From NCBI GenBank assembly GCA_019800895.1, contig JAHVKF010000003.1:1-64000 (forward strand): 64,000 bases of DNA. The letters are read 5' to 3'. Under the pieces are notes generated by a model, which was not told the origin of the DNA, ran no database searches, and was given only the letters and a program-made list of their open reading frames with translations. Origin of the DNA: Halomonas denitrificans (lineage in GTDB: Bacteria; Pseudomonadota; Gammaproteobacteria; Xanthomonadales; Wenzhouxiangellaceae). Positions 1-64,000 of the stretch are shown piece by piece. The number at the start of each line of letters is the position of its first letter. The stretch's first letter is position 1. The position numbers and the translations under genes were made by a program.

Positions 1-3000
1 TGGACCTACACGATCAGCTACACGGTCAGCCAGGCGGACATCGACGCCGGCGCGGACCTGATCAACAGCGCATCGGTTGCGACCAACGAAGTGCCGGGTC
101 CGACGACCGACTCCGCGACGACGCCGGTCAATGCGGCCGCCAGCCTGACGATCACCAAGACCCAGTCCGGCGGCCCGAACCCGGTGACCGCCGCAGGGCA
201 AGTCATCGACTACACGATCGTTGTCGAGAACACCGGTGCGGTCACGCAGACCGGCGTCAGCACTTCCGACACGCTGCCCGACGGCAGCGCAGGCACCCTG
301 ACCGGCCCGGCCGAGTCCATCTCTTCCAACGGCGACCTCGATGTCGGCGAGACCTGGACCTACACGATCAGCTATACGGTCACGCAGGCGGACGTCGACG
401 CCGGCAATGATCTCGTCAACACCGCTTCGGTGACTACGACGCAGGTTCCTGGCCCGACCACCGACACCGCGACGACCCCGGTCAACGCCGCGGCCAGCCT
501 GACGATCACCAAGACCCAGACGGGCGGTCCGAACCCGGTGACCGCCGCAGGGCAAGTCATCGACTACACGATCGTGGTCGAGAACACCGGCAGCGTGACC
601 CAGACCGGCGTCTCGACAAACGACGTTCTTCCGGACGGATCCGCAGGCACGCTGACCGGACCGGTCGAGTCCATCTCGGCGAACGGTCAGCTGGACGTGG
701 GCGAGACCTGGACCTACACGATCAGCTACACGGTCAGCCAGGCGGACATCGACGCCGGCGCGGACCTGATCAACAGCGCATCGGTTGCGACCAACGAAGT
801 GCCGGGCCCGACCACCGACACCGCGACGACCCCGGTCAATGCCGCGGCGAGCCTGACGATCACGAAAACCCAGTCCGGCGGCCCGAACCCGGTCACGGCC
901 GCGGGCCAGTCGATCGACTACACGATCGTGGTCGAGAACACCGGCAGCGTGACCCAGACCGGCGTCAGCACTTCCGATACGCTGCCCGACGGCAGTGCAG
1001 GTGTGCTCTCCGGTCCGGTCGAGTCCATCTCTTCCAACGGAGACCTCGACGTCGGCGAGACCTGGACGTACACGATCAGCTATACGGTCAGCCAAGCGGA
1101 CATCGACGCGGGCAGTGATCTCGTCAACACGGCAACCGTCACCACGACGCAGGTCCCTGGACCGACCACCGACACGGCCACCACGCCCGTCAACGCCGCG
1201 GCGAGCCTGACGATCACGAAAACCCAGTCCGGCGGCCCGACCCCGGTCACGGCCGCGGGCCAGTCCATCGACTACACGATCGTGGTCGAGAACACCGGCA
1301 GCGTGACCCAGACCGGCGTCAGCACCTCCGACACGCTGCCCGACGGCAGCGCAGGCACCCTGATCGGACCGACCGAGTCCATCTCGGCGAACGGTCAGCT
1401 GGACGTCGGTGAGACCTGGACCTACACGATCAGCTACACGGTCAGCCAGGCGGACATCGACGCCGGCGCGGACCTGATCAACAGCGCATCGGTTGCGACC
1501 AACGAAGTGCCGGGTCCGACGACCGACTCCGCGACGACCCCGGTCAATGCGGCCGCGAGCCTGACGATCACCAAGACCCAGACGGGCGGTCCGAACCCGG
1601 TGACCTCCGCAGGGCAAGTCATCGACTACACGATCGTGGTCGAGAACACCGGCAGCGTGACCCAGACCGGCGTCTCGACAAACGACGTTCTTCCGGACGG
1701 ATCGGCTGGCACGCTGACTGGACCGGTCGAGTCGTTGAATGCCGACGGCCAGCTGGACGTCGGTGAGACCTGGACCTACACGATCAGCTACACGGTCACG
1801 CAGGCGGACGTCGACGCCGGCAATGATCTCGTCAACACCGCTTCGGTGACCACGACGCAGGTTCCTGGCCCGACCACCGACACCGCGACGACGCCGGTCA
1901 ATGCGGCCGCGAGCCTGACGATCACCAAGACCCAGACGGGCGGTCCGAACCCGGTGACCGCCGCAGGGCAGGTCATCGACTACACGATCGTGGTCGAGAA
2001 CACCGGCAGCGTGACCCAGACCGGCGTCTCGACAAACGACGTTCTTCCGGACGGATCGGCTGGCACGCTGTCCGGCCCGACCGAGTCCATCTCCGCGAAC
2101 GGGCAGCTGGACGTCGGCGAGACCTGGACCTACACGATCAGCTATACGGTCAGCCAGGCCGACGTCGACGCCGGCAGTGATCTTGTCAACACCGCTTCGG
2201 TGGCGACCAATGAAGTGCCGGGCCCGACGAGCGACACGGCCACCACGCCGATCAACGCCGCGGCCAGCCTGACGATCACCAAGACCCAGACGGGCGGCCC
2301 GAACCCGGTGACCGCCGCAGGGCAAGTCATCGACTACACGATCGTTGTCGAGAACACCGGCAGCGTGACCCAGACCGGCGTCAGCACCTCCGACACGCTG
2401 CCCGACGGCAGCGCAGGCACCCTGACCGGCCCGGCCGAGTCCATCTCTTCCAACGGCGACCTCGATGTCGGCGAGACCTGGACCTACACGATCAGCTATA
2501 CGGTCACGCAGGCGGACGTCGACGCCGGCAATGATCTCGTCAACACCGCTTCGGTGGCCACGACGCAGGTTCCTGGCCCGACCACCGACACCGCGACGAC
2601 GCCGGTCAATGCGGCCGCGAGCCTGACGATCACCAAGACCCAGTCCGGCGGCCCGAACCCGGTGACCGCCGCAGGGCAAGTCATCGACTACACGATCGTG
2701 GTCGAGAACACCGGTGCGGTCACGCAGACCGGCGTCAGCACTTCCGATACGCTGCCCGACGGCAGTGCAGGTGTGCTCTCCGGTCCGGTCGAATCGTTGA
2801 ATGCCGACGGCCAACTCGAGGTTGGCGAGACCTGGACCTACACGATCAGCTACACGGTCAGCCAGGCCGACGTCGATGCCGGTGCCGACCTGGTCAACAC
2901 CGCGAGTGTCACCACGACGCAGGTCCCGGGCCCGACGAGCGACACGGCCACCACGCCGATCAACGCGGCGGCCAGCCTGACGATCACCAAGACCCAGACG

Positions 3001-6000
3001 GGCGGTCCGAACCCGGTCACGGCCGCGGGGCAGGTCATCGACTACACGATCGTGGTCGAGAACACCGGCAGCGTGACCCAGACCGGCGTCTCGACAAACG
3101 ACGTTCTTCCGGACGGATCCGCAGGCACGCTGACCGGACCGGTCGAGTCCATCTCGGCGAACGGTCAGCTGGACGTGGGCGAGACCTGGACGTACACCAT
3201 CAGCTATACGGTCACCCAGGCGGACATCGACGCGGGCAGTGACCTCGTCAACACGGCGAGTGTCACCACGACGCAGGTCCCTGGACCGACCACGGACACG
3301 GCGACCACGCCGATCAACGCGGCGGCCAGCCTGACGATCACCAAGACCCAGACGGGCGGTCCGAACCCGGTCACGGCCGCGGGGCAGGTCATCGACTACA
3401 CGATCGTGGTCGAGAACACCGGCGCGGTTACCCAGACCGGCGTCTCGACGAGCGACGTTCTTCCGGACGGCTCGGCTGGCACGCTCTCCGGTCCGGTCGA
3501 ATCGTTGAATGCCGACGGTCAACTCGAGGTTGGCGAGAGTTGGACCTACACGATCAGCTACACGGTCACGCAGGCCGACGTCGATGCCGGTGCCGACCTG
3601 GTCAACATCGCAACTGTCACCACGACCCAGGTGCCGGGCCCGACGTCGGATACCGCGACGACCCCGGTCTCGCCCCCGCAGATCGGCGTGACCAAGACGT
3701 CCGACCCGGTCTCCGGGTCGACGGTGGAGGCCGGCGACACGATCACCTATACATTGACCCTGAACGTCGCCAACGGTCCGACCACGGCCGACGTGGTCCT
3801 GTCCGACACGCTGGACGCCGACCTGACCGGCTTCCAGGTGGTCAGCGCCGGGGCATTCGCGATCGCCGGCAGCAATCCGTACAGCTTCACGCTGGCCGCG
3901 GGTGCGGCGACCGGCAGCTATACCGTGGTCTACAGCGCCGACGTTTCGGCGTCCGCCAGCGGCTCGGTCGGCAACAGCGTGGTGGTGACCGGCGACGGCG
4001 GCGATCCGGATCCGGAGTGCACCAGCTGCACGACCAACCACCCGGTCGCCGACCCCGCCGTCGTCGTCGTCAAGAGCGCCGATCCTGCCAGCGGTATCGA
4101 TGTGACCGCCGGTCAGACCATCACCTACACGCTCACGGCGACCATCAGCGCTGCTGCGTTGACCGCCGACCTGGTGCTGACCGACACGCTCGGGGCCGGC
4201 CTGACCTTCGGTTCGGTGACCGCACCCGGTGCGTTCGCGGCCAACACCGCAGGGAATCCGCTGACGTTCACGCTGCCGAGCGGCACGGTGCCCGGAACCT
4301 ACGCCGTCGAGTACACCGTCACGGTCGACGACGATGCCAGCGGCTCGGTCGGCAACAGCGTGGTGGTGTCCGGCGACGGCGGCGATCCGGATCCGGAGTG
4401 CACCAGCTGTACGACCAACCACCCGGTCGCCGACCCGGCAATCGTGGTCGTGAAGAGCGCCGATCCCGCGGACGGAAGCACCGTGGCGGCGGGGCAGACG
4501 ATCACGTACACGGTCACGGCGACGGTCGGTGACGCAGCGCTGACGTCCGACCTGGTCCTGACCGACGTGTTGAGCGCGGGACTGACCTTCGGCGCGGTGA
4601 CCAGCGCCGGGGCCTACACCGCGGACGGCTCGGGCGCACCGACGCTGACCTTCACGCTGCCTTCGGGTACCGTACCGGGCACCTACGCGGTCGAGTACAC
4701 GGCGACGGTCGATGCCGATGCGACCGGCTCGGTCGGCAACAATGTCGCCGTGACCGGCGACGGCGGCGACCCGGATCCGGAGTGCACCAGTTGCACGACG
4801 AGCCACCCGGTCCTCAACGTCGAGGTCGCGAAGGCGTCCGATCCTGCCGACGGCTCGACCGTGGCGGCGGGCGACCTGATCACCTACACGGTCACCGCGA
4901 CGGTGCTCGACGGCACGCTGACGGCCGACCTGGTGCTGACCGATACGCTGGGAGCTGGCCTGAGCTTCGGTGCGGTGACCGTACCCGGCGCGTTCACGCC
5001 CGATGCGAGCGCTGCGCCGGTGCTGACGTTCACGCTGCCGGCCGGGACCGGCCCGGGCACCTACGCGGTCGAGTACACGGCGACGGTCGATCCGGACGCC
5101 ACGGGATCGGTCGGGAACAGCGTGGTCGTGACCGGCGACGGCGGCGATCCCGATCCGGAATGCACCGGCTGCACGACGAGCCATCCGGTCCTCAACGTCG
5201 AGGTCGCGAAGGCGTCCGATCCTGCCGACGGCTCGACCGTGGCGGCGGGCGACACGATCACCTACACGGTCACCGCGACGGTGCTTGACGGCACGCTGGC
5301 GGCCGACCTGGTGCTGACCGATACGCTGGGCGCGGGCCTGACCTTCGGCGCCGTGACCGCACCGGGCGCGTTCACGCCCGATGCGAGCGGTGCACCGGTG
5401 CTGACGTTCACGTTGCCGGCCGGAACCGGGCCAGGCACTTACGCGGTCGAGTACACCGCGACGGTCGACGCCGATGCCACCGGTTCGGTGGGCAACAGCG
5501 TGGTCGTGACCGGCGACGGCGGCGATCCGGCCCCCGAGTGCGCGAACTGCTCGACCACGCACCCGCTGACGGACCCGGTCGTGGTGGTCGCCAAGGCATC
5601 GAGCCCGGCCAGCGGCACCGAGCTTGTCGTCGGTCAGACCGTCGACTACACGCTCACCGTCGATGTCGGCAATGCCGCGCTGACGTCCGACCTCGTGCTG
5701 ACGGACACGCTTGGAAGCGGACTGACCTTCGGCGCGGTGACCGACCCCGGAGCGTTCGTGTCCGATAGCTCGGCGGCGCCGGTCCTGACGTTCACGCTGC
5801 CGTCGGGGACGGTTCCCGGGGTCTACCAGGTCGACTACAGCGCGACCGTCGATGCCGATGCCGGTGGAACGACCGTCGGCAACAGCGTCGAGCCTTCCGG
5901 CGGCGGCGATCCCGATCCCGAGTGCTCGAGCTGCACGACGACGCACCCGGTCCGTACCCTGTCGCTGGACAAGCGGGTCGTGTCTCTGAGCGCCACGGGG

Positions 6001-6825
6001 CCGAACAGCTGGCGCATCGACTACGAGATCGAGATCGTCAACCCTGGTCAGACCGCGGTGCTCTACACGCTGATCGACACGCTCGGGTTCACTACCACCG
6101 GGTTGCAGGTCGGCGCGACCGGCCTGGTATCGACCACGGGCGGTGTGCTCGACCCGGCGATCGCCTCGGGTCAGTTCACGCCGGCCGTCGGAACCGCACT
6201 CCAGGTCTCGGAAACCGACGTCGCCATCGGCGCCGGTGCCACCCACCGCTACCGGCTCGCGATTCCCTTCGGCGTCGTGGCCGGCCAGCTCCAGGACGGA
6301 GCCTGCAACGGGTCGGCGGGGAACGGTTTGTACAACCTGGCCGAGATTCCCGGCGCGCCGACGCTCGGCGCGGACGCCTGCGCGTCGATCGACGAGAGCG
6401 GGGACGTCGCGATCGAACTGATCAAGACCGTCGAGCTTGGCGTGGACTTCAACGGCAACGACTACGGCGACGTCGGCGACGTGCTGTTCTACACGTTCGA
6501 GATCACGAACATCGGGACCGAGCCGCTGACCGACGTCCAGCTGATCGATCTGCTGGTCGACGACCTCGTGTGCATGGCCCGGGCCTCCGACGGCGAGCCG
6601 CTCCAGGTGCTGCCGCACGATGCGGTTCGCTACGACGGCTTCGAGCAGGGCGGGCTGGGCGCCCTCAATCCTTCGGCCTCGATCGTGTGTTCGGCCACCC
6701 ACGAACTGACCGCGCAGGACGTCTCGCGACGGCGCGTCGAGAACACCGCGACCGCGCTCGGCACCGGGCCGAACGGCGAAGTCGTCAGTTCGGTCAGTAC
6801 CGCGGTTTACACTTCGTTCCAATGA
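1..6825 (+). CDS. Giant DUF11-type repeat surface protein, 3' part
   Basis: The reading frame is open from the first base of the window, so the true start and signal peptide lie upstream; 2274 codons are visible. Ten near-identical 118-residue repeats (starting AASLTITKTQ) are followed by six repeats of about 126 residues that end in a DPECTSC-type cysteine pair and HPV. Two diverged C-terminal domains follow (near SLDKRVVSLSA and IELIKTVELG). The repeats look like DUF11/DUF7507 beta-sandwich domains, which are common in long secreted or surface-displayed stalk proteins. No LPXTG, PEP-CTERM or autotransporter end is seen; the protein stops at SFQ. The next gene starts 16 bases downstream and carries related domains plus a membrane tail, so the two probably act together at the cell surface. 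Family assignment is from motif recognition; adhesion or stalk function is inferred. Confidence 0.8.
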   Translation, partial: WTYTISYTVSQADIDAGADLINSASVATNEVPGPTTDSATTPVNAAASLTITKTQSGGPNPVTAAGQVIDYTIVVENTGAVTQTGVSTSDTLPDGSAGTLTGPAESISSNGDLDVGETWTYTISYTVTQADVDAGNDLVNTASVTTTQVPGPTTDTATTPVNAAASLTITKTQTGGPNPVTAAGQVIDYTIVVENTGSVTQTGVSTNDVLPDGSAGTLTGPVESISANGQLDVGETWTYTISYTVSQADIDAGADLINSASVATNEVPGPTTDTATTPVNAAASLTITKTQSGGPNPVTAAGQSIDYTIVVENTGSVTQTGVSTSDTLPDGSAGVLSGPVESISSNGDLDVGETWTYTISYTVSQADIDAGSDLVNTATVTTTQVPGPTTDTATTPVNAAASLTITKTQSGGPTPVTAAGQSIDYTIVVENTGSVTQTGVSTSDTLPDGSAGTLIGPTESISANGQLDVGETWTYTISYTVSQADIDAGADLINSASVATNEVPGPTTDSATTPVNAAASLTITKTQTGGPNPVTSAGQVIDYTIVVENTGSVTQTGVSTNDVLPDGSAGTLTGPVESLNADGQLDVGETWTYTISYTVTQADVDAGNDLVNTASVTTTQVPGPTTDTATTPVNAAASLTITKTQTGGPNPVTAAGQVIDYTIVVENTGSVTQTGVSTNDVLPDGSAGTLSGPTESISANGQLDVGETWTYTISYTVSQADVDAGSDLVNTASVATNEVPGPTSDTATTPINAAASLTITKTQTGGPNPVTAAGQVIDYTIVVENTGSVTQTGVSTSDTLPDGSAGTLTGPAESISSNGDLDVGETWTYTISYTVTQADVDAGNDLVNTASVATTQVPGPTTDTATTPVNAAASLTITKTQSGGPNPVTAAGQVIDYTIVVENTGAVTQTGVSTSDTLPDGSAGVLSGPVESLNADGQLEVGETWTYTISYTVSQADVDAGADLVNTASVTTTQVPGPTSDTATTPINAAASLTITKTQTGGPNPVTAAGQVIDYTIVVENTGSVTQTGVSTNDVLPDGSAGTLTGPVESISANGQLDVGETWTYTISYTVTQADIDAGSDLVNTASVTTTQVPGPTTDTATTPINAAASLTITKTQTGGPNPVTAAGQVIDYTIVVENTGAVTQTGVSTSDVLPDGSAGTLSGPVESLNADGQLEVGESWTYTISYTVTQADVDAGADLVNIATVTTTQVPGPTSDTATTPVSPPQIGVTKTSDPVSGSTVEAGDTITYTLTLNVANGPTTADVVLSDTLDADLTGFQVVSAGAFAIAGSNPYSFTLAAGAATGSYTVVYSADVSASASGSVGNSVVVTGDGGDPDPECTSCTTNHPVADPAVVVVKSADPASGIDVTAGQTITYTLTATISAAALTADLVLTDTLGAGLTFGSVTAPGAFAANTAGNPLTFTLPSGTVPGTYAVEYTVTVDDDASGSVGNSVVVSGDGGDPDPECTSCTTNHPVADPAIVVVKSADPADGSTVAAGQTITYTVTATVGDAALTSDLVLTDVLSAGLTFGAVTSAGAYTADGSGAPTLTFTLPSGTVPGTYAVEYTATVDADATGSVGNNVAVTGDGGDPDPECTSCTTSHPVLNVEVAKASDPADGSTVAAGDLITYTVTATVLDGTLTADLVLTDTLGAGLSFGAVTVPGAFTPDASAAPVLTFTLPAGTGPGTYAVEYTATVDPDATGSVGNSVVVTGDGGDPDPECTGCTTSHPVLNVEVAKASDPADGSTVAAGDTITYTVTATVLDGTLAADLVLTDTLGAGLTFGAVTAPGAFTPDASGAPVLTFTLPAGTGPGTYAVEYTATVDADATGSVGNSVVVTGDGGDPAPECANCSTTHPLTDPVVVVAKASSPASGTELVVGQTVDYTLTVDVGNAALTSDLVLTDTLGSGLTFGAVTDPGAFVSDSSAAPVLTFTLPSGTVPGVYQVDYSATVDADAGGTTVGNSVEPSGGGDPDPECSSCTTTHPVRTLSLDKRVVSLSATGPNSWRIDYEIEIVNPGQTAVLYTLIDTLGFTTTGLQVGATGLVSTTGGVLDPAIASGQFTPAVGTALQVSETDVAIGAGATHRYRLAIPFGVVAGQLQDGACNGSAGNGLYNLAEIPGAPTLGADACASIDESGDVAIELIKTVELGVDFNGNDYGDVGDVLFYTFEITNIGTEPLTDVQLIDLLVDDLVCMARASDGEPLQVLPHDAVRYDGFEQGGLGALNPSASIVCSATHELTAQDVSRRRVENTATALGTGPNGEVVSSVSTAVYTSFQ
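133..3672 (+). repeat. Ten tandem 354-bp in-frame coding repeats
   Basis: Ten copies with an exact 354-bp period (118 codons) are visible; more probably lie upstream of the window. Copies differ in short blocks (TSDTLPDG or TNDVLPDG; SISSNGDLDV, SISANGQLDV or SLNADGQLEV; SGGPNPV or TGGPNPV) that are reshuffled between copies. No length changes are seen inside the array. The high DNA identity also explains the regular short antisense open frames, which are not genes. Confidence 0.95.
3676..5952 (+). repeat. Six tandem coding repeats of about 126 codons with cysteine pairs
   Basis: Six diverged DUF11-like units each start near (V/T)KxSDPxxG and end with a GDGGDPDPEC-type segment holding two cysteines (ECTSC, ECTGC, ECANC or ECSSC). 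Units four and five are the most alike. The first class of repeats in this gene lacks cysteines, so disulfide bonds may stiffen only this part of the stalk; that role is inferred. Confidence 0.85.
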
Positions 6826-6841
6826 CCGAGAGGAATCGACC

Positions 6842-8548
6842 ATGACGCTGCTCGATACGCCAACGTCGACCCGATCGGTCGCAGACCGGACCGGCGACCC
6901 GATGCGATCAACCCCGTCCGTTCATGCCCCGGTGTCCGGCTCGACCCCGCTGGTCGTTTCGGTGCTGTCCTGGCTGATGGTTGCCGGGTCGATGCTGGCT
7001 GCCGTGCAGGCCTCGGCGTTCACGCTGGAGTCGACGCCTGCGGCACGTGCGGCCGACGGTTCGGCCGTGGTCGACGTCAGACTCGTGGCGCCGGAGCCAT
7101 CGCAGGACGGGCGCAGCACCGCCTCCCTCGACCTTCATGTCTCGGCCGGGACCGTCGACGGTTGCGGCGATCTGACGGCCCGGATCGCGACCGCCGGGGC
7201 GGCGGAATGCTCCTGGGCCCTGCCCGCCCGCATCGATCACGCCGGAATGCAGGCGATCGTGCGCTACGACGACGGAACGAGCGAGGTCCGCAGCCTTCGT
7301 TGGTCCGGCCTGCGTGGAGCAACCGTTCCGCAAGGCGTGCTGGCGCTGGTGTCGAGCGGAGTGCATGTCGACACCGACCTGGACGGCGTACTGGATGCCG
7401 GCGAAACGATCGATTATCGGTACCGTCTGATCAACCTCGGCTCGCTCGCCCTGGACTCGCTCGCCGTCACGGACCTCGATGGCGGGGTGACCTGCCCGGC
7501 GGCCACGCTGGCGATCGGGGCCGACCAGGTCTGCCTGCGCAGCCACGTGATCACGGCGGTGGAGGCGGCCGCCGGACGGGTCGAGAACGTGATCGAGGCC
7601 ACCGGCTCGGACGCGCTCGGCCTGCCGGTACAGAGCTCGGACCTGGTGATCCGGGTCGATCTGGCTGGGCGCAGCGGCATTGCCGTGCTCAAGAGCCCGT
7701 TCCTGGCCGACGACGTGGACGGCAGCGGCTTCGCCAGCCTCGGCGACATCGTCCGCTACGACTTCGTGGCGACCAATACCAACGACGACGAGCTGACCGA
7801 CGTCGAACTGGTCGAGCCCGATCCTTCGCTGATCGACACGCCGATCGTCTGCAGTTCGACGACCTTCGATGGAAACCCGTTCACCGGCAACGGTACCGGC
7901 GTTCTCGCCGGCGGCGACTCGGTGCTGTGCACGGCCACCTACGAGATCCGCCAGGGCGACGTCGATGCGGGGCAGGCACTGAACCTGGTGCAGGTGTTCG
8001 GAACGAATCCGTTCGCGATCCGCATCAGCGGCAGCGGAGCCACCTCGCTGGTGCTGCCCGGCCCGGGCTCGCTGGCCGTCAGCAAGACGGTTGAACCCCC
8101 GGTCGTGGTTGCCGGGCAACCGGTGATCTACACGATCACGGTGACCAACACCGGCCCGGGCACGCTGTTCGACGTCGGCATCATCGATCCGATTCCGGTC
8201 GGGATCGTCTCCTTCGACTGGACCTGTGCCGGCAGCTACTGCCCGAACCCCAGCGGCACCGGCGCGATCAACGAGATGATTCCGGCGCTTCCGGCCGGCG
8301 AACAGGTGGTCTACACCGTCGAGGCCGAAGTCGCGATGGACGCGCCGGACGGTATCGAGAACGTGGTGGACGTCACGCCGCCGAGCCTGATCGGCTGCGA
8401 GCCCCACGGTGGGCCGCCGCCGTGCATCGGCATCGCGCCGATCGTCGTCATCGGCCAGGCGATCGGCGTACCGGCGCTCGACCGTCTCGGACTGGTCGCG
8501 CTGGTCCTGCTGCTTGCCCTGGGCGTGCTGGTTCGGCGCGCGACCTGA
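6842..8548 (+). CDS. DUF11-domain protein with IPTL-CTERM-like sorting tail
   Basis: A 568-residue exported protein. A basic N-terminus is followed by a hydrophobic stretch (LVVSVLSWLMVAGSMLAAV) ending at ASA, a plausible signal peptide; an ATG at 6902 would also keep it. DUF11-like domains lie in the middle and near LAVSKTVEPPVVVAGQPVIY. The C-terminus reads VPALDRLGLVALVLLLALG, then RR, which matches the Pro-hydrophobic-Arg layout of IPTL-CTERM sorting signals handled by exosortase-type systems. A GAGAGGA ribosome site precedes ATG 6842. The gene lies 16 bases after the giant repeat gene, so an operon is likely. It may be the anchored partner of the larger protein. No exosortase is present in the window. 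Confidence 0.8.
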   Translation: MTLLDTPTSTRSVADRTGDPMRSTPSVHAPVSGSTPLVVSVLSWLMVAGSMLAAVQASAFTLESTPAARAADGSAVVDVRLVAPEPSQDGRSTASLDLHVSAGTVDGCGDLTARIATAGAAECSWALPARIDHAGMQAIVRYDDGTSEVRSLRWSGLRGATVPQGVLALVSSGVHVDTDLDGVLDAGETIDYRYRLINLGSLALDSLAVTDLDGGVTCPAATLAIGADQVCLRSHVITAVEAAAGRVENVIEATGSDALGLPVQSSDLVIRVDLAGRSGIAVLKSPFLADDVDGSGFASLGDIVRYDFVATNTNDDELTDVELVEPDPSLIDTPIVCSSTTFDGNPFTGNGTGVLAGGDSVLCTATYEIRQGDVDAGQALNLVQVFGTNPFAIRISGSGATSLVLPGPGSLAVSKTVEPPVVVAGQPVIYTITVTNTGPGTLFDVGIIDPIPVGIVSFDWTCAGSYCPNPSGTGAINEMIPALPAGEQVVYTVEAEVAMDAPDGIENVVDVTPPSLIGCEPHGGPPPCIGIAPIVVIGQAIGVPALDRLGLVALVLLLALGVLVRRAT

Positions 8549-8557
8549 TCGGCTCGG

Positions 8558-9199
8558 TCAGCCGACGCCCAGGCGCTCGGCTGCCCGGGCGCGCCACTCC
8601 AGCAGCGTCCGATGCCTCGGCTGCGGTTGCAGCTTCAGGCCCCAGCCGGCGAACTCCAGGATCACCCAGGCCGTGATGTCTGCCCCGGAGAACGGACCGC
8701 CGGCGATCCAGGCGCCACTGTCGGCTCCGGTCTCGAGGCGCGTGTCCAGCCGGTCGAAGAAGCGCTCGACGCGCTGGCGGCCGCGCTCGGCCAGCTCCGG
8801 AAGCTGGGCCACCGGCGTGGGTCCCGGCAGACCGCGGTCCTTCATGCCCGGGGCACCGTTGCGGAAACCCTCCATGACCGCGAGCAGGCCTTGCATTTCC
8901 AGCCAGTGGTCCGTGTCGAGAATGCGGGCCCGCTCCAGCGGGGTGCGGCCGTAAAGCGGCACGCCCTCGGAGATCTCGTCGAGATAGCGGCAGATCGCGA
9001 CGACTTCGCTGATCCGTGTACCGTCATCGAGTTCCAGCACGGGCACCGTGCCGTCGGGATTGATCTCGAGGAAACCGGCCTCGAGCTGGCCCCCTGAGGC
9101 GAGGTCGACGGTCTCGACCGGCAACTCGATGCCGCGGGCTTCGAGGAACAGGTGCACACGGCGGGGGCTGGGGGCGCGTTCGTCGCTGTAGAGTTTCAT
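8558..9199 (-). CDS. Glutathione S-transferase family protein
   Basis: The 213-residue protein starting MKLYSDERAPSPRR has the usual GST length. An N-terminal thioredoxin-like half (about residues 1-80) holds the cis-proline segment GTVPVLEL and the glutathione-binding SEVVAI. A helical C-terminal half ends with the ISGADIT-like motif FSGADITAW. The open frame runs further upstream, but this Met fits the family's N-terminus. The substrate cannot be told. It is divergent from the HD-GYP gene at 9327. Confidence 0.85.
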   Translation of the reverse strand: MKLYSDERAPSPRRVHLFLEARGIELPVETVDLASGGQLEAGFLEINPDGTVPVLELDDGTRISEVVAICRYLDEISEGVPLYGRTPLERARILDTDHWLEMQGLLAVMEGFRNGAPGMKDRGLPGPTPVAQLPELAERGRQRVERFFDRLDTRLETGADSGAWIAGGPFSGADITAWVILEFAGWGLKLQPQPRHRTLLEWRARAAERLGVG

Positions 9200-9326
9200 C
9201 GCGTCAGCATGCGCCAGCGCCGCGGTCCCGGTCAAACGCGTGCGGGTCAAACCGAGGAAAAGCATCGAGTTACGGCCGCAGTCGTCGTAGAATGCAGGTT
9301 CTCCGTTCCGAGGCCCATCGCCGCCG

Positions 9327-10697
9327 ATGTTCTGGTCCCGCAAGTCCGATGCCGACAAGCCGCCCGAGTCCCAGGACGAGGAATCGGTGGCGTGGCTGTG
9401 GGACAACGAAATCCTGATCGAGCCGCAGAACCTGCAGGTGGGACACTTCGTCGCGCGCATGGACAAGCGCTGGCGAGACACGCCGTTCCCCCTCGAGGGC
9501 GTGATGATCCTGTCCGAAGACCAGCGTTCCTGGTTCCTCGAGAACTGCCACTGGCTGGTCATCGACCTGCTGCGCAGCCGCAACGGCTATCGCCCGCCGC
9601 GCGCGAACATTCCCTATCGGCGAATCGTGCGCAACCGGACCGATGCCGAGAATCCGGATGCGCCGGTCAACATGCTGCGCCGGGCGCGGCTCGATTCGGA
9701 CACCGTGCCCCGGTCGATCGACGGCCACGACCTGCTGTACCGGCGTGCCGGCGCGCTGATCGATTCGATCCAGCGCCACGGGCGGGTGGATATCGAATCG
9801 GCACGGCTGGGCATCCGCCAGATCGCCGAGACCCTCGAACACAATATCGCAGCGATGGTCTGGCTGACCCGGATCAAGGACGTCGACCAGTACACGGCCG
9901 AGCACTGCGTGAACGTCGCCATCCTGTCGATGGGCCTGGCGCGATCGTTGAACTGGAAGCCCGAGGAGGTCGAGCAGGCCGGACTGGCCGGACTGCTCCA
10001 CGATCTCGGCAAGACCAAGCTCGACCAGGCCATCCTGAACAAGCCCGGTCGCCTTACGCCGGAAGAGCAGGAGCACATCCGGCACCATTCGCGCCTCGGC
10101 TACGAGATGCTGAAATCCGACGAGACGATCCATCCGCGCATCCGGCAGGCCGTGCTCGAGCACCATGAACGGCCCGACGGAAAGGGCTACCCGCTGGGTC
10201 GCGACCGGACCAGTCTCCATCCCCTGGGGTCGCTGGTCAGCGTGGTCGATGCCTACGACGCGATCACCTCGTTCCGGCCCTACAGTGCCGCCCGATCGCA
10301 CCACGAAGCGCTGGGCATCCTCTGGAAGACCCGGGACCGCCAGTTCGACGCCGAGATGGTCGAGGTGCTGATCCAGTTCCTCGGCTGGATCACGCCGGGC
10401 ACGCTGGTCCGCCTGACCGACAAGGACCACGCGGTCGTCCTCCAAGCCAGCGCCGAACATCGTCTCTGGCCGATCGTGCGCAAGCTCGTCCCGACCGGCG
10501 ACGGAGAGGGCGCCGGGTTCCGGGCCGGCCGGCGCATCGACCTGGCCGAGCACAACAAGGCCCACCCGGAGAAGAGCATCCGGGTCGCCGAGGTGCTTCC
10601 CGACGGCGCGCTGGATGTCGACCTCAAGGCATTGCTGCGCGACGAAGCGCAGGACGTCACCGACGTGGCCGATCCCGGCGACATCGATCACGACTGA
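9327..10697 (+). CDS. HD-GYP domain c-di-GMP phosphodiesterase
   Basis: A 456-residue cytoplasmic protein. The N-terminal part (about residues 25-130, with LQVGHFVARMD) looks like the DUF3391 domain that often precedes HD-GYP. The HD-GYP domain follows: EHCVNVAILSMGLA, the HD pair at residues 225-226 in LLHDLGKTKLD, HHSRLGYEML, and the GYP triplet at 287-289 in ERPDGKGYP. These are the metal-binding and signature residues of c-di-GMP hydrolases. The domain set predicts lowering of c-di-GMP, with effects on motility or biofilm. It stands alone between a divergent GST gene and a convergent mnmC. Confidence 0.9.
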   Translation: MFWSRKSDADKPPESQDEESVAWLWDNEILIEPQNLQVGHFVARMDKRWRDTPFPLEGVMILSEDQRSWFLENCHWLVIDLLRSRNGYRPPRANIPYRRIVRNRTDAENPDAPVNMLRRARLDSDTVPRSIDGHDLLYRRAGALIDSIQRHGRVDIESARLGIRQIAETLEHNIAAMVWLTRIKDVDQYTAEHCVNVAILSMGLARSLNWKPEEVEQAGLAGLLHDLGKTKLDQAILNKPGRLTPEEQEHIRHHSRLGYEMLKSDETIHPRIRQAVLEHHERPDGKGYPLGRDRTSLHPLGSLVSVVDAYDAITSFRPYSAARSHHEALGILWKTRDRQFDAEMVEVLIQFLGWITPGTLVRLTDKDHAVVLQASAEHRLWPIVRKLVPTGDGEGAGFRAGRRIDLAEHNKAHPEKSIRVAEVLPDGALDVDLKALLRDEAQDVTDVADPGDIDHD

Positions 10698-10784
10698 ATC
10701 CGCCGCCGGCCAGGCGCCGGCGTCTCGTCCTTGCGAGGCCTCTTTCGATGGCCGAACGGTCCGTCGGCCAGCGGCTGCTGCGGC

Positions 10785-12593
10785 TCAGTCGAACCGGCTC
10801 GGTGCCAGCGCCTCGCGGATCGCTCGATCGATCGGTGCCGGTGCGCCCGTCAGGCGGTCGGCGATGGACTCGGCGGCCAGCGGCGTGCTGCTGAGTCCCC
10901 GGCTGCCGAAGGCGATGTTCAGCCAGGTGCCCGCCGGGGCATCCTGCGAGCGCTGTCGCCATGGACCGACCAGCGGCAGGTAGTCGCGCGACGTACACCG
11001 AAAGCCGACCCGCGCGCCGCGCACCTCGCAGGATTCGCCGCCGAGCGCCGCCCACTGTCCCGGACACCAACGGCGCAGTGCGTCGAGGTTGGCCCGGTCG
11101 TCCTCGTCGCGGACCGCTGCGGTCGAGGTGTGGAGGTCGAAGGTCGCCCCGATACAGTGCACGCCGTCGAGCGCCGGCGCCAGGTAACCGGTGTGGCATA
11201 CGGCCCGCGTCCAGGCAAGGCTGGTGGGACGGGCCGCGACTTCGGTCACCTGGCCGCGGATCGTGCGGATCGGCAGCCCGGGCCGCTCGAGCAGGTCCGC
11301 CGTGGCCCCGCTGGTGCACAACACCACGGCGTCGGCTTCGAGCACCGTGCCGTTCGACAGCCGGACCGCGCACTCTCCTTCGAGGCGCTCGACGCGAGTT
11401 CCGGACTGCACCTCGATGCCCGCACGATCGACCAGCGCACGGCACCACGCCGGCGGACGAACGACGCCACCGCCGGTAAGAAGGACGCGGTCCTCGTCGA
11501 GCCGCTGCAGGAGGTCGGATGGCCAGTGGCCCGAAGTCAGCGCGCCGAGGATCTTCCTGCGCTGGCGGTCATCGGTGAGCACCTGCTCGACGCCGCCGAA
11601 GCGCGCGATGCCCCTGGCCTCCGCGCCTGCGAGGCGGAATCGGCGCAGCGCGTGCAGCCAGCTCGACTGGTAGAAGCGGTTCTGCGGCGTCGCCATGCCG
11701 CTCGGGGTGGTGTAGACCACGCCGCTGCGATTGCCCGAGGCGCCCTCGGCGATCCCCGCGCCATCGATCAGGCGGCACGTCCATCCCCGGGCCGACAGCG
11801 CGTTCGCCGTCGTGCATCCCGCCAGGCCCGCTCCGATCACGAGCGCGTGGCCGCGAGCGACCGTTCGCGGCGTCCAGCGCCCCGGGAAGCGCGCTTCCAG
11901 GCGATGCCGCTTCCGCCCGAAGCCCGGCCGGCGCTCGACCGCGAAGCCGGCGTCGGCCAGCCCACGCCGTACGGCACCGGCGGCGGAAAACGTGGCCAGC
12001 GCGGCGCCCGGCCGGCTCAGGCGAGCGATCCGCGCGAACAGCGCCGCCGACCACATCGACGGATTGCGGCTGGGCGCGAAGCCGTCGAGAAACCATGCAT
12101 CCACGGCCGCGTCCTGGGCGGCCCACATCGCGGTCGCATCGCCGAACATCAGGGTAAGGTCGACCTCGCTGGTCAGCCACAAGCGATGGAAACCGCAGAC
12201 CGCCGGCGGATACTGATCGACCAGTGGCTGCGCCCAGTCGGCGAGTTCCGGCCAGGCAGCCAGCGCACGCGCGAGGTCGGCGCGGGGCAGGGGATGCTTT
12301 TCGGCAGAAACCAGGTGAAGCCGCGCGCCGGGCGCGGCGTGCCGGCGGAACAGGGCGGCGGCCAGCAACAGGTTCAGTCCGGTGCCGAAGCCGGTTTCAC
12401 CGATGACGAAGGCGTCGCCGGCGCGCAGGCGATCGAAGCGGCCAGCGAGGTCGCAGCCGTCGAGGAACACCCGCTGGCTTTCCTCCGGCCCGCCGGCGAT
12501 CGAGAAGTAGGTGTCCTCGAAGGCCGGCGCGGCCGGCGTGACGCCGTCCCATTCGATCTTCGCCAGCTCGATCGGGTCCATGTCGGGCTGCAT
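10785..12593 (-). CDS. mnmC: Bifunctional tRNA 5-methylaminomethyl-2-thiouridine biosynthesis protein MnmC
   Basis: About 602 residues if started at MQPDMDPIEL; upstream and downstream Met codons (12620, 12581) are alternatives and none has a clear ribosome site. The N-terminal methyltransferase half (about residues 1-230) has IEWDG, FEDTYFSIAGG, VFLDGCDL and IGETGFGTGLNLL. The C-terminal half is an FAD-dependent oxidoreductase with VIGAGLAGCTTANALSARGW. MnmC converts the cmnm or nm group on wobble uridine 34 to mnm. Both halves look intact. It is divergent from the NYN gene. Confidence 0.93.
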   Translation of the reverse strand: MQPDMDPIELAKIEWDGVTPAAPAFEDTYFSIAGGPEESQRVFLDGCDLAGRFDRLRAGDAFVIGETGFGTGLNLLLAAALFRRHAAPGARLHLVSAEKHPLPRADLARALAAWPELADWAQPLVDQYPPAVCGFHRLWLTSEVDLTLMFGDATAMWAAQDAAVDAWFLDGFAPSRNPSMWSAALFARIARLSRPGAALATFSAAGAVRRGLADAGFAVERRPGFGRKRHRLEARFPGRWTPRTVARGHALVIGAGLAGCTTANALSARGWTCRLIDGAGIAEGASGNRSGVVYTTPSGMATPQNRFYQSSWLHALRRFRLAGAEARGIARFGGVEQVLTDDRQRRKILGALTSGHWPSDLLQRLDEDRVLLTGGGVVRPPAWCRALVDRAGIEVQSGTRVERLEGECAVRLSNGTVLEADAVVLCTSGATADLLERPGLPIRTIRGQVTEVAARPTSLAWTRAVCHTGYLAPALDGVHCIGATFDLHTSTAAVRDEDDRANLDALRRWCPGQWAALGGESCEVRGARVGFRCTSRDYLPLVGPWRQRSQDAPAGTWLNIAFGSRGLSSTPLAAESIADRLTGAPAPIDRAIREALAPSRFD

Positions 12594-12682
12594 TCGCCCA
12601 TTCTCGCCCACCCGGCGCATCCGCGTGCGGGCCGGGTCCGGCTGATATGCTGTGCACCCAGATTCGCCGGAGTTCCTCCTGT

Positions 12683-13561
12683 ATGCAACCTGCCACCCGC
12701 AATCTCGCCCTGTTCTGCGATTTCGAGAACATCGCGCTCGGCGTGCGCGACGCCCGCTACTCGGCGTTCGACATCAAGAAAGTGCTCGAACGACTCCTGC
12801 TGAAGGGCAACATCGTGGTCAAGAAGGCCTACTGCGACTGGGCTCGCTACAAGGAGTTCAAGCCGGCCATGCACGAGGCCGCGTTCGAACTGATCGAGAT
12901 CCCGCACGTCCGGATGTCCGGCAAGAATTCGGCCGATATCCGCATGGTGGTCGATGCGCTCGACCTCTGCTACACCAAGGCCCACGTCGATACCTTTGTC
13001 GTGATTTCGGGTGACTCGGATTTCTCGCCGCTGGTCAGCAAGCTGCGCGAGAACAACAAGGTCGTTATTGGCGTTGGCGTGAAGAGTTCGACCTCGGACC
13101 TGCTGACGTCGAACTGCGACGAGTTCATCTTCTACGACGACCTGGTCCGCGACAGCGAGAAGAAGTCCCAGCGCAGGCAGCAAGCCGCGAAGAAGAAGTC
13201 GAAGAAGAAAAAGAAGAAGGCGCAGGCGAAGAACGGGAACGGCGGCGGCAGTACCGGCGCGTCCGGTTCGGGCGGCGGCGAATCGAGCAGCGGCGAGGAA
13301 ACGCGCCGCCAGGAAGGGTTCGACAAGGTACTGGAAACGATCGAGGCGCTGTTCCGCGACCGCGACGAATCGGAAAAGGTCTGGGGCTCGATGGTCAAGC
13401 AGACGCTCAAGCGCCGCAGCCCCGGGTTCAGCGAGAGTTACCACGGCTTCAAGTCCTTCGGCCAGCTGCTCGAGGACATGCAGACCGAGGGCCTGGTCGA
13501 GCTCCGGCACGACGAGAAGTCCGGCGGCTACATCATCGAGAGCTTCGAGTCGGACGACTGA
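12683..13561 (+). CDS. NYN domain (PIN-like) protein with C-terminal LOTUS/OST-HTH-like domain
   Basis: 292 residues from ATG 12683; an in-frame Met 36 bases upstream is less likely. The NYN domain (residues 1-150) shows LALFCDFENIALG, DIRMVVDALDL and VISGDSDFSPLVSKLRE, with the conserved aspartates of this nuclease-like fold. A lysine-rich linker (KKKSKKKKKKAQAK, about 175-190) precedes a low-complexity Gly/Ser stretch. The C-terminal 75 residues (VWGSMVKQTLKRRSPGF to VELRHDEKSGGYII) match the winged-helix OST-HTH/LOTUS type. A role in RNA binding or turnover is inferred from the domains. Confidence 0.85.
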   Translation: MQPATRNLALFCDFENIALGVRDARYSAFDIKKVLERLLLKGNIVVKKAYCDWARYKEFKPAMHEAAFELIEIPHVRMSGKNSADIRMVVDALDLCYTKAHVDTFVVISGDSDFSPLVSKLRENNKVVIGVGVKSSTSDLLTSNCDEFIFYDDLVRDSEKKSQRRQQAAKKKSKKKKKKAQAKNGNGGGSTGASGSGGGESSSGEETRRQEGFDKVLETIEALFRDRDESEKVWGSMVKQTLKRRSPGFSESYHGFKSFGQLLEDMQTEGLVELRHDEKSGGYIIESFESDD

Positions 13562-13574
13562 AGGCACCCCATCG

Positions 13575-14408
13575 ATGACCGCGCGTTTCCTGGTTCTCGC
13601 CTGGCACTCGATCAACGTGACCGGGAACGACTACGCGAACAACGACCTGGTGGCTTTCGGTCGGGACCTGGAAGGTCTCGACCGCAACGGCTGGACGATC
13701 CTTCCGCTGGGCGATGCCCTGGCCGGGCTGGACTCGGGCGACCTCCCGGCCCGGACCGCGGTGCTGACCCTCGACGACGGTTCGATCATGGACTGGCACC
13801 CGTTCGATCATCCCACCGCCGGCCCGCAGCAATCCGCGTACCAGCGGCTGTCGGCGTTCGCGACCGCACGGCGGGAAGGAAGCCGGCATCGACTCCATGC
13901 CAGCGTCTTCGTGCAGGCCTCGCCCGATGCGCGCGCCGAACTCGATCGCACCGATTATTTCTCGCTCGGCGTCTGGGGCGACGACTGGTGGGCCGCTGCG
14001 AATGCAAGCGGCCTGATGACCGTCGAGAACCACAGCTGGGACCACAACCATCCGTCGCTGGCTCGTACGGCCGGTGACCCCGACCGGCCGCGGAACTTCC
14101 TGTCGATCGACGACGAGGCGAGCTGCCGGGCCGAGATCGAGCAGGCCTCCGACTGCATCGAGCGCATCGCCGGCCGTCGGCCCCGGTACTTCGCCTATCC
14201 CTGGGGCCAGGCCAGCGATTACCTGCGCGGCGAGTTCCTGCCGCGCTACGGTGAGTCGATCGGCCTGGAGGCCGCGCTGGGTTGTGATCCCGGTGCGGTG
14301 ACGCGGGGCTCGGACCGCTGGTACCTGCCGCGCTACGTCTGCGGTCGCGACTGGTCGTCGCCCGAGGGCTTCGAGGCCGTGCTTCGGGACGCCGCAGCGG
14401 GGTCCTGA
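13575..14408 (+). CDS. Polysaccharide deacetylase (NodB-like) family protein
   Basis: 277 residues. NodB-like motifs: LTLDDGS (the Asp-Asp motif 1) near residue 65, HSWDHNH (metal-binding histidines, motif 2) near 153, and [14 protein letters not shown] near 200. No signal peptide is seen, so it may act in the cytoplasm or on a soluble sugar substrate. It starts 14 bases after the NYN gene and may share its transcript. Its 3' end overlaps the convergent alcohol dehydrogenase by 76 bases. The substrate is unknown. Confidence 0.8.
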
Positions 14409-15472
14409 TCGCACGGGCTCCGGCCCTGCGGTGGCAGCTCGCGAGAAATCCAGGGCCGAAGCACGAAGGCGCCGCGGACGGCGCCGAACCGGATCCGCTT
14501 CAGGGCGTCGTTGGCCTGCTCGAGCGGCAGTTCGGTGATCTCGGGCCGGAGGCCGTGCTCGGACGCCGCGGCCAGGAATTCGCGAAGGTCGGCGCGCGTG
14601 ACGTTGGCCACCGATTTGATCTCCTTTTCGCGCCAGAGCTGGCTCGGGTAGTCGAGTCCGGCGAGCCGGTCGCGGTCGCCGGTTTCCTTGGCGATGGCAT
14701 TGACCACCAGCCGGCCGCCCGGCGCGAGCCGGCTCAGCGCCGCCAGGACGGTCCCCCAGACCGGAGTCGTGTCGATGATCGCGTCGGGGGCGTCGGGCGG
14801 CTCGTCGTGGGTGTCGCCGGCCCAGGCCGCTCCCAGCTCGATCGCCTGTTCGCGCTGGTCCGGGTTGCGGGCGAAGACCATCACCGGGCTGTCGGGCAGC
14901 AGCGCGCCGGCCAGGGCCAGCACCAGGTGATTGGATGCGCCGAAGCCGGTCAGACCCAGGGTCTGGCCGTTCTGCACGCCGGCCAGCTGCAGGCTGCGGT
15001 AGCCGATCGCGCCGGCGCACAGCATCGGCGCGGCCTGCGCATCGTCGAGCCCGTCGGGAATCGGCACCGCGAACGCGGCGCGAACGGTCATGTACTCGGC
15101 ATAGCCGCCGTCCCGATCGCGCCCGGTGCCCTGGAACATGGGGCAGAGGTTCTCTTCGCCGCGTTCGCACCAGCGGCAGGTGCCGCAGGCGGAGGCGATC
15201 CAGCCGACGCCGACCCGACGGTACGCAAGGTCACCGTCCGTGCCAGGACCGAGCGCATCGACCGTGCCGACGACCTGGTGTCCGGGAATGCGCGGAACGG
15301 GCGTGTCGACCCGGCCCTCGATCTGGTCCAGCTCGGTGTGACAGACAGCGCAGGCGGTCACCCGCAGCCGAAGCTCTCCCGGGCCGGGCAAGGGGGCCTC
15401 GACCTCGACCGCGGACAGCGGGTTCGAAGCGCGGTCGATCCGGGCGATCCGTTCCAGTCGCATGGCGCGCAT
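14333..15472 (-). CDS. Zinc-dependent alcohol dehydrogenase
   Basis: 379 residues from MRAMRLER. Medium-chain dehydrogenase/reductase: catalytic zinc residues in CAVCHTEL and PGHQVVG, four structural-zinc cysteines in [15 protein letters not shown], and a nucleotide-binding region around [15 protein letters not shown]. The glycine pattern there departs from the usual GxGGxG. The last 40 residues (after FVLRPW) are Pro/Ser/Arg-rich and arise from the overlap with the deacetylase gene, so the extension may be dispensable. It resembles propanol-preferring, AdhA-like enzymes. An open frame further upstream is not needed. Confidence 0.85.
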
Positions 15473-15722
15473 GGCTGCAAGTGTAGCGTCGAAGACGCCG
15501 AGGTCCGGCCCTCGACCGGGCCGGAGCGGCCGAGCGATCGACGGTCGGCGCATGAGCGTCGCGCCGAGGCGCCGTTCGGTGTAGGGTTCTGTGGTCCCGC
15601 TGTCCATCTTGCGGGGCGACGCATCGGCGGTGCATCGAAGGCTCGTGGACTCGATGCCCCGGCGACTCGCATCCCGATCATCCGTACTTCGACGACCGGC
15701 CCCGACTGCAGGAATCGACGCC

Positions 15723-16766
15723 ATGGCACTGTTGAACCCGGAAGACTGGTCGTTGGCCCTGAGCGTGATCGTGTTCCTTCTGTGCGCCGCTTCCATCGGC
15801 GTCGTCGGAACAAGGATCACCCGGGTCGTCGATCAGCTCGCCGACGTCACCGGCATCGGCGAGGCGGTCGCCGGCGCACTGCTGCTGGGCGCCGCGACGT
15901 CGTTGTCCGGAGCGGTGCTCTCGGTGACCGCGGCCGCGAACGGCAGCGCGGATCTCTCGGTCGGCAATGCACTCGGGGGCATCGCGGTGCAGACGCTGTT
16001 CCTTGCCGTGGCCGATTTCTTCCACCGGCGGGCCAATCTCGAACACGCCGCGGCCTCGGCAGCGAACATGCTGCAGAACGCCCTGCTCATCTCCCTGCTG
16101 GCCCTGATCCTGCTGGCGCCGAACCTGCCCGACGCCACGATCTGGGGCATCCATCCGGTCACGCCCGCGTTGCTCGCCCTGTACGCGTTCGGAATCCGGA
16201 TGGTGCGCACGGCGCGGCGCGATCCGATGTGGGTCCCCTCGTCGACGCGCAGCACCGAGCCCGATACGCCGGACGACACGTCCCGCATGCCGCCGAAGGG
16301 CCGCTTGTGGACGAGCTTCGCGGTCCTGGCCGGGGTTCTGGGTGTGAGCGGGTGGTTGCTCGAGTCGGCGGCGTCGAACATCGCTGCGGACCTGGGTGTG
16401 AGCCTGTCGGTCGTCGGGGTGCTGATGACCGCCGTGGTGACCTCGCTGCCGGAGCTCGTGACCTCGATCGCCGCCGTGCGCCGCGGGGCCCTGACGCTGG
16501 CGATCGGCGGCATCATCGGCGGCAATGCGTTCGATACGCTGTTCACGGCGGCATCCGATGTGGCCTACCGCGACGGATCCATCTACCACGCGATGCCCGG
16601 CGCGTTGATCGAATGGCTCGCGCTGACCCTGCTGATGTGCGGCGTGCTGATGATGGGGCTGGTCCGGCGCCAGGAGCGCGGCCTGGCCGGCATCGGCTTC
16701 GAGAGCGTCGCGATCATCGCGCTGTACGGGCTCGGCGTGGTGCTGATGATCGTCGACGGCGGCTGA
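15723..16766 (+). CDS. Sodium/calcium exchanger family membrane protein
   Basis: 347 residues with about ten membrane segments in two homologous halves. The alpha repeats characteristic of the CaCA family are visible: [19 protein letters not shown] with [14 protein letters not shown] in the first half, and [15 protein letters not shown] with [13 protein letters not shown] in the second. A hydrophilic loop separates the halves. Start [11 protein letters not shown] is chosen because the upstream extension is Arg/Ser-rich and unlike the family. The ion specificity cannot be told. Confidence 0.85.
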
Positions 16767-16828
16767 GGACCTCGCGTCCGCCGGCCCGCTGGTCCCGCCG
16801 GCGCGCTCGTTTGGTGGACAATAGCCGG

Positions 16829-19072
16829 ATGACGAACGAAACCGCGAACCTCCCCTTCGAGCAGATGCCGCTCCGTCAGTACGCCGAGCGCGCCTACCTC
16901 GACTACTCGATGTACGTGATCCTCGACCGCGCGCTGCCCCACGTCGGCGACGGGCTGAAGCCGGTGCAGCGCCGGATCGTCTACGCGATGAGCGAACTCG
17001 GCCTGTCGGCGGCGTCGAAGCACAAGAAATCCGCGCGCACGGTCGGCGACGTGATCGGCAAGTTCCATCCGCACGGCGACTCGGCCTGCTACGAGGCGAT
17101 GGTGCTGATGGCCCAGCCGTTCTCGTACCGGTACCCGCTGATCGACGGCCAGGGCAATTTCGGCTCGCCGGACGACCCCAAGTCCTTCGCCGCGATGCGC
17201 TACACCGAGTCGCGGCTGGCGCCCTACGCCAAGCTGCTGCTGGCCGAGTTGGGGCAGGGTACGGTCGACTGGGTCCCCAATTTCGACGGCACGCTGAAGG
17301 AGCCGAAGCTGCTGCCCGCCCGGGTGCCGAACATCCTGCTCAACGGTGGACAGGGCATTGCCGTGGGCATGGCCACGGACATCCCTCCGCACAATCTCCG
17401 CGAGGTGGTCTCGGCGACGATCCGGCTGCTCGAGAAGCCGCGCAGCAGTCTCGACGACCTGTGCGAGCACATCCAGGGTCCCGATTTTCCGACCGCCGGC
17501 GAGATCGTCACGCCGCGCGAGGATATCCGCGCGCTCTACGAGACCGGCCACGGCAGCATCCGCCAGCGGGCGGTCTACGAGAAGGAGGGCGACGAGGTCA
17601 TCGTCACCGCCCTGCCGCACCAGGTCTCGCCGGCCAAGGTGCTCGAGCAGATCGCGGCGCAGATGCAGGCGAAGAAGCTGCCGATGCTGACCGACATCCG
17701 CGACGAGTCGGACCACGAGCACCCGACCCGGCTGGTGCTGGTGCCGCGCTCGAACCGGGTCGACATCGAGACCCTGATGGCGCACCTGTTCGCGACCACG
17801 GACCTCGAGCGCACCTACCGCGTCAACCTGAACGTGATCGGCAACGACGGCAAGCCGGGCGTGCGCAACCTGAAGGAGCTGCTGGCCGAGTGGATCGACT
17901 TCCGGCGCGCGACCGTGACCCGACGCCTCGAGCACCGCCTGGACCAGGTCGTCGATCGACTGCACGTGCTCGAAGGCTTCCTGATCGCGTTCCTGAACAT
18001 CGACGAGGTCATCGCGATCATCCGCGAGAACGACGAGCCCAAGCCCGTCCTGATGAAGCGCTTCGACCTGACCGGGACGCAGGCCGAGGCCATCCTCGAA
18101 CTCAAGCTGCGCCATCTCGCGAAGCTCGAGGAAATGAAGATCCGCGGCGAGCGCGACGAGCTCGAGGACGAGCGCCAGACGCTGGAAGCGACGCTGGACT
18201 CGCCGAAGAAGCTGACCCGCCTGATCCGCGACGAGTTGCTCGAGGACGCGGAGACGTACGGCGACGACCGCCGCTCGCCGATCGTCGAACGGGACGCCGC
18301 TCAGGCGCTGAAGGAAACCGACCTGGTGCCCTCCGAGCCGGTGACCGTCGTGCTTTCGGAGAACGGCTGGATCCGCGCGGCGAAGGGACATGACATCGAC
18401 CCGGCGGAGATGAACTACAAGGCCGGCGACGGCTATCAGCACGCCGCCCGCGGCCGCTCGAACCAGTTCGCCTGCGCGATCGATTCGACCGGCCGCAGCT
18501 ACTCGATGCCGGCCCACGAGCTGCCGTCGGCGCGCAGCCTCGGCGAGCCCTTGACCGGCCGCTTCGCGCCGCCCGACGGCGCGGCCTTCCTCGGGGTCGC
18601 CGTCGGCGATCCGTCCGACCGGATCCTGCTGGCGACCAGCGCCGGCTACGGCTTCACCACGCGGCTGGAAAACCTCTACACCCGCCAGAAGGCCGGCAAG
18701 CAGCTGTTGACCGTGCCCGACGGCGCGGTCGTCCTGCCGCCGGCGCCGGTCGCCGAGGCCGACGAGGCGGTGATCGTCTGCGCGACCAGCGGCGGTCACC
18801 TGCTGGCCTATTACCTGAGCGAGCTCCCGGAACTGGCCCGAGGCAAGGGCAACAAGCTGATCCATATTCCCCCCAAGGCCCGCAAGGACGGCGAGGCGAT
18901 GACCGGGGCGATCGCGCTGGTCAAGGGCCAGGACTGCCTGGTCTGGGCCGGCAAGCGCTATCTCCGCCTTTCCTGGTCGGATACGGAAGGCTACTGGGGC
19001 GAGCGCGCGCAGCGCGGCGGCCTGCTGCCGCGCGGCTTCCGCAACGTCGACCGGCTGACCCTGGCGGACTGA
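16829..19072 (+). CDS. parC: DNA topoisomerase IV subunit A
   Basis: 747 residues. The N-terminal breakage-reunion domain is highly typical: [36 protein letters not shown] and [15 protein letters not shown]. Catalytic Tyr125 lies in [10 protein letters not shown]. Ser85 and Glu89, equivalent to E. coli Ser80 and Glu84, are the quinolone-sensitive residues, so no classical resistance change is present. A coiled-coil arm and a beta-pinwheel C-terminal domain follow from about residue 500. ParC pairs with ParE to decatenate chromosomes; parE is not in the window. Start follows GGACAATAGCCGG with no clear ribosome site. Confidence 0.97.
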
Positions 19073-19226
19073 ATCGGTCGCGTCGGCGCGTCCCGGTCCG
19101 GCGGCGCCGGTGCAGCCCGACGCGGCGATCGGCCGGGAATCCGTGACTTCTGGCCGACGACGGTCGAACCCCGGCGGTGGCATGCTGTCGCAAGGGGAGC
19201 GTTGTCAACCAGACTGGAAGGAAACC

Positions 19227-22016
19227 ATGATCCGAATCCATCAACGATTCGCGGCGGGGCTTGTCGCTGCGTTCGCACTGCTGTTCACCGTCGCCGCTGC
19301 GGCCCAGGACGATGGGCCCGAGCTCGTCACCGAGGTCGAAGGCATCGCCGAATACAGGCTGGACAACGGCCTGAAGGTGCTTCTGATGCCGGACGCGAGC
19401 CGGCCGACCACGACCGTCAATGTCACCTACTTCGTCGGCTCCAAGCACGAGAGCTACGGCGAGTCGGGCATGGCGCACCTGCTCGAGCACCTGGTGTTCA
19501 TGGGCACGCCCGATCACGAGAACATCAAGCAGCAGATCACCGAGCGGGGCGGCTTCGCCAACGGCACGACCTGGTGGGAGCGCACCAACTACTTCCAGAC
19601 GCTGCCCGCCGACACCGGTGAGGGCGACGACAACCTCGAGTGGGCCGTCCGCATGGAGGCCGACCGGATGGTCAATTCGTTCATCGCCGCCGAAGACCTC
19701 GAAAGCGAGATGACGGTCGTGCGCAACGAGTTCGAGATCGGCGAGAACAGCCCGTTCCGGGTGCTGCTGCAGCGGGTCATGGCCACGGCCTACGAGTGGC
19801 ACGGCTACGGCCGCTCGACGATCGGCGCGCGCGCCGACCTGGAGAACGTGCCGATCGAGCGCCTGCAGCGCTTCTATCGCCAGTACTACCAGCCCGACAA
19901 CGCGATGGTGATCATCTCGGGCAATTTCGAGCGCGAGCGCGCGCTGTCGCTGGTCGAAGAGTACTTCGGCGCCATCCCAGCACCCGAGCGCGACCTGGAC
20001 TCGAAGCTGTGGGACACCTACACCCGCGAGCCCTACCAGGACGGCCCGCGCGAAGTCACGGTTCGCCGCTCCGGCGCCACGCCGACGCTGATGGCGGCCT
20101 ACCACGTGCCGTCGGCGCTGCACGAGGACTTCGCCGCGGTCGAAGCGCTGGCTCATGTCCTCGGCGATACGCCGTCCGGGCGCCTGCACAAGGCGCTGGT
20201 CGAACCGGGCCTGGCCAGCGACGTCGGTGCGCTGGTGTTCCGCCTGCCCGAGCCCTCGCTTCTGCTGGCCTACGTCAACCTGCCGGAAGACGGCGATGTC
20301 GAAGCCGCCGAGGCCGCGCTGAGCGAGACCCTGGCCGGACTGGCCGCCAACCCGCCGAGCGAAGAGGAAGTCAAGCGCGCCGTGGCCTCGCTGACCAGCG
20401 ACATGGAGCGGAACCTCAACGACAGCCAGCTGGTCGGCATCGGCCTGTCCGAGTGGGCCGCGACCGGCGACTGGCGGATGATGTTCCTCCACCGCGATCG
20501 ACTGGAAGCGGTGGAAACGGCCGATGTGGCCGACGCGGCCGCGACCTACGTGACGCGTGACAACCGCACCCTGGGCCGCTTCATTCCCGACAGCGACCCG
20601 GAACGCGCCGTGGTCGAAGCCGCGCCCGATCCCGAGACCCTGCTGGCCGGCTACACCGGTCGCGAGACCCGCAGCGAAGGCGAAGCGTTCGAGCCGACGC
20701 CGGAGAACATCGAAGCCCGGGTCCAGCGCTACACCATGGACAACGGCGCCGAGGTCGCACTCCTGCCGAAATCCACCCGCGGCGAACGCGTGCGCGGCAC
20801 CGTCGTCATGCGGATCGGCAACCTCGACGCACTGAGCGGCCTCGATTCGATCCCGGACGCCACCGTGTCCATGCTGTCGCGCGGTACCGAGAACCTGACG
20901 CGGCAGGAGATCGCCGACCGGCTCGACGAGCTGCAGTCCGGGCTGATCGTCAGCGGCTCGCGCTCGGTCTCGGTCTCGATCGACACCCGGCGCGAGAACC
21001 TGATGGCGGTGCTCGACCTGATGGCCGAGGTCGGCAAGCGCCCGACCTTCCCCGAGAGCGAGCTCGAGGAGTACAAGCGCCAGGCGCTGGCCGGCATCGA
21101 CCGGGCCAGCGACGACCCCGCATCGGTCGCTTCGCGCGAACTGTCGCTGTATCGGAACAGCAAGCCGGCGGACCATCCCGACTACACCCCGAGCTTCGAG
21201 GAGGCGAAGGCCCGCATCGAGTCGTTGACGGTCGAGCAGCTGCGCGATTTCCACGCCCGCTTCCATGGTTTCGGGCCGGGAACCACGGTCGCCTTCGTCG
21301 GCGATTTCGATGCCGACGCGTTGCGTGCCAAGCTCGACGAGCACTTCGGCGACTGGACGGCCGACGAGACGTTCCAGCGCTGGTCGGACGACTACGAGCC
21401 CGTCGCCCCCACGCGCATGCTGCGCCAGCTCGACGACAAGGCCAGCGCCGTGTTGATCGCCGGCCAGGGCTTCCCGATGAGCGATACCCATCCCGACTTC
21501 GTGGCGCTGGAGCTGGCCGGCCACATGCTCGGCGGCGGGTTCCTGAGTTCGCGCCTCGGCGACCGGATCCGCAACGAGGAAGGTCTCAGCTACGCGGTGG
21601 GTGGCGGCATCAACGCGCACCCGATCGACGAGAACGGAACCTTCTTCGCCTTCGCCATGTTCGCGCCGGAGAACCTCGATCGGCTCGAAGAGGTGCTGGC
21701 CGAGGAACTCGAGCGGGCGGTCGAGGAGGGCTTCACCGAAGACGAGCTGGAGTCGGCCAAGACCGGCTACCTGCAGCAGCTGCTGCTGCAGCGCTCCGAC
21801 GACGGCTCGCTGGCCGGCCTCCTGTCCTCGGGCCTGTACTTCGACCGCGACATGGACTGGTACGCCGAGCGCGAGGCCGCGATCGAGGCCCTGACCGTCG
21901 AAGCGGTCAATGACGCGGTGTCCGAGTGGCTCGATCCGGACGAACTGGTGATCGCGATCGCCGGCGATTTCACCGGCAACGATTCCGAGGACGGGGAGAC
22001 CCCGGCCGAGGACTGA
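19227..22016 (+). CDS. Secreted M16 family zinc metallopeptidase (two-domain)
   Basis: 929 residues with a signal peptide (MIRIHQRFAAGLVAAFALL then AAAAQ). The first M16 domain holds the inverted zinc motif HLLEH at residues 84-88, followed by NEFEIGEN as the candidate third-ligand region. The second half (from about residue 490) is a paired M16 domain without HxxEH, as in periplasmic pitrilysin-like proteases. A GGAAGGA ribosome site supports ATG 19227. Expected to degrade peptides in the periplasm. It lies 154 bases after parC and has its own context. Confidence 0.92.
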   Translation: MIRIHQRFAAGLVAAFALLFTVAAAAQDDGPELVTEVEGIAEYRLDNGLKVLLMPDASRPTTTVNVTYFVGSKHESYGESGMAHLLEHLVFMGTPDHENIKQQITERGGFANGTTWWERTNYFQTLPADTGEGDDNLEWAVRMEADRMVNSFIAAEDLESEMTVVRNEFEIGENSPFRVLLQRVMATAYEWHGYGRSTIGARADLENVPIERLQRFYRQYYQPDNAMVIISGNFERERALSLVEEYFGAIPAPERDLDSKLWDTYTREPYQDGPREVTVRRSGATPTLMAAYHVPSALHEDFAAVEALAHVLGDTPSGRLHKALVEPGLASDVGALVFRLPEPSLLLAYVNLPEDGDVEAAEAALSETLAGLAANPPSEEEVKRAVASLTSDMERNLNDSQLVGIGLSEWAATGDWRMMFLHRDRLEAVETADVADAAATYVTRDNRTLGRFIPDSDPERAVVEAAPDPETLLAGYTGRETRSEGEAFEPTPENIEARVQRYTMDNGAEVALLPKSTRGERVRGTVVMRIGNLDALSGLDSIPDATVSMLSRGTENLTRQEIADRLDELQSGLIVSGSRSVSVSIDTRRENLMAVLDLMAEVGKRPTFPESELEEYKRQALAGIDRASDDPASVASRELSLYRNSKPADHPDYTPSFEEAKARIESLTVEQLRDFHARFHGFGPGTTVAFVGDFDADALRAKLDEHFGDWTADETFQRWSDDYEPVAPTRMLRQLDDKASAVLIAGQGFPMSDTHPDFVALELAGHMLGGGFLSSRLGDRIRNEEGLSYAVGGGINAHPIDENGTFFAFAMFAPENLDRLEEVLAEELERAVEEGFTEDELESAKTGYLQQLLLQRSDDGSLAGLLSSGLYFDRDMDWYAEREAAIEALTVEAVNDAVSEWLDPDELVIAIAGDFTGNDSEDGETPAED

Positions 22017-22030
22017 CGAGCCGACCCCGG

Positions 22031-22055
22031 CCACCCGGCGCCCGGCGCCGGGTGG
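22031..22055. terminator. 12-bp perfect inverted repeat between convergent genes
   Basis: A perfect GC-rich inverted repeat (CCACCCGGCGCC and its complement around one base) sits between the stops of the M16 gene and the convergent transporter gene. It lacks a T-tract, so it may block transcription from both sides by structure alone. Confidence 0.5.
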
Positions 22056-22059
22056 TGGT

Positions 22060-22992
22060 CTAGCGGCGCGCGGCGCGCGACTGCATCCCCAGGTAGATTC
22101 CCAGCAGCGCCAAGCCGGCGCCCACGGCCTGGAGCGCGACCAGCGCCAGGTCGAACCACAGCAGGTCCCAGAGGATCGACAGCACGGGCTGCAGCAGCAA
22201 CAGCAGGCCGACCACCGACGCCGGCAGCCCGGGCATGCCCCGGGTGATCGCCAGCCATCCGACCACCTGGCAGACGATGCCCAGCCCGAGCAGACTGAAC
22301 AGGGTCTGCCGGTCGGGAATGGCAAAGCCGTTGCCTTCGATCCCGTTGATCACGACCAGCATCGCCGCGCAGGCGATCGAAACCTGCAGCAGGCGCGCCT
22401 CCGGCCGGATGCCGGGGTTGCGAATCTGGAAGCCGCGCAGGCTGAGCAGGTAGCTGCCGTAGGCGCAGGCGGTCAGCAGGCCGAACAGGATGCCCACGCG
22501 GGCGCCCGCATCCAGCGAGGCCCAGTCGCGGCCGAACAGCAGCCACAGGCCCAGCATGGCCAATGCCAGGCCGCCGGCGAAGCGCCAGCCGACCCGCTCC
22601 TTCATCCACAGCACGCCGGCGGCGGCCAGTACGAAGACCTGGAAGTTGGCCAGCAGCGTGGACAGCCCCGGACCGATCAGTAGGATCGAGCGGTGCCAGG
22701 CCCAGAGATCGACGGTGAAGAACGCGGCGATCAGGATCGACCCCGTCCAGTTTCGCGATAGCCCGACACGCATCGAGGGAACCAGCGCCAGGAGCAGCGC
22801 CAGTGCAGCGCTGCCGAACAGCATCCGGTAGACCGCGGACGTCGTCGCCGGCACGTCGGCCAGCCGGGTGAACACCGCCGCGAAGCTGATCATCACCGCG
22901 CCGGCGGTCACCAGCACGGCGTTGAGGGTCAGGCGGCGGGCGGCCTCCGGATCCGGGTCTGTGGGTTCGGTGGGGCGCATGCGGCGAAGCAT
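22060..22992 (-). CDS. DMT superfamily (EamA-like) transporter
   Basis: 310 residues with about ten membrane helices in two EamA-type halves: FAAVFTRLADVPATTSAVYR in the first and TACAYGSYLLSLRGFQ starting the second. ATG at 22980 is an equally good start (MRPTEPTDPD). Members export metabolites or amino acids, but the substrate cannot be deduced. Convergent with the M16 gene. Confidence 0.85.
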   Translation of the reverse strand: MLRRMRPTEPTDPDPEAARRLTLNAVLVTAGAVMISFAAVFTRLADVPATTSAVYRMLFGSAALALLLALVPSMRVGLSRNWTGSILIAAFFTVDLWAWHRSILLIGPGLSTLLANFQVFVLAAAGVLWMKERVGWRFAGGLALAMLGLWLLFGRDWASLDAGARVGILFGLLTACAYGSYLLSLRGFQIRNPGIRPEARLLQVSIACAAMLVVINGIEGNGFAIPDRQTLFSLLGLGIVCQVVGWLAITRGMPGLPASVVGLLLLLQPVLSILWDLLWFDLALVALQAVGAGLALLGIYLGMQSRAARR

Positions 22993-23043
22993 ACCGGCAC
23001 CGGGAACGTGCCGTCGTCGCCTTGCGCGACCCGACCGGCTGCC

Positions 23044-24435
23044 CTACAGGGCGTCGGAGGCGAAGTCGGCCAGGCGCGACCGCTCACCGCGCTTGAGCGT
23101 GATGTGCCCGGCGTGCGGCCAGTTCTTGAAGCGGTCGACGGCGAAGGTCAGGCCCGAGGTCGTCTCGGTCAGGTACGGCGTGTCGATCTGCTCGACGTTG
23201 CCGAGGCAGACGATCTTGGTTCCCGGCCCGGCGCGCGTCACCAGGGTCTTCATCTGCTTCGGCGTGATGTTCTGGGCCTCGTCGATGATCAGGTAGCGGT
23301 TCAGGAAGGTCCGGCCGCGCATGAAGTTCAGCGAGCGGATCTTGACCCGCGAGGTCATCAGGTCGTTGGTGACCGCGCGCCCCCAGTCGCCGCCGTGCTC
23401 GTCGGACTCGGTCAGCACCTCGAGGTTGTCGGTCAGGGCACCCATCCACGGCGACATCTTCTCTTCCTCGGTGCCGGGCAGGTAGCCGATGTCCTCGCCC
23501 ACCGACACGGTTGCGCGGGTCATGATGATCTCGCGGTAGATCGGCTCGTCGAGGGTCTGGGCCAGCCCCGCGGCGAGGGTCAGGAGGGTCTTGCCCGTGC
23601 CGGCGGTGCCGAGCAGGGTGACGAAGTCGATCTCCGGGTCCATCAGCAGGTTCAACGCGAAGTTCTGTTCGGGGTTGCGTGCAGTGATGCCCCAGACGCT
23701 GTGCGGACCGTGGGTGTAGTCGGTCGAAACCTGGATCACGAAATGGTCGTCGGTGACGTCGCGGACCATGGCCTCCATGCCGTTGTCCCCGGTCAGGCGC
23801 AGGCACTGGTTCGGGTGCCAGTCGTCGTCCTCGACCCGCTGGAGCCGATAGAAGGTGTTGCCGCCTTCGCTCCAGGAGTCGGCAATGGCGTGTCGGTCCC
23901 AGAAATCGTTGTCGTGCTCGGACAGCCCGTTGTAGAGCAGGCTCAGGTCGTCCAGTGCGCGGTCGTTGTGATAGTCCTCGGCGGGGATGCCGTGGATGGC
24001 GGCCTTGATCCTCAGGTTGATGTCCTTGGACACCAGCACGACTTCGCGGTCCGGATGACGCTGGGTCAGCTGCATCGCCGCGCGGAGGATCTCGTTGTCG
24101 GCCTTGGCGCGCAGCGCGCTCGGCGCGTCGTCGACATCCTCGCCGCCGGTCTGGAAGAACAGCCGGCCGGTACCGATGCGGAAGTTCAGGCCGTCCGGCA
24201 TGGCCAGCGGCAGGCCGTCGTCGAGCTCCGGTCCACCCTGCATCATCTGGCCGATGAAGCGGCTGACCTGGCGGACGTTGCGCGCGACCTCGGTCATGCC
24301 CTTCTTGGCCGCGTCGAGTTCTTCGAGTACGACCATCGGCAGGTAGATGTCGTGTTCCTCGAAGCGGAACAGGGCGGTCGGGTCGTGCATCAGCACGTTC
24401 GTATCGAGCAGGTAGAGCCTGCTGGAGTCGGTCAT
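23044..24435 (-). CDS. PhoH family ATPase with N-terminal PIN domain (PhoH2)
   Basis: 463 residues. The PIN domain (residues 1-140) starts LYLLDTNVLMHDPTALF and includes VLEELDAAKKG and VLVSKDINLRIKA. The PhoH NTPase domain has Walker A GTAGTGKTLL and Walker B YLIIDEAQNITPKQMKTL. PIN-PhoH proteins couple a nuclease-like domain to ATP-driven RNA unwinding. An AGGAAG ribosome site precedes MTDSSRL. It lies 44 bases downstream of bcp on the same strand, so the two are likely cotranscribed. Confidence 0.93.
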   Translation of the reverse strand: MTDSSRLYLLDTNVLMHDPTALFRFEEHDIYLPMVVLEELDAAKKGMTEVARNVRQVSRFIGQMMQGGPELDDGLPLAMPDGLNFRIGTGRLFFQTGGEDVDDAPSALRAKADNEILRAAMQLTQRHPDREVVLVSKDINLRIKAAIHGIPAEDYHNDRALDDLSLLYNGLSEHDNDFWDRHAIADSWSEGGNTFYRLQRVEDDDWHPNQCLRLTGDNGMEAMVRDVTDDHFVIQVSTDYTHGPHSVWGITARNPEQNFALNLLMDPEIDFVTLLGTAGTGKTLLTLAAGLAQTLDEPIYREIIMTRATVSVGEDIGYLPGTEEEKMSPWMGALTDNLEVLTESDEHGGDWGRAVTNDLMTSRVKIRSLNFMRGRTFLNRYLIIDEAQNITPKQMKTLVTRAGPGTKIVCLGNVEQIDTPYLTETTSGLTFAVDRFKNWPHAGHITLKRGERSRLADFASDAL

Positions 24436-24479
24436 GGGCACTTCCTGTGGCGTCGGTGGGGAGGCGGTGACCGGCGAAC

Positions 24480-24941
24480 TCACAGTTCGCGCACCGCGTC
24501 GAGGACCTCCTCGGCGTGCCCCGGAACCTTCACCTTGCGCCACTCCCGGACGATGTCGCCGTCGGCACCGATCAGGAAGGTGCTCCGCTCGATGCCCATC
24601 ACCTTCTTCCCGTACATGTTCTTTTCCTTGATCACATCGAACTGCCTGCACAGCTGCTCATCGGTATCGGCGATCAGGGGGAAGGGCAGGTCGTAGTTGC
24701 CACGGAAGTTCTCGTGCGACTTCACGCTGTCGCGCGAGACGCCGACGATCCGCGCGCCGAGCTTTTCGAACTGGTCGTTGAGGTCACGGAAGGCCTCGCT
24801 CTCACGCGTGCATCCCGGCGTGTTGTCTCGCGGATAGAAATAGACCACCAGCGGCTGACCGCGGAAATCCTGCAGGGCCAGCTCGGAATCGCCGGTGGCC
24901 GGGAGTCGGGGCGTTTCGATCGGAGTTTCGATGTCTGCCAT
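24480..24941 (-). CDS. bcp: Thioredoxin-dependent peroxiredoxin, Bcp/PrxQ type
   Basis: 153 residues. The peroxidatic cysteine is Cys44 in DNTPGCTRES. The common resolving cysteine five residues later is absent (Glu49-Ala50 region), so it is an atypical or 1-Cys member; the only other cysteine is in EQLCRQF. GVSRDSVKSHENF and FLIGADGDIVREW are typical of the family. It reduces hydroperoxides. First gene of a likely bcp-phoH unit, divergent from dapA. Confidence 0.92.
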   Translation of the reverse strand: MADIETPIETPRLPATGDSELALQDFRGQPLVVYFYPRDNTPGCTRESEAFRDLNDQFEKLGARIVGVSRDSVKSHENFRGNYDLPFPLIADTDEQLCRQFDVIKEKNMYGKKVMGIERSTFLIGADGDIVREWRKVKVPGHAEEVLDAVREL

Positions 24942-25053
24942 GGTTTCGTGAGGTCGTTTGAGTGGTGAATGCTGGCTTTGTGTTGCAGAATCAGAGGCTT
25001 GCTGCCTGGGTTGGGGGGTCCCGACGCGTGCGGGAACGTTCGCCGCAGAATAC

Positions 25054-25082
25054 TTGTCAGACCCGATACCCGCAAGTAGTAT
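25054..25082 (+). promoter_or_regulatory. Sigma-70 promoter for dapA, giving a near-leaderless mRNA
   Basis: -35 TTGTCA (25054-25059), 17-base spacer, -10 TAGTAT (25077-25082). The expected start near 25089 leaves only about two or three bases before ATG 25092, and no ribosome site is visible. Confidence 0.6.
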
Positions 25083-25091
25083 GCCCTGCCG

Positions 25092-25976
25092 ATGACCACC
25101 CTCGACGACTTTGGACTGACCGGCTCGCTGGTCGCGCTCGTGACCCCGATGGACGGCAGCGGATCCGTGGATCTCGACGCCTGGGATTCACTGCTCGACT
25201 GGCACGTCGAATCCGGCACGCGGGGGATCGTCGTCGGCGGGACCACCGGGGAATCGGCCACCCTGTCCGCGGAGGAGCGCGATGCGCTGCTCGACCGGGC
25301 CCTGGAGCGCGTCGGGGACCGTTGCCGGGTGGTCGCCGGGACCGGCGCGGCGTCGACGGCCGTTGCGGTGGCGCAGAGCGCCCGGGCCGCCGCACGAGGC
25401 GCCCACGCGGTGCTGGTCGTCACCCCGTACTACAACCGGCCGCCACAGCGCGGCCTGGCCGCCCACTACCGCGCCGTGGCGGACGCCTGCGACGCGCCGG
25501 TCATCCTTTACAATGTGCCGGGTCGGACCGCGGTCGATCTCGATCCGAGGACGACCATCGAGCTGTGCCGGCACGAACGGATCATCGGCATCAAGGAAGC
25601 CGTCGCCGACATGCAGCGGGTGCGCCGGTTGGCCGACGCCGGTATCGGCGTGCTCAGCGGCGACGACCCCACGGCGCGCGACGCCATCCGGAACGGCGCG
25701 CGAGGCGTGATCTCGGTGGCCGCGAACGTCGCGCCGGCGCGCTTCGCCGCGATGTGCGAGGCCGCGCTGAACGGCCGCGACGACGAGGCCGATGCGGCGA
25801 ACGCGGAGCTGGCTGCGCTGTATCCGTTTCTCGGCGTGGAGGCCAACCCGATTCCCGCCAAGTGGCTGCTCGGCGAGATGGGCCGCATCGGCGCCGGCAT
25901 CCGGCTCCCGCTGGTGCCGCTGGACCGCGCGCATCACCAGGCCGGTCGGGCGCTGATCGACGCACTGGCCGACTGA
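25092..25976 (+). CDS. dapA: 4-hydroxy-tetrahydrodipicolinate synthase
   Basis: 294 residues, normal length. Catalytic Lys168 (GIKEAV), Tyr140 (ILYNVPGRT) and the GTTGES segment (50-55) are present. It condenses pyruvate with aspartate semialdehyde, the first step to lysine and diaminopimelate. Followed by a bamC-like lipoprotein gene 24 bases later, as in E. coli. The promoter just upstream suggests a leaderless message. Confidence 0.96.
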   Translation: MTTLDDFGLTGSLVALVTPMDGSGSVDLDAWDSLLDWHVESGTRGIVVGGTTGESATLSAEERDALLDRALERVGDRCRVVAGTGAASTAVAVAQSARAAARGAHAVLVVTPYYNRPPQRGLAAHYRAVADACDAPVILYNVPGRTAVDLDPRTTIELCRHERIIGIKEAVADMQRVRRLADAGIGVLSGDDPTARDAIRNGARGVISVAANVAPARFAAMCEAALNGRDDEADAANAELAALYPFLGVEANPIPAKWLLGEMGRIGAGIRLPLVPLDRAHHQAGRALIDALAD

Positions 25977-26000
25977 CGAGAATCCAACAGGGGAACGACG

Positions 26001-26633
26001 ATTTCCACTCAGACCACCGTATTCCGCATCCTGGCCCTGCTGTCACTGACGCTGCTGGCCGGTTGCTTCCTCCGCCCCGAGCGGCCGGCCTATGTCTCCA
26101 GCGAGGAGATCGCGCCGATCGAAGTGCCCGATGACCTGTCCGAGCCCGAAGTTCGCCCGATCTTCGAGATTCCCGGCTATTCCCTGCCGGAACTGGCCGC
26201 CCAGGGCGATGAATCGCTGCCGCCCCAGGTGCTGACCTCGGCCGAGGCCGAGCGCGCTCGCTCGCGCATCCTGTTCGGGTCCAACGGGCTGTACCTCCAG
26301 GTCGATGACGAGCCGGCCAGCGTCTGGCGACGCCTCGGTTTCGCGCTGAATCGCGGCGAGATGGCGGTTCAGGACGTGCTGCCCGACGAGCGTCGCTACC
26401 GCGTCGCGTTCGAGCACGATCCGATCGTGGTCGCCAAGCGCGGCTTCTTCCAGAAAGTGGTCCTGTTCTGGTCGGCGCCCGAATTCATCGACTTCTCCGG
26501 CACCTACCAGTTCGAAGTCCAGCCCGAATCCAGCCGCACGACCCGGGTCGCGATCTTCGACGAGGCGGGGAACATCGTGCCGATGGAGCGAGCGGAGTTC
26601 GTGCTCAGCCGCCTCCAGCAACGCCTGGGCTGA
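26001..26633 (+). CDS. bamC: Outer-membrane assembly lipoprotein BamC-like, probable ATT start
   Basis: 210 residues if started at ATT 26001. AGGGGAA lies seven bases or fewer before it, and the frame then reads STQTTVFRILALLSLTLLAGC, a good lipoprotein signal with lipobox LAGC. The first ATG/GTG/TTG in frame (GTG 26124) would delete the signal. The rest has BamC-like features (IPGYSLPELA, LYLQVDDEPASVWRRLG). BamC is an accessory part of the BAM complex that folds outer-membrane proteins. The dapA-bamC order matches E. coli. The start codon could also be an assembly error of ATG. Confidence 0.8.
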   Translation: MSTQTTVFRILALLSLTLLAGCFLRPERPAYVSSEEIAPIEVPDDLSEPEVRPIFEIPGYSLPELAAQGDESLPPQVLTSAEAERARSRILFGSNGLYLQVDDEPASVWRRLGFALNRGEMAVQDVLPDERRYRVAFEHDPIVVAKRGFFQKVVLFWSAPEFIDFSGTYQFEVQPESSRTTRVAIFDEAGNIVPMERAEFVLSRLQQRLG

Positions 26634-26778
26634 AAAATCGGGTCAGGGCTACTGCGCAGGTCGCTGCCGGCGCCGTCCGGTGCTCGAAATCCTCATGCAC
26701 ATCCAAGTGCATTCCGGTTCCTGCGCTCCGGGCGTCACCGGCAGCGACCTTGCTCGCTACGCCCTGAACCGATTTTTC
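26633..26778. repeat. 146-bp imperfect palindromic element after bamC
   Basis: The ends form an inverted pair with one mismatch in 18 bases (GAAAAATCGGGTCAGGGC, 26632-26649, against 26761-26778). Similarity continues inward through GGTCGCTGCCGG, and the centre is the stem ATGCAC-atccaa-GTGCAT. It overlaps the bamC stop codon. Short antisense and sense frames here are by-products. It may serve as terminator or as a dispersed palindrome. Confidence 0.75.
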
Positions 26779-27245
26779 CTGTAGAAGCGTCGGCGCCGTC
26801 GGGTGCTCGGAATACTCATGCGCATCCCAGTGCACTGCGGTTCCTCCGTTCCGGCGGTCGCTGACCGCACCCTTGCTCGCGACGCGCTACGGCGATTTCC
26901 CCGTAGCTGTGTTTGCGTACCTGGTGCTCGAAATTCTCATGCACCCAGGGACTGTCCGTGGTCCGCGCTTCGTCGTGAGGGTTTCTCGGGTGGTGTGATC
27001 TTGAAGTCGGTGGATGGAGTTCGCCGGAGGCGTGGGAGGCCCCACGTCGAGGACGCAAGACTGACGCCGGGTTCGAGAGCGCGCCGCCCGAGGAAGCCGC
27101 AACAGAACGCGGGGGCCGCGGGCAGTCCCCAGCATTCCGGTTCCTGCGCTCCGGGCGTCACCGGCAGCGACCTTGCTCGCTACGCCCTGAACCGATTTTT
27201 CTTGTAGAAGCGCCTGCGCCGTCCGGTGCTCGGAATCCTCGTGCG
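26779..27245. repeat. Diverged partial copies of the palindromic element; no gene seen
   Basis: Units start with GTGCTCGNAATNCTCATGC at about 26810 and 26930. At 27131-27206 there is a near-identical copy of the right arm of the 26633 element (CATTCCGGTTCCTGCGCTCC onward to CGATTTTTC). The spacer 26990-27130 has no convincing coding frame. This looks like repeated insertion or unequal duplication of one element family. Confidence 0.65.
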
Positions 27246-27262
27246 CTGACCGAAGGCGGTGA

Positions 27263-27329
27263 CTGTAGGAGTGAGCCTGCGAGCGAATCCGGGGCCGGGG
27301 CCTGTTCGCTCGCAAGCTCACTCCCACAG
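27263..27329. repeat. REP-like inverted repeat, type 1
   Basis: Arms of 25 bases (CTGTAGGAGTGAGCCTGCGA onward) face each other with two mismatches around a short GC-rich centre. A second pair with the same arms is at 60476-60555. The layout resembles REP/BIME elements of Pseudomonas and relatives that are moved by RAYT transposases; no RAYT gene is in the window. Confidence 0.75.
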
Positions 27330-27370
27330 TCGGCCAATGGCTGCGCTCTCCGGCAAGATCGAAGGAATTC

Positions 27371-27491
27371 CTGTTGGAGGCCGCTTGCGGGCGAAGGGTG
27401 GGGTCGGAGAGAGCGGTTCGCGCGCAAGCGCCCTCCAACAGGCCCGAGGCTTCGATCAGGGCCCTTCTGTTGGAGGCCGCTTGCGGGCGAA
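27371..27491. repeat. REP-like inverted repeat, type 2, plus a single arm
   Basis: Arms CTGTTGGAGGCCGCTTGCGG onward (27371-27395) and its inverted partner (27417-27441) match at about 22 of 25 bases. A lone direct copy of the left arm is at 27467-27491. A partial right arm of the same type is at about 60573-60596. Confidence 0.7.
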
Positions 27492-27522
27492 GGACACGGT
27501 TCCGGAAACGGGAGTCCGGCGA

Positions 27523-27846
27523 CTAGCGCTCCAGCAGCTCCCGCTTGTTCTCCTTGCCTTCCCACTCCTCGGCGTCGGGCGGCGGGTCCTTGCGCTCGGT
27601 GATCACCGGCCACTCGCGCGAGAGTTCTTCGTTGATCTGCAGGAAATCCTGCTGATCGGCCGGCAGGTCGTCTTCGGGGTAGATGGCCTGGACCGGGCAT
27701 TCCGGTTCGCACAGCGTGCAGTCGATGCACTCTTCCGGGTCGATGACCAGGAAATTGGGGCCTTCGTGGAAGCAATCGACGGGGCACACCTCCACGCAGT
27801 CGGTGTACTTGCACTTGATGCAGTTTTCTACAACCACGAAAGTCAT
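27523..27846 (-). CDS. fdxA: Seven-iron ferredoxin FdxA
   Basis: 107 residues, starting [17 protein letters not shown]. Cysteine patterns [14 protein letters not shown] and [12 protein letters not shown] bind one 3Fe-4S and one 4Fe-4S cluster, as in Azotobacter-type FdxA. The C-terminal tail ([17 protein letters not shown]) is typical. It is a small electron carrier in the cytoplasm. Divergent from pcnB. Confidence 0.95.
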
Positions 27847-27953
27847 GGCGGATCGCGTCCTGGCTTGGGGCTCGGTCGGGTTCGGCGCGGAGCAGGCGCG
27901 GGGCGATCGAGGCCTCTGCGGTGGTAGACTAGCGCGCTGCACGATCTGTCGAT

Positions 27954-29315
27954 ATGGATACCGATCCGGATCGCGAACCTGCGGCTGGCGTCAGCCACCC
28001 CGCCCATTTCCTACATGAAGCAGTATACCCATTGAGCACCTCACTTCGAGAAATTCCGCGGTCCGAGCACGGCATCGCGCGCAAGTCCATCAGCCGTGAA
28101 GCGACCCAGGTCACGGAACGCCTCCAGCAAGCCGGCTTCAAGGCCTACGTCGTCGGCGGCGCCGCCCGCGACCTGTTGCTCGGCGTTTCCCCCAAGGACT
28201 TCGACGTCGGCACGGACGCCACGCCGGAGGAAGTGCGCGGCGTGTTCCGCAGCGCGCGGCTGATCGGGCGCCGGTTCCGCCTGGCCCACGTGCGCTTCGG
28301 CCGCGAGATCATCGAAGTCGCGACCTTCCGCGGCCTGGCGGAGGACGGCGACGAGGACGGTGACCGCTCGGTCGAAAAGGGCGGTCGCGTCCTGCGCGAC
28401 AACGTCTACGGCGGGAGCGTCGCCGAGGACGCGATGCGGCGCGATTTCACCGCCAACGCGCTGATGTACGACCCGGCCACGGAGACGATTCTCGATTACG
28501 TGGGGGGTTACGACGACATCCTGGCCAACCGGCTGAGGATGATCGGCGACCCCGAGACCCGCTACCGCGAAGACCCGGTGCGGATGCTGCGCGCGGTCCG
28601 TTTCGTGACCAAGCTGGGCATGGAGCTGGACCCGGCCACAGAGGCGCCGATCCGCGAGCTCGCGCCGCTGCTGGCCGACATTCCGCCGGCCCGCCTCCTC
28701 GACGAGCTGCTCAAGCTGCTGCTCGGCGGCCGGGCCTGGGAAGGCTTCCGGGGGCTGGTCCGCTACGGGCTGTGGGAGCCGCTGTTTCCCGAGCTGCTGG
28801 CCGACCCCTCGGCGCCTCCGGTGCTGGTCGAACAAGCCTTGAAGAACACCGATGAGCGGGTCGCCCAGAACAAGCCGGTCACGCCCGGATTCCTGTTCGC
28901 GGCCCTGTTCTGGCCCAAGGCGCAGGCCGAGGCCCGGCGACGCATCGACAACGGCCAGCCGCCGGTCGAGGCCCTGGCCGCCGCCGGCGAGAAGGTCTTC
29001 GATCGGTACACGAAGAATGTCGCGGTGCACCGGCGCTTCTCGACCATGGCCAAGGAGATCTGGATGTTCCAGCCGCGCTTCGAGCGCCGGCGGGGCAAGC
29101 GTGCCGCACGATTGCTGGGCGAGAAGCGATTCCGCGCCGCGTACGATTTCCTGCTTCTCCGGGCGCTCGAGGACCCGGACCTGAAGGAGATGGCCGACTG
29201 GTGGACGAAGGTCCAGGAGGTCGACGACGAAACGCGCAACGAGATGATCTTCGGCGGCCCGCGCAAGAACCCTCCGCGCAAGCGCAAGAAGAATCCGGGT
29301 TCACCCCAGGGATGA
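27954..29315 (+). CDS. pcnB: Poly(A) polymerase I
   Basis: 453 residues from ATG 27954. The nucleotidyltransferase core shows [12 protein letters not shown] and the catalytic [13 protein letters not shown], then [15 protein letters not shown] and [12 protein letters not shown]. The basic tail ([13 protein letters not shown]) fits RNA binding. Family similarity begins at [15 protein letters not shown], about 30 residues in. TTG 28032 is an alternative start and neither has a strong ribosome site. The enzyme adds 3' A tails that speed RNA decay. First of four overlapping genes (pcnB, folK, panB, panC). Confidence 0.93.
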
Positions 29316-29851
29316 CCCGCGCGTTCGTCGGCATCGGCAGCAACCTGGGAGGCCCCGCACGCCGGGTGCTCGACGCGATCGACGCGCTCGGCCGACTGCC
29401 CGACACGGAGCCGGGACGCCGGTCCCCGCTGTATCGCACCGCACCCTGGGGCGAGACCGATCAGCCGGACTTCGTCAACGCCGTGGCCGAACTCCGCACG
29501 GCGCTGGATCCCGAGGCGCTGCTCGACGAACTGCAGCGGCTCGAGACCGAAGCCGGCCGCGTCCGCGACCCCGAGCACCGATGGGGGCCACGCGTGCTGG
29601 ATCTGGACCTCCTCTGGTTCGGCGGGCTGGAGATCGACACGCCGAGGCTGACCGTTCCCCACCCGCGGATGCACGAGCGCGCCTTCGTGCTGCAGCCGCT
29701 GTGCGACCTGGAGCCGAGGCTCGAGCTGCCCCGGGGGCGGGTCGATGCGCTGCTGGCCGAACTGGGGCCGGTCGGCATCGATCGGGTGCCCGAGGAAGAT
29801 CCCGAGACCGATCCGGAGGACGTCGAGGGCCGCAGGGAGCCGACGGCATGA
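29312..29851 (+). CDS. folK: 2-amino-4-hydroxy-6-hydroxymethyldihydropteridine pyrophosphokinase
   Basis: 179 residues; ATG 29312 overlaps the pcnB stop as ATGA. HPPK motifs: GIGSNLGGP, SPLYRTAPWG, QPDFVNAVAEL and the signature WGPRVLDLDLLWF. It transfers pyrophosphate from ATP to the pterin precursor of folate. The acidic tail after about residue 160 (EEDPETDPEDVEG) is an extension. The pcnB-folK-panB order is common in gammaproteobacteria. Confidence 0.95.
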   Translation: MTRAFVGIGSNLGGPARRVLDAIDALGRLPDTEPGRRSPLYRTAPWGETDQPDFVNAVAELRTALDPEALLDELQRLETEAGRVRDPEHRWGPRVLDLDLLWFGGLEIDTPRLTVPHPRMHERAFVLQPLCDLEPRLELPRGRVDALLAELGPVGIDRVPEEDPETDPEDVEGRREPTA

Positions 29852-30648
29852 GTCGCCCGGTGACGATCGAGGCGCTGGCCGCGCTGAAGCGCGAGCGCAC
29901 GCCGATTGCCATGCTGACCGCCTACGACGCCACGCTGGCCCGAGCGGTCGATGCCGCCGGCGTCGACTGCATCCTGGTCGGCGACTCGCTCGGCAATGTC
30001 GTGCAGGGTCGGACGACGACCGTCCCGGTCACCGTCGACGACATGGCCTACCACACCGCCTGCGTCCGCCGCGGCGTAGAGCGCGCGCTGGTGGTCGCCG
30101 ACCTGCCGTACCTGAGCTATGCCGGCGTCGACGCGGCCGTCGAATCGGCGCGCCGCGTGATGCAGGCGGGTGCCGCAATGGTCAAGCTCGAGGGTGGGGC
30201 GCCCGTGCTCGACGCGGTGCGTCGCCTGACCGAGCACGGCACGCCGGTCTGCGGCCATCTCGGCCTGACGCCGCAATCGGTGCACCAGCTGTCCGGTTAC
30301 AAGGTCCAGGGCCGGGAAGCCGAAGCCCGGGACCGCCTGCGGCGAGAGGCGCGCGCGCTCGAGGACGCGGGCGCGTCGCTGCTGGTGCTCGAATGCGTGC
30401 CGTCGTCGCTGGCCGCCGAGATCGCGTCTTCGCTGAGCATCCCGGTGATCGGCATCGGCGCCGGCGTCGAAGTCGACGGCCAGGTGCTGGTGCTGCACGA
30501 CGCGCTGGGCCTGGGCGGTGAGCGGGTGCCGCGTTTCGTGCGCGACTTCATGGCCGATTCGGGGACGATCCCGGCGGCGTTGTCGGCCTATGTGGAGGCC
30601 GTGCGCTCCCGGTCCTTCCCCGGCCCGGCCGAGAGCTACGGCGACTGA
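29848..30648 (+). CDS. panB: 3-methyl-2-oxobutanoate hydroxymethyltransferase
   Basis: 266 residues, start overlapping folK (ATGA). Conserved segments: MLTAYDATLARAVDAAGVD, LVGDSLGNVVQG, VKLEGG, GHLGLTPQSVHQLSGYKVQG, LECVPSSLA and IGIGAGVEVDGQVLV. It makes ketopantoate from 2-oxoisovalerate and methylene-tetrahydrofolate, so its pairing with folK is sensible. Translational coupling is likely through both neighbours. Confidence 0.97.
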   Translation: MSRPVTIEALAALKRERTPIAMLTAYDATLARAVDAAGVDCILVGDSLGNVVQGRTTTVPVTVDDMAYHTACVRRGVERALVVADLPYLSYAGVDAAVESARRVMQAGAAMVKLEGGAPVLDAVRRLTEHGTPVCGHLGLTPQSVHQLSGYKVQGREAEARDRLRREARALEDAGASLLVLECVPSSLAAEIASSLSIPVIGIGAGVEVDGQVLVLHDALGLGGERVPRFVRDFMADSGTIPAALSAYVEAVRSRSFPGPAESYGD

Positions 30649-30649
30649 C

Positions 30650-31519
30650 ATGGCCGGCCCGCAGGTCCTGCGCAACACTGCCGAACTGGCCGCGTGGCGC
30701 GATGCGGCCGCCGGTCCGGTCCGCTTCGTGCCGACCATGGGCAACCTGCACGACGGCCACGTCGCGCTGATCGACGCGGCCCGCGAGGCCGGCGGCCGGG
30801 TGCTGGTCAGTATCTTCGTCAATCCCACCCAGTTCGGCCCGGACGAGGACTTCGATCGCTATCCGCGCACCGTCGACGAGGACCTCGCCCGCCTGGCCGG
30901 ACGCTGCGACGCGGTCTGGTTGCCGGCCATCGACGACCTCTACCCCCTCGGCCCGGACGCCGGCTTCTCGGTGCACGTGTCCGAATCGCTGGGCGGCATC
31001 CTGTGCGGCGCGCATCGGCCGGGTCATTTCGATGGCGTGGCCAATGTCGTATTGCGCCTGTTTCACCGAGTGCGGCCCGACGCCGCGGTGTTCGGCGAGA
31101 AGGATTTCCAGCAGCTGACGATTCTCCGCCGGATGGTCGAGGACTTCGGCCTGGGCATCGAGATGATCGGGCGGCCGACCGTGCGCGAGGCCGACGGCTT
31201 GGCCATGAGTTCGCGCAACCGCTACCTGACCGAACGCGAGCGGGCCGTCGCGCCCGGCCTGCATGCGACGCTGCTCGAGCTCGCCCGGCGGGCCCGGACA
31301 CTGCCCGAAGACGCGCCTGCGGGAACTTTCTCGGCCCTCGCGCAGTCTGGAAAAGAGCGTCTTGACGCCATGGGGTTCGACACCGAGTACGTCGAGTTCC
31401 GGGACGCCCGGTCGTTGGGTCCGCCGGCGGGTCATCCCCTCCGCCTGCTGGCCGCCGCAAGGCTCGGCGGGGCGCGATTGATCGACAATGTTGCAATTTC
31501 GCCACAAGCACGTCGCTAA
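30650..31519 (+). CDS. panC: Pantoate-beta-alanine ligase
   Basis: 289 residues, starting one base after the panB stop. ATP-binding motifs FVPTMGNLHDGH and SSRNRYL, plus SIFVNPTQFGPDEDF, CGAHRPGHFDGVANVV and FGEKDFQQL, are all present. It joins pantoate and beta-alanine. The panD gene that supplies beta-alanine lies 215 bases downstream, after a separate promoter and terminator. Confidence 0.97.
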   Translation: MAGPQVLRNTAELAAWRDAAAGPVRFVPTMGNLHDGHVALIDAAREAGGRVLVSIFVNPTQFGPDEDFDRYPRTVDEDLARLAGRCDAVWLPAIDDLYPLGPDAGFSVHVSESLGGILCGAHRPGHFDGVANVVLRLFHRVRPDAAVFGEKDFQQLTILRRMVEDFGLGIEMIGRPTVREADGLAMSSRNRYLTERERAVAPGLHATLLELARRARTLPEDAPAGTFSALAQSGKERLDAMGFDTEYVEFRDARSLGPPAGHPLRLLAAARLGGARLIDNVAISPQARR

Positions 31520-31533
31520 ATCGCAAATCGGGG

Positions 31534-31568
31534 TTGGAAATGCCGAAAAGTTGTGGTACAGTTACCAC
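31534..31568 (+). promoter_or_regulatory. Sigma-70 promoter with operator-like palindrome between panC and panD
   Basis: -35 TTGGAA (31534-31539), 17-base spacer, -10 TACAGT (31557-31562). A perfect palindrome, GTGGTA-cagt-TACCAC (31553-31568), covers the -10 and would let a repressor block it. The regulator is unknown. Confidence 0.65.
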
Positions 31569-31671
31569 GAACCTTGGTATTCCAGCAACGGCGATCAAGG
31601 TCAGGGCGCGAATTGAGGTACATCACTCCGACACGCTGCCTCTCCCCCTCACCGGGGAGAGGTTTTTTTTT
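31569..31671 (+). ncRNA. Candidate small RNA or panD leader of about 100 nt
   Basis: Bounded by the promoter at 31534-31562 and an intrinsic terminator at 31639-31671. There is no open frame of note. A weak 5' stem pairs ACCTTG (about 31572) with CAAGGT. It could be a free small RNA or an attenuated leader of panD (start 31735). I recognise no known family. Confidence 0.5.
31639..31671 (+). terminator. Strong intrinsic terminator before panD
   Basis: CCTCTCCCC (31639-31647) pairs perfectly with GGGGAGAGG (31654-31662) around a six-base loop and is followed by nine T. It ends either the panC transcript or the small RNA. Confidence 0.9.
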
Positions 31672-31734
31672 GCGGTGAAGGCCTCCATCTAGACATTTCC
31701 GACCGAACGCAGGCGTTCTGCACAGGAACAAGCG

Positions 31735-32115
31735 ATGCAGTTGAATCTACTGAAGGCCAAGATCCACCGGGCCACCGTGACCCATGCCGAGCTCCACTAC
31801 GAGGGTTCGTGCGCGATCGACGACGACCTCCTCGAGGCCTCGGGCATCCGGGAATACGAGCAGATTCACATCTACAACGTCGACAACGGCGAGCGCTTCG
31901 TGACCTATGCGATCCGTGCCGAGGCCGGCAGCGGCACGATCAGCGTCAACGGCGCCGCGGCCCACAAGGCCTCGGTCGGCGACCTGCTGATCATCTGCGC
32001 CTACGGGCAGTACGACAGCGCCGAGGCCGACGCTCACCGGCCCCGCCTGGTCTACCCCGACGGTGACAACCGAGTCGCCCGGATCGCCGGCGAAATTCCC
32101 GTCCAGGCCGCCTGA
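31735..32115 (+). CDS. panD: Aspartate 1-decarboxylase proenzyme
   Basis: 126 residues. Self-cleavage site Gly24-Ser25 (HYEGSCAID) yields the pyruvoyl enzyme. [28 protein letters not shown] and [21 protein letters not shown] are typical. It makes beta-alanine for pantothenate. AGGAAC lies before the ATG. Expression depends on readthrough of the terminator just upstream or on an unseen promoter in 31672-31734. Confidence 0.97.
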
Positions 32116-32144
32116 TCCGGCGTCCGCGACCCCGGAACCCGGCC

Positions 32145-33635
32145 GTGTCGCAAAAAAACAACACTTCGCATGCCCGTTCGGGCGGCAACCCGATCGCTCG
32201 CCTGCTCGAGTCCGAGCCCGGGCGCTCGACGACCATGGTCGCCGAGAGCGGCCGCTGGCGCCTCGACGCCAGCTTGACCCCGATCCCGGTTGCGGACTGG
32301 GCCGCGAAGCCCCCGGTCGACGAGACCGCAGCCGTGCGCCGGCTGTTCTCCGGAGAGATCGTCAATGCCTCCGAGCAGCGTGCCGCGCTTCATCCGTGGC
32401 TCCGCCGCGAGGGGAGCGGGCGGCCCGAGTCCATCCGTGCCGACCAGCGACGCCTCGCGGAGACCGCGGATGCCCTGTACGCCGGCCGCACACCGGTCAG
32501 GACCCTGCTCAACGTCGCCATCGGGGGCTCCGACCTCGGGCCCCGCCTGGTCTTCGACGCCCTGGACCGGCAGGAGTCCGCGGTCGACGTTCGCTGGCTA
32601 TCGACGCTCGACGATCGCGCGCTGACCCGCCAGCTCGACGACCTGGACCCCTCCACGACAGGCCTGGTCGTCGCGTCGAAGAGCTTTTCCACGCGCGAAA
32701 CGCTGCTGCAGGCCGGGGCCGTGCGTTCCTGGCTCGGCGCCGACTGGGCCCAGCGGACCTGGGCGGCGACAGCGCGTCCCGAGCGAGCCGCGGAGTGGGG
32801 GGTCGAAGACGCGCACGTGCTGCCCTTCGACGCGTCGGTCGGCGGGCGATTCTCGGTCTGGTCTTCGATCGGCCTGGCTGCCGCGGCCGCCATCGGCCCG
32901 GCGCGCTGGGCCGAGTTTCTCGACGGTGCGGCCATTGCGGACCATGCCGTGTCCTCGGACCCGACCGGTTCGCTCGCCGGACGCCTGGCGCAAGCGATCG
33001 ACGGCCTGATCCGCGACCACGGTTTCGGTACCCTGGGCGTGGTCGCCTACGAGCCTGCCTACCGTCGCCTGGCCGGCTACCTGCAGCAGCTGATCATGGA
33101 AAGCCTGGGCAAACGCGTGGACGCGGACGGTAACGACCTGGCCGGCCCCTCGTCGCCGCTGGTCTTCGGTGGGGCCGGCACCGATCTCCAGCACTCGCTG
33201 TTCCAGACCGTGCACCAGGGGCTGCAGCGTCACCCGATGCTGCTGGTCGGCGCGGCCGATGCATCGCACAGTGCGCATGGCTTCGGCCAGGAGCAGCTGG
33301 CGCATCTACTCGGCCAGGCCCGCGCGCTTGCGCTCGGTTGCCACGACGACGACGCACAGCGGGTCCTGCCCGGTGGGAACCCTGTCCTCACGTTGCTGAC
33401 TCGCCGACCCGATGCACGCGCACTCGGCGAACTGCTGGCCCTCTGGGAGCACGCCACCTACCTCCTGGGCGTGCGCTGGGGCATCAATCCCTTCGACCAG
33501 TGGGGCGTCGAGGAGGGCAAGCGCCAGGCGGCCCGGTTCCGGGCCGTGATCGATGGCGAGCAGCGCGCCGACGACGCCGCGCTGAACGAGCTGCTGGCGT
33601 GGCTGAGCGCGCCGGAGTCGAACCCCCCGGGCTGA
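32145..33635 (+). CDS. pgi: Glucose-6-phosphate isomerase
   Basis: 496 residues with a GTG start preceded by GGAA. PGI motifs: NVAIGGSDLGPRLV, VVASKSFSTRETL, GRFSVWSSIGL, QQLIMESLGKRVD (catalytic Glu), FQTVHQG (His) and NPFDQWGVEEGKRQA (Lys). It interconverts glucose-6-phosphate and fructose-6-phosphate. A little shorter than the E. coli enzyme (about 550) but with all key segments. It lies 29 bases after panD. Confidence 0.95.
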   Translation: MSQKNNTSHARSGGNPIARLLESEPGRSTTMVAESGRWRLDASLTPIPVADWAAKPPVDETAAVRRLFSGEIVNASEQRAALHPWLRREGSGRPESIRADQRRLAETADALYAGRTPVRTLLNVAIGGSDLGPRLVFDALDRQESAVDVRWLSTLDDRALTRQLDDLDPSTTGLVVASKSFSTRETLLQAGAVRSWLGADWAQRTWAATARPERAAEWGVEDAHVLPFDASVGGRFSVWSSIGLAAAAAIGPARWAEFLDGAAIADHAVSSDPTGSLAGRLAQAIDGLIRDHGFGTLGVVAYEPAYRRLAGYLQQLIMESLGKRVDADGNDLAGPSSPLVFGGAGTDLQHSLFQTVHQGLQRHPMLLVGAADASHSAHGFGQEQLAHLLGQARALALGCHDDDAQRVLPGGNPVLTLLTRRPDARALGELLALWEHATYLLGVRWGINPFDQWGVEEGKRQAARFRAVIDGEQRADDAALNELLAWLSAPESNPPG

Positions 33636-33901
33636 AAGTCGGCCGACCGGCTGGTATGGTGAATGGACGTCGCCGCGGCGAGCGGTCGGCGTTTTCGCGA
33701 AACGACGGGTCGACGAACGCGGTCTGGCCGCCGCGCCGAGTCGCTCCGCCAGCGATCGTCATGCATCCCGAGAAGCCAAACCGGAACCACCGCACGGAGC
33801 GGGCCCGCGCAGTCGCGCGTCCGGATCCCGTGGCCGTGCCGGGCCCGGTACGGCCCGCATGACGACCGTAGCCCTGATCCCGCATCGGCGAGGAGGTAGT
33901 C
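33636..33901. other. Intergenic stretch before the betaine genes
   Basis: 266 bases with no convincing gene. The last part carries an unusually strong ribosome site, AGGAGGT (33891-33897), which decides the start of the next gene. No clear promoter elements are recognised. Confidence 0.5.
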
Positions 33902-34801
33902 ATCAATTCTACTTTGGCATCAAGTTCAGCGAATAAAAGAACCGTTCGGCAGGATTTCGGCGAAGATCCCGTCGAAGTCCGGGAGTCCGATCACTACCGG
34001 CACGAGTACATCGAGCAGTTCGTCGACAAGTGGGACGAACTGATCGACTGGGACGCCCGCTACGAAAGCGAGGGCGATTTCTTCATCCGGTTGCTCAAGG
34101 AGCGCGGCGCCGAGCGGGTGCTCGACGTGGCCACCGGAACCGGGTTCCATTCCGTCCGCCTGATCGAGGAGGGCTTCGAAGTCTGCAGCGTCGACGGGTC
34201 GGCCGAAATGCTGGCCAAGGCCTTCGAGAACGGCAAGCGGCGCGGGCACATCCTGCGCACGATCCAGGCCGACTGGCGCTGGCTGAACCGGGACGTGCAC
34301 GCCAGCTACGACGCCGTGATCTGCCTCGGCAACTCCTTCAACCACCTGTTTTCCGAGCGCGATCGGCGCAAGGCACTGGCCGAGTTCTACGCCGTGCTCA
34401 AGCACGACGGCTGCCTGATCCTCGACCAGCGCAACTACGACGCCATCCTCGACGACGGCTTCTCGACCAAGCACAAGTACTACTACTGCGGCAACCAGGT
34501 CAGCGCCGAGCCCGAGCACGTGGACGAGGGCCTGGCCCGCTTTCGCTACGAGTTCCCCGACGGCTCGGTCTATCACCTGAACATGTGCCCGATCCGCCGG
34601 GACTACACCCGCAAGCTGATGCAGGACGTCGGCTTCCAGAAAGTCCACACCTATGCCGATTTCGAGGACGAGCGTGCCCGCGACACCGGGCGTTCCGACG
34701 CGCCCGACTTCTACATCCACGTCGCCGAGAAGCGGTACGAGGGCCACGAGACCATCGAGGATGCAGGTGACCAGCCGATCGACGGGGCGGGGGAGGCATG
34801 A
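33902..34801 (+). CDS. Glycine/sarcosine N-methyltransferase, probable ATC start
   Basis: 299 residues if started at ATC 33902, five bases after AGGAGG; the first conventional start (TTG 33914) is 17 bases away, too far. The ATC frame reads NSTLASSSANKRTVRQDFG after the initiator, like the short N-termini of known GSMTs. The SAM site is VLDVATGTGFHSV. Strong family segments are DHYRHEYIEQFVDKWDELIDW, HILRTIQADWRWLNRD, ICLGNSFNHLFSERDRRK and LDQRNYDAILDDGFS. The enzyme methylates glycine to sarcosine and dimethylglycine. It overlaps the next gene by four bases, forming a two-enzyme betaine pathway. Confidence 0.9.
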   Translation: MNSTLASSSANKRTVRQDFGEDPVEVRESDHYRHEYIEQFVDKWDELIDWDARYESEGDFFIRLLKERGAERVLDVATGTGFHSVRLIEEGFEVCSVDGSAEMLAKAFENGKRRGHILRTIQADWRWLNRDVHASYDAVICLGNSFNHLFSERDRRKALAEFYAVLKHDGCLILDQRNYDAILDDGFSTKHKYYYCGNQVSAEPEHVDEGLARFRYEFPDGSVYHLNMCPIRRDYTRKLMQDVGFQKVHTYADFEDERARDTGRSDAPDFYIHVAEKRYEGHETIEDAGDQPIDGAGEA

Positions 34802-35661
34802 ACGAGACCGGATACACCGAGGCGGTCGAGACGGCGCGCGACTACTACAACAGCGCCGACGCCGACACCTTCTATTTCCACGTCTGGGGCGGCGAGGACA
34901 TCCACGTCGGCCTGTACGAGGCCGACAACGAGCAGCTTGCCGAGCCAATCGCCGAGGCCAGCCGGCGCACCGTGCGGCGGATGGCCGAACTGGCCGGCGC
35001 ATTGACCCCGGCCACGCGCGTGCTGGACCTCGGCGCAGGCTACGGCGGCTCGATGCGCTTCCTGGCCGAGGTGTACGGCTGCCGCTGCGTGGCGCTGAAC
35101 CTCGCCGAGGTGGAGAACGAGCGCAATCGTCGGATGAATCTCGAAGCCGGCCTGGAGCGGAACATCGAAGTCGTGGACGGCGACTTCACCGCCCTGGACT
35201 TCGGCGACGCCGAGTTCGACCTGGTCTGGTCCCAGGACGCCATCCTGCACTCCGGCGACCGCGAGACGGTCTGCGCCGAAGCCGCCCGCGTGCTGAAGCC
35301 CGGCGGGCGCCTGATCTTCACCGACCCGATGCAGACCGACGACGCGCCGACCGATCGCCTGCAGCCGATCTATGACCGCATCCACCTCGGTTCCCTGGCG
35401 TCGCCGGCGTTCTATCGCGAGACCCTGGGCCGGCTCGGGCTGGCCGAAATGCACTTCGACGAACACCCGGACCAACTCGCCCGCCACTACGCGCGCGTCC
35501 GGGAGGTGCTGATCGAGAACGAGGGCGACCTGCGAGAGAAGGGGGTCAGCGGCGCCTACATCGAACGGATGAAGTCCGGCCTGACTCACTGGATCGAAGG
35601 CGGCCAGAAGGGGTACCTGACCTGGGGCATCTTCGTCTTCGAGAAGGGCAGGGGCGACTGA
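34798..35661 (+). CDS. Sarcosine/dimethylglycine N-methyltransferase
   Basis: 287 residues; ATG overlaps the upstream stop (ATGA). SAM-binding motif VLDLGAGYGGSMRFLAE, then VWSQDAILHSGDRE and PGGRLIFTDPMQTDDAP. YYNSADADTFYFHVWGGEDIHVG at the N-terminus is typical of SDMT. It completes methylation to glycine betaine, the main compatible solute of many halophiles. Coupled translation with the upstream GSMT gene ensures joint production. Confidence 0.92.
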   Translation: MNETGYTEAVETARDYYNSADADTFYFHVWGGEDIHVGLYEADNEQLAEPIAEASRRTVRRMAELAGALTPATRVLDLGAGYGGSMRFLAEVYGCRCVALNLAEVENERNRRMNLEAGLERNIEVVDGDFTALDFGDAEFDLVWSQDAILHSGDRETVCAEAARVLKPGGRLIFTDPMQTDDAPTDRLQPIYDRIHLGSLASPAFYRETLGRLGLAEMHFDEHPDQLARHYARVREVLIENEGDLREKGVSGAYIERMKSGLTHWIEGGQKGYLTWGIFVFEKGRGD

Positions 35662-35679
35662 ATTGGAGCGCCTCCGGGA

Positions 35680-35708
35680 ATGACACCGGGCCGCTCGACC
35701 GCTATAAT
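35680..35708 (+). promoter_or_regulatory. Strong sigma-70 promoter of the tRNA-Ser region
   Basis: -35 ATGACA (35680-35685), 17-base spacer, perfect -10 TATAAT (35703-35708). The predicted start at about 35715 lies 35 bases before the first tRNA-like gene, so the whole tandem set up to the terminator at 36257 may be one transcript. Confidence 0.75.
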
Positions 35709-35749
35709 GCTCGACTTGCGTTTCGGCGGAAGTCGGAGCGCCCAGGTTC

Positions 35750-35888
35750 GGAGAGGTGCTCGAGTGGTCGAACGGGTTCGCATGCCTCGCCGAATACGGT
35801 ACGGGACTTGTAATCTCGTACCGAGGGTTCGAACCGAGGCCGAAGGCCGAGTTCGCTGAAGCGCAGCTTCAGCCATCCCTCCCTCTCG
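35750..35888 (+). pseudogene. tRNA-Ser-like copy A with altered arms and T-loop insertion
   Basis: The 5' part (GGAGAGGTGCTCGAGTGGTC onward) and the end of the variable arm match the intact tRNA-Ser(GGA) at 36166. The anticodon arm is rebuilt: a weak stem with loop ATGCCTC (35782-35788). The variable arm is a 10-bp hairpin (35797-35823) whose loop CTTGTAA looks like a threonine anticodon loop. The T-loop is split after TTCGAA by a 42-base insert (35834-35875), after which TCCCTCCCTCTC resumes. The CCA end is missing and pair 1-72 is broken. It is unlikely to be a working tRNA, but it sits first behind the strong promoter. Confidence 0.7.
35834..35875 (+). repeat. tRNA-associated hairpin insert, short form
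   Basis: Starts CCGAG and ends CCA, placed exactly between GAA and T of the T-loop. It contains the hairpins GGCCGAAGGCC and CTGAAGC-GCA-GCTTCAG. Same family as the inserts at 36039, 36338, 36588, 36857, 37170, 37301, 37432 and 48748. Confidence 0.8.
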
Positions 35889-35954
35889 CGATCCGCAGGA
35901 TCGCCGGCCGGAGGACGCCCCCATCGACCGGGTGGCGAGATGTTGTGCAGTTTC

Positions 35955-36095
35955 GGAGAGGTGCTCGCGTGGTCGAACGGGCTCGCCTGCCTCGCCGAAT
36001 ACGGTACGGGACTTGTAATCTCGTACCGAGGGTTCGAACCGAGGCCCTTCAGGGCCGAGCTCGCTGAAGCGCAGCTTCAGCCATCCTCCCTCTCG
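35955..36095 (+). pseudogene. tRNA-Ser-like copy B with altered arms and T-loop insertion
   Basis: A tandem duplicate of copy A, 205 bases downstream, with the same rebuilt variable arm (36002-36028, loop CTTGTAA) and a putative loop CTGCCTC in the anticodon position. The T-loop holds a 45-base insert (36039-36083), after which one C is missing from the T-stem. The downstream flank (GCGATCC-GCA-GGATCGC hairpin and the following 40 bases) is shared with copy A, showing that the whole block was duplicated. Confidence 0.7.
36039..36083 (+). repeat. tRNA-associated hairpin insert
   Basis: 45 bases, CCGAG at the left and CCA at the right, between GAA and T of copy B's T-loop. The first hairpin is GGCCCTTCAGGGCC and the second CTGAAGC-GCA-GCTTCAG, so the first stem differs from copy A while the second is identical. 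Confidence 0.8.
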
Positions 36096-36165
36096 CGATC
36101 CGCAGGATCGCCGGCCGGAGGACGCCCCCAATCGACCGGGTGGCGAGACAATTTGGAGCAGTTAC

Positions 36166-36256
<91 letters not shown>

Positions 36257-36295
36257 GAAATGAAATGCCCCGCCTCGCGCGGGGCTTTTCATTTC
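36257..36295 (+). terminator. Intrinsic terminator of tRNA-Ser(GGA)
   Basis: A GCCCCGC/GCGGGGC core is extended by GAAATGAAA/TTTCATTTC with one mismatch, giving a near-perfect 16-pair palindrome with T-runs usable from either side. Confidence 0.85.
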
Positions 36296-36329
36296 TACCG
36301 AAGAGGGAGACTACGGATGCGAACCCCCC
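36291..36329 (-). repeat. Inverted copy of the tRNA-Ser(GGA) 3' end
   Basis: Read on the minus strand this resembles the T-loop and acceptor of the upstream tRNA (GGGTTCGCATCC, then TCCCTCT and CGG), with the T-loop A replaced by C. With the tRNA and its terminator it makes a long palindrome. Confidence 0.65.
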
Positions 36330-36477
36330 GGTTCGAACCGAGGCTCGCAGAGCCGAGCTCGATGCGATCGGGCGCAGCCCGACTCGCACCCGAAGGGCAA
36401 GCGACAAAGTCGCGCCGTCCATCCCTCCCTCTCCGCCAGAAATAAAATGCCCCGCCCCGTGCGGGGCTTTTCATTTC
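36330..36477 (+). repeat. Direct tRNA-Ser 3'-end copy with long insert and terminator
   Basis: GGTTCGAA, an 84-base insert (36338-36421, CCGAG to GTCCA), then TCCCTCCCTCTCCGCCA (36422-36438) and a second copy of the terminator (36439-36477). There is no 5' half, so no tRNA can form. Confidence 0.75.
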
Positions 36478-36725
36478 TACCGAAGAGGGATGGCGGTTCG
36501 AACCCTGCAGGCTCGAATGAGCCGAACCTTCTCAGGATGCTTCGATCTGCGAGAGGCAATTGAGCCCATCGGAACAAGGGGTTCGAACCGAGGCCGAAGG
36601 CCGAGCTCGATGCGATCGCGCGCAGCGCGACTCGCACCCGAAGAGCAAGCGACGCAGTCGCGCCGTCCATCCCTCCCTCTCCGCCAGAAACGGAAAAGCC
36701 CCGCGATGCGGGGTTTTTTCGTTTC
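36478..36725 (+). repeat. Second 3'-end unit: spacer, T-loop with insert, acceptor end, terminator
   Basis: After a spacer without recognisable content (36490-36580), GGTTCGAA is followed by an 82-base insert (36588-36669), TCCCTCCCTCTCCGCCA (36670-36686) and a third terminator (36687-36725, GCCCCGC-GAT-GCGGGG with T6). The insert matches that at 36338 closely but with compensating changes in its stems. Confidence 0.72.
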
Positions 36726-36833
36726 TAACGACGAGGAGGGGATGAGAACCCGGGTTCGAACCGAGGCCCGCAGAATTGCAGTTTCTTCGACCCGTCAGCG
36801 GCTCGGAGCCGAATAAGGCACAATCCAGAATAC
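36726..36833. repeat. Degraded inverted and direct tRNA 3'-end remnants
   Basis: GAGGAGGGGATGAGAACCC resembles the inverted 3' end. It is followed by GGGTTCGAACCGAGGC, the left end of an insert that is then lost. No gene is seen. CACAAT at 36819-36824 may be a weak -10 for the next tRNA copy. Confidence 0.5.
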
Positions 36834-36981
36834 GGAGAGGTGGCAGAGCGGTTGAACCGAGCGCAGCGAGCTCGATGTGCAGGCCGCGCAGCGGCCGGAG
36901 CAACCCGGAGCGCAGCGTAGGGCAAGCGCCGCAGGCGCGCAGTCCATGCACCGGTCTCGCGGCTCGCAGAGAGCCGCCGGT
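36834..36981 (+). pseudogene. tRNA-Ser(TGA) copy C broken in the D-loop and anticodon arm
   Basis: GGAGAGGTGGCAGAGCGGTTGAA matches the intact tRNA-Ser(TGA) at 37003 (36834-36856). A 90-base insert follows (36857-36946), then TGCACCGGTCT resumes exactly. The anticodon loop is next replaced by a GCGGCTC/GAGCCGC hairpin and the 3' half is missing. The upstream CACAAT-CAG flank is shared with the intact gene, so the duplication included promoter sequence. Confidence 0.75.
36857..36946 (+). repeat. tRNA-associated hairpin insert in a D-loop
   Basis: 90 bases from CCGAG to GTCCA, lying between GGTTGAA and TGCACC. It contains several hairpins with GCA loops (GGCCGC-GCA-GCGGCC, GCGCC-GCA-GGCGC). This is the only insert of the family in a D-loop; it uses the same GAA^T position as the T-loop inserts. 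Confidence 0.8.
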
Positions 36982-37002
36982 TCGGTCACAATTCAGTTCA
37001 CC

Positions 37003-37130
<128 letters not shown>

Positions 37131-37530
37131 TGGCGGAGAAGGTGACCCGGATGCGGACCCCCGTTCGAACCGAGCCGCGAAGCGGCGAGCTCACGAGCGC
37201 GCAGCGCGAGTCATCCCACCCGCCTCATCAAACGCCCCGCGAACGCGGGGTTTTTCGTGCCTGGCGGAGAGGGTGACCCGGATGCGAACCCCCGTTCGAA
37301 CCGAGCCGCGAAGCGGCGAGCTCACGAGCGCGCAGCGCGAGTCATCCCACCCGCCTTTCGAAACGCCCCGCGAACGCGGGGTTTTTCGTGCCTGGCGGAG
37401 AGGGTGACCCGGATGCGAACCCCCGTTCGAACCGAGCCGCGAAGCGGCGAGCTCACGAGCGCGCAGCGCGAGTCATCCCACCCGCCTTTCGAAAGGCCCC
37501 TCATCCGCGGGGTTTTTTATCTGGCGGAGA
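37131..37530 (+). repeat. 131-bp tandem units of inverted plus direct tRNA-Ser 3' ends with terminators
   Basis: The motif CGTTCGAACCGAG occurs at 37162, 37293 and 37424, an exact 131-bp period. Each unit holds an inverted tRNA 3' end (TGGCGGAGA(A/G)GGTGACCCGG), then GTTCGAA, an identical 44-base insert (37170-37213, 37301-37344, 37432-37475), TCCCACCCGCC and a terminator. The last terminator differs (CCCC-TCATCCG-CGGGG). No CCA-ending functional tRNA is formed. Confidence 0.85.
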
Positions 37531-37665
37531 GGGTGTCACGGACGCGAAGCCCGGCTCGAACGGGCCCGGCTTGGCCGCCCCGCCCACCGTTAGCTTCCAC
37601 GTCGACCGGCCTGCCCACGGGGCTGGAGTACAGTGGTCGCCAAAACCATCTCCCAGAGGCCTGCC

Positions 37666-38808
37666 ATGACCAAGCGATACGCTTTCCTCGCATTCCTTGC
37701 GGCGCTGCTCGTCGTCTCCGCACACGCACAGGACGACCTCCCGTTCTCGGTCGAGCCGATCGCGTCCTTCGACCAGCCCTGGGCGCTGACCTTCCTGCCC
37801 GACGGCAGGATGCTGGTGACCGAGAAGAGCGGCAATCTTCGCGTGGTGACCCAGGAGGGTTCGATGTCCTCGCCGATCGAGGGACTGCCCGACGTTGACT
37901 ATCGTGGACAGGGCGGGCTCGGCGATGTCGTCCTGCATCCGGACTACGCCGACAACGGCATGATCTACCTGAGCTACGCCGAGAGCGGGGTCGGCGACAC
38001 GCGCGGCGCCGCGGTTGCCCGCGGCGTGCTCGAGCTCGGCGAGCGGGGCGGCCGGCTGACCGACGTCGAGGTGATCTGGCGCCAGTATCCGAAGGTGCTC
38101 GATGACGGCCACTACGGTCATCGCCTGGCCTTCGACGACGACGGTTTCCTTTGGGTTTCCTCCGGCGACCGGCAGAAGTTCACGCCGGCCCAGGACATGC
38201 AGAGCAATATCGGCAAGATTCTGCGCCTGAACGAGGACGGTTCGGCGCCCGAGGACAACCCGTTCGTGAACTACATCGAGCAGGATCCGCTGGTCGACGG
38301 CGTGGGGCCCTACGACGAGATCTGGACCCTGGGTCACCGCAACCCGCTGGGCATGGCCTTCGACGCCGACGGCCAGCTGTGGGTGATCGAGATGGGCCCG
38401 GCCGGCGGCGACGAGCTGAACCGCATCGTCCGCGCCGAGAACTACGGCTACCCGCTCGTTTCCAACGGCGACCACTATGACGGCCGTGAAATCCCCGACC
38501 ACGACACGCGGCCGGAGTTCGCCGCGCCGGTCATCACCTGGACACCGGTCATTTCGCCGGGCGACCTGATGATCTATGGCGGCGACTTGTTCGAGGACTG
38601 GCGTGGCGACGCCTTCGCGGCCGGCCTGTCCTCGCAGGCGATCGTGCACATCCGCTTCGATGGGGACGGGGCGTCCGAGTACGCGCGCTATGCCATGGGC
38701 GCGCGGATCCGCGCCATCGAGGAAGCGCCGGACGGCAGTCTCTGGGTGCTCGAGGACGAGCGCGCGGACAGCCGGGGACGGCTGCTGAAGCTCAGCCCCG
38801 CTGACTGA
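37666..38808 (+). CDS. PQQ-dependent soluble aldose sugar dehydrogenase family protein
   Basis: 380 residues with a signal peptide (MTKRYAFLAFLAALLVVSAH, then AQ). GSDH-type six-bladed propeller: FDQPWALTFLPDGRMLVTEK, GQGGLGDVVLHPDY, HYGHRLAFDDDGFLWVSSGD, IWTLGHRNPLGMAFD and WVIEMGPAGGDELN are hallmark segments of the YliI/Asd family. It likely oxidises aldose sugars in the periplasm with PQQ. An upstream Met (37633) would spoil the signal peptide. It lies just beyond the tRNA repeat region, which may therefore supply its 5' flank. Confidence 0.9.
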   Translation: MTKRYAFLAFLAALLVVSAHAQDDLPFSVEPIASFDQPWALTFLPDGRMLVTEKSGNLRVVTQEGSMSSPIEGLPDVDYRGQGGLGDVVLHPDYADNGMIYLSYAESGVGDTRGAAVARGVLELGERGGRLTDVEVIWRQYPKVLDDGHYGHRLAFDDDGFLWVSSGDRQKFTPAQDMQSNIGKILRLNEDGSAPEDNPFVNYIEQDPLVDGVGPYDEIWTLGHRNPLGMAFDADGQLWVIEMGPAGGDELNRIVRAENYGYPLVSNGDHYDGREIPDHDTRPEFAAPVITWTPVISPGDLMIYGGDLFEDWRGDAFAAGLSSQAIVHIRFDGDGASEYARYAMGARIRAIEEAPDGSLWVLEDERADSRGRLLKLSPAD

Positions 38809-39232
38809 ACACGATGTCGGCGGTTGGCCGGCCCGCGCCCGCTCCGGTTTCCTGGGCGCGGCGACGCCTCGAAAGGCCAAGGATTGAAGATGCCTTGAGA
38901 AAATGACGCTGAGGTCGGGCCCACGGTCCGGCTGCGGTGGGTCGGTGAACTCGGACGCGAAAATAATTCGCGCAACCAGTGAAAAAGAGCGTATAGTGCA
39001 CGGCGCTGCATGTCAGCCGTGGTTGATTTTCCAGAGTACCTTCCAGCCACCTTGCTCGACTTGCCGGCCCGCGATTTTCGCGCTGCCCGGCCCGACAAGG
39101 CGGTTTCGAGATTGCCCTTCGAATTTCTCCATCTCCTGAAGACCCCGTGCCGAACCGGTACGGACTGCAGCACCCGGGTTTTCGCCTTCGGGCCCCGGTT
39201 TTTATCCATTTTTGAAAGAGAGTAGAGATTCA
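38809..39232 (+). promoter_or_regulatory. Long cspA promoter-leader region
   Basis: 424 bases without a supported gene. A -10 TATAGT at 38992-38997 implies a leader of about 230 bases, typical of cold-shock mRNAs that refold with temperature. Near its end a hairpin CCGGG/CCCGG (39174-39198) with an inner GCCTTCGGGC is followed by T5, an intrinsic-terminator shape inside the leader. AAGAGAG provides the ribosome site. Confidence 0.6.
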
Positions 39233-39442
39233 ATGAGCAATGCAACGGGTACCGTGAAGTGGTTCAACGAAGCCAAGGGCTTCGGTTTCATCGCGCAGGA
39301 CGACGGCGGCAAGGACGTGTTCGTCCATTTCAGCTCGATCACCGGATCGGGCTTCAAGACCCTGGCCGAAGGTCAGAAGGTCACCTACGACGTGACCGAC
39401 GGCGCCAAGGGCCCGCAGGCGTCCAACGTCGTCGCGATCTGA
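39233..39442 (+). CDS. Cold-shock protein, CspA family
   Basis: 69 residues starting [23 protein letters not shown]-binding motifs KGFGFI (RNP1) and VFVHF (RNP2) are intact. The upstream in-frame Met at 39212 is less likely because the chosen start fits family length. It acts as a single-stranded nucleic acid chaperone. A long leader suggests post-transcriptional control. Confidence 0.95.
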
Positions 39443-39481
39443 TCGCGGCCACGTTCGCGCGGTTCCGCGCGTAACGCTGAG

Positions 39482-39508
39482 AACGCCCCGCCCCGTGCGG
39501 GGCGTTTT
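39482..39508. terminator. Intrinsic terminator between cspA and the convergent hydrolase gene
   Basis: A 10-bp perfect stem, AACGCCCCGC/GCGGGGCGTT, with loop CCCGT and T-tracts on both sides, usable by both converging genes. Confidence 0.9.
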
Positions 39509-39512
39509 CGTT

Positions 39513-40643
39513 TCAGGGGTTCGGTTCCAGCGACGCCAGGTAGCGGTCGACGATCCGCTGCGGCGCGCCGATGACCAGGTCGGCGTCGGCCGAGTCGCGG
39601 CCCCAGCAGTTGGCCAGGGCCACGAAGACGAGTTCGTGGTCCGGATAGACGTACAGCGCGGCCTGCACGCCCGGGGTCGCGCCCGTGATCGAGACGGTCC
39701 GCCGTCCAGCGTCGTCCTCGCCGAGGATCCAGCCCAGCGACCAGCGCGAGCGCTCCGGCACGGCGCGGCTCGTCCAGTAGCCCTTGAGGTCCTCCGACCA
39801 CGGAGACTCGTCCAGCAGCGCCTGCCCGAACGCCAGCAGGTCGTCGGCGCTGGAGACCATGTTTCCGCCGCCGTGGTTGTAGCTGAAGTCCCAGGTCGGA
39901 ACCTGCAGCAGGTCGTCCGAGGGTGCATAGGTCCAGAGATCGATGTGGCTGTAGTTGCGCACCAGGCGCGATGCGGGCCGCTCGACGCTGCCGTGGTCCG
40001 TGTCGACAAGCTCGAGCGGCTGCAGCACATCGCGCCCCACGATTCGCTGGATCGGTAGCTCGTGCACGGCCTCCAGCACCGCGGCGATCAGGTTGTAGCC
40101 CGAGCTGGAGTAGAGGTAGTCGCTGCCGGGTTCGAAGGCCAAGGAGCGATCGGCGTAGACCCCGATCGCGCTGGTCGCGTCGTCGAAATGCTGCGCATAC
40201 AGCGCCCGACGATCCGGGTGCCCGGTGTGTGGGATACCCGAGGTGTGCGCCGCCAGCATGCGCAGCGTGATGCGGTCGGCCCCGTCACCGGGGTAATCCG
40301 GCAGGTACTCCGCGATCGGTGCATCGAGATCGACCTGGCCGCGGTCGACCGCGACGGCCAGTGCCGTGCCGATGAAGGCCTTGGTGATGCTCATCACCGG
40401 AAAGCGCGAATTCCGCTCCATCGGCACCTGGTGTTCGACCACGGCCAGGCCTGCATGGTCGGCCAGGACGACCTCGCCCTCGTGCGCCATCAGGAACACG
40501 TACCCGGTATTGGACTGGGCCGCGTGTTCGTCGCGCAGCATCTGGAGCAGGTCGAGCTTTTCCCGATCGATCGCAATCGCCGTGCTGGTGAGCACGAGCA
40601 GGGTAAGGGCCTGAATCAGCAAAGCGGTTGTGCGTCCAGACAT
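39513..40643 (-). CDS. Beta-lactamase-family serine hydrolase
   Basis: 376 residues with a signal peptide (MSGRTTALLIQALTLLVLTS). Class C-like/PBP fold: the nucleophile motif SITK in FPVMSITKAFIGTAL, the Tyr motif in YLYSSSGYNLIAAVLE, and TGATPG near the C-terminus in place of KTG. LRMLAAHTSGIPH is a common family segment. Substrates range from peptides to esters, so no antibiotic role is claimed. It is not in an evident operon. Confidence 0.87.
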   Translation of the reverse strand: MSGRTTALLIQALTLLVLTSTAIAIDREKLDLLQMLRDEHAAQSNTGYVFLMAHEGEVVLADHAGLAVVEHQVPMERNSRFPVMSITKAFIGTALAVAVDRGQVDLDAPIAEYLPDYPGDGADRITLRMLAAHTSGIPHTGHPDRRALYAQHFDDATSAIGVYADRSLAFEPGSDYLYSSSGYNLIAAVLEAVHELPIQRIVGRDVLQPLELVDTDHGSVERPASRLVRNYSHIDLWTYAPSDDLLQVPTWDFSYNHGGGNMVSSADDLLAFGQALLDESPWSEDLKGYWTSRAVPERSRWSLGWILGEDDAGRRTVSITGATPGVQAALYVYPDHELVFVALANCWGRDSADADLVIGAPQRIVDRYLASLEPNP

Positions 40644-40729
40644 GCGGCTGCTCGCTGGTCTGCGGAACTCAGGGCTTGACGCGGGAGTTGCGGCAATGGT
40701 CGCAGCGATTTGCTCCGGCCCGCACCTGT

Positions 40730-41460
40730 TCATGCTGGCTGCGCCTCCGGCGTCCGGCGTGCGCGCACCATCCACTGCAGCAGAAGGAACAGCAGCAGTC
40801 CGATCGGGCCGGCGAACAGCGTCAGCGCAAGGAAGGGGATCACCATCCAGTGTGCGATGCCTTCGCGCCGGGCCGTGCGAACCTCCCAGCCGCCGATGAA
40901 GAGATCGAAGCTCCGGGAGCCTCGTGACCACGCTGCGAGGAGCGCGTTTGGGTCGGAGGAGCCGCAGATCGTGGTTTGCGGCCGGAGTGACAGTGGCCGT
41001 CGCCACGGCCGAGGGCTGCAAGCCGCGAGATGCGGCTTCTCCGGCCGAAGCCGAAGGGACGGGCCTTTGCGGGGCTGCCGCACTGTCTGATCGCGCTCAT
41101 TTGGAATCACCAAACCACGCTTGCTCAGTGCAGCACGGCCGACCCCGCAAAGACTCCGTCGCGACCTCGCAGCGTGGTCACGAGGCTCCCCGAGTAGTGC
41201 AGCCAGCCGGCCATGACCAGGCCCGGAACGGTGAATAGCGACATGACCTCGTTCAGGCTGCCGAAGCGGCCTTCGCCGTCCGGCGCATAGGTGACCAGCA
41301 TCACCGCGTAGACCAGCGCGAGCAGGGCGGGAATCGCGTAGCCCGCGATCCGGTCGGACCACTTCGGGATCAGCGGCGCGAACAGCAGCGCGAACAGCAG
41401 CAGGAGCCAGCCGACCAGGGCCGGCGGGTTGGTGATCTCGAACACGGTTTCCGGGGACAT
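40730..41460 (-). pseudogene. ABA4-like (DUF4281) membrane protein gene split by an inserted element
   Basis: The N-terminal part (41191-41460: ALVGWLLLLFALLFAPLIP to GLVMAGWLHYS) and the C-terminal part (40730-40912: SFDLFIGGWEVRTARREGIA to LLLFLLLQWMV) together form one ABA4-like protein of about 150 residues. The two parts are in different frames and separated by the element at 40915-41190. The expected family junction is HY-x-x-FDLF. In bacteria this small four-helix family has no settled function; the plant member acts in neoxanthin synthesis. Confidence 0.85.
40915..41190. mobile_element. 276-bp MITE-like element with perfect 26-bp terminal inverted repeats
   Basis: Bases 40915-40940 (starting GGGAGCCTCGTGACCACG) are the exact reverse complement of 41165-41190. 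The 224-base interior has no open frame of note and contains smaller inverted stretches. It interrupts the ABA4-like gene. No clear target duplication is seen; the reading frame implies two extra bases at the junction. No matching transposase is in the window. Confidence 0.85.
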
Positions 41461-41506
41461 CGTGACGGCCTCGTCGAGGAGTGCCGTCCATCATGCCCCC
41501 GGCGGG

Positions 41507-43708
41507 TCAGAACGACCAGTCGACCATGGCGCGGACGGACGTGCCGGGCTCGGCGAGAAGCGGCAGGACCGGGTCGTCGGGCTGCCGTCCGATCACGTTC
41601 GCGTGGTTCCAGTAGCACTCGTCGGTCAGGTTGAACAGGCCGAGGCTGATGGAAAGGTCGGCGGACGGCATCCACTGGCCGAGAAGGTCGATCACGGTCG
41701 ACCCCGGGGCCGAGAACAGCGCTTCGCCGTCTTCATCCACGAGCCGGCGCTGGTCGCGCGTCAGGGTGGCGGCCAGGCGGACTCGCCAGCGGGGATCGGG
41801 ATCGTAGTCGAGCGCGACGACGGCTTGCGGCGGGCCGACCTCGGGCAGCGAGCGCCCGGTTTCTCGGTCTTCGCCGCGCAGCCATTCGGCGGCCACGTCC
41901 AGTGCGAACGGCCCCGGCAGATTTCCGCGGGCGCGTAACTCGGCGCCCTCGATCCGCACGCGTTCGCGATTGATCGACTGGAACAGCAGCGTGCCGGTGG
42001 ACGGGTCGACGCCGACGAAGGCGCGCGTGGAGATGAAGTCCTCGTAGCGATTGCGGAAGACGGCCAGCTCGGCGCGGAGCGCGCGGCTGCGATAGCGAAG
42101 GCCGGCTTCGAGCGTGTGTCCGCGCTCGGGATCGAGGTTCGGGTTCGGCACCGCCCGGATATTGAACATCGGGATGTCCAGGCCGATGTTGACGTCCGAG
42201 AACGGCGGAGAGCGGAAGCCGCGGGCGTATTGGGCAAAGCCTTCGAGGCCGTCGGCCAGTGGCCAGACCAGGCCCAGTCGGGGTGCCCAGGCCGTGGTAT
42301 CGAGATCGGTCAGTGGCGTGTCGGGAAAGGCGTCTGCATAGAGCGGGTCCGACCGGCTGTCGAGCTCGTAGTATTCGAAGCGAACGCCCGGGCTGAGCAT
42401 CGGCCCGCCGTTCCAGAGACGGATTTCGTCATACACGTAGGCGCCGAATTCGACGACTTCGGTGATCGGGAAGTCGCGCAAGGGAAAGTCTTCGCCCAGG
42501 ACCACGTCCGTGGTCGTGCCGTCGGCCAGGGAGGTCTGGAGTCCGTCGCGGCGCTGTCGAAGTTCGCTTTCCTGCAGTTCCAGCCCGTAGCCGAGGCGAT
42601 GCGCGCGGTCGAACAGATCGAGATCCTTTTCGAGATCGATGCCGAAGCCGCGCGTGTCCTCGCGGAAGTCGAAGCGGCGGAAGAGGTCGACCGGATTCGA
42701 GGCCAACGGCCGGGATTCCCGCGTGTCCTGGCGCGTATCAGAGACCTGGTACCACGCCCGCCATTGGCCGCGGTCGGCGATGGTCGATGGCGCCAGTTGC
42801 TGGTCGAGCAGCAGTCGGATGCGCTGATTGCGATCGTCGCCGAGCAGCGATGTGGTGTTGCGGAATCGGCCGGTGCCGAGCAGGGCGCGGAGGTCCGCGT
42901 CGCGTTCTTCGCGGACCGCGTCGAACGTCATCCGCACCGGCCCCAGCGGCGTATCGCGGGTCAGGCGGACCAGCGCGGCCTGCTGTTCGCGATCGAGTCG
43001 ATCGAGCGGGGTGCCGGTCGGCCGGTCGGCGACGTCCGTCTCGCTGCCGTGCAGGACGGATGCGGCCAGCAGGCCCGACCAGGGGCCGCTGCGCACGGCG
43101 GTGGCCGCGGTCGCGCGCAGGCGATCGGAATCGCTGGCGCCCGACAGGCCGACTCGGGTCGCGTGGTCGGTGCCGAACAGGAGGTCGTCGGCATCGATCA
43201 GGGACAGGGCGACCACGCCGCCGAGCGCCTTGCTTCCGTAGATCGTCGAGGCGGGACCGCGCAGGATTTCGACGCGTTCGACCAGGCCCAGCTCCAGCAG
43301 CCCGCGACCGGAGTCGGCGAAGTTACCCACCGAGAATCGATTGGCTGCCGGCACATCGTCGACCAGCAGCGCCGTGCGATTGCCACCGACGCCGCGGATC
43401 CGGAAGCCGCCGAAGCCGAAGCGCGTGCCGCCGCCGTCGACCTCGACGCCGGGTTCGTAGCGGACCAGGCCCGGCAGGTCCAGCGCCAGGTCGCGCTCGA
43501 TCCGCTCGGGCCCGATGACCGTGACCGTGCCGGCCACTTCAGAGAGCGCGCGCGGTTGCCGGTAGGCGACGACGGTGACCACGTCCATTTCAAGCGCGTC
43601 CTGATCGGCCCGCTCGCTGTTCTGCTGGGCGCTGACGCTTCCGCTCGCCAGCCCGATGACCAGGGCAGTGAGGAAGGCGACGGTAATTTCGGATGTTCGT
43701 TCAGACAT
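41507..43708 (-). CDS. TonB-dependent outer-membrane receptor, hemoglobin/transferrin-type
   Basis: 733 residues with signal peptide (ITVAFLTALVIGLASGSVSA, then QQ). A TonB-box-like stretch (DVVTVVAYR) is followed by the plug domain: VTVIGPERIERDLALDLPGL, GFRIRGVGGNRTALLVDDVP and VERVEILRGPASTIYGSKALGG. The C-terminal barrel has typical strands (GLVWPLADGLEGFAQYARGF, FRSPPFSDVN) and ends in Phe. The best resemblance is to heme/hemoglobin receptors, which would fit the heme demand of nirS upstream, but the ligand is unproven. A terminator-like hairpin separates it from nirS. Confidence 0.87.
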   Translation of the reverse strand: MSERTSEITVAFLTALVIGLASGSVSAQQNSERADQDALEMDVVTVVAYRQPRALSEVAGTVTVIGPERIERDLALDLPGLVRYEPGVEVDGGGTRFGFGGFRIRGVGGNRTALLVDDVPAANRFSVGNFADSGRGLLELGLVERVEILRGPASTIYGSKALGGVVALSLIDADDLLFGTDHATRVGLSGASDSDRLRATAATAVRSGPWSGLLAASVLHGSETDVADRPTGTPLDRLDREQQAALVRLTRDTPLGPVRMTFDAVREERDADLRALLGTGRFRNTTSLLGDDRNQRIRLLLDQQLAPSTIADRGQWRAWYQVSDTRQDTRESRPLASNPVDLFRRFDFREDTRGFGIDLEKDLDLFDRAHRLGYGLELQESELRQRRDGLQTSLADGTTTDVVLGEDFPLRDFPITEVVEFGAYVYDEIRLWNGGPMLSPGVRFEYYELDSRSDPLYADAFPDTPLTDLDTTAWAPRLGLVWPLADGLEGFAQYARGFRSPPFSDVNIGLDIPMFNIRAVPNPNLDPERGHTLEAGLRYRSRALRAELAVFRNRYEDFISTRAFVGVDPSTGTLLFQSINRERVRIEGAELRARGNLPGPFALDVAAEWLRGEDRETGRSLPEVGPPQAVVALDYDPDPRWRVRLAATLTRDQRRLVDEDGEALFSAPGSTVIDLLGQWMPSADLSISLGLFNLTDECYWNHANVIGRQPDDPVLPLLAEPGTSVRAMVDWSF

Positions 43709-43773
43709 GGTTCATGGTCTCCAGGCCGATGCCGGATGCGGCACCGAGAACTTCGGCGAATCGAAAGAAAGGA

Positions 43774-43803
43774 ACCCCGGCCGCGCGGCGCGCGAACCGG
43801 GGT
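43774..43803 (-). terminator. Hairpin terminator or attenuator after nirS
   Basis: On the minus strand ACCCCGG and CCGGGGT enclose a GCGCG-rich inner stem and are followed by TTCCTTTCTTTC. Weak T-run, so partial readthrough to the TonB receptor gene is possible. Confidence 0.6.
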
Positions 43804-43822
43804 CGAAAGCGATGCGAAGGCT

Positions 43823-45976
<2,154 letters not shown>

Positions 45977-46046
45977 ATTCACCTTAACAAGCGCGCCGGC
46001 TGCACTTCAAATGCGGCCCACGTGCCACGAACGTCGGCGGCCGGCA

Positions 46047-47270
46047 CTAGGGCCAGGCCACCGAGAGTTGCGTCCAGACCTTGGTGACGTCCCGGAACGC
46101 GGCGGAATCGCTTTCGAAGCGCGCCGCCTTGATCAGGAGCGAGGTCGACTCGAACAGCGGGATGACCAGGGAGGCATCCAGCTCCCGGCCGTAGCGGTCG
46201 CCACCGGCTTCGGCGCGGAACTCGTGCGCAGTCAACTGCCACGTCAATCGGCCGGCTCGTCCGCCGAGCCCGGCGTACAGGTCGTCGAGGCCGCCGTCGG
46301 GCGTGACCAGAAAGCGGTCGGCCCAGCCGTTGAACGCGTGCAGCGTGGCCAGCGGTGTGCGGAAGGCGCGACCGGGCCGACGGCTGCCGCCCAGGCGTTC
46401 GAAGCCGATTCGCGGCGAGAGCGTGGATGCGAGTACCGTGCCGACCTCCACCCGGAAGTACCCGGCCGAGTAGTCGACCGGCGCGGCGTCGCCGGCATCG
46501 CTCTGCAGCGCGGCTTCGGCGAGCCAGCGGACCGGCCGTTCACCCCACTCGGTGCGGCCGGCGTAGCGCAGCCCCAGCGTGCGATTGGACAAGCTCGGCT
46601 GCTCGCGATCCTCGATCTGGTAGAGATACGTGGCCAGGCGGTGGCCGGATGCCAGGTCCCGGGAGAAGTTCAGAAGGTGTGTGCGATGGTCGTGCCGGCC
46701 GGCATCGAGGTCGGAAGCGAAGATCCGGTTGACCCGGCCGACCCAGCCATAGAACAGAGACCAGTCGCCGATGGCTCGGCGCAGCGTCACGCCGTCGTAG
46801 GTCTGCTCGTTCTGGCGCCACCCGACGTTGCCGACGAAGCGGTCGTCGTCGAGCTTGATGCGTTGGCGTCCGGCCTGGATGCGCGTGCCGGCCGACGAGG
46901 TCCAGGCGAGCCAGGCGCGCGCCAGCCGGGTGTCCTCGGGGTCGGCAACCACCGGGAACCGGGTGCGATTCGGCGTGGCGCCAGCTCCGGCGTTGTAGTC
47001 GTCGGCGCCGATCGCGACGATGTTCGACAGCTCGGCCAGCAACTCGAAGCCGTTGTGGCGAGGGGTGCGATAGGCGAGACGGCTGCGCAGCGTCGATGCC
47101 GTCGCGTCCTCGTCGAAGCTCTGCTCATCGACCCACTCGAAGCGGTAGCGCGCGTCGGCGAACCAGCCTGCCTCGTCGGCGCGGGTGCCGCCGGTGGCGA
47201 GAACGAGAACCCCCAAGAGAATCGACGCCGCGACCAGCGGCAGGGGCGAGGGCGGTTTTCGTACCTTCAT
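46047..47270 (-). CDS. Outer-membrane beta-barrel protein, alginate-export/porin-like
   Basis: 407 residues with a signal peptide (PLPLVAASILLGVLVLATGG, then ADEA). The body is rich in alternating amphipathic strands (RYRFEWVDEQSF, LRSRLAYRTPRHNGFELLAEL, RIQAGRQRIKLDDDRFVGN, GVTLRRAIGDWSLFYGWVGR) and ends AWP, as expected for an Alginate_exp-type barrel. AGAGGA is upstream of ATG 47270. It is the first gene of the minus-strand cluster leading to nirS, behind FNR-like and NsrR-like sites, so it may pass nitrite, nitrate or another small solute under low oxygen; that role is inferred. Confidence 0.8.
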   Translation of the reverse strand: MKVRKPPSPLPLVAASILLGVLVLATGGTRADEAGWFADARYRFEWVDEQSFDEDATASTLRSRLAYRTPRHNGFELLAELSNIVAIGADDYNAGAGATPNRTRFPVVADPEDTRLARAWLAWTSSAGTRIQAGRQRIKLDDDRFVGNVGWRQNEQTYDGVTLRRAIGDWSLFYGWVGRVNRIFASDLDAGRHDHRTHLLNFSRDLASGHRLATYLYQIEDREQPSLSNRTLGLRYAGRTEWGERPVRWLAEAALQSDAGDAAPVDYSAGYFRVEVGTVLASTLSPRIGFERLGGSRRPGRAFRTPLATLHAFNGWADRFLVTPDGGLDDLYAGLGGRAGRLTWQLTAHEFRAEAGGDRYGRELDASLVIPLFESTSLLIKAARFESDSAAFRDVTKVWTQLSVAWP

Positions 47271-47295
47271 CCGGACGATCCTCTTGCGCGGTTGC

Positions 47296-47318
47296 AAAAA
47301 GTATCCCTGATACATCTT
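47296..47318 (-). promoter_or_regulatory. NsrR-like operator overlapping the -10 of the porin-nirS promoter
   Basis: Plus-strand halves AAAAAGTATCC and TGATACATCTT are separated by one base, in the 11-1-11 layout of NsrR sites. It is close to the site at 54628 (same first ten bases). The minus-strand -10 GATACT (47300-47305) lies inside it, so binding would repress. Confidence 0.6.
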
Positions 47319-47326
47319 CAGGAAGA

Positions 47327-47340
47327 TTGATCCCGGTCAA
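47327..47340 (-). promoter_or_regulatory. FNR/Dnr-type activator box for the porin-nirS operon
   Basis: TTGAT-cccg-GTCAA matches nine of ten consensus bases. Its centre lies about 41 bases before a transcription start predicted near 47292 from the -10 at 47300-47305, the classic class II position. Confidence 0.65.
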
Positions 47341-47390
47341 TTCCGTACCCGATCCTTTCCGCGAGTCGTGCACGGCACCGAGCCCGTTAA

Positions 47391-47420
47391 TTGACCGGTC
47401 GGCCAGTTCATGTCTATACT
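47391..47420 (+). promoter_or_regulatory. Sigma-70 promoter for the alkB gene
   Basis: -35 TTGACC (47391-47396), 18-base spacer, -10 TATACT (47415-47420); start expected near 47427. GGGAG lies before ATG 47453. Confidence 0.65.
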
Positions 47421-47452
47421 GATCCGGAGCGCACAGCAGCTGGGAGCAGGCA

Positions 47453-48538
47453 ATGGACGCGACGATGGCCCCGGATGCCTCCGGCCGGAAATCCCGGCTT
47501 CGGCCGCTCGGCTACTGGCTGATCTTCACCGTGCCGGCGCTGATGCCGGCGGCTTGGTGGCTGGTGCAGGCCACGGGCTCCTACGTGTGCACCGCGCTGC
47601 CACTGGTCTGGCTGTACGGCGTGCTGCCGGTCGCCGACGTGCTGATCGGCCGCGATCGCGCGCCGCCGGTTCTCGCGCAGGACACCTGGCTGAACCGCCG
47701 ATTCATTCCCTGGCTGTGCCTTCCGGTGCACCTGATCACCATCTTCGGCTCCCTGTGGCTGCTGCCGCAGATGCCGTGGTGGGCCGGTGCGCTGTGGATC
47801 GCGTCGCTGGGCTACGTCGGCGGGGTGATGGCGATCAACGTCGGCCACGAGCTGATCCACCGGAAATCGAGGCTCGACCGCACGGTCGGCGGCCTGCTGC
47901 TGTCGAGCGTCAACTACGCGACCTTCAAGATCGAGCACGTCCGCGGCCACCACGTCTGGGTCGCCACCGAGCACGACCCGTCCTCGGCCCGGCGCGGCCA
48001 GACGCCGTACACCTTCGTCCCAAGAGCCCTGGTCCGGAACACGCTCAACGGCTGGACGCTGGAAACGGCCCGCCTGAAGCGGATGGACCTGCCGTGGTGG
48101 AAGCACGAGATGCTTGGCTGGACCGCCGTCGTCGCGGTGTTCGCCGTCACGGCCTGGTTCGTCGCCGGCGGGATCGGCGTGCTGGGCTTCTTCGCCCAGG
48201 GCCTGGTCGCCGCGGCGACGCTGGAGGTCATCAACTTCGTCGAGCACTACGGCCTGGAGCGGAAGAAACTCGAAAACGGCCGCTACGAGCGCCCGACGCC
48301 GCAGCACTCCTGGAACTCCGATTTCTGGTTGAGCAACGGCCTGCTGCTCCAGCTCCAGCGCCACTCGGACCACCACGCCAACCCCGGCCGCCCGTTCACC
48401 CAGCTCAGGAGCTGGCCCGAGGCCCCGCAACTGCCGCTGGGCTACTCGGCGATGCTCCCGATCGCGCTCCTGCCGCCGGTGTTTCGGAGACTCATCCACC
48501 CGCGCCTGGATGCCCGAAAACGGGCCTCGTCCGGTTGA
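47453..48538 (+). CDS. alkB: Alkane 1-monooxygenase (AlkB-type membrane di-iron hydroxylase)
   Basis: 361 residues with about six membrane helices. Histidine boxes: HELIHR (His132, His136), EHVRGHH (His162, 166, 167) and LQRHSDHH (His304, 307, 308), plus NFVEHYGLER, the extra box specific to alkane hydroxylases. It oxidises terminal carbons of medium-chain alkanes with O2 and rubredoxin; no rubredoxin gene is nearby. Its stop codon lies inside the -35 of the following tRNA-Arg promoter. Confidence 0.93.
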   Translation: MDATMAPDASGRKSRLRPLGYWLIFTVPALMPAAWWLVQATGSYVCTALPLVWLYGVLPVADVLIGRDRAPPVLAQDTWLNRRFIPWLCLPVHLITIFGSLWLLPQMPWWAGALWIASLGYVGGVMAINVGHELIHRKSRLDRTVGGLLLSSVNYATFKIEHVRGHHVWVATEHDPSSARRGQTPYTFVPRALVRNTLNGWTLETARLKRMDLPWWKHEMLGWTAVVAVFAVTAWFVAGGIGVLGFFAQGLVAAATLEVINFVEHYGLERKKLENGRYERPTPQHSWNSDFWLSNGLLLQLQRHSDHHANPGRPFTQLRSWPEAPQLPLGYSAMLPIALLPPVFRRLIHPRLDARKRASSG

Positions 48539-48562
48539 CAATCGCGCAAAAATTGAGATAAT
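48535..48562 (+). promoter_or_regulatory. tRNA-Arg promoter overlapping the alkB stop
   Basis: Perfect -35 TTGACA (48535-48540), 16-base spacer, -10 GATAAT (48557-48562). Start expected near 48569, eight bases before the tRNA. Confidence 0.8.
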
Positions 48563-48576
48563 GCACGGCTTGCAAC

Positions 48577-48653
48577 GCGCCCGTAGCTCAGCTGGATAGA
48601 GTACCTGGCTACGAACCAGGCGGTCGGAGGTTCGAATCCTTCCGGGCGCGCCA
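48577..48653 (+). tRNA. tRNA-Arg(ACG)
   Basis: 77 bases with encoded CCA. Acceptor GCGCCCG/CGGGCGC, D-arm GCTCAGCTGGATAGAGT, anticodon stem CCTGG/CCAGG with loop CTACGAA (anticodon ACG, read as ICG after deamination), T-arm GGAGG-TTCGAAT-CCTTC. It decodes CGU, CGC and CGA. Confidence 0.97.
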
Positions 48654-48654
48654 T

Positions 48655-48697
48655 TTCAACGAAAACGCCCCGCCTCGTGCGGGGCGTTTTCGTTGAA
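48655..48697 (+). terminator. 19-bp perfect palindromic terminator of tRNA-Arg
   Basis: TTCAACGAAAACGCCCCGC (48655-48673) pairs without mismatch with 48679-48697 around loop CTCGT; T-runs on both strands make it bidirectional. Confidence 0.9.
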
Positions 48698-48984
48698 GCG
48701 CCCGGAAGGATGCGAACCTCCGAAAAAAATAAACAATGCGGTTCGAACCGAGGCCCTCCGGGCCAAGCTCGCTGAAGCGCAGCTTCAGCCATCCTTCCGG
48801 GCGCGCCGAGCGAAGCCGCGACCCTTCCTAAACCGGCTCCGTTGATGGTCCTCCGAGTTGGAGAAGCGGTCCGCGCGGGGCCTTTTTCATTGGCACGCCC
48901 GGAAGGATGCTCCCTCCAGCCCGCTGGAACCTCGAATCCCGTGTCCGTATAGTGCTTTGAATGCAACGAGACGGAGAAGCGGGG
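48698..48984. repeat. tRNA-Arg 3'-end remnants with hairpin insert
   Basis: 48698-48723 is an inverted copy of the tRNA-Arg 3' end (CGCCCGGAAGGATGCGAACC). After an A-rich spacer, GGTTCGAA carries a 44-base insert (48748-48791, CCGAG to CCA) and continues TCCTTCCGGGCGCGCC (48792-48807). A second inverted fragment (CGCCCGGAAGGATGC) is at about 48897-48911, preceded by a GCGCGGGGCCTTTTT terminator remnant. TATAGT at 48948-48953 is a likely -10 for the next gene. Confidence 0.8.
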
Positions 48985-50595
48985 ATGCGCGGACGAGTCG
49001 GTCAGACGATGCCCTTCTTGCTGCTGTTCTTCGGCTCGTTCGCCGGGCCGGTCGCGGCTCAGCTCCTGGTCGAGAACAACCAGAAGCTCTACCACCCGAC
49101 CGGGTCCGGCAGCTTCGGCGCGGCCATCGCGATCGCGGACATGGACGGCGACGGGTTCCCGGACCTGGTGATCGGCAATCCGGAGAAGATGTTCTTCGGC
49201 CAGTTTTCCGATTTGCCGAATGCGGGCGAACTCGCGATCATTCCCAACCAACAGGGCCAATTCCCGACCGACTCCTTTCTCTGGGAGCGGTACGTCCAGT
49301 CGACATCGCAGCAGCCCAACTTCATCGGGCGGGTCGACGAGGACGACTTCTTCGGACACGCGGTCGCGACGGGCGACTTCGATGGCGACGGCCAGAGCGA
49401 TGTCATGGTCGGAGCGCCAGGCGATCACTTTCCCGTCGATGGAATGCCGATCCGCCTCTCCCTGGGCTCCGCCACGGTGGCCTACGGCGATGCGGCAATC
49501 GGCCTGAACCGCATGCGCATCTGGCGGCAGGCGGCTCCGAACGTGAATTCGCAGCTGACCTCGATCGTTCCGGGCAACGCCGAAGACGGCGAGCGATTCG
49601 GCTGGGTGCTCGCGGTCGGCGATTTCAATGGCGACGGGATCGACGACGTGGCCGTCGGCGTGCCCGGCGAGACGCTGGACGGCACCGCGAACGCCACGGG
49701 CGCCGTCAACGTGATCTACGGCAGTTCCCCAGCGGGGCTGACCGAGGACGACGCGCAGTTCCTGCACCAGGGCACGCCCGGAATCGTGGGCGCGCCCGAA
49801 GCCGGAGACGAATTCGGCCATGCACTCGCCGCAGGAAACTTCAACTGCGACGCCTACGACGACCTCGTGGTCGGTATTCACAAGGAAGACATCGGCGACG
49901 TGACCGATGCCGGCGCGGCGGTGGTGCTGTACGGTGGGCCGTCGGGCCTTGGAACCGAGGTCCTGCCGACCGAGTCCTTCCACCAGGGGCGGGGCGATGT
50001 GCGAGGCGACGCCGAGGTGGGCGACCGGCTCGGCTCGTCACTGGCCAGTGGCGATTTCAACGGTGATGGGTGTGATGACCTGGCCGTGGGCGTTCCCTTC
50101 GAGGCGGTAAGCACGCTCGCGACGGCCGGCGCCGTTGCGGTGTTCTACGGATCGTCTGCAAATGGCCTGACCGCGGACGACGATGAGTTCATTACGGGCG
50201 GCTGGGCCGAAGACACGGAATCCGGCGACCGCTTCGGTACAAGCTTGGCGACCGGCGATTTCAACGACGACGGCAGGGACGACCTGGTCGTGTCCGTACC
50301 GGGCGAGGACTACGACGGTGGACCGGTCGACTCGGGGGCCGTGAACATCCTCTACGGGTCGAACGCCGGGCTGGTGGCGGAGGGCAGCGAAGTCTGGCAT
50401 GCGGGTACGCCCGGCATCATCGGTGACCCTCAGCCGACCAGCGAGTTCGGCACCGGGCTGGCCACCGGTCGGCTCAATTACGGAGACAAGGACGATCTCG
50501 TCATCGGCGTGCCGTGGGACCCGCCGGAGTGGGGCAGCGTGAACATTTTGCTGACCGACGGTCCCTTCTTCCTCGACGGTTTCGAGAGTGACTGA
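48985..50595 (+). CDS. Secreted FG-GAP repeat (integrin alpha-like propeller) protein
   Basis: 536 residues from ATG 48985, chosen because GGAG lies eight bases before it and it begins a clean signal peptide (MRGRVGQTMPFLLLFFGSFA, then GPVAAQ); ATG 48961 is an alternative. About seven FG-GAP units carry calcium-binding loops (DMDGDGFPDLVIG, DFDGDGQSDVMVG, DFNGDGIDDVAVG, DFNDDGRDDLVVS). It ends FLDGFESD, resembling the short DGFE-type C-terminus of many secreted proteins in this group. Ligand binding or adhesion is inferred. Confidence 0.85.
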   Translation: MRGRVGQTMPFLLLFFGSFAGPVAAQLLVENNQKLYHPTGSGSFGAAIAIADMDGDGFPDLVIGNPEKMFFGQFSDLPNAGELAIIPNQQGQFPTDSFLWERYVQSTSQQPNFIGRVDEDDFFGHAVATGDFDGDGQSDVMVGAPGDHFPVDGMPIRLSLGSATVAYGDAAIGLNRMRIWRQAAPNVNSQLTSIVPGNAEDGERFGWVLAVGDFNGDGIDDVAVGVPGETLDGTANATGAVNVIYGSSPAGLTEDDAQFLHQGTPGIVGAPEAGDEFGHALAAGNFNCDAYDDLVVGIHKEDIGDVTDAGAAVVLYGGPSGLGTEVLPTESFHQGRGDVRGDAEVGDRLGSSLASGDFNGDGCDDLAVGVPFEAVSTLATAGAVAVFYGSSANGLTADDDEFITGGWAEDTESGDRFGTSLATGDFNDDGRDDLVVSVPGEDYDGGPVDSGAVNILYGSNAGLVAEGSEVWHAGTPGIIGDPQPTSEFGTGLATGRLNYGDKDDLVIGVPWDPPEWGSVNILLTDGPFFLDGFESD

Positions 50596-51073
50596 CAGCG
50601 CGGTTCAGGGATCGGCGCTGGAGTCGCGCGAGGCGGACCTCGACGACCCGCGGGTGCAGCGTCTCCTCGAGACGCACACCCTTCGAGCCCTGGCCAACGC
50701 CCGCTGCCGCGAAGGCCACGCCCTCGACCTCGATGCACTGCGTCAGCCATCCATCGAAGTGCGCGTCCTCCTGCTCGACGGAGAACCCGTCGCCGTCGGC
50801 GCGCTGCGCACCCTCGATGCCACCCACGGCGAACTGAAGTCGATGTTCGTCGCCGACGAGGCCCGCGGGCAGGGCGTCGGCCGAGCCCTGCTCGACCATC
50901 TGGTCGACGTTGCACGAGGCAAGGGCATGACCCGTCTGAGCCTGGAAACCGGAACGTCGGACTATTTCGACGCCGCCCGTGCGCTCTACGCGCGAAACGG
51001 CTTCGAGACCTGCGAGCCCTTCGCCGACCTGCCGCCGCACGACGACAGCGTATTCATGACGCGAGCGATCTGA
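50588..51073 (+). CDS. GNAT family N-acetyltransferase
   Basis: 161 residues; GTG start overlaps the end of the FG-GAP gene by eight bases, suggesting coupled translation. The acetyl-CoA site is visible in ELKSMFVADEARGQGVGRALLDHLV (motif A, RGQGVG), followed by LSLETGTSDYFDAARALYARNGF. The substrate is unknown. It resembles PhnO/YsnE-type small GNATs. Confidence 0.87.
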   Translation: MTDSAVQGSALESREADLDDPRVQRLLETHTLRALANARCREGHALDLDALRQPSIEVRVLLLDGEPVAVGALRTLDATHGELKSMFVADEARGQGVGRALLDHLVDVARGKGMTRLSLETGTSDYFDAARALYARNGFETCEPFADLPPHDDSVFMTRAI

Positions 51074-51082
51074 GTCGACCGA

Positions 51083-51508
51083 TCAGCCCTCCAGCGCCGC
51101 GTCCATCGTGATCTCGGCGGTGAACAGCTTCGAGATCGGGCAATTCGCCTTGGCCGCCTCGGCGGCCTCGGCGAACTGTTCGGCGCTCGCGCCCGGCACG
51201 GACGCGCGGCAGTGCAGGTGGATCTTCGTGATCGCGAAGCCGCCGTCGACCTCGTCGAGTTGGACGGTGGCCCGGGTGTCGATGCGCTCGGCGGTGAAGT
51301 CGTGCTGGCCGAGGATCATCGACAGCGCCATCGAGAAGCAGCCGGCGTGGGCCGCGCCGACCAGCTCTTCCGGGTTGGTGCCGTTCTCGTCCTTGAAACG
51401 GGTCTTGAAGGAGTAGGGCGTGGAATCGAGCACGCCGCTGTCGGAGGTCAGCGTGCCCTGACCGTTTTCCAGGTTGCCTTTCCACTGTGCGGATGCAGAA
51501 CGTTTCAT
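51083..51508 (-). CDS. OsmC family peroxiredoxin
   Basis: 141 residues from MKRSASAQWKGNL. The redox cysteines are in AAHAGCFSMALS and KANCPISKL. NPEELVGAAHAGCFSMAL marks the OsmC subgroup rather than Ohr. It reduces organic hydroperoxides. It is convergent with the GNAT gene and fits a salt- or oxidative-stress role. Confidence 0.92.
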   Translation of the reverse strand: MKRSASAQWKGNLENGQGTLTSDSGVLDSTPYSFKTRFKDENGTNPEELVGAAHAGCFSMALSMILGQHDFTAERIDTRATVQLDEVDGGFAITKIHLHCRASVPGASAEQFAEAAEAAKANCPISKLFTAEITMDAALEG

Positions 51509-51621
51509 TGCGTGTTTTCCGATACGAATTGATCCCAGCCTAACAAGCACGGATCAAGGCGGTCCCGGTGTCCGGCTCCTGGCCCGCTACAATCCCGGGC
51601 GTCCTTGCACCGATCGCCGCA

Positions 51622-52566
51622 ATGAACCCGACCGCCCTCCGCGTGCTGTTTCTCGTCGCCGCCGCCGCGATGCTGCTGCCGTGGCTCACGGCGCCGATCG
51701 GCCTGGCGGCCGGTGCGGTCTTCGGCCTGCTGCTCGGCAATCCGTACGCAGAGCGAACCGGGAAACTGGCCGGCCAGCTTCTGAAGGTCTGCGTCGTCGG
51801 CCTGGGCTTCGGCCTGTCGCTGCCCGCCGTGCTGGAAACGGGCGCGACGGGGCTCTGGCTGATGGGGCTCTGGGTGATCCTGGTCCTCGGCACGGGGCTT
51901 CTCCTGGCACGCGCCTTCGGGGTGGAATCGGCCACCGGTCGCCTGGTGTCGGCCGGCACGGCGATCTGCGGCGGCACGGCGATCGCCGCCGTCGCGCCGG
52001 TGCTGCGGGCGAAATCGGAGTCCATCTCCACCGCGATGGCCTGCGTGTTCGTGCTCAATGCCGTCGCGCTGTACCTGTATCCGTGGACCGGTCGCCAGCT
52101 GGGCCTGAGCGAATCGCAGTTCGCGCTCTGGGCGGCGGTCGCGATCCACGACACCAGTTCGGTGGTCGGCGCGGCCTCGGCGTACGGGCCCCAGGCGCTG
52201 GCCGAGGCGACGGTACTGAAGCTGGCCCGCGCGCTGTGGATCCTGCCGCTGGTGCTCGGCTTCGCGCTGCTGGTCGCCCGCGACGACGGCACGTCGCGGC
52301 TCGCGGGCTTCAAGCCGCCGGTCTTCATCGGCGTGTTCGTGCTGGCGGCGGCGGCGCGCTCGCTGCTGCCCTCCGGCGAGCCCCTGTTCGATGCCCTGTA
52401 TCTCGCGGCCCGACAGGGACTGGTGCTGGTGCTGTTCCTGGTCGGCGCGGGGCTGTCCCGCGATCTGCTGGCCCGGGTCGGCTGGCGCCCGTTCGCGCAC
52501 GGGCTGACGCTGTGGCTGCTCGCGACCGCAGCGAGCCTCGCGGCGGTGCTCGCCTGGGTCACATGA
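51622..52566 (+). CDS. YeiH-family (UPF0324) putative transporter
   Basis: 314 residues with about nine or ten membrane helices. Family hallmarks: LKVCVVGLGFGLSL, SAGTAICGGTAIAAVAPV, FALWAAVAIHDTSSVVGAAS and VLKLARALWILPL. Often annotated as a sulfate exporter, though evidence for that substrate is thin. Start ATG 51622 is chosen over GTG 51568. Its end overlaps nsrR (opposite strand) by eight bases. Confidence 0.87.
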   Translation: MNPTALRVLFLVAAAAMLLPWLTAPIGLAAGAVFGLLLGNPYAERTGKLAGQLLKVCVVGLGFGLSLPAVLETGATGLWLMGLWVILVLGTGLLLARAFGVESATGRLVSAGTAICGGTAIAAVAPVLRAKSESISTAMACVFVLNAVALYLYPWTGRQLGLSESQFALWAAVAIHDTSSVVGAASAYGPQALAEATVLKLARALWILPLVLGFALLVARDDGTSRLAGFKPPVFIGVFVLAAAARSLLPSGEPLFDALYLAARQGLVLVLFLVGAGLSRDLLARVGWRPFAHGLTLWLLATAASLAAVLAWVT

Positions 52567-53014
52567 CCGCGGGTTCGTTCCCGATCTTCAGCAGTTGCTT
52601 CAGCGGCCCGACCTTGCCGTTCGGCAGCAGGTCGGCCAGCGTGTGGTCGCGCAGGACGTCGAGGTAGGCGCGGGTCGCGCGAGCCAGGAGCGGCGGAAGC
52701 GCACAGGCCGGAGTGATCACGCAGGCGTTATCCGGCCGCATGCACTCGACCATGCCGAAGTCCGGCTCCATTTCGGAAACCACGTCGGCGAGGTTGATCT
52801 CGGCCGGCGGCCGGCCCAGTTGGAGTCCGCCCCCGGCGCCGCGCCGGGAGTCGACGAAGCCGGCGGCGGCCAGGCGCTGGACGACCTTCATCAGGTGGTT
52901 GTTGGAGATTCCGTAGGCCTCGGAGATTTCGCGGATCCGACACCGCTGGCCCGGGCGGAGCGCGAGGTAGATCAGGACGCGTAGGGAAAAATCCGTGTAC
53001 TGGGTCAGGCGCAT
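52559..53014 (-). CDS. nsrR: Nitric oxide-sensing Rrf2 regulator NsrR
   Basis: 151 residues. The winged helix-turn-helix (MRLTQYTDFSLRVLIYLA, IREISEAYGISNNHLMKVV, RRGAGGGLQL) is followed by three cysteines, Cys91, Cys98 and Cys104 (ECMRPDNACVITPAC), which with Asp8 would bind a 4Fe-4S cluster. NO damages the cluster and releases repression. It is the last gene of a minus-strand trio (DUF454, nnrS, nsrR) whose promoter carries NsrR-like sites, so it likely controls itself. Confidence 0.93.
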   Translation of the reverse strand: MRLTQYTDFSLRVLIYLALRPGQRCRIREISEAYGISNNHLMKVVQRLAAAGFVDSRRGAGGGLQLGRPPAEINLADVVSEMEPDFGMVECMRPDNACVITPACALPPLLARATRAYLDVLRDHTLADLLPNGKVGPLKQLLKIGNEPAVM

Positions 53015-53027
53015 CGTTGCACTCCGG

Positions 53028-54179
53028 TCAGCCGGGTCGACCGTCGACGCGAGGACGGGTCAACGGACGATAGAAGGATAGCCCGAACAGCAAGAACGCG
53101 ACGATCCAGGCCAGCGCGGAGGCTTCCAGCACCGGGTCGCGCGGCAACGTGCCGACGGCGACGAGGGTTCGCAGCAGGGCAGCCAGGGATATGCCGCCGA
53201 AGGCGAACGCGGTGAGTCCGGAGACCTGCAGGGGGCGACCCGTGTGACCGAGCGTGACCCGCGCCATGACCCCGATGATCAAGGTGCCCATCGCGCCGAT
53301 GCCCAGCGCATGCATCCACGCCCGGTTGGGGATGCCGGCAGTCATCAGACCTCCGCCACGCAACAGAAGGGCCAGGACGATCCAGGCGTGGCCGAGGTGG
53401 AGGACGACGACCAGTGGGTCGCGCAGCGCCCTCCAGCCCCGCCAGAAGGGAAGCCTGGCCGCCTGCAGCGCGGCAGCGGCCAGGCACGCGGTACCGACCA
53501 GCCGGAGCGGCACATCGAACTGGGCCAGCGCGGCGGCCACCAGCACGGCGGCCAGGGCAATTCGATCCAGGGGCATCGGACTGCCTACGTCGTCGGCGGG
53601 CAGGCCGTTGCGCTTCAGCCAGTTACGCGTGAACAGCGGCGTGATGCGACCACCGACGACCAGCAGCATGACGAGGTAGATGTCCAGGGCCAGGGTCTCG
53701 GCGCGCACGGGGTGGTCGCCGATCAGGAACATCGCCTGGGCGCCGGCAAGGACCAGGAGCAGGACCGGCATCGCGTAGTTCCGGCGATTGCCCTCGCCGA
53801 GGATCGGCCGGGCGACGGCCACCGCCAGGGCGGGGAGGAACAGCAAGGCACCGAGGACGGCAATGGTGTGGAGGGTTCCCGGCACCAGGTTCCAGGTCGC
53901 GACCCGGCCGGCCAGCCAGGCCGCGACCAGCAGGGCGAGCCATCGACCGCTCAACGGTGCGGTCGAGGTCCAGTTCGGAACGGCGGTCAGGAGAAAGCCG
54001 GCGACGACCGCCGGGGTGAAACCGAACAGCATTTCATGGACATGCCAGAACACCGTCGGCTCGGCGGCGGGCGGAAGCACGCCGGCGATCATCGCCGCCC
54101 AGAGCGCGATGCTGGCCACCGCGTGGACGGCGGCGAGCAGGAAGAACGGTCGGAAGCCGGTGGCCAGCAAGGTCTTCAT
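53028..54179 (-). CDS. nnrS: NnrS family heme-copper membrane protein
   Basis: 383 residues, about twelve membrane helices. Typical segments: TGFRPFFLLAAVHA near the start, FWHVHEMLFGFTPAVVAGFLLTAVPNWT, GGRITPLFTRNWL, HLGHAWIVLALLLRG and MHALGIGAMGTLIIGVMARVTLGHTGR. NnrS helps cells tolerate nitrosative stress. Start ATG overlaps the stop of the DUF454 gene (ATGA). Thirteen bases separate it from nsrR. Confidence 0.95.
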   Translation of the reverse strand: MKTLLATGFRPFFLLAAVHAVASIALWAAMIAGVLPPAAEPTVFWHVHEMLFGFTPAVVAGFLLTAVPNWTSTAPLSGRWLALLVAAWLAGRVATWNLVPGTLHTIAVLGALLFLPALAVAVARPILGEGNRRNYAMPVLLLVLAGAQAMFLIGDHPVRAETLALDIYLVMLLVVGGRITPLFTRNWLKRNGLPADDVGSPMPLDRIALAAVLVAAALAQFDVPLRLVGTACLAAAALQAARLPFWRGWRALRDPLVVVLHLGHAWIVLALLLRGGGLMTAGIPNRAWMHALGIGAMGTLIIGVMARVTLGHTGRPLQVSGLTAFAFGGISLAALLRTLVAVGTLPRDPVLEASALAWIVAFLLFGLSFYRPLTRPRVDGRPG

Positions 54180-54577
54180 TGCGCACCTCGACGCGGCGCT
54201 GGTCGGCTTGCGATCCAGGCGGCGATCGCGGCGAGAAGCGGGAGGACGATCGCCCGCGCCGCTTGCGGAAGGTCGGTCACGACCAGGACCAGCGCGCTGG
54301 CCGACAGCAGGGTCAGCGCGAGGCACTTGGCAGACCGGGGAACGGCGCGCTGGTCTTCCCAGTCGCGTACGGCCGGCCCGAACTGCGGGTGCCGGCGGAT
54401 TCGTTCGGCCAGTTCGGGTGCTCCGCGGGAGGCGGACCAGGCCGCCAGCAAGAGGAAGGGCGTGGTCGGGAGCAGGGGCAGGACCAGGCCGATACCGCCG
54501 GTGGTCAGGCAGACCAGCGCGAGCGCACGGTGCACCCGCTGCATGCCTCGTCGAGACCCTGGATCGTGAACGCTCAT
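54176..54577 (-). CDS. DUF454 (YbaN-like) inner-membrane protein
   Basis: 133 residues with three or four helices. The family signature LALVCLTTGGIGLVLPLLP with TTPFLLLAAW is followed by GPAVRDWEDQRAVPRSAKCLAL. The function is unknown; members are often found near nitrogen-oxide genes. It starts MSVHDPG and is the first gene after the NsrR-controlled divergent promoter. Confidence 0.9.
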   Translation of the reverse strand: MSVHDPGSRRGMQRVHRALALVCLTTGGIGLVLPLLPTTPFLLLAAWSASRGAPELAERIRRHPQFGPAVRDWEDQRAVPRSAKCLALTLLSASALVLVVTDLPQAARAIVLPLLAAIAAWIASRPAPRRGAQ

Positions 54578-54599
54578 CGGATTGCCGGTCTCCCGAAAA

Positions 54600-54622
54600 A
54601 AGATGCGCACAGTATACATCTT
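54600..54622. promoter_or_regulatory. NsrR operator in the norZ/DUF454 divergent promoter
   Basis: AAGATGCGCAC, one base, GTATACATCTT: a strong 11-1-11 palindrome matching the NsrR consensus ends AAGATG and CATCTT. It covers the minus-strand -10 TATACT (54611-54616). Confidence 0.8.
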
Positions 54623-54627
54623 TAGTA

Positions 54628-54650
54628 AAAAAGTATCTATAATGCATCTT
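54628..54650 (+). promoter_or_regulatory. Second NsrR-like site overlapping the norZ -10
   Basis: AAAAAGTATCT, one base, TAATGCATCTT. The right half matches ten of eleven consensus bases. The plus-strand -10 TATAAT (54638-54643) lies inside it. Confidence 0.65.
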
Positions 54651-54753
54651 GAGTCGTCGGCGGTCCGGCGATCCCCGACCTGGCCCCGATGCCGGGCGGC
54701 CAACAAGGAAGCCCCGCTGGGGCGCGTTAACGAGAAAAGGGAAGGAGACAACG

Positions 54754-57084
54754 ATGGATCCGACACGAAGACTCTGGTGGATTCTCGGCGTGATGTTCGC
54801 GCTTTCGTTCGGCGCATTGCTGTTCATCGGCTCGGAGATCTACCGCGAAATGCCGCCGATCCCGGAGCAGGTGGTCAGCGAGGACGGATCGACGATCTAC
54901 ACCCGCGACGACATCCAGCGCGGTCGCCAGGTGTGGCAGACGCTCGGGGGTCAACAGACCGGCTCCGTCTGGGGCCATGGCGCCTACGTGGCGCCGGACT
55001 GGTCGGCCGACTGGCTGCACCGCGAGGCGGTCGCGATCCTCGATATCTGGTCCGAAGGAGAGTTCGGAACGTCCTTCGACCGCCTCGATGGCGAGCGGCA
55101 GGCCGCACTACGCGCCCGGCTGGTGCCCGAGATGCGGACCAACACCTTCGATCCGGCCGACGGCACGGTCGTGGTGTCGGTCGACCGGGCCGAAGCGATC
55201 GAACAGGTGCACGGGCACTACCAGGCACTGTTCGGAAGCGACCCGGAGTTTCACACCCTGCGAGAGCAATACGCGATCGCCGACGGCGCCCTGGCTTCGA
55301 CGGAGCGGCAGGAGTTGCTGCCGGCGTTCTTCTTCTGGGCCTCCTGGGCGGCGAGCACGGAGCGCCCGGGCTCGGACATCACCTATACCAACAACTGGCC
55401 CCACGAGCCGCTGGTCGAAAACACGCCCAGTACCGGAATGGCGATGTGGTCGATGGCCTCGATCATCCTGCTGCTCGGTGGCGTCGGCGCCCTGTGTTGG
55501 TACTACGTGGCCACGCGCCACGAGGGCGAGCTGCCCACGCCGCCGGCCAACGATCCGCTGCTCGGTGGAGGTCCCACGCCCTCCCAGCGAGCGGTGGCGA
55601 AGTACTTCTACACGGTGATCGGGCTGTTCCTGGCCCAGATGCTGCTCGGGATGATCACCGCCCACTACGCCGTCGAGGGCCACGGCTTCTATGGCTTCAA
55701 CCTGTCCGAAATCCTGCCGTATTCGGTCGCCCGGACCTGGCACACCCAGCTCGGCGTGTTCTGGATCGCGACGGCCTGGCTGGCCACGGGTCTGTACGTG
55801 GCGCCGGTGATCTCCGGCCATGAACCGAAGTTCCAGAAGCTCGGTGTGGACGTGCTGTACGTCGCCCTGCTCGTCGTCGTCGTCGGCTCGATGGCCGGAG
55901 AGTGGTTCGGGGTGATGCAACGCTTCGATCTCGACACCAACTTCTGGCTCGGGCACCAGGGGTGGGAGTATGTCGATCTCGGCCGGTTCTGGCAGATCCT
56001 GCTGTTCGCCGGCCTGATGATCTGGCTGGGGCTGGTCGGGCGGTCGCTCTGGCCCGCCCTGAAGCAGCCGTCGGAGAACCGGGCCCTGATCGTCATCCTG
56101 TTCCTGTCGACGATCGCGATCGGGCTCTTCTACGCGGCCGGGCTGACCTGGGGCAAGCACACGCATCTTTCGATGGTGACCTACTGGCGCTGGTGGGTGG
56201 TCCACCTCTGGGTCGAGGGCTTCTTCGAGGTGTTCGCGACCGCCGTGGTGGCCTTGCTGTTCACGCGCATGGGCCTGGTCCGCGCGAAGCTGGCGACCCA
56301 CGCGGTGCTGTTCGCGACGATCGTGTTCCTGTTCGGCGGCATCCTGGGAACGCTCCATCACCTTTACTTCGCCGGCACGCCGACGAGCGTGATCGCGATC
56401 GGTGCGGTGTTCTCCGCCCTCGAGGTCGTGCCGCTGGTGCTGATCGGCTTCGAGGCCTGGGAGAACTTCCAGATGCGGCGGGCCGCCCCCTGGGTCGCTC
56501 GCTACAAGTGGCCGATCCTGTTCTTCGTCGCGGTGGCGTTCTGGAACCTGGTCGGTGCCGGGCTGCTCGGTTTCCTGATCAACCCGCCGATCTCGCTGTA
56601 CTACATCCAGGGCCTGAACACGACCCCGGCACACGGCCACGCCGCGCTGTTCGGTGTCTACGGCATGCTCGGCATCGGCCTGCTGCTGTTCGGCCTGCGC
56701 GGGCTGACTCGCGATGCCGGATGGAACTCCCGCCTGCTGAAGCCGACCTTCTGGCTGCTCAACATCGGCCTGGCGGCCATGGTGTTCGGTTCGCTGCTGC
56801 CGGCCGGCGTCTACCAGGCGTTCTGGTCCATCACCGAGGGACTGTGGTACGCGCGTTCTCCCGAGATCATCCATTCGACCGTCATGGAAACGCTGGTCTG
56901 GCTGCGCGTGCCGGGTGACATCCTGTTCGCCGCCGGCGGGGCGCTGCTGGCCTGGTTCGTGTTCGGGCTGTGGCGGGGCGGGCGCCTCGAAGCACGGCCG
57001 GTGGACACCTCTGCACCGCAACGGCCGGCTGACAGCGAGGCCGGTGCCGAGCCGGCCGTGGTCCGGTCGGTCGGAAAGCCGTAG
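54754..57084 (+). CDS. norZ: Quinol-dependent nitric oxide reductase (qNOR)
   Basis: 776 residues, fourteen membrane segments expected. The fused N-terminal part (VSEDGSTIYTRDDIQRGRQVWQ, GGQQTGSVWGHGAYVAPDWSADWLHRE) is the qNOR-specific NorC-like region without heme c. The NorB-like core has ARTWHTQLGVFWIATAWL, WRWWVVHLWVEGFFEVFATA, GTLHHLYFAGTP and TPAHGHAALFGVYGMLG, which supply the heme and FeB histidines. It reduces 2 NO to N2O using quinol in the inner membrane. A GGAAGGAG ribosome site precedes the ATG. NsrR sites overlap the promoter. Confidence 0.95.
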   Translation: MDPTRRLWWILGVMFALSFGALLFIGSEIYREMPPIPEQVVSEDGSTIYTRDDIQRGRQVWQTLGGQQTGSVWGHGAYVAPDWSADWLHREAVAILDIWSEGEFGTSFDRLDGERQAALRARLVPEMRTNTFDPADGTVVVSVDRAEAIEQVHGHYQALFGSDPEFHTLREQYAIADGALASTERQELLPAFFFWASWAASTERPGSDITYTNNWPHEPLVENTPSTGMAMWSMASIILLLGGVGALCWYYVATRHEGELPTPPANDPLLGGGPTPSQRAVAKYFYTVIGLFLAQMLLGMITAHYAVEGHGFYGFNLSEILPYSVARTWHTQLGVFWIATAWLATGLYVAPVISGHEPKFQKLGVDVLYVALLVVVVGSMAGEWFGVMQRFDLDTNFWLGHQGWEYVDLGRFWQILLFAGLMIWLGLVGRSLWPALKQPSENRALIVILFLSTIAIGLFYAAGLTWGKHTHLSMVTYWRWWVVHLWVEGFFEVFATAVVALLFTRMGLVRAKLATHAVLFATIVFLFGGILGTLHHLYFAGTPTSVIAIGAVFSALEVVPLVLIGFEAWENFQMRRAAPWVARYKWPILFFVAVAFWNLVGAGLLGFLINPPISLYYIQGLNTTPAHGHAALFGVYGMLGIGLLLFGLRGLTRDAGWNSRLLKPTFWLLNIGLAAMVFGSLLPAGVYQAFWSITEGLWYARSPEIIHSTVMETLVWLRVPGDILFAAGGALLAWFVFGLWRGGRLEARPVDTSAPQRPADSEAGAEPAVVRSVGKP

Positions 57085-57113
57085 CGCTCCCGACGGCCCG
57101 TCACCTGCACCTC

Positions 57114-57141
57114 ACGCCGCCCGGCTCCCGGGCGGCGTTTT
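57114..57141 (+). terminator. Intrinsic terminator after norZ
   Basis: ACGCCGCCCGG (57114-57124) pairs perfectly with CCGGGCGGCGT (57128-57138) around CTC and runs into T. Confidence 0.9.
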
Positions 57142-57201
57142 CGTATCCGGTCGAGCGATCCGGCTTGGCATACTGGTTGGCCGCTTTTCCAGGAAATTCC
57201 G

Positions 57202-58182
57202 ATGCGCGCCATCCAGGTTCACGAATTCGCCGACCCGTCGAAGGTCGAAGTCCACGAGATCGACGACGCCCCCGAGCCCGGACGGGGTCAGGTGCGGCTG
57301 ACGGTGGCCGGCGTCGGCATCGGCTATTTCGACGGTCTGCTGGTCAGCGGGCAGTACCAGATCCGGCCCGAGCTCCCGTTCGTGCCCGGCAGTTCGATGG
57401 CCGGCATCGTCGAATCGGTCGGCGACGGGGTGACGCACCTGAAGGCCGGTCAGCCGGTCGCTTCCTTCGCCCTGCACGGCGGCCTGGCCGAGCGCGTCGT
57501 GCTGCCCGCCGCGTCCTGCGTGCCGCTGCCGGCATCGGTGGACCCGCACGCCGCGGCCAACTTCTTCGTGTCCTGGGCCACCGGTCTGTACGGCCTGCGC
57601 GAGATCGGCAAGGTGCGGGGCGGCGAGACCGTGCTGATCCTCGGCGCGGCGGGCAGCACCGGGACCACGGCGATCGAATGCGCGAAAGCGCTGGGCGCGA
57701 AGGTGATCGCTGCCGCATCGACGGAGTCCAAGCGCGTGCATTGCCGGGACCACGGCGCCGACGAGGTGGTCGACTACACCGCGGACGGCTGGCGCGACGA
57801 GGTCAAGGCGATGACCGGGGGCAGGGGTGTCGACGCGGTCTACGATCCGGTCGGCGGCGAGTCCGCCGAACCGGCGCTCAGGCTGCTGGCGCCGGGCGGG
57901 CGCTACCTGGTGGTCGGCTTCGTGACCGGCATCGCGAAGATACCCCTCAACCTGCCGCTGCTCAAGCGCTGCAGCATCCACGGCGTGAACTGGGGCGGAT
58001 CGGTCATGGCCGATCCGTCGGTGGTGCCGCCGGTGCTGTCGACCTTGGTCGAGTGGGCGGCCTCGGGAACGATCGATGCGGCACCGGCACAGGTCTACCC
58101 GCTGGCTCGAACCGGGGACGCGTTCGCGGCGCTGTTCTCGCGCGAATCCACCGGCGCGCGGGTCGTCGACCCACGCGCTTGA
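57202..58182 (+). CDS. Zinc-independent quinone oxidoreductase-type dehydrogenase
   Basis: 326 residues of the medium-chain dehydrogenase family. PFVPGSSMAGIVESVGDGV near residue 55 replaces the zinc motif GHE, and LILGAAGSTGTTAIECAKALGAKVIA is the NADPH site. GGRGVDAVYDPVGGE and PGGRYLVVGFVTG follow. No zinc cysteines are present. It likely reduces quinones or enones with NADPH. It has no clear partner genes. Confidence 0.9.
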   Translation: MRAIQVHEFADPSKVEVHEIDDAPEPGRGQVRLTVAGVGIGYFDGLLVSGQYQIRPELPFVPGSSMAGIVESVGDGVTHLKAGQPVASFALHGGLAERVVLPAASCVPLPASVDPHAAANFFVSWATGLYGLREIGKVRGGETVLILGAAGSTGTTAIECAKALGAKVIAAASTESKRVHCRDHGADEVVDYTADGWRDEVKAMTGGRGVDAVYDPVGGESAEPALRLLAPGGRYLVVGFVTGIAKIPLNLPLLKRCSIHGVNWGGSVMADPSVVPPVLSTLVEWAASGTIDAAPAQVYPLARTGDAFAALFSRESTGARVVDPRA

Positions 58183-58233
58183 CGCAAGCTGCGTATGCTC
58201 GCCGTCTACCGATTGCTGCAACGAGGACGATCC

Positions 58234-60192
58234 ATGCCCCTTCGAACCGAATTCATGCTGGCGACCGCCGGCCTGCTGGCGTTGTCGACGGCCGTCGCCG
58301 CCGACGTCGACCGCCGGACCGCCAATTCCGGAAACGTGGTGCTCGAGGACGTGCCGGAGATTCCGGCCGAGATCGGCGAAGCGCTGACGCGCTACCAGAA
58401 CGTGCGCTCGGCCAGCGTTGCCGGCTGGAGCGCCGACGGCGAGTCGATCTACATCGAGACCCGCTTCGGCGAGGTCAGCCAGCTGCACCGGGTCGACCAG
58501 CCCCTGGGCATGCGCCGCCAGCTGACCTGGTTCGACGAACCGGTCGGCCAGGTCGCGCGGCGGCCGGGGTCGGACCAGATGGCTTTCACCATGGACGAAG
58601 GCGGCAGCGAGTTCGCGCAGATCTTCCTGTTCGATCCGTCGACGGCGACGCACCGCATGATCAGCGACGGCGAATCGCGCAACGGCGGGCTCCAGTGGTC
58701 CGACGACGGCCGCTACCTGGCCTTCCAGTCCACGCGCCGCAACGGCCGTTCGAACGATATCTGGTTGATGGACATGGAATCCGACGGCGAGCCGAGGATG
58801 GTGCTCGAGTCGCCGGACGGCAGCTGGTGGGGTCCGGTGGATTTCGCCCCGGACAACTCGAAGCTCCTGATCGTCCAGTACATCAGCGCCAACGATTCGC
58901 GCATCCACGTGCTCGACCTTGAATCGGGCGAGCGGGAGCGGATCGCCGGCGGCGGTGAAACGATGTCGCGCAACCTGCCGTCGGGTTTCTCGGCCGACGG
59001 CGAATCGGTGTTCCTGGCCACCGATGCCGGCAGCGAATTCGCCCAGCTCGCGCGCCTCGACCTGGACACCGGCGAGACCACCGTGCTGACCGCGGACATC
59101 CCGTGGTCCGTGGCCGGCGTGCAGCTGAACCATGCACGCGATGCGGGCGTGTTCGTCACCAACGAAGGCGGAATCAGCCGCGTCTATCGCTTCGATCCGG
59201 CCTCCGGCGAGTACGAACGCATCGACTCGGTGCCCGAGGGCGTGGTCGGCGGTGGCGTGTTCAGCCCCGACGATTCCCGGATCGCGATGGTGGTCAACAA
59301 CGCCCGTTCGCCGAGCGACGTCTACGTCTTCGACTGGGCAAGCGGCGAGCGCACGCGCTGGACCGCCAGCGAAGTCGGGGGCCTGGACCCCGACGGCTTC
59401 GTCATGCCCGAACTCATCGACTACCCGACCTTCGACGAGGTCGACGGTGAAGCCCGCCGCATTCCGGCCTTCGTCTATCGTCCGGACGGCGAGGGGCCGC
59501 ACCCGGTCATCATTTCCATCCACGGCGGCCCCGAAGGCCAGGCCCGCCCGACCTTCAGCTCGACCTACCAGCTGTGGATCGACCGCGTCGGTGCCGCGGT
59601 CGTGGTGCCGAACGTGCGCGGTTCGTCCGGCTACGGCAAGAGCTACCTGCAGCTCGACAACGGCTTCAAGCGCGAGGACTCGGTGCGCGACATCGGCGCC
59701 CTGCTGGACTGGATCGCCGAGCAGCCGGAGCTCGACGAGAACCGCGTCGCGGTCTACGGCGGCAGCTACGGCGGGTACATGGTGCTGGCCTCGGCGGTGC
59801 ATTACAGCGACCGCCTGAAGGCCGCCGTCGACGTCGTCGGCATCTCCAACTTCGTGACGTTCCTGGAGAACACGCAGGACTACCGCCGCGACCTCCGCCG
59901 CGTCGAGTACGGCGACGAACGCGATCCGGAAATGCGGGCCCACCTCGAGGCCATCAGCCCGTTGAACAACGTCGAGAAGATCGACGTGCCGATGTTCGTC
60001 ATCCAGGGCGAGAACGACCCCCGGGTGCCGGTCACCGAGGCCGAGCAGATCGTTGCCGCCTTGCGCGAGCAGGGCAGCCCCGTCTGGTACATGAACGCCC
60101 TGAACGAGGGACACGGCTACCGGAAGAAGGAGAACCGCGACCTGTACGCCGAGGCGGTGGTGCTGTTCCTGGAGACCTATCTGCTGGATTGA
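58234..60192 (+). CDS. Secreted S9 family (prolyl oligopeptidase-like) peptidase
   Basis: 652 residues with signal peptide (MLATAGLLALSTAVAADV). The N-terminal beta-propeller (TolB/WD-like repeats such as SRNGGLQWSDDGRYLAFQST) spans to about residue 400. The alpha/beta hydrolase domain has the catalytic Ser511 in YGGSYGGYM, Asp595 in ENDPRVP and His627 in NEGHGY. It cleaves short peptides, probably in the periplasm, as in the DPP/acylaminoacyl-peptidase group. A GAGGA ribosome site precedes the start. Confidence 0.93.
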   Translation: MPLRTEFMLATAGLLALSTAVAADVDRRTANSGNVVLEDVPEIPAEIGEALTRYQNVRSASVAGWSADGESIYIETRFGEVSQLHRVDQPLGMRRQLTWFDEPVGQVARRPGSDQMAFTMDEGGSEFAQIFLFDPSTATHRMISDGESRNGGLQWSDDGRYLAFQSTRRNGRSNDIWLMDMESDGEPRMVLESPDGSWWGPVDFAPDNSKLLIVQYISANDSRIHVLDLESGERERIAGGGETMSRNLPSGFSADGESVFLATDAGSEFAQLARLDLDTGETTVLTADIPWSVAGVQLNHARDAGVFVTNEGGISRVYRFDPASGEYERIDSVPEGVVGGGVFSPDDSRIAMVVNNARSPSDVYVFDWASGERTRWTASEVGGLDPDGFVMPELIDYPTFDEVDGEARRIPAFVYRPDGEGPHPVIISIHGGPEGQARPTFSSTYQLWIDRVGAAVVVPNVRGSSGYGKSYLQLDNGFKREDSVRDIGALLDWIAEQPELDENRVAVYGGSYGGYMVLASAVHYSDRLKAAVDVVGISNFVTFLENTQDYRRDLRRVEYGDERDPEMRAHLEAISPLNNVEKIDVPMFVIQGENDPRVPVTEAEQIVAALREQGSPVWYMNALNEGHGYRKKENRDLYAEAVVLFLETYLLD

Positions 60193-60685
60193 AGCGCAGG
60201 AAGCGGCGGGCCCGTAAGTGACGGCTCCCGCCCGCTTTGCCTGCTGGAGGGGGCTCCGACCGAACCTCCTGCGAGTCGCTGGGCACCGGCTCGGAGGCCG
60301 GGGTGACCGGCATGATGATCGAGGGCGGAAAGGTCCTGTGGGAGCGAGCCTGCTCGCGAACGAGCCCGATAGGAATTCAGGAGCCTTGACGGAACCCCCT
60401 GAAAGTCACTGGGTCCCGGCTCGGAGGCCGGGGCGACGGTGATGGCGATTGGGGTCGGGGGCGACGGTGGTACGCCTGCAGGAGTGAGCTTGCGAGCGAA
60501 CCTCCCGCAATCCGGCGCCAGGCCGGCGCATTCGCTCGCAAGCTCACTCCCACAGATCAAGGCCCCGCCCACAAGCGCCCCGCCCTCCAACAGGCCATGA
60601 TCACTCCGGTGCGTCTCCGAGGGAGAGTGAGGACTTCGACACCGGGCGAACCATCGCCTGCGCCCGCTGCGATTCACCGCCGGCA
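60193..60685. repeat. Intergenic repeats: direct repeat pair and REP-like palindromes
   Basis: No gene is seen in 493 bases. A 45-base unit (ending CGGCTCGGAGGCCGGGG, then YGAC) occurs at 60263-60307 and 60391-60435. A single REP-like arm (CTGTGGGAGCGAGCCTGC) begins at 60336. A full inverted pair of type 1 is at 60476-60555 and a type 2 partial arm at about 60573-60596. Both types also occur at 27.3-27.5 kb. Confidence 0.75.
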
Positions 60686-61438
60686 CTACTTGCCCAGCAG
60701 GCTCTTGATCGTATCGATCGGTACGGGAAACACGACGGTGGAGTTCTTCTCGCCGGCGATGTCACCCAGGGTCTGGAGGTAGCGTAGCTGGATGGCGTTC
60801 GGGCTCTCGGCGAGTTTCTGTGCGGCTTCGACGAGCTTCTGGGCGGCCTGCTGTTCCCCTTCGGCATGGATGACCTTGGCCCGCCGCTGGCGTTCGGCCT
60901 CGGCCTGCTTGGCGATCGCGCGAATCATCGATTCGTCGAGGTCGATGTGCTTGATCTCGACGTTGGTCACCTTGACGCCCCAGCCGTCGGTCTGTCGGTC
61001 GAGGATGACCTGGATGTCCTCGTTGAGCTTGTCGCGTTCGGCGAGCATCTCGTCGAGTTCGTGCTTGCCGAGCACGGAGCGGAGCGTGGTCTGGGCGAGC
61101 TGGCTGGTCGCGTCCATGAAGCGTTCGACGTTGATGATGGCCTTCTCCGGATCGACCACGCGGTAGTAGACCACGGCGTTGACCTTGACCGATACGTTGT
61201 CGAAGGAGATCACGTCCTGGGTCGGAACGTCCATGACCACCGTACGCAGGTCGACGCGCACCATCTGCTGGACGATCGGGATGACCAGGATGATGCCGGG
61301 GCCCTTGACCTTGTCGAAGCGGCCGAGGGTGAAGATCACGCCGCGCTCGTACTCGCGCAGGATCTTGATCGTGTTGGCCAGCAGCAGGATCAGCAGAAAG
61401 CCGATCACGCCGGCGAAGCTCAGGACGTCGATGTTCAT
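60686..61438 (-). CDS. Slipin/stomatin-like SPFH membrane protein
   Basis: 250 residues. One N-terminal membrane helix ([17 protein letters not shown]) is followed by the SPFH domain ([64 protein letters not shown]) and a coiled segment ([22 protein letters not shown]). Such proteins form membrane microdomain scaffolds. It lies 71 bases after the nfeD gene on the same strand, the classic NfeD-slipin pair. Confidence 0.95.
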
Positions 61439-61509
61439 GCGATTCTCCTGTCGTACGTGATGCCGGTGGTGGATCGACGACGGGCGCCGGCCCGGTCGAT
61501 CCCTTGCGT

Positions 61510-62973
61510 TCAGGGCGTTTTCGATTCGCCCGCTGTCCGGGGGTCGTCGGCTTCGACCTCGAGCACGAAGCCTTCGTCCTTCATGCCGACGATTCGTACT
61601 CGCTGTCCGCGCCGGACGGCATCGCGGGACCGGGCGAACCAGTCCTCGCCCTGGACGTGCACGCGGCCGCGGCCTTCGTCGAAATCGTCGATCGCCTCGG
61701 CCGTGTGGTCGATCAAGGATGCGCGCCCGGTCATCCGGGGCCGCTGCAGCGCGCGCCGGGCCATCCACACGATCATGCCGAACAGGACGGCGCCGGACAC
61801 GGCCAGGCCGGCGATCAGACCGTCGTTGACCGCGAAGCCGGGGATGTCTTCGTCGAACAGGATCACCGAGCCGAACACGACGGCGATCAGTCCGCCGATG
61901 CCAAGGATGCCGAAGGACGGCACGAACAGTTCCACGGCAATCAATGCCAGGCCGAGGGCCATCAGCGCGAGGCCGGCGTAGTTCACGGGCAGGATCTGGA
62001 ACGCGTAGAGCGCCAGCAACAGACTGATGCCGCCGATGACACCGGGCACCAGGGCGCCCGGGTTGTAGCCCTCGAGCAGCAGTCCGTAGACGCCAACCAG
62101 CAAGAGGATGTAGGCCAGGGTCGGGTTGGTGAGGATGGACAGCAGTTCGAAGCGCCAGTCGGGCTCGACGTCGGTCACGGGAAGGCCCTGGGTCCGGAGC
62201 GTCACGCTGCGGTCGTGGAGTTTGACCTCGCGGCCGTCGATGGCCGTGAGGAGCTCATCGACGTTCTCGGAAATCACGTCGATCACGTTGGCCTCCAGCG
62301 CTGCGGGGGCGGTCAGCGTGGCGGCGTCGCGCACCGCGGCCTCGGCCCAGTCGGCGTTGCGACCGTGCCGCTCGGCCAGGCCGCGAATATAGGCAATCGC
62401 GTCGTTGAGTGATTTCGCGCCGGAGGCATCGGCCGGTTGTCGATCGGGCGCCGTTGACCCATTGGCTTCCGGGTCATCTTCGTTCGCGCCGGCCTGGTCG
62501 TCGCTTGACTCGTCTTCACCTGCCGGCGCCGGCGAGGTGCCACCGATCGGCACCGGGGTGGCGGCGCCGAGGTGGGTGGCCGGCGCCATCGCCGCCACCG
62601 GGCTGGCCAGGAGGATGTAGGTGCCGGCGCTGGCGGCGCGCGCGCCGTCGGGTGCCACCCAGGTCGCGACCGGGACGTCGGCGTTGAGGATCTTCGAGAT
62701 GATGTCCCGCATCGAGGCGTCGAGCCCGCCGGGCGTATCAAGCTTGAGTACGACCAGGGCGGCGTCCTCCTCCTCGCCGCGCTCGATCCCGCGGACGATG
62801 AAGTCGCGGGTCGCCGGGCCGATCGCGTCGGCGACGGTCAGCTGGAGGACCCGGTCGGTCTCGTCGTCCTGCGCCGCGGCACCCGCGAGCAGCAGCAGGC
62901 CGGCCAGTAGCAGGCCGCCGGCGGCCAGGCGTCGGCGAAACCCCCGAGTCGATGGCTTCGACATCGTTCGCAT
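61510..62973 (-). CDS. NfeD-family membrane serine protease (long form)
   Basis: 487 residues with signal peptide ([19 protein letters not shown]). The ClpP-like protease domain has [20 protein letters not shown], the nucleophile Ser in [13 protein letters not shown], and the candidate base Lys in [17 protein letters not shown] disordered acidic linker (about 155-185) lies inside it. Several membrane helices (about 290-420) and a C-terminal OB-fold ([16 protein letters not shown] to [16 protein letters not shown]) follow. It cleaves stomatin in archaeal relatives. It pairs with the slipin gene downstream. Confidence 0.93.
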
Positions 62974-63056
62974 GACTCCATCATCCCGGACCGGTGTGCA
63001 CGGTGCGTGCAGCCGGGCCCCGTGTTCGTCGACGCGCCGTCCCGTCGCCGCGTCGC

Positions 63057-63779
63057 TCAGTCGTCGAGCATGTAGTCGATCGTCGTCACGACGCGGACCA
63101 GCTTGTCTTCCGGCGACGTCGGGTCGCGTTCGGTGATCGTGAAATAGCCCTGGCGCGCCGAGCGGATCGCGCCGACCCGGCTGCCCGAATCCTCGGCGAA
63201 CTGGTCGGCGGCGCGTCGCGCGTCGGCGGTGGCCTCGGCGATCATTTCCGGCTTGATGTCGTCCAGGCCGGTGAACAGGAACTGCGAGGCATTGCCCCAG
63301 TCGGGCATCAAGGGAACGCCCTGGCTGATCAGCTCGGCGGCCTGGTCCATGGCCTGGCGGGTGGCCTCGACCTTGGTCGTGCGCAGGGTCAGCGTTCGCT
63401 GCGCTGCATAGCGCTCGGCCGGTCGCTGGTTGTCGTAGGCGTTCAGCCAGCGGTCGGTGACCTGCGGCGGATTGCGGCGAATCTCGTCGTCATTGAATCC
63501 GTTGAGCTTGAGGTAGGCCACCACGGATTCGTCGGTCCTGTCCATTCCGGCGCGCAATGCCTCCAGTGTCTCGGCGGACAGCGAGTAGGTGATCGGCCAG
63601 ATCGCCAGGTCGGCTCGGACCTCGCGCTCGGACAGGCCCTTGACCTCGACGAAGCGATCGCGCACCGCGAAGTCGCGCACCGCGTCGGCCAGGAACAGGC
63701 TGGCCAGCACCAGCCCGATGGCCAGAAGCAGCGGTCCGAACCAATCGCGTTCGCGGGCTGTCGTTCGTTCCTGCGTCAT
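63057..63779 (-). CDS. SIMPL domain (DUF541) protein
   Basis: 240 residues with an uncleaved-looking N-terminal membrane segment (WFGPLLLAIGLVLASLFLAD). The SIMPL/BP26 domain follows: FVEVKGLSEREVRADLAIWP, DESVVAYLKLNGF, RTLTLRTTKVEATRQAMDQA and GYFTITERD. The function of the family is poorly known; an envelope role is likely. It lies 83 bases upstream of nfeD on the same strand. Confidence 0.88.
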   Translation of the reverse strand: MTQERTTARERDWFGPLLLAIGLVLASLFLADAVRDFAVRDRFVEVKGLSEREVRADLAIWPITYSLSAETLEALRAGMDRTDESVVAYLKLNGFNDDEIRRNPPQVTDRWLNAYDNQRPAERYAAQRTLTLRTTKVEATRQAMDQAAELISQGVPLMPDWGNASQFLFTGLDDIKPEMIAEATADARRAADQFAEDSGSRVGAIRSARQGYFTITERDPTSPEDKLVRVVTTIDYMLDD

Positions 63780-63895
63780 CGACGAACCTCCCGTGCAACA
63801 ATCGAGTCCATGATCGTTTCCATCATAGTCGCAAGGCCCGTGCTTGCAGGCCGTGTCCGTGCAGGGCTTGGACTCCGGCGACGAGGCGAAGTGCC

Positions 63896-64000
63896 ATGTG
63901 CCTGATCGCCTTCGACTGGCACCCCGACCGGGAGCGGCCCCTGGTGCTGGTCGCCAACCGCGACGAATTCCACGCCCGGCCGACCCGCGCCCTGCACTGG
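63896..64000 (+). CDS. NRDE/TANGO2 family protein, 5' end only
   Basis: 35 codons to the window edge, reading MCLIAFDWHPDRERPLVLVA followed by NRDEFHARPTRALHW. The MC at the start (exposing an N-terminal cysteine) and the NRDE motif define the NRDE (TANGO2-like) family. The rest lies outside. Divergent from the SIMPL gene. Confidence 0.88.
   Translation, partial: MCLIAFDWHPDRERPLVLVANRDEFHARPTRALHW

Follow-up and report, generated by a model that had tools for sequence, protein, structure and literature searches.

Positions 31534–31671 of the window, i.e., of the whole 64,000-nt stretch of DNA that was analyzed, are likely to be the gene of an autonomous, trans-acting regulatory small RNA (sRNA) of about 103 nt, with a sigma-70-type extended −10 promoter and a strong intrinsic terminator. 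We base this reading of the sequence on a −10 element that recurs in homologs, a transcript that is more conserved than both its flanks and panC, a 5′ hairpin and terminator that covary, a conserved core, the absence of a reading frame that is kept, and the lack of dependence on any one downstream gene. The RNA defines a family that has no match in Rfam and, within a single order, has members in 11 families. As judged by comparison of sequences, the family is new and its kind, the conserved autonomous sRNA gene, is already known.

The gene lies on the forward strand between two protein-coding genes that are not part of it, all neighbors being assigned by open reading frame and homology and all being on the same strand. 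Upstream is an ORF at 30650–31519, which we take to be panC from pathway knowledge and from an earlier note on this DNA; downstream are ORFs at 31735–32115 and 32145–33635, presumably panD and pgi. The earlier note had placed a −35/−10 pair, a palindrome and a terminator between panC and panD, and on re-reading the sequence every coordinate proved correct. Specifically, the panC stop codon lies 15 nt ahead of the start of a weakly conserved −35-like hexamer, TTGGAA (31534–31539), which is separated by a 17-nt spacer from the −10 hexamer TACAGT (31557–31562). The latter is part of an extended −10 element, TGGTACAGT (31554–31562; TGG-TACAGT, of the form TGnTAnnnT), that recurs in homologs, and the palindrome GTGGTA-CAGT-TACCAC covers 31553–31568. 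The predicted transcript spans 31569–31671, with its start placed from the −10 box and its end from the terminator. It begins with a 5′ stem-loop, ACCUUG...CAAGGU (31571–31601), recognized from covariation and single folds, and continues with two core motifs recognized from the homolog loci, core motif 1, CAGGGCGC (31602–31609), and core motif 2, GGUACAUCACUCCGA (31617–31631), the second of which contains the proposed seed UCACUCC (31623–31629). The intrinsic terminator (31639–31671), supported by sequence and covariation, has a 9-bp stem, a 6-nt loop and nine T: the stem-loop CCTCTCCCC-CTCACC-GGGGAGAGG corresponds to 31639–31662 and the T run to 31663–31671.

Taken alone, the promoter, terminator and palindrome are modest signals, and the unit rises above chance because it is conserved. 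The −35/−10 pair agrees with the consensus at 8 of 12 positions, which is below the cut of 9 of 12 in our scan, so that it was not listed there. Between 28000 and 36000 three terminator-like sites are listed where 3.4 are expected, two of them being nested versions of the terminator at 31639–31671. The 103-nt transcript from 31569 folds with a z of −3.4, but the 99 nt begun four bases later (31573) only with −1.9.

A blastn search with positions 31519–31735 against 61 genomes gives a match at E ≤ 1 in 56 genomes and at E < 1e-7 in 34, namely all six genomes of the genus, 32 of the 37 family genomes and two that belong to family f8. For five genus mates the transcript is 96, 94, 92, 88 and 82% identical to the window and the promoter 56–91%, while the 45 bases 3′ of the terminator are 48–60% identical, against a shuffled baseline of 50%. 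At the nucleotide level, panC is 66–78% and panD 73–88% identical in four genus mates. With 82–96% for the RNA compared with 66–78% for panC, the RNA is thus under more constraint than panC.

Two covariance models, R1 for the full RNA and R2 for its 3′ part, were run on 299 genomes of the order. At E ≤ 0.01, R1 finds 123 of these genomes and matches the window at 31567–31671, and R2 finds 131 and matches the window at 31592–31671. The 39 training sequences of R2 were chosen by eye among the R1 hits, and the expression used to trim them demanded CAGGGCGC and TCACTC, so the invariance of these motifs in the training alignment is partly built in. At E < 1e-9, a rough value from a short calibration with strict filters and 15 candidates scored per genome, R2 matches 111 of the 299 genomes, as counted by hand with part of the hits read as sequence; 39 of these were in the training set and 72 were not. 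They represent 11 families, including Wenzhouxiangellaceae (f1 36, f2 2, f3 3, f4 9, f5 4, f6 1, f7 2, f8 34, f10 1, f11 8 and f12 11 genomes). The 20 of the 131 genomes with E > 1e-9 were left out of the count; L104 and L186, from the same family and uncounted for this reason, are probably diverged members. Weak model hits were also dropped before counting, namely L108, L111, L114 and L119–L123 (G038 and G051 have true hits elsewhere), the f9 hits L179, L184 and L185, the class hits L165–L169, and L304–L307. These lack the core; L167 and L306 are partly core-like, but a terminator is missing in both. Chance pattern matches, namely L132 and the second of the hits in L181, were discarded.

The R1 and R2 searches of the order genomes did not find the RNA in most of f2, in f9 or in part of f12. 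A third model with more permissive scoring, applied to 35 genomes chosen mainly as negatives, returned only diverged or seedless copies: matches at E ≤ 0.1 occur in 15 of the 35, and among the 19 best places, which were read, the seed is present only in G008 and G012, and G162 has the first motif with the seed lost. Over 369 genomes of the class, a few of them members of the order, R2 gives one convincing homolog outside the order, G303, also between panC and panD; the exact pattern of the second branch described below occurs in two of the 369, where one occurrence is due to chance. In a search of 398 phylum genomes, R2 gives no homolog outside the order, the three weak matches (E 4e-5 to 1e-4) being without the seed. 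The f1-type core is present in 27 stretches of named records; these are assigned to Wenzhouxiangella or Wenzhouxiangellaceae, among them W. limi strain C33, W. sediminis strain XDB06 and Wenzhouxiangella sp. 15190, and otherwise are MAGs named more broadly or differently, in one case as Alphaproteobacteria.

Both UACAUCACUCC and CAGGGCGC are present in all of the 30 blastn loci, which were compared in one orientation and taken without regard to motifs. In the other branch UCGUCACUC is found in 34 of 34 chosen sequences, for which the seed was itself a criterion of selection. All branch counts refer to the 78 distinct homolog sequences that fit our expression, which L173, L174 and L178 did not, so these three were excluded, as they were from the context counts below. 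The 78 fall into two branches, with CAUCACUC in 46 (CAUC-type) and CGUCACUC in 32 (UCGUC-type). Variants of core motif 1 are CAGGGCGU (L171, L174), CAGGGUGU (L189) and GGCGGUGCGC (L164), and the seed is lost in L178 (f12). A sharp seed with two variants (ACAUCACUCC and AUCGUCACUCC) and an apparent loss in part of the order makes it feasible to find targets by comparison and experiment. A diverged relative is also seen between panC and panD in L105 and L106, from genus g5 of the same family: it carries CACTCC in its 5′ part, lacks the usual seed and ends in the same kind of terminator. From its sequence, this copy may represent decay or a re-targeting of the RNA.

The structure was evaluated on an alignment of 30 sequences from families f1 and f8. 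For the 5′ helix (ACCUU/AAGGU) and the terminator together, 98.4% of the cells are paired, and 7 of 15 pairs and 19 cells have changes on both sides, which is reached by 0 of 500 shuffles, a figure that is not a probability since the sequences are related. The 5′ helix alone, with five pairs counted, has 98% of its cells paired and changes on both sides in three of the five, as has the terminator stem in 4 of 10 pairs. Counting the types of pair gives a less striking result, which 9 of 500 shuffles reach, and sliding the pairing partners lowers every measure of covariation. RNAalifold alone favored another pairing, of the same 5′ arm with a later CAGGG, but we prefer the CAAGG partner because it is supported by compensatory changes; the 5′ arm may possibly switch between the two pairings. 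Single folds of eight homologs mostly give the 5′ hairpin and the terminator, and their z ranges from −1.9 for the window to −4.3. Many second-branch homologs can enclose the seed in a small hairpin, AAUCG-UCACUC-CGAUU, the stem of which is not kept everywhere. The T run is at least 7 long in 46 of 46 CAUC-type and 29 of 32 UCGUC-type homologs. The comparison with relatives proposed in the earlier note thus comes out in favor of the stem and the T run, with the exact palindrome kept only in part of one branch. Its description of a complete small transcription unit, possibly a small RNA, is upheld to the extent that the −10 box, the transcript core and the terminator recur across the order.

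An sRNA gene of this form could act as follows. Positions 31534–31671 would be transcribed as an sRNA, the U tail of which would be bound by Hfq, and the seed UCACUCC, here within CAUCACUCC, would pair with GGAGUGA where target mRNAs have their Shine-Dalgarno sequence and start codon, so that ribosome binding or the start of translation would be blocked. The genome encodes Hfq (105.5 bits) and the RNA gene ends in a T9 tail; the sRNA is possibly Hfq-bound. The complement of CAUCACUCC in f1 and f8 is GGAGUGAUG, a sequence that can represent a Shine-Dalgarno sequence plus start codon, or a stop-start overlap.

Target sites were searched for by complementarity. The complement of the f1 seed (a 14-mer, with at most two mismatches) has more hits than a reversed-pattern control in each of six genomes; in the genome of the window itself there are 12 + 9 hits against 3 + 1 in the control, with the sRNA gene itself counted. 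Among the part of the 14-mer hits that was read, many are inside genes, including one in-gene site found in two genus mates (L214, L216), and a few are near possible starts, for example: L200 of G018 lies ∼13 nt before an ORF that we take to be nuoF, and L229 of G017 is associated with an ORF of 221 aa. The sequence GGAGTGATG occurs 15 times in the same genome as the window, against 0 for the reversed control; these 15 include the sRNA gene, three copies that make up a repeat cluster, and L237, L248 and L250, which coincide with plausible starts or precede them closely. For the other branch, a 19-mer complement was searched in 12 genomes; it finds the sRNA gene in all 12, plus 11 hits with three mismatches, and no two of these 11 loci are alike by blastn. 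No shared mRNA target was found in the few genomes searched, where part of the hits were read. Duplex energies are −24.9 to −52.2 for five candidates, compared with −30.1 to −33.3 for panC, panD and pgi, but with intramolecular competition left out and targets of unequal length they are no basis for a conclusion.

The sequence UCACUCC resembles the 3′ end of 16S rRNA. A tentative and rather doubtful extension of the trans-acting reading would make the RNA, mostly single-copy and with two strongly conserved motifs, a core riboregulator of the whole order, a mimic of the anti-Shine-Dalgarno end of 16S rRNA that would control many mRNAs at GGAGUGA(UG) starts, its usual place between the pan genes and pgi linking coenzyme-A supply and glycolysis to the control of translation. 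It is also conceivable, but unlikely, that the core motifs do not pair with mRNAs and instead titrate an RNA-binding protein or another sRNA, the RNA being a protein-binding or sponge RNA. The presence of two separate conserved motifs (CAGGGCGC and UCACUCC) would fit such a role, as would the lack of an mRNA target in the searches made. However, a hairpin, a linker, a seed and a U-tailed terminator, in the arrangement found here, is the layout of base-pairing sRNAs.

The genomic context was compared at 77 loci, two chance matches having been dropped, with flanks mostly of 1.5–2 kb and a few much shorter; the next gene was called from the longest non-overlapping ORFs of at least 80 aa. We find panC upstream in 42 of the 77 loci and none in the upstream flank of the other 35, where some flanks are short. 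Downstream, panD follows in the same direction in 35 loci and is missing from the flank in 42, and pgi is present in 63. Nine loci have neither panD nor pgi downstream. In six of these nine the next gene is convergent, encoding a HerA-type ATPase (L091, L124, L129), QueG (L113, L176) or MurB (L175); at L188 a leucyl-tRNA synthetase gene follows in the same direction; and the other two of the nine are L097 and L126. Shortly 3′ of the RNA gene in L097, positions 2198–2355 match group II intron D1-D4 with 37.5 bits (Rfam RF02001), so a mobile element may have inserted there, past the terminator.

These neighbors bear on the suggestion in the earlier note of an attenuator tuning beta-alanine supply. 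More generally, the unit could be a 5′ leader in which an attenuator, or a terminator of riboswitch-like type, controls read-through into panD or pgi in cis. The promoter and terminator do lie ahead of the gene, with panD in the same direction here and in the 35 loci mentioned, and pgi in 63. The 42 loci with no panD in the flank, a few of these flanks being short, and the convergent neighbors nevertheless show that the RNA is not the leader of one gene, and they rule out attenuation of panD as the general function; nor is there a clear antiterminator in the single folds examined. We consider a leader role of this sort quite improbable. That the RNA mostly adjoins panC, panD or pgi does count against a trans-acting role and could hint at a local one; the usual position is mostly inherited gene order. 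For the autonomous sRNA gene, an own promoter and terminator and independence of the neighbors are indicated by the recurring −10, the T run and the varied neighbors.

The extended −10 sequence TGGTAnnnT lies no further than 130 bases ahead of the core in all 46 CAUC-type homologs and in 21 of the 32 of UCGUC type, the other 11 of the latter being without it; by simple arithmetic it would occur by chance in a 130-base span about 3% of the time. A −35 box with at least four of six matches to TTGACA at a spacing of 15–19 occurs in 37 of the 46 CAUC-type sequences, compared with only 3 of the 21 scorable UCGUC-type ones, and is thus poorly conserved in the second branch. The recurrence of the extended −10 is one argument against the RNA being the terminator or 3′ UTR of the panBC operon, released by processing of panBC mRNA and not made from its own promoter. 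Such an origin is suggested by the −35 box beginning just 15 nt past the panC stop codon in this genome and by panC being upstream in 42 of 77 loci, but the 35 loci without panC in the upstream flank, some of them short, speak against it. So does the conservation profile: the 100 bases begun 130 bases before GTGGTA are 59–73% identical in the five genus mates, less than the promoter stretch in four of the five (74–91%; the fifth has 62 vs. 56%) and less than the RNA in all five (82–96%). An origin in the panBC transcript accordingly has little probability.

The promoter could also be a regulated one, with the palindrome being the true operator of a dedicated repressor. The palindrome is a perfect 6 + 6 repeat lying over the −10, only 0.02 copies of this very sequence are expected in the window with at most one mismatch, and its exact form is present in 22 of the 46 CAUC-type homologs. 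Against this, the window contains 35 perfect 6-4-6 inverted repeats, the genome holds a single exact copy of GTGGTA-CAGT-TACCAC and no second one, and none of the 32 UCGUC-type homologs has it. The spacing is not fixed either: ACCA follows TGGT after 9 bases in 37 and after 6 bases in 22 of the 46 CAUC-type homologs, some of which have both, and after 9 bases in 9 and 6 bases in 3 of the 21 UCGUC-type homologs with the box. More likely, the palindrome is just what the −10 box gives rise to, the left half being the extended −10 and the right half the transcript start, which largely accounts for it. The operator-like character claimed in the earlier note is therefore weak, and we hold a dedicated operator to be hardly probable, though a repressor site may exist in part of the CAUC branch.

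That the unit encodes a small protein is extremely improbable: a 52-aa ORF (31534–31692) does span it in the window, so the earlier description of about 100 transcribed bases without a gene needs this correction, and an ORF of at least 40 codons that starts at most 75 nt before the core is present in 54 of the 78 homologs, but these ORFs are split by frame relative to the core (24, 20 and 39 of 78, so that even the best frame is open in only 39), one- and two-base insertions separate close relatives, and ORFs wholly inside the transcript are shorter than 20 codons in 29 of 30. With no frame kept across homologs, the longer ORFs running through the terminator appear from the sequences to be chance products of GC-rich genomes, and the absence of a gene stands in that sense.

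To our knowledge, few sRNAs have been studied in this order outside Xanthomonas. Enterobacterial Hfq-dependent trans-acting sRNAs have their own promoter, a short seed that can cover the Shine-Dalgarno sequence, an intrinsic terminator and a long U tail; the layout predicted here is alike by sequence, without a match to any Rfam family. The pan RNA motif of Rfam acts in cis and precedes pantothenate genes in phyla other than this one. It has the pan-gene neighborhood in common with our RNA, which however matches no Rfam family at threshold and also occurs without panD and before convergent genes. Specifically, neither the window copy of the RNA nor 18 homolog loci brought any Rfam 15 family to its gathering threshold. 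The best sub-threshold score in the window stretch is PyrR with 18.6 bits against a threshold of 54, and the sub-threshold matches to PyrR, Hrs1 and whalefall-1 are so far below that we take them as chance. No report of the RNA appears among the open-licence PubMed Central papers listed for Wenzhouxiangella, Xanthomonas, Stenotrophomonas, Xanthomonadales or panC/panD/pgi, and the gene names do not occur in PMC3039613. A further comparison is with sX13 of Xanthomonas campestris pv. vesicatoria, an intergenic sRNA of 115 nt whose three stems carry CCCC or CCCCC loops and which acts independently of Hfq through C-rich motifs on G-rich sites near translation starts (PMC3771888). The two RNAs are alike in being intergenic, of similar length and with C-rich motifs acting near starts, which is observed for sX13 and would be the case here. 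They differ in that the present RNA has one 5′ hairpin plus the terminator, the seed UCACUCC and CAGGGCGC, with CCCC in the window only in the terminator arm. The three C-loop stems are not seen here; sX13 is a different RNA with a comparable way of working.

The window also contains several families of repeats. At 26700–27500 there are direct repeats 76–115 nt long, together with inverted repeats of REP-like type such as CTGTAGGAGTGAGCCTGCGAGCGAA and its relatives, and similar repeats bearing GGAGTGATG cluster elsewhere in the genome, at G000:C3 152510–153428. These contain letters like CTCACTCC and GGAGTGAG, probably by coincidence with the seed. At 36239–37300 there are repeated tRNA-Ser 3′ ends with terminator-like sequence (a 70-nt family with four copies) and further 71–91-nt repeats around two tRNA-Ser genes. 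Two 99-nt copies at 35743–35841 and 35948–36046 are 96% identical, and their start resembles the tRNA-Ser gene at 36166–36256; they are not called as tRNA. This part of the window is rich in repeats, and the two copies may be duplicates of tRNA-Ser that have degenerated.
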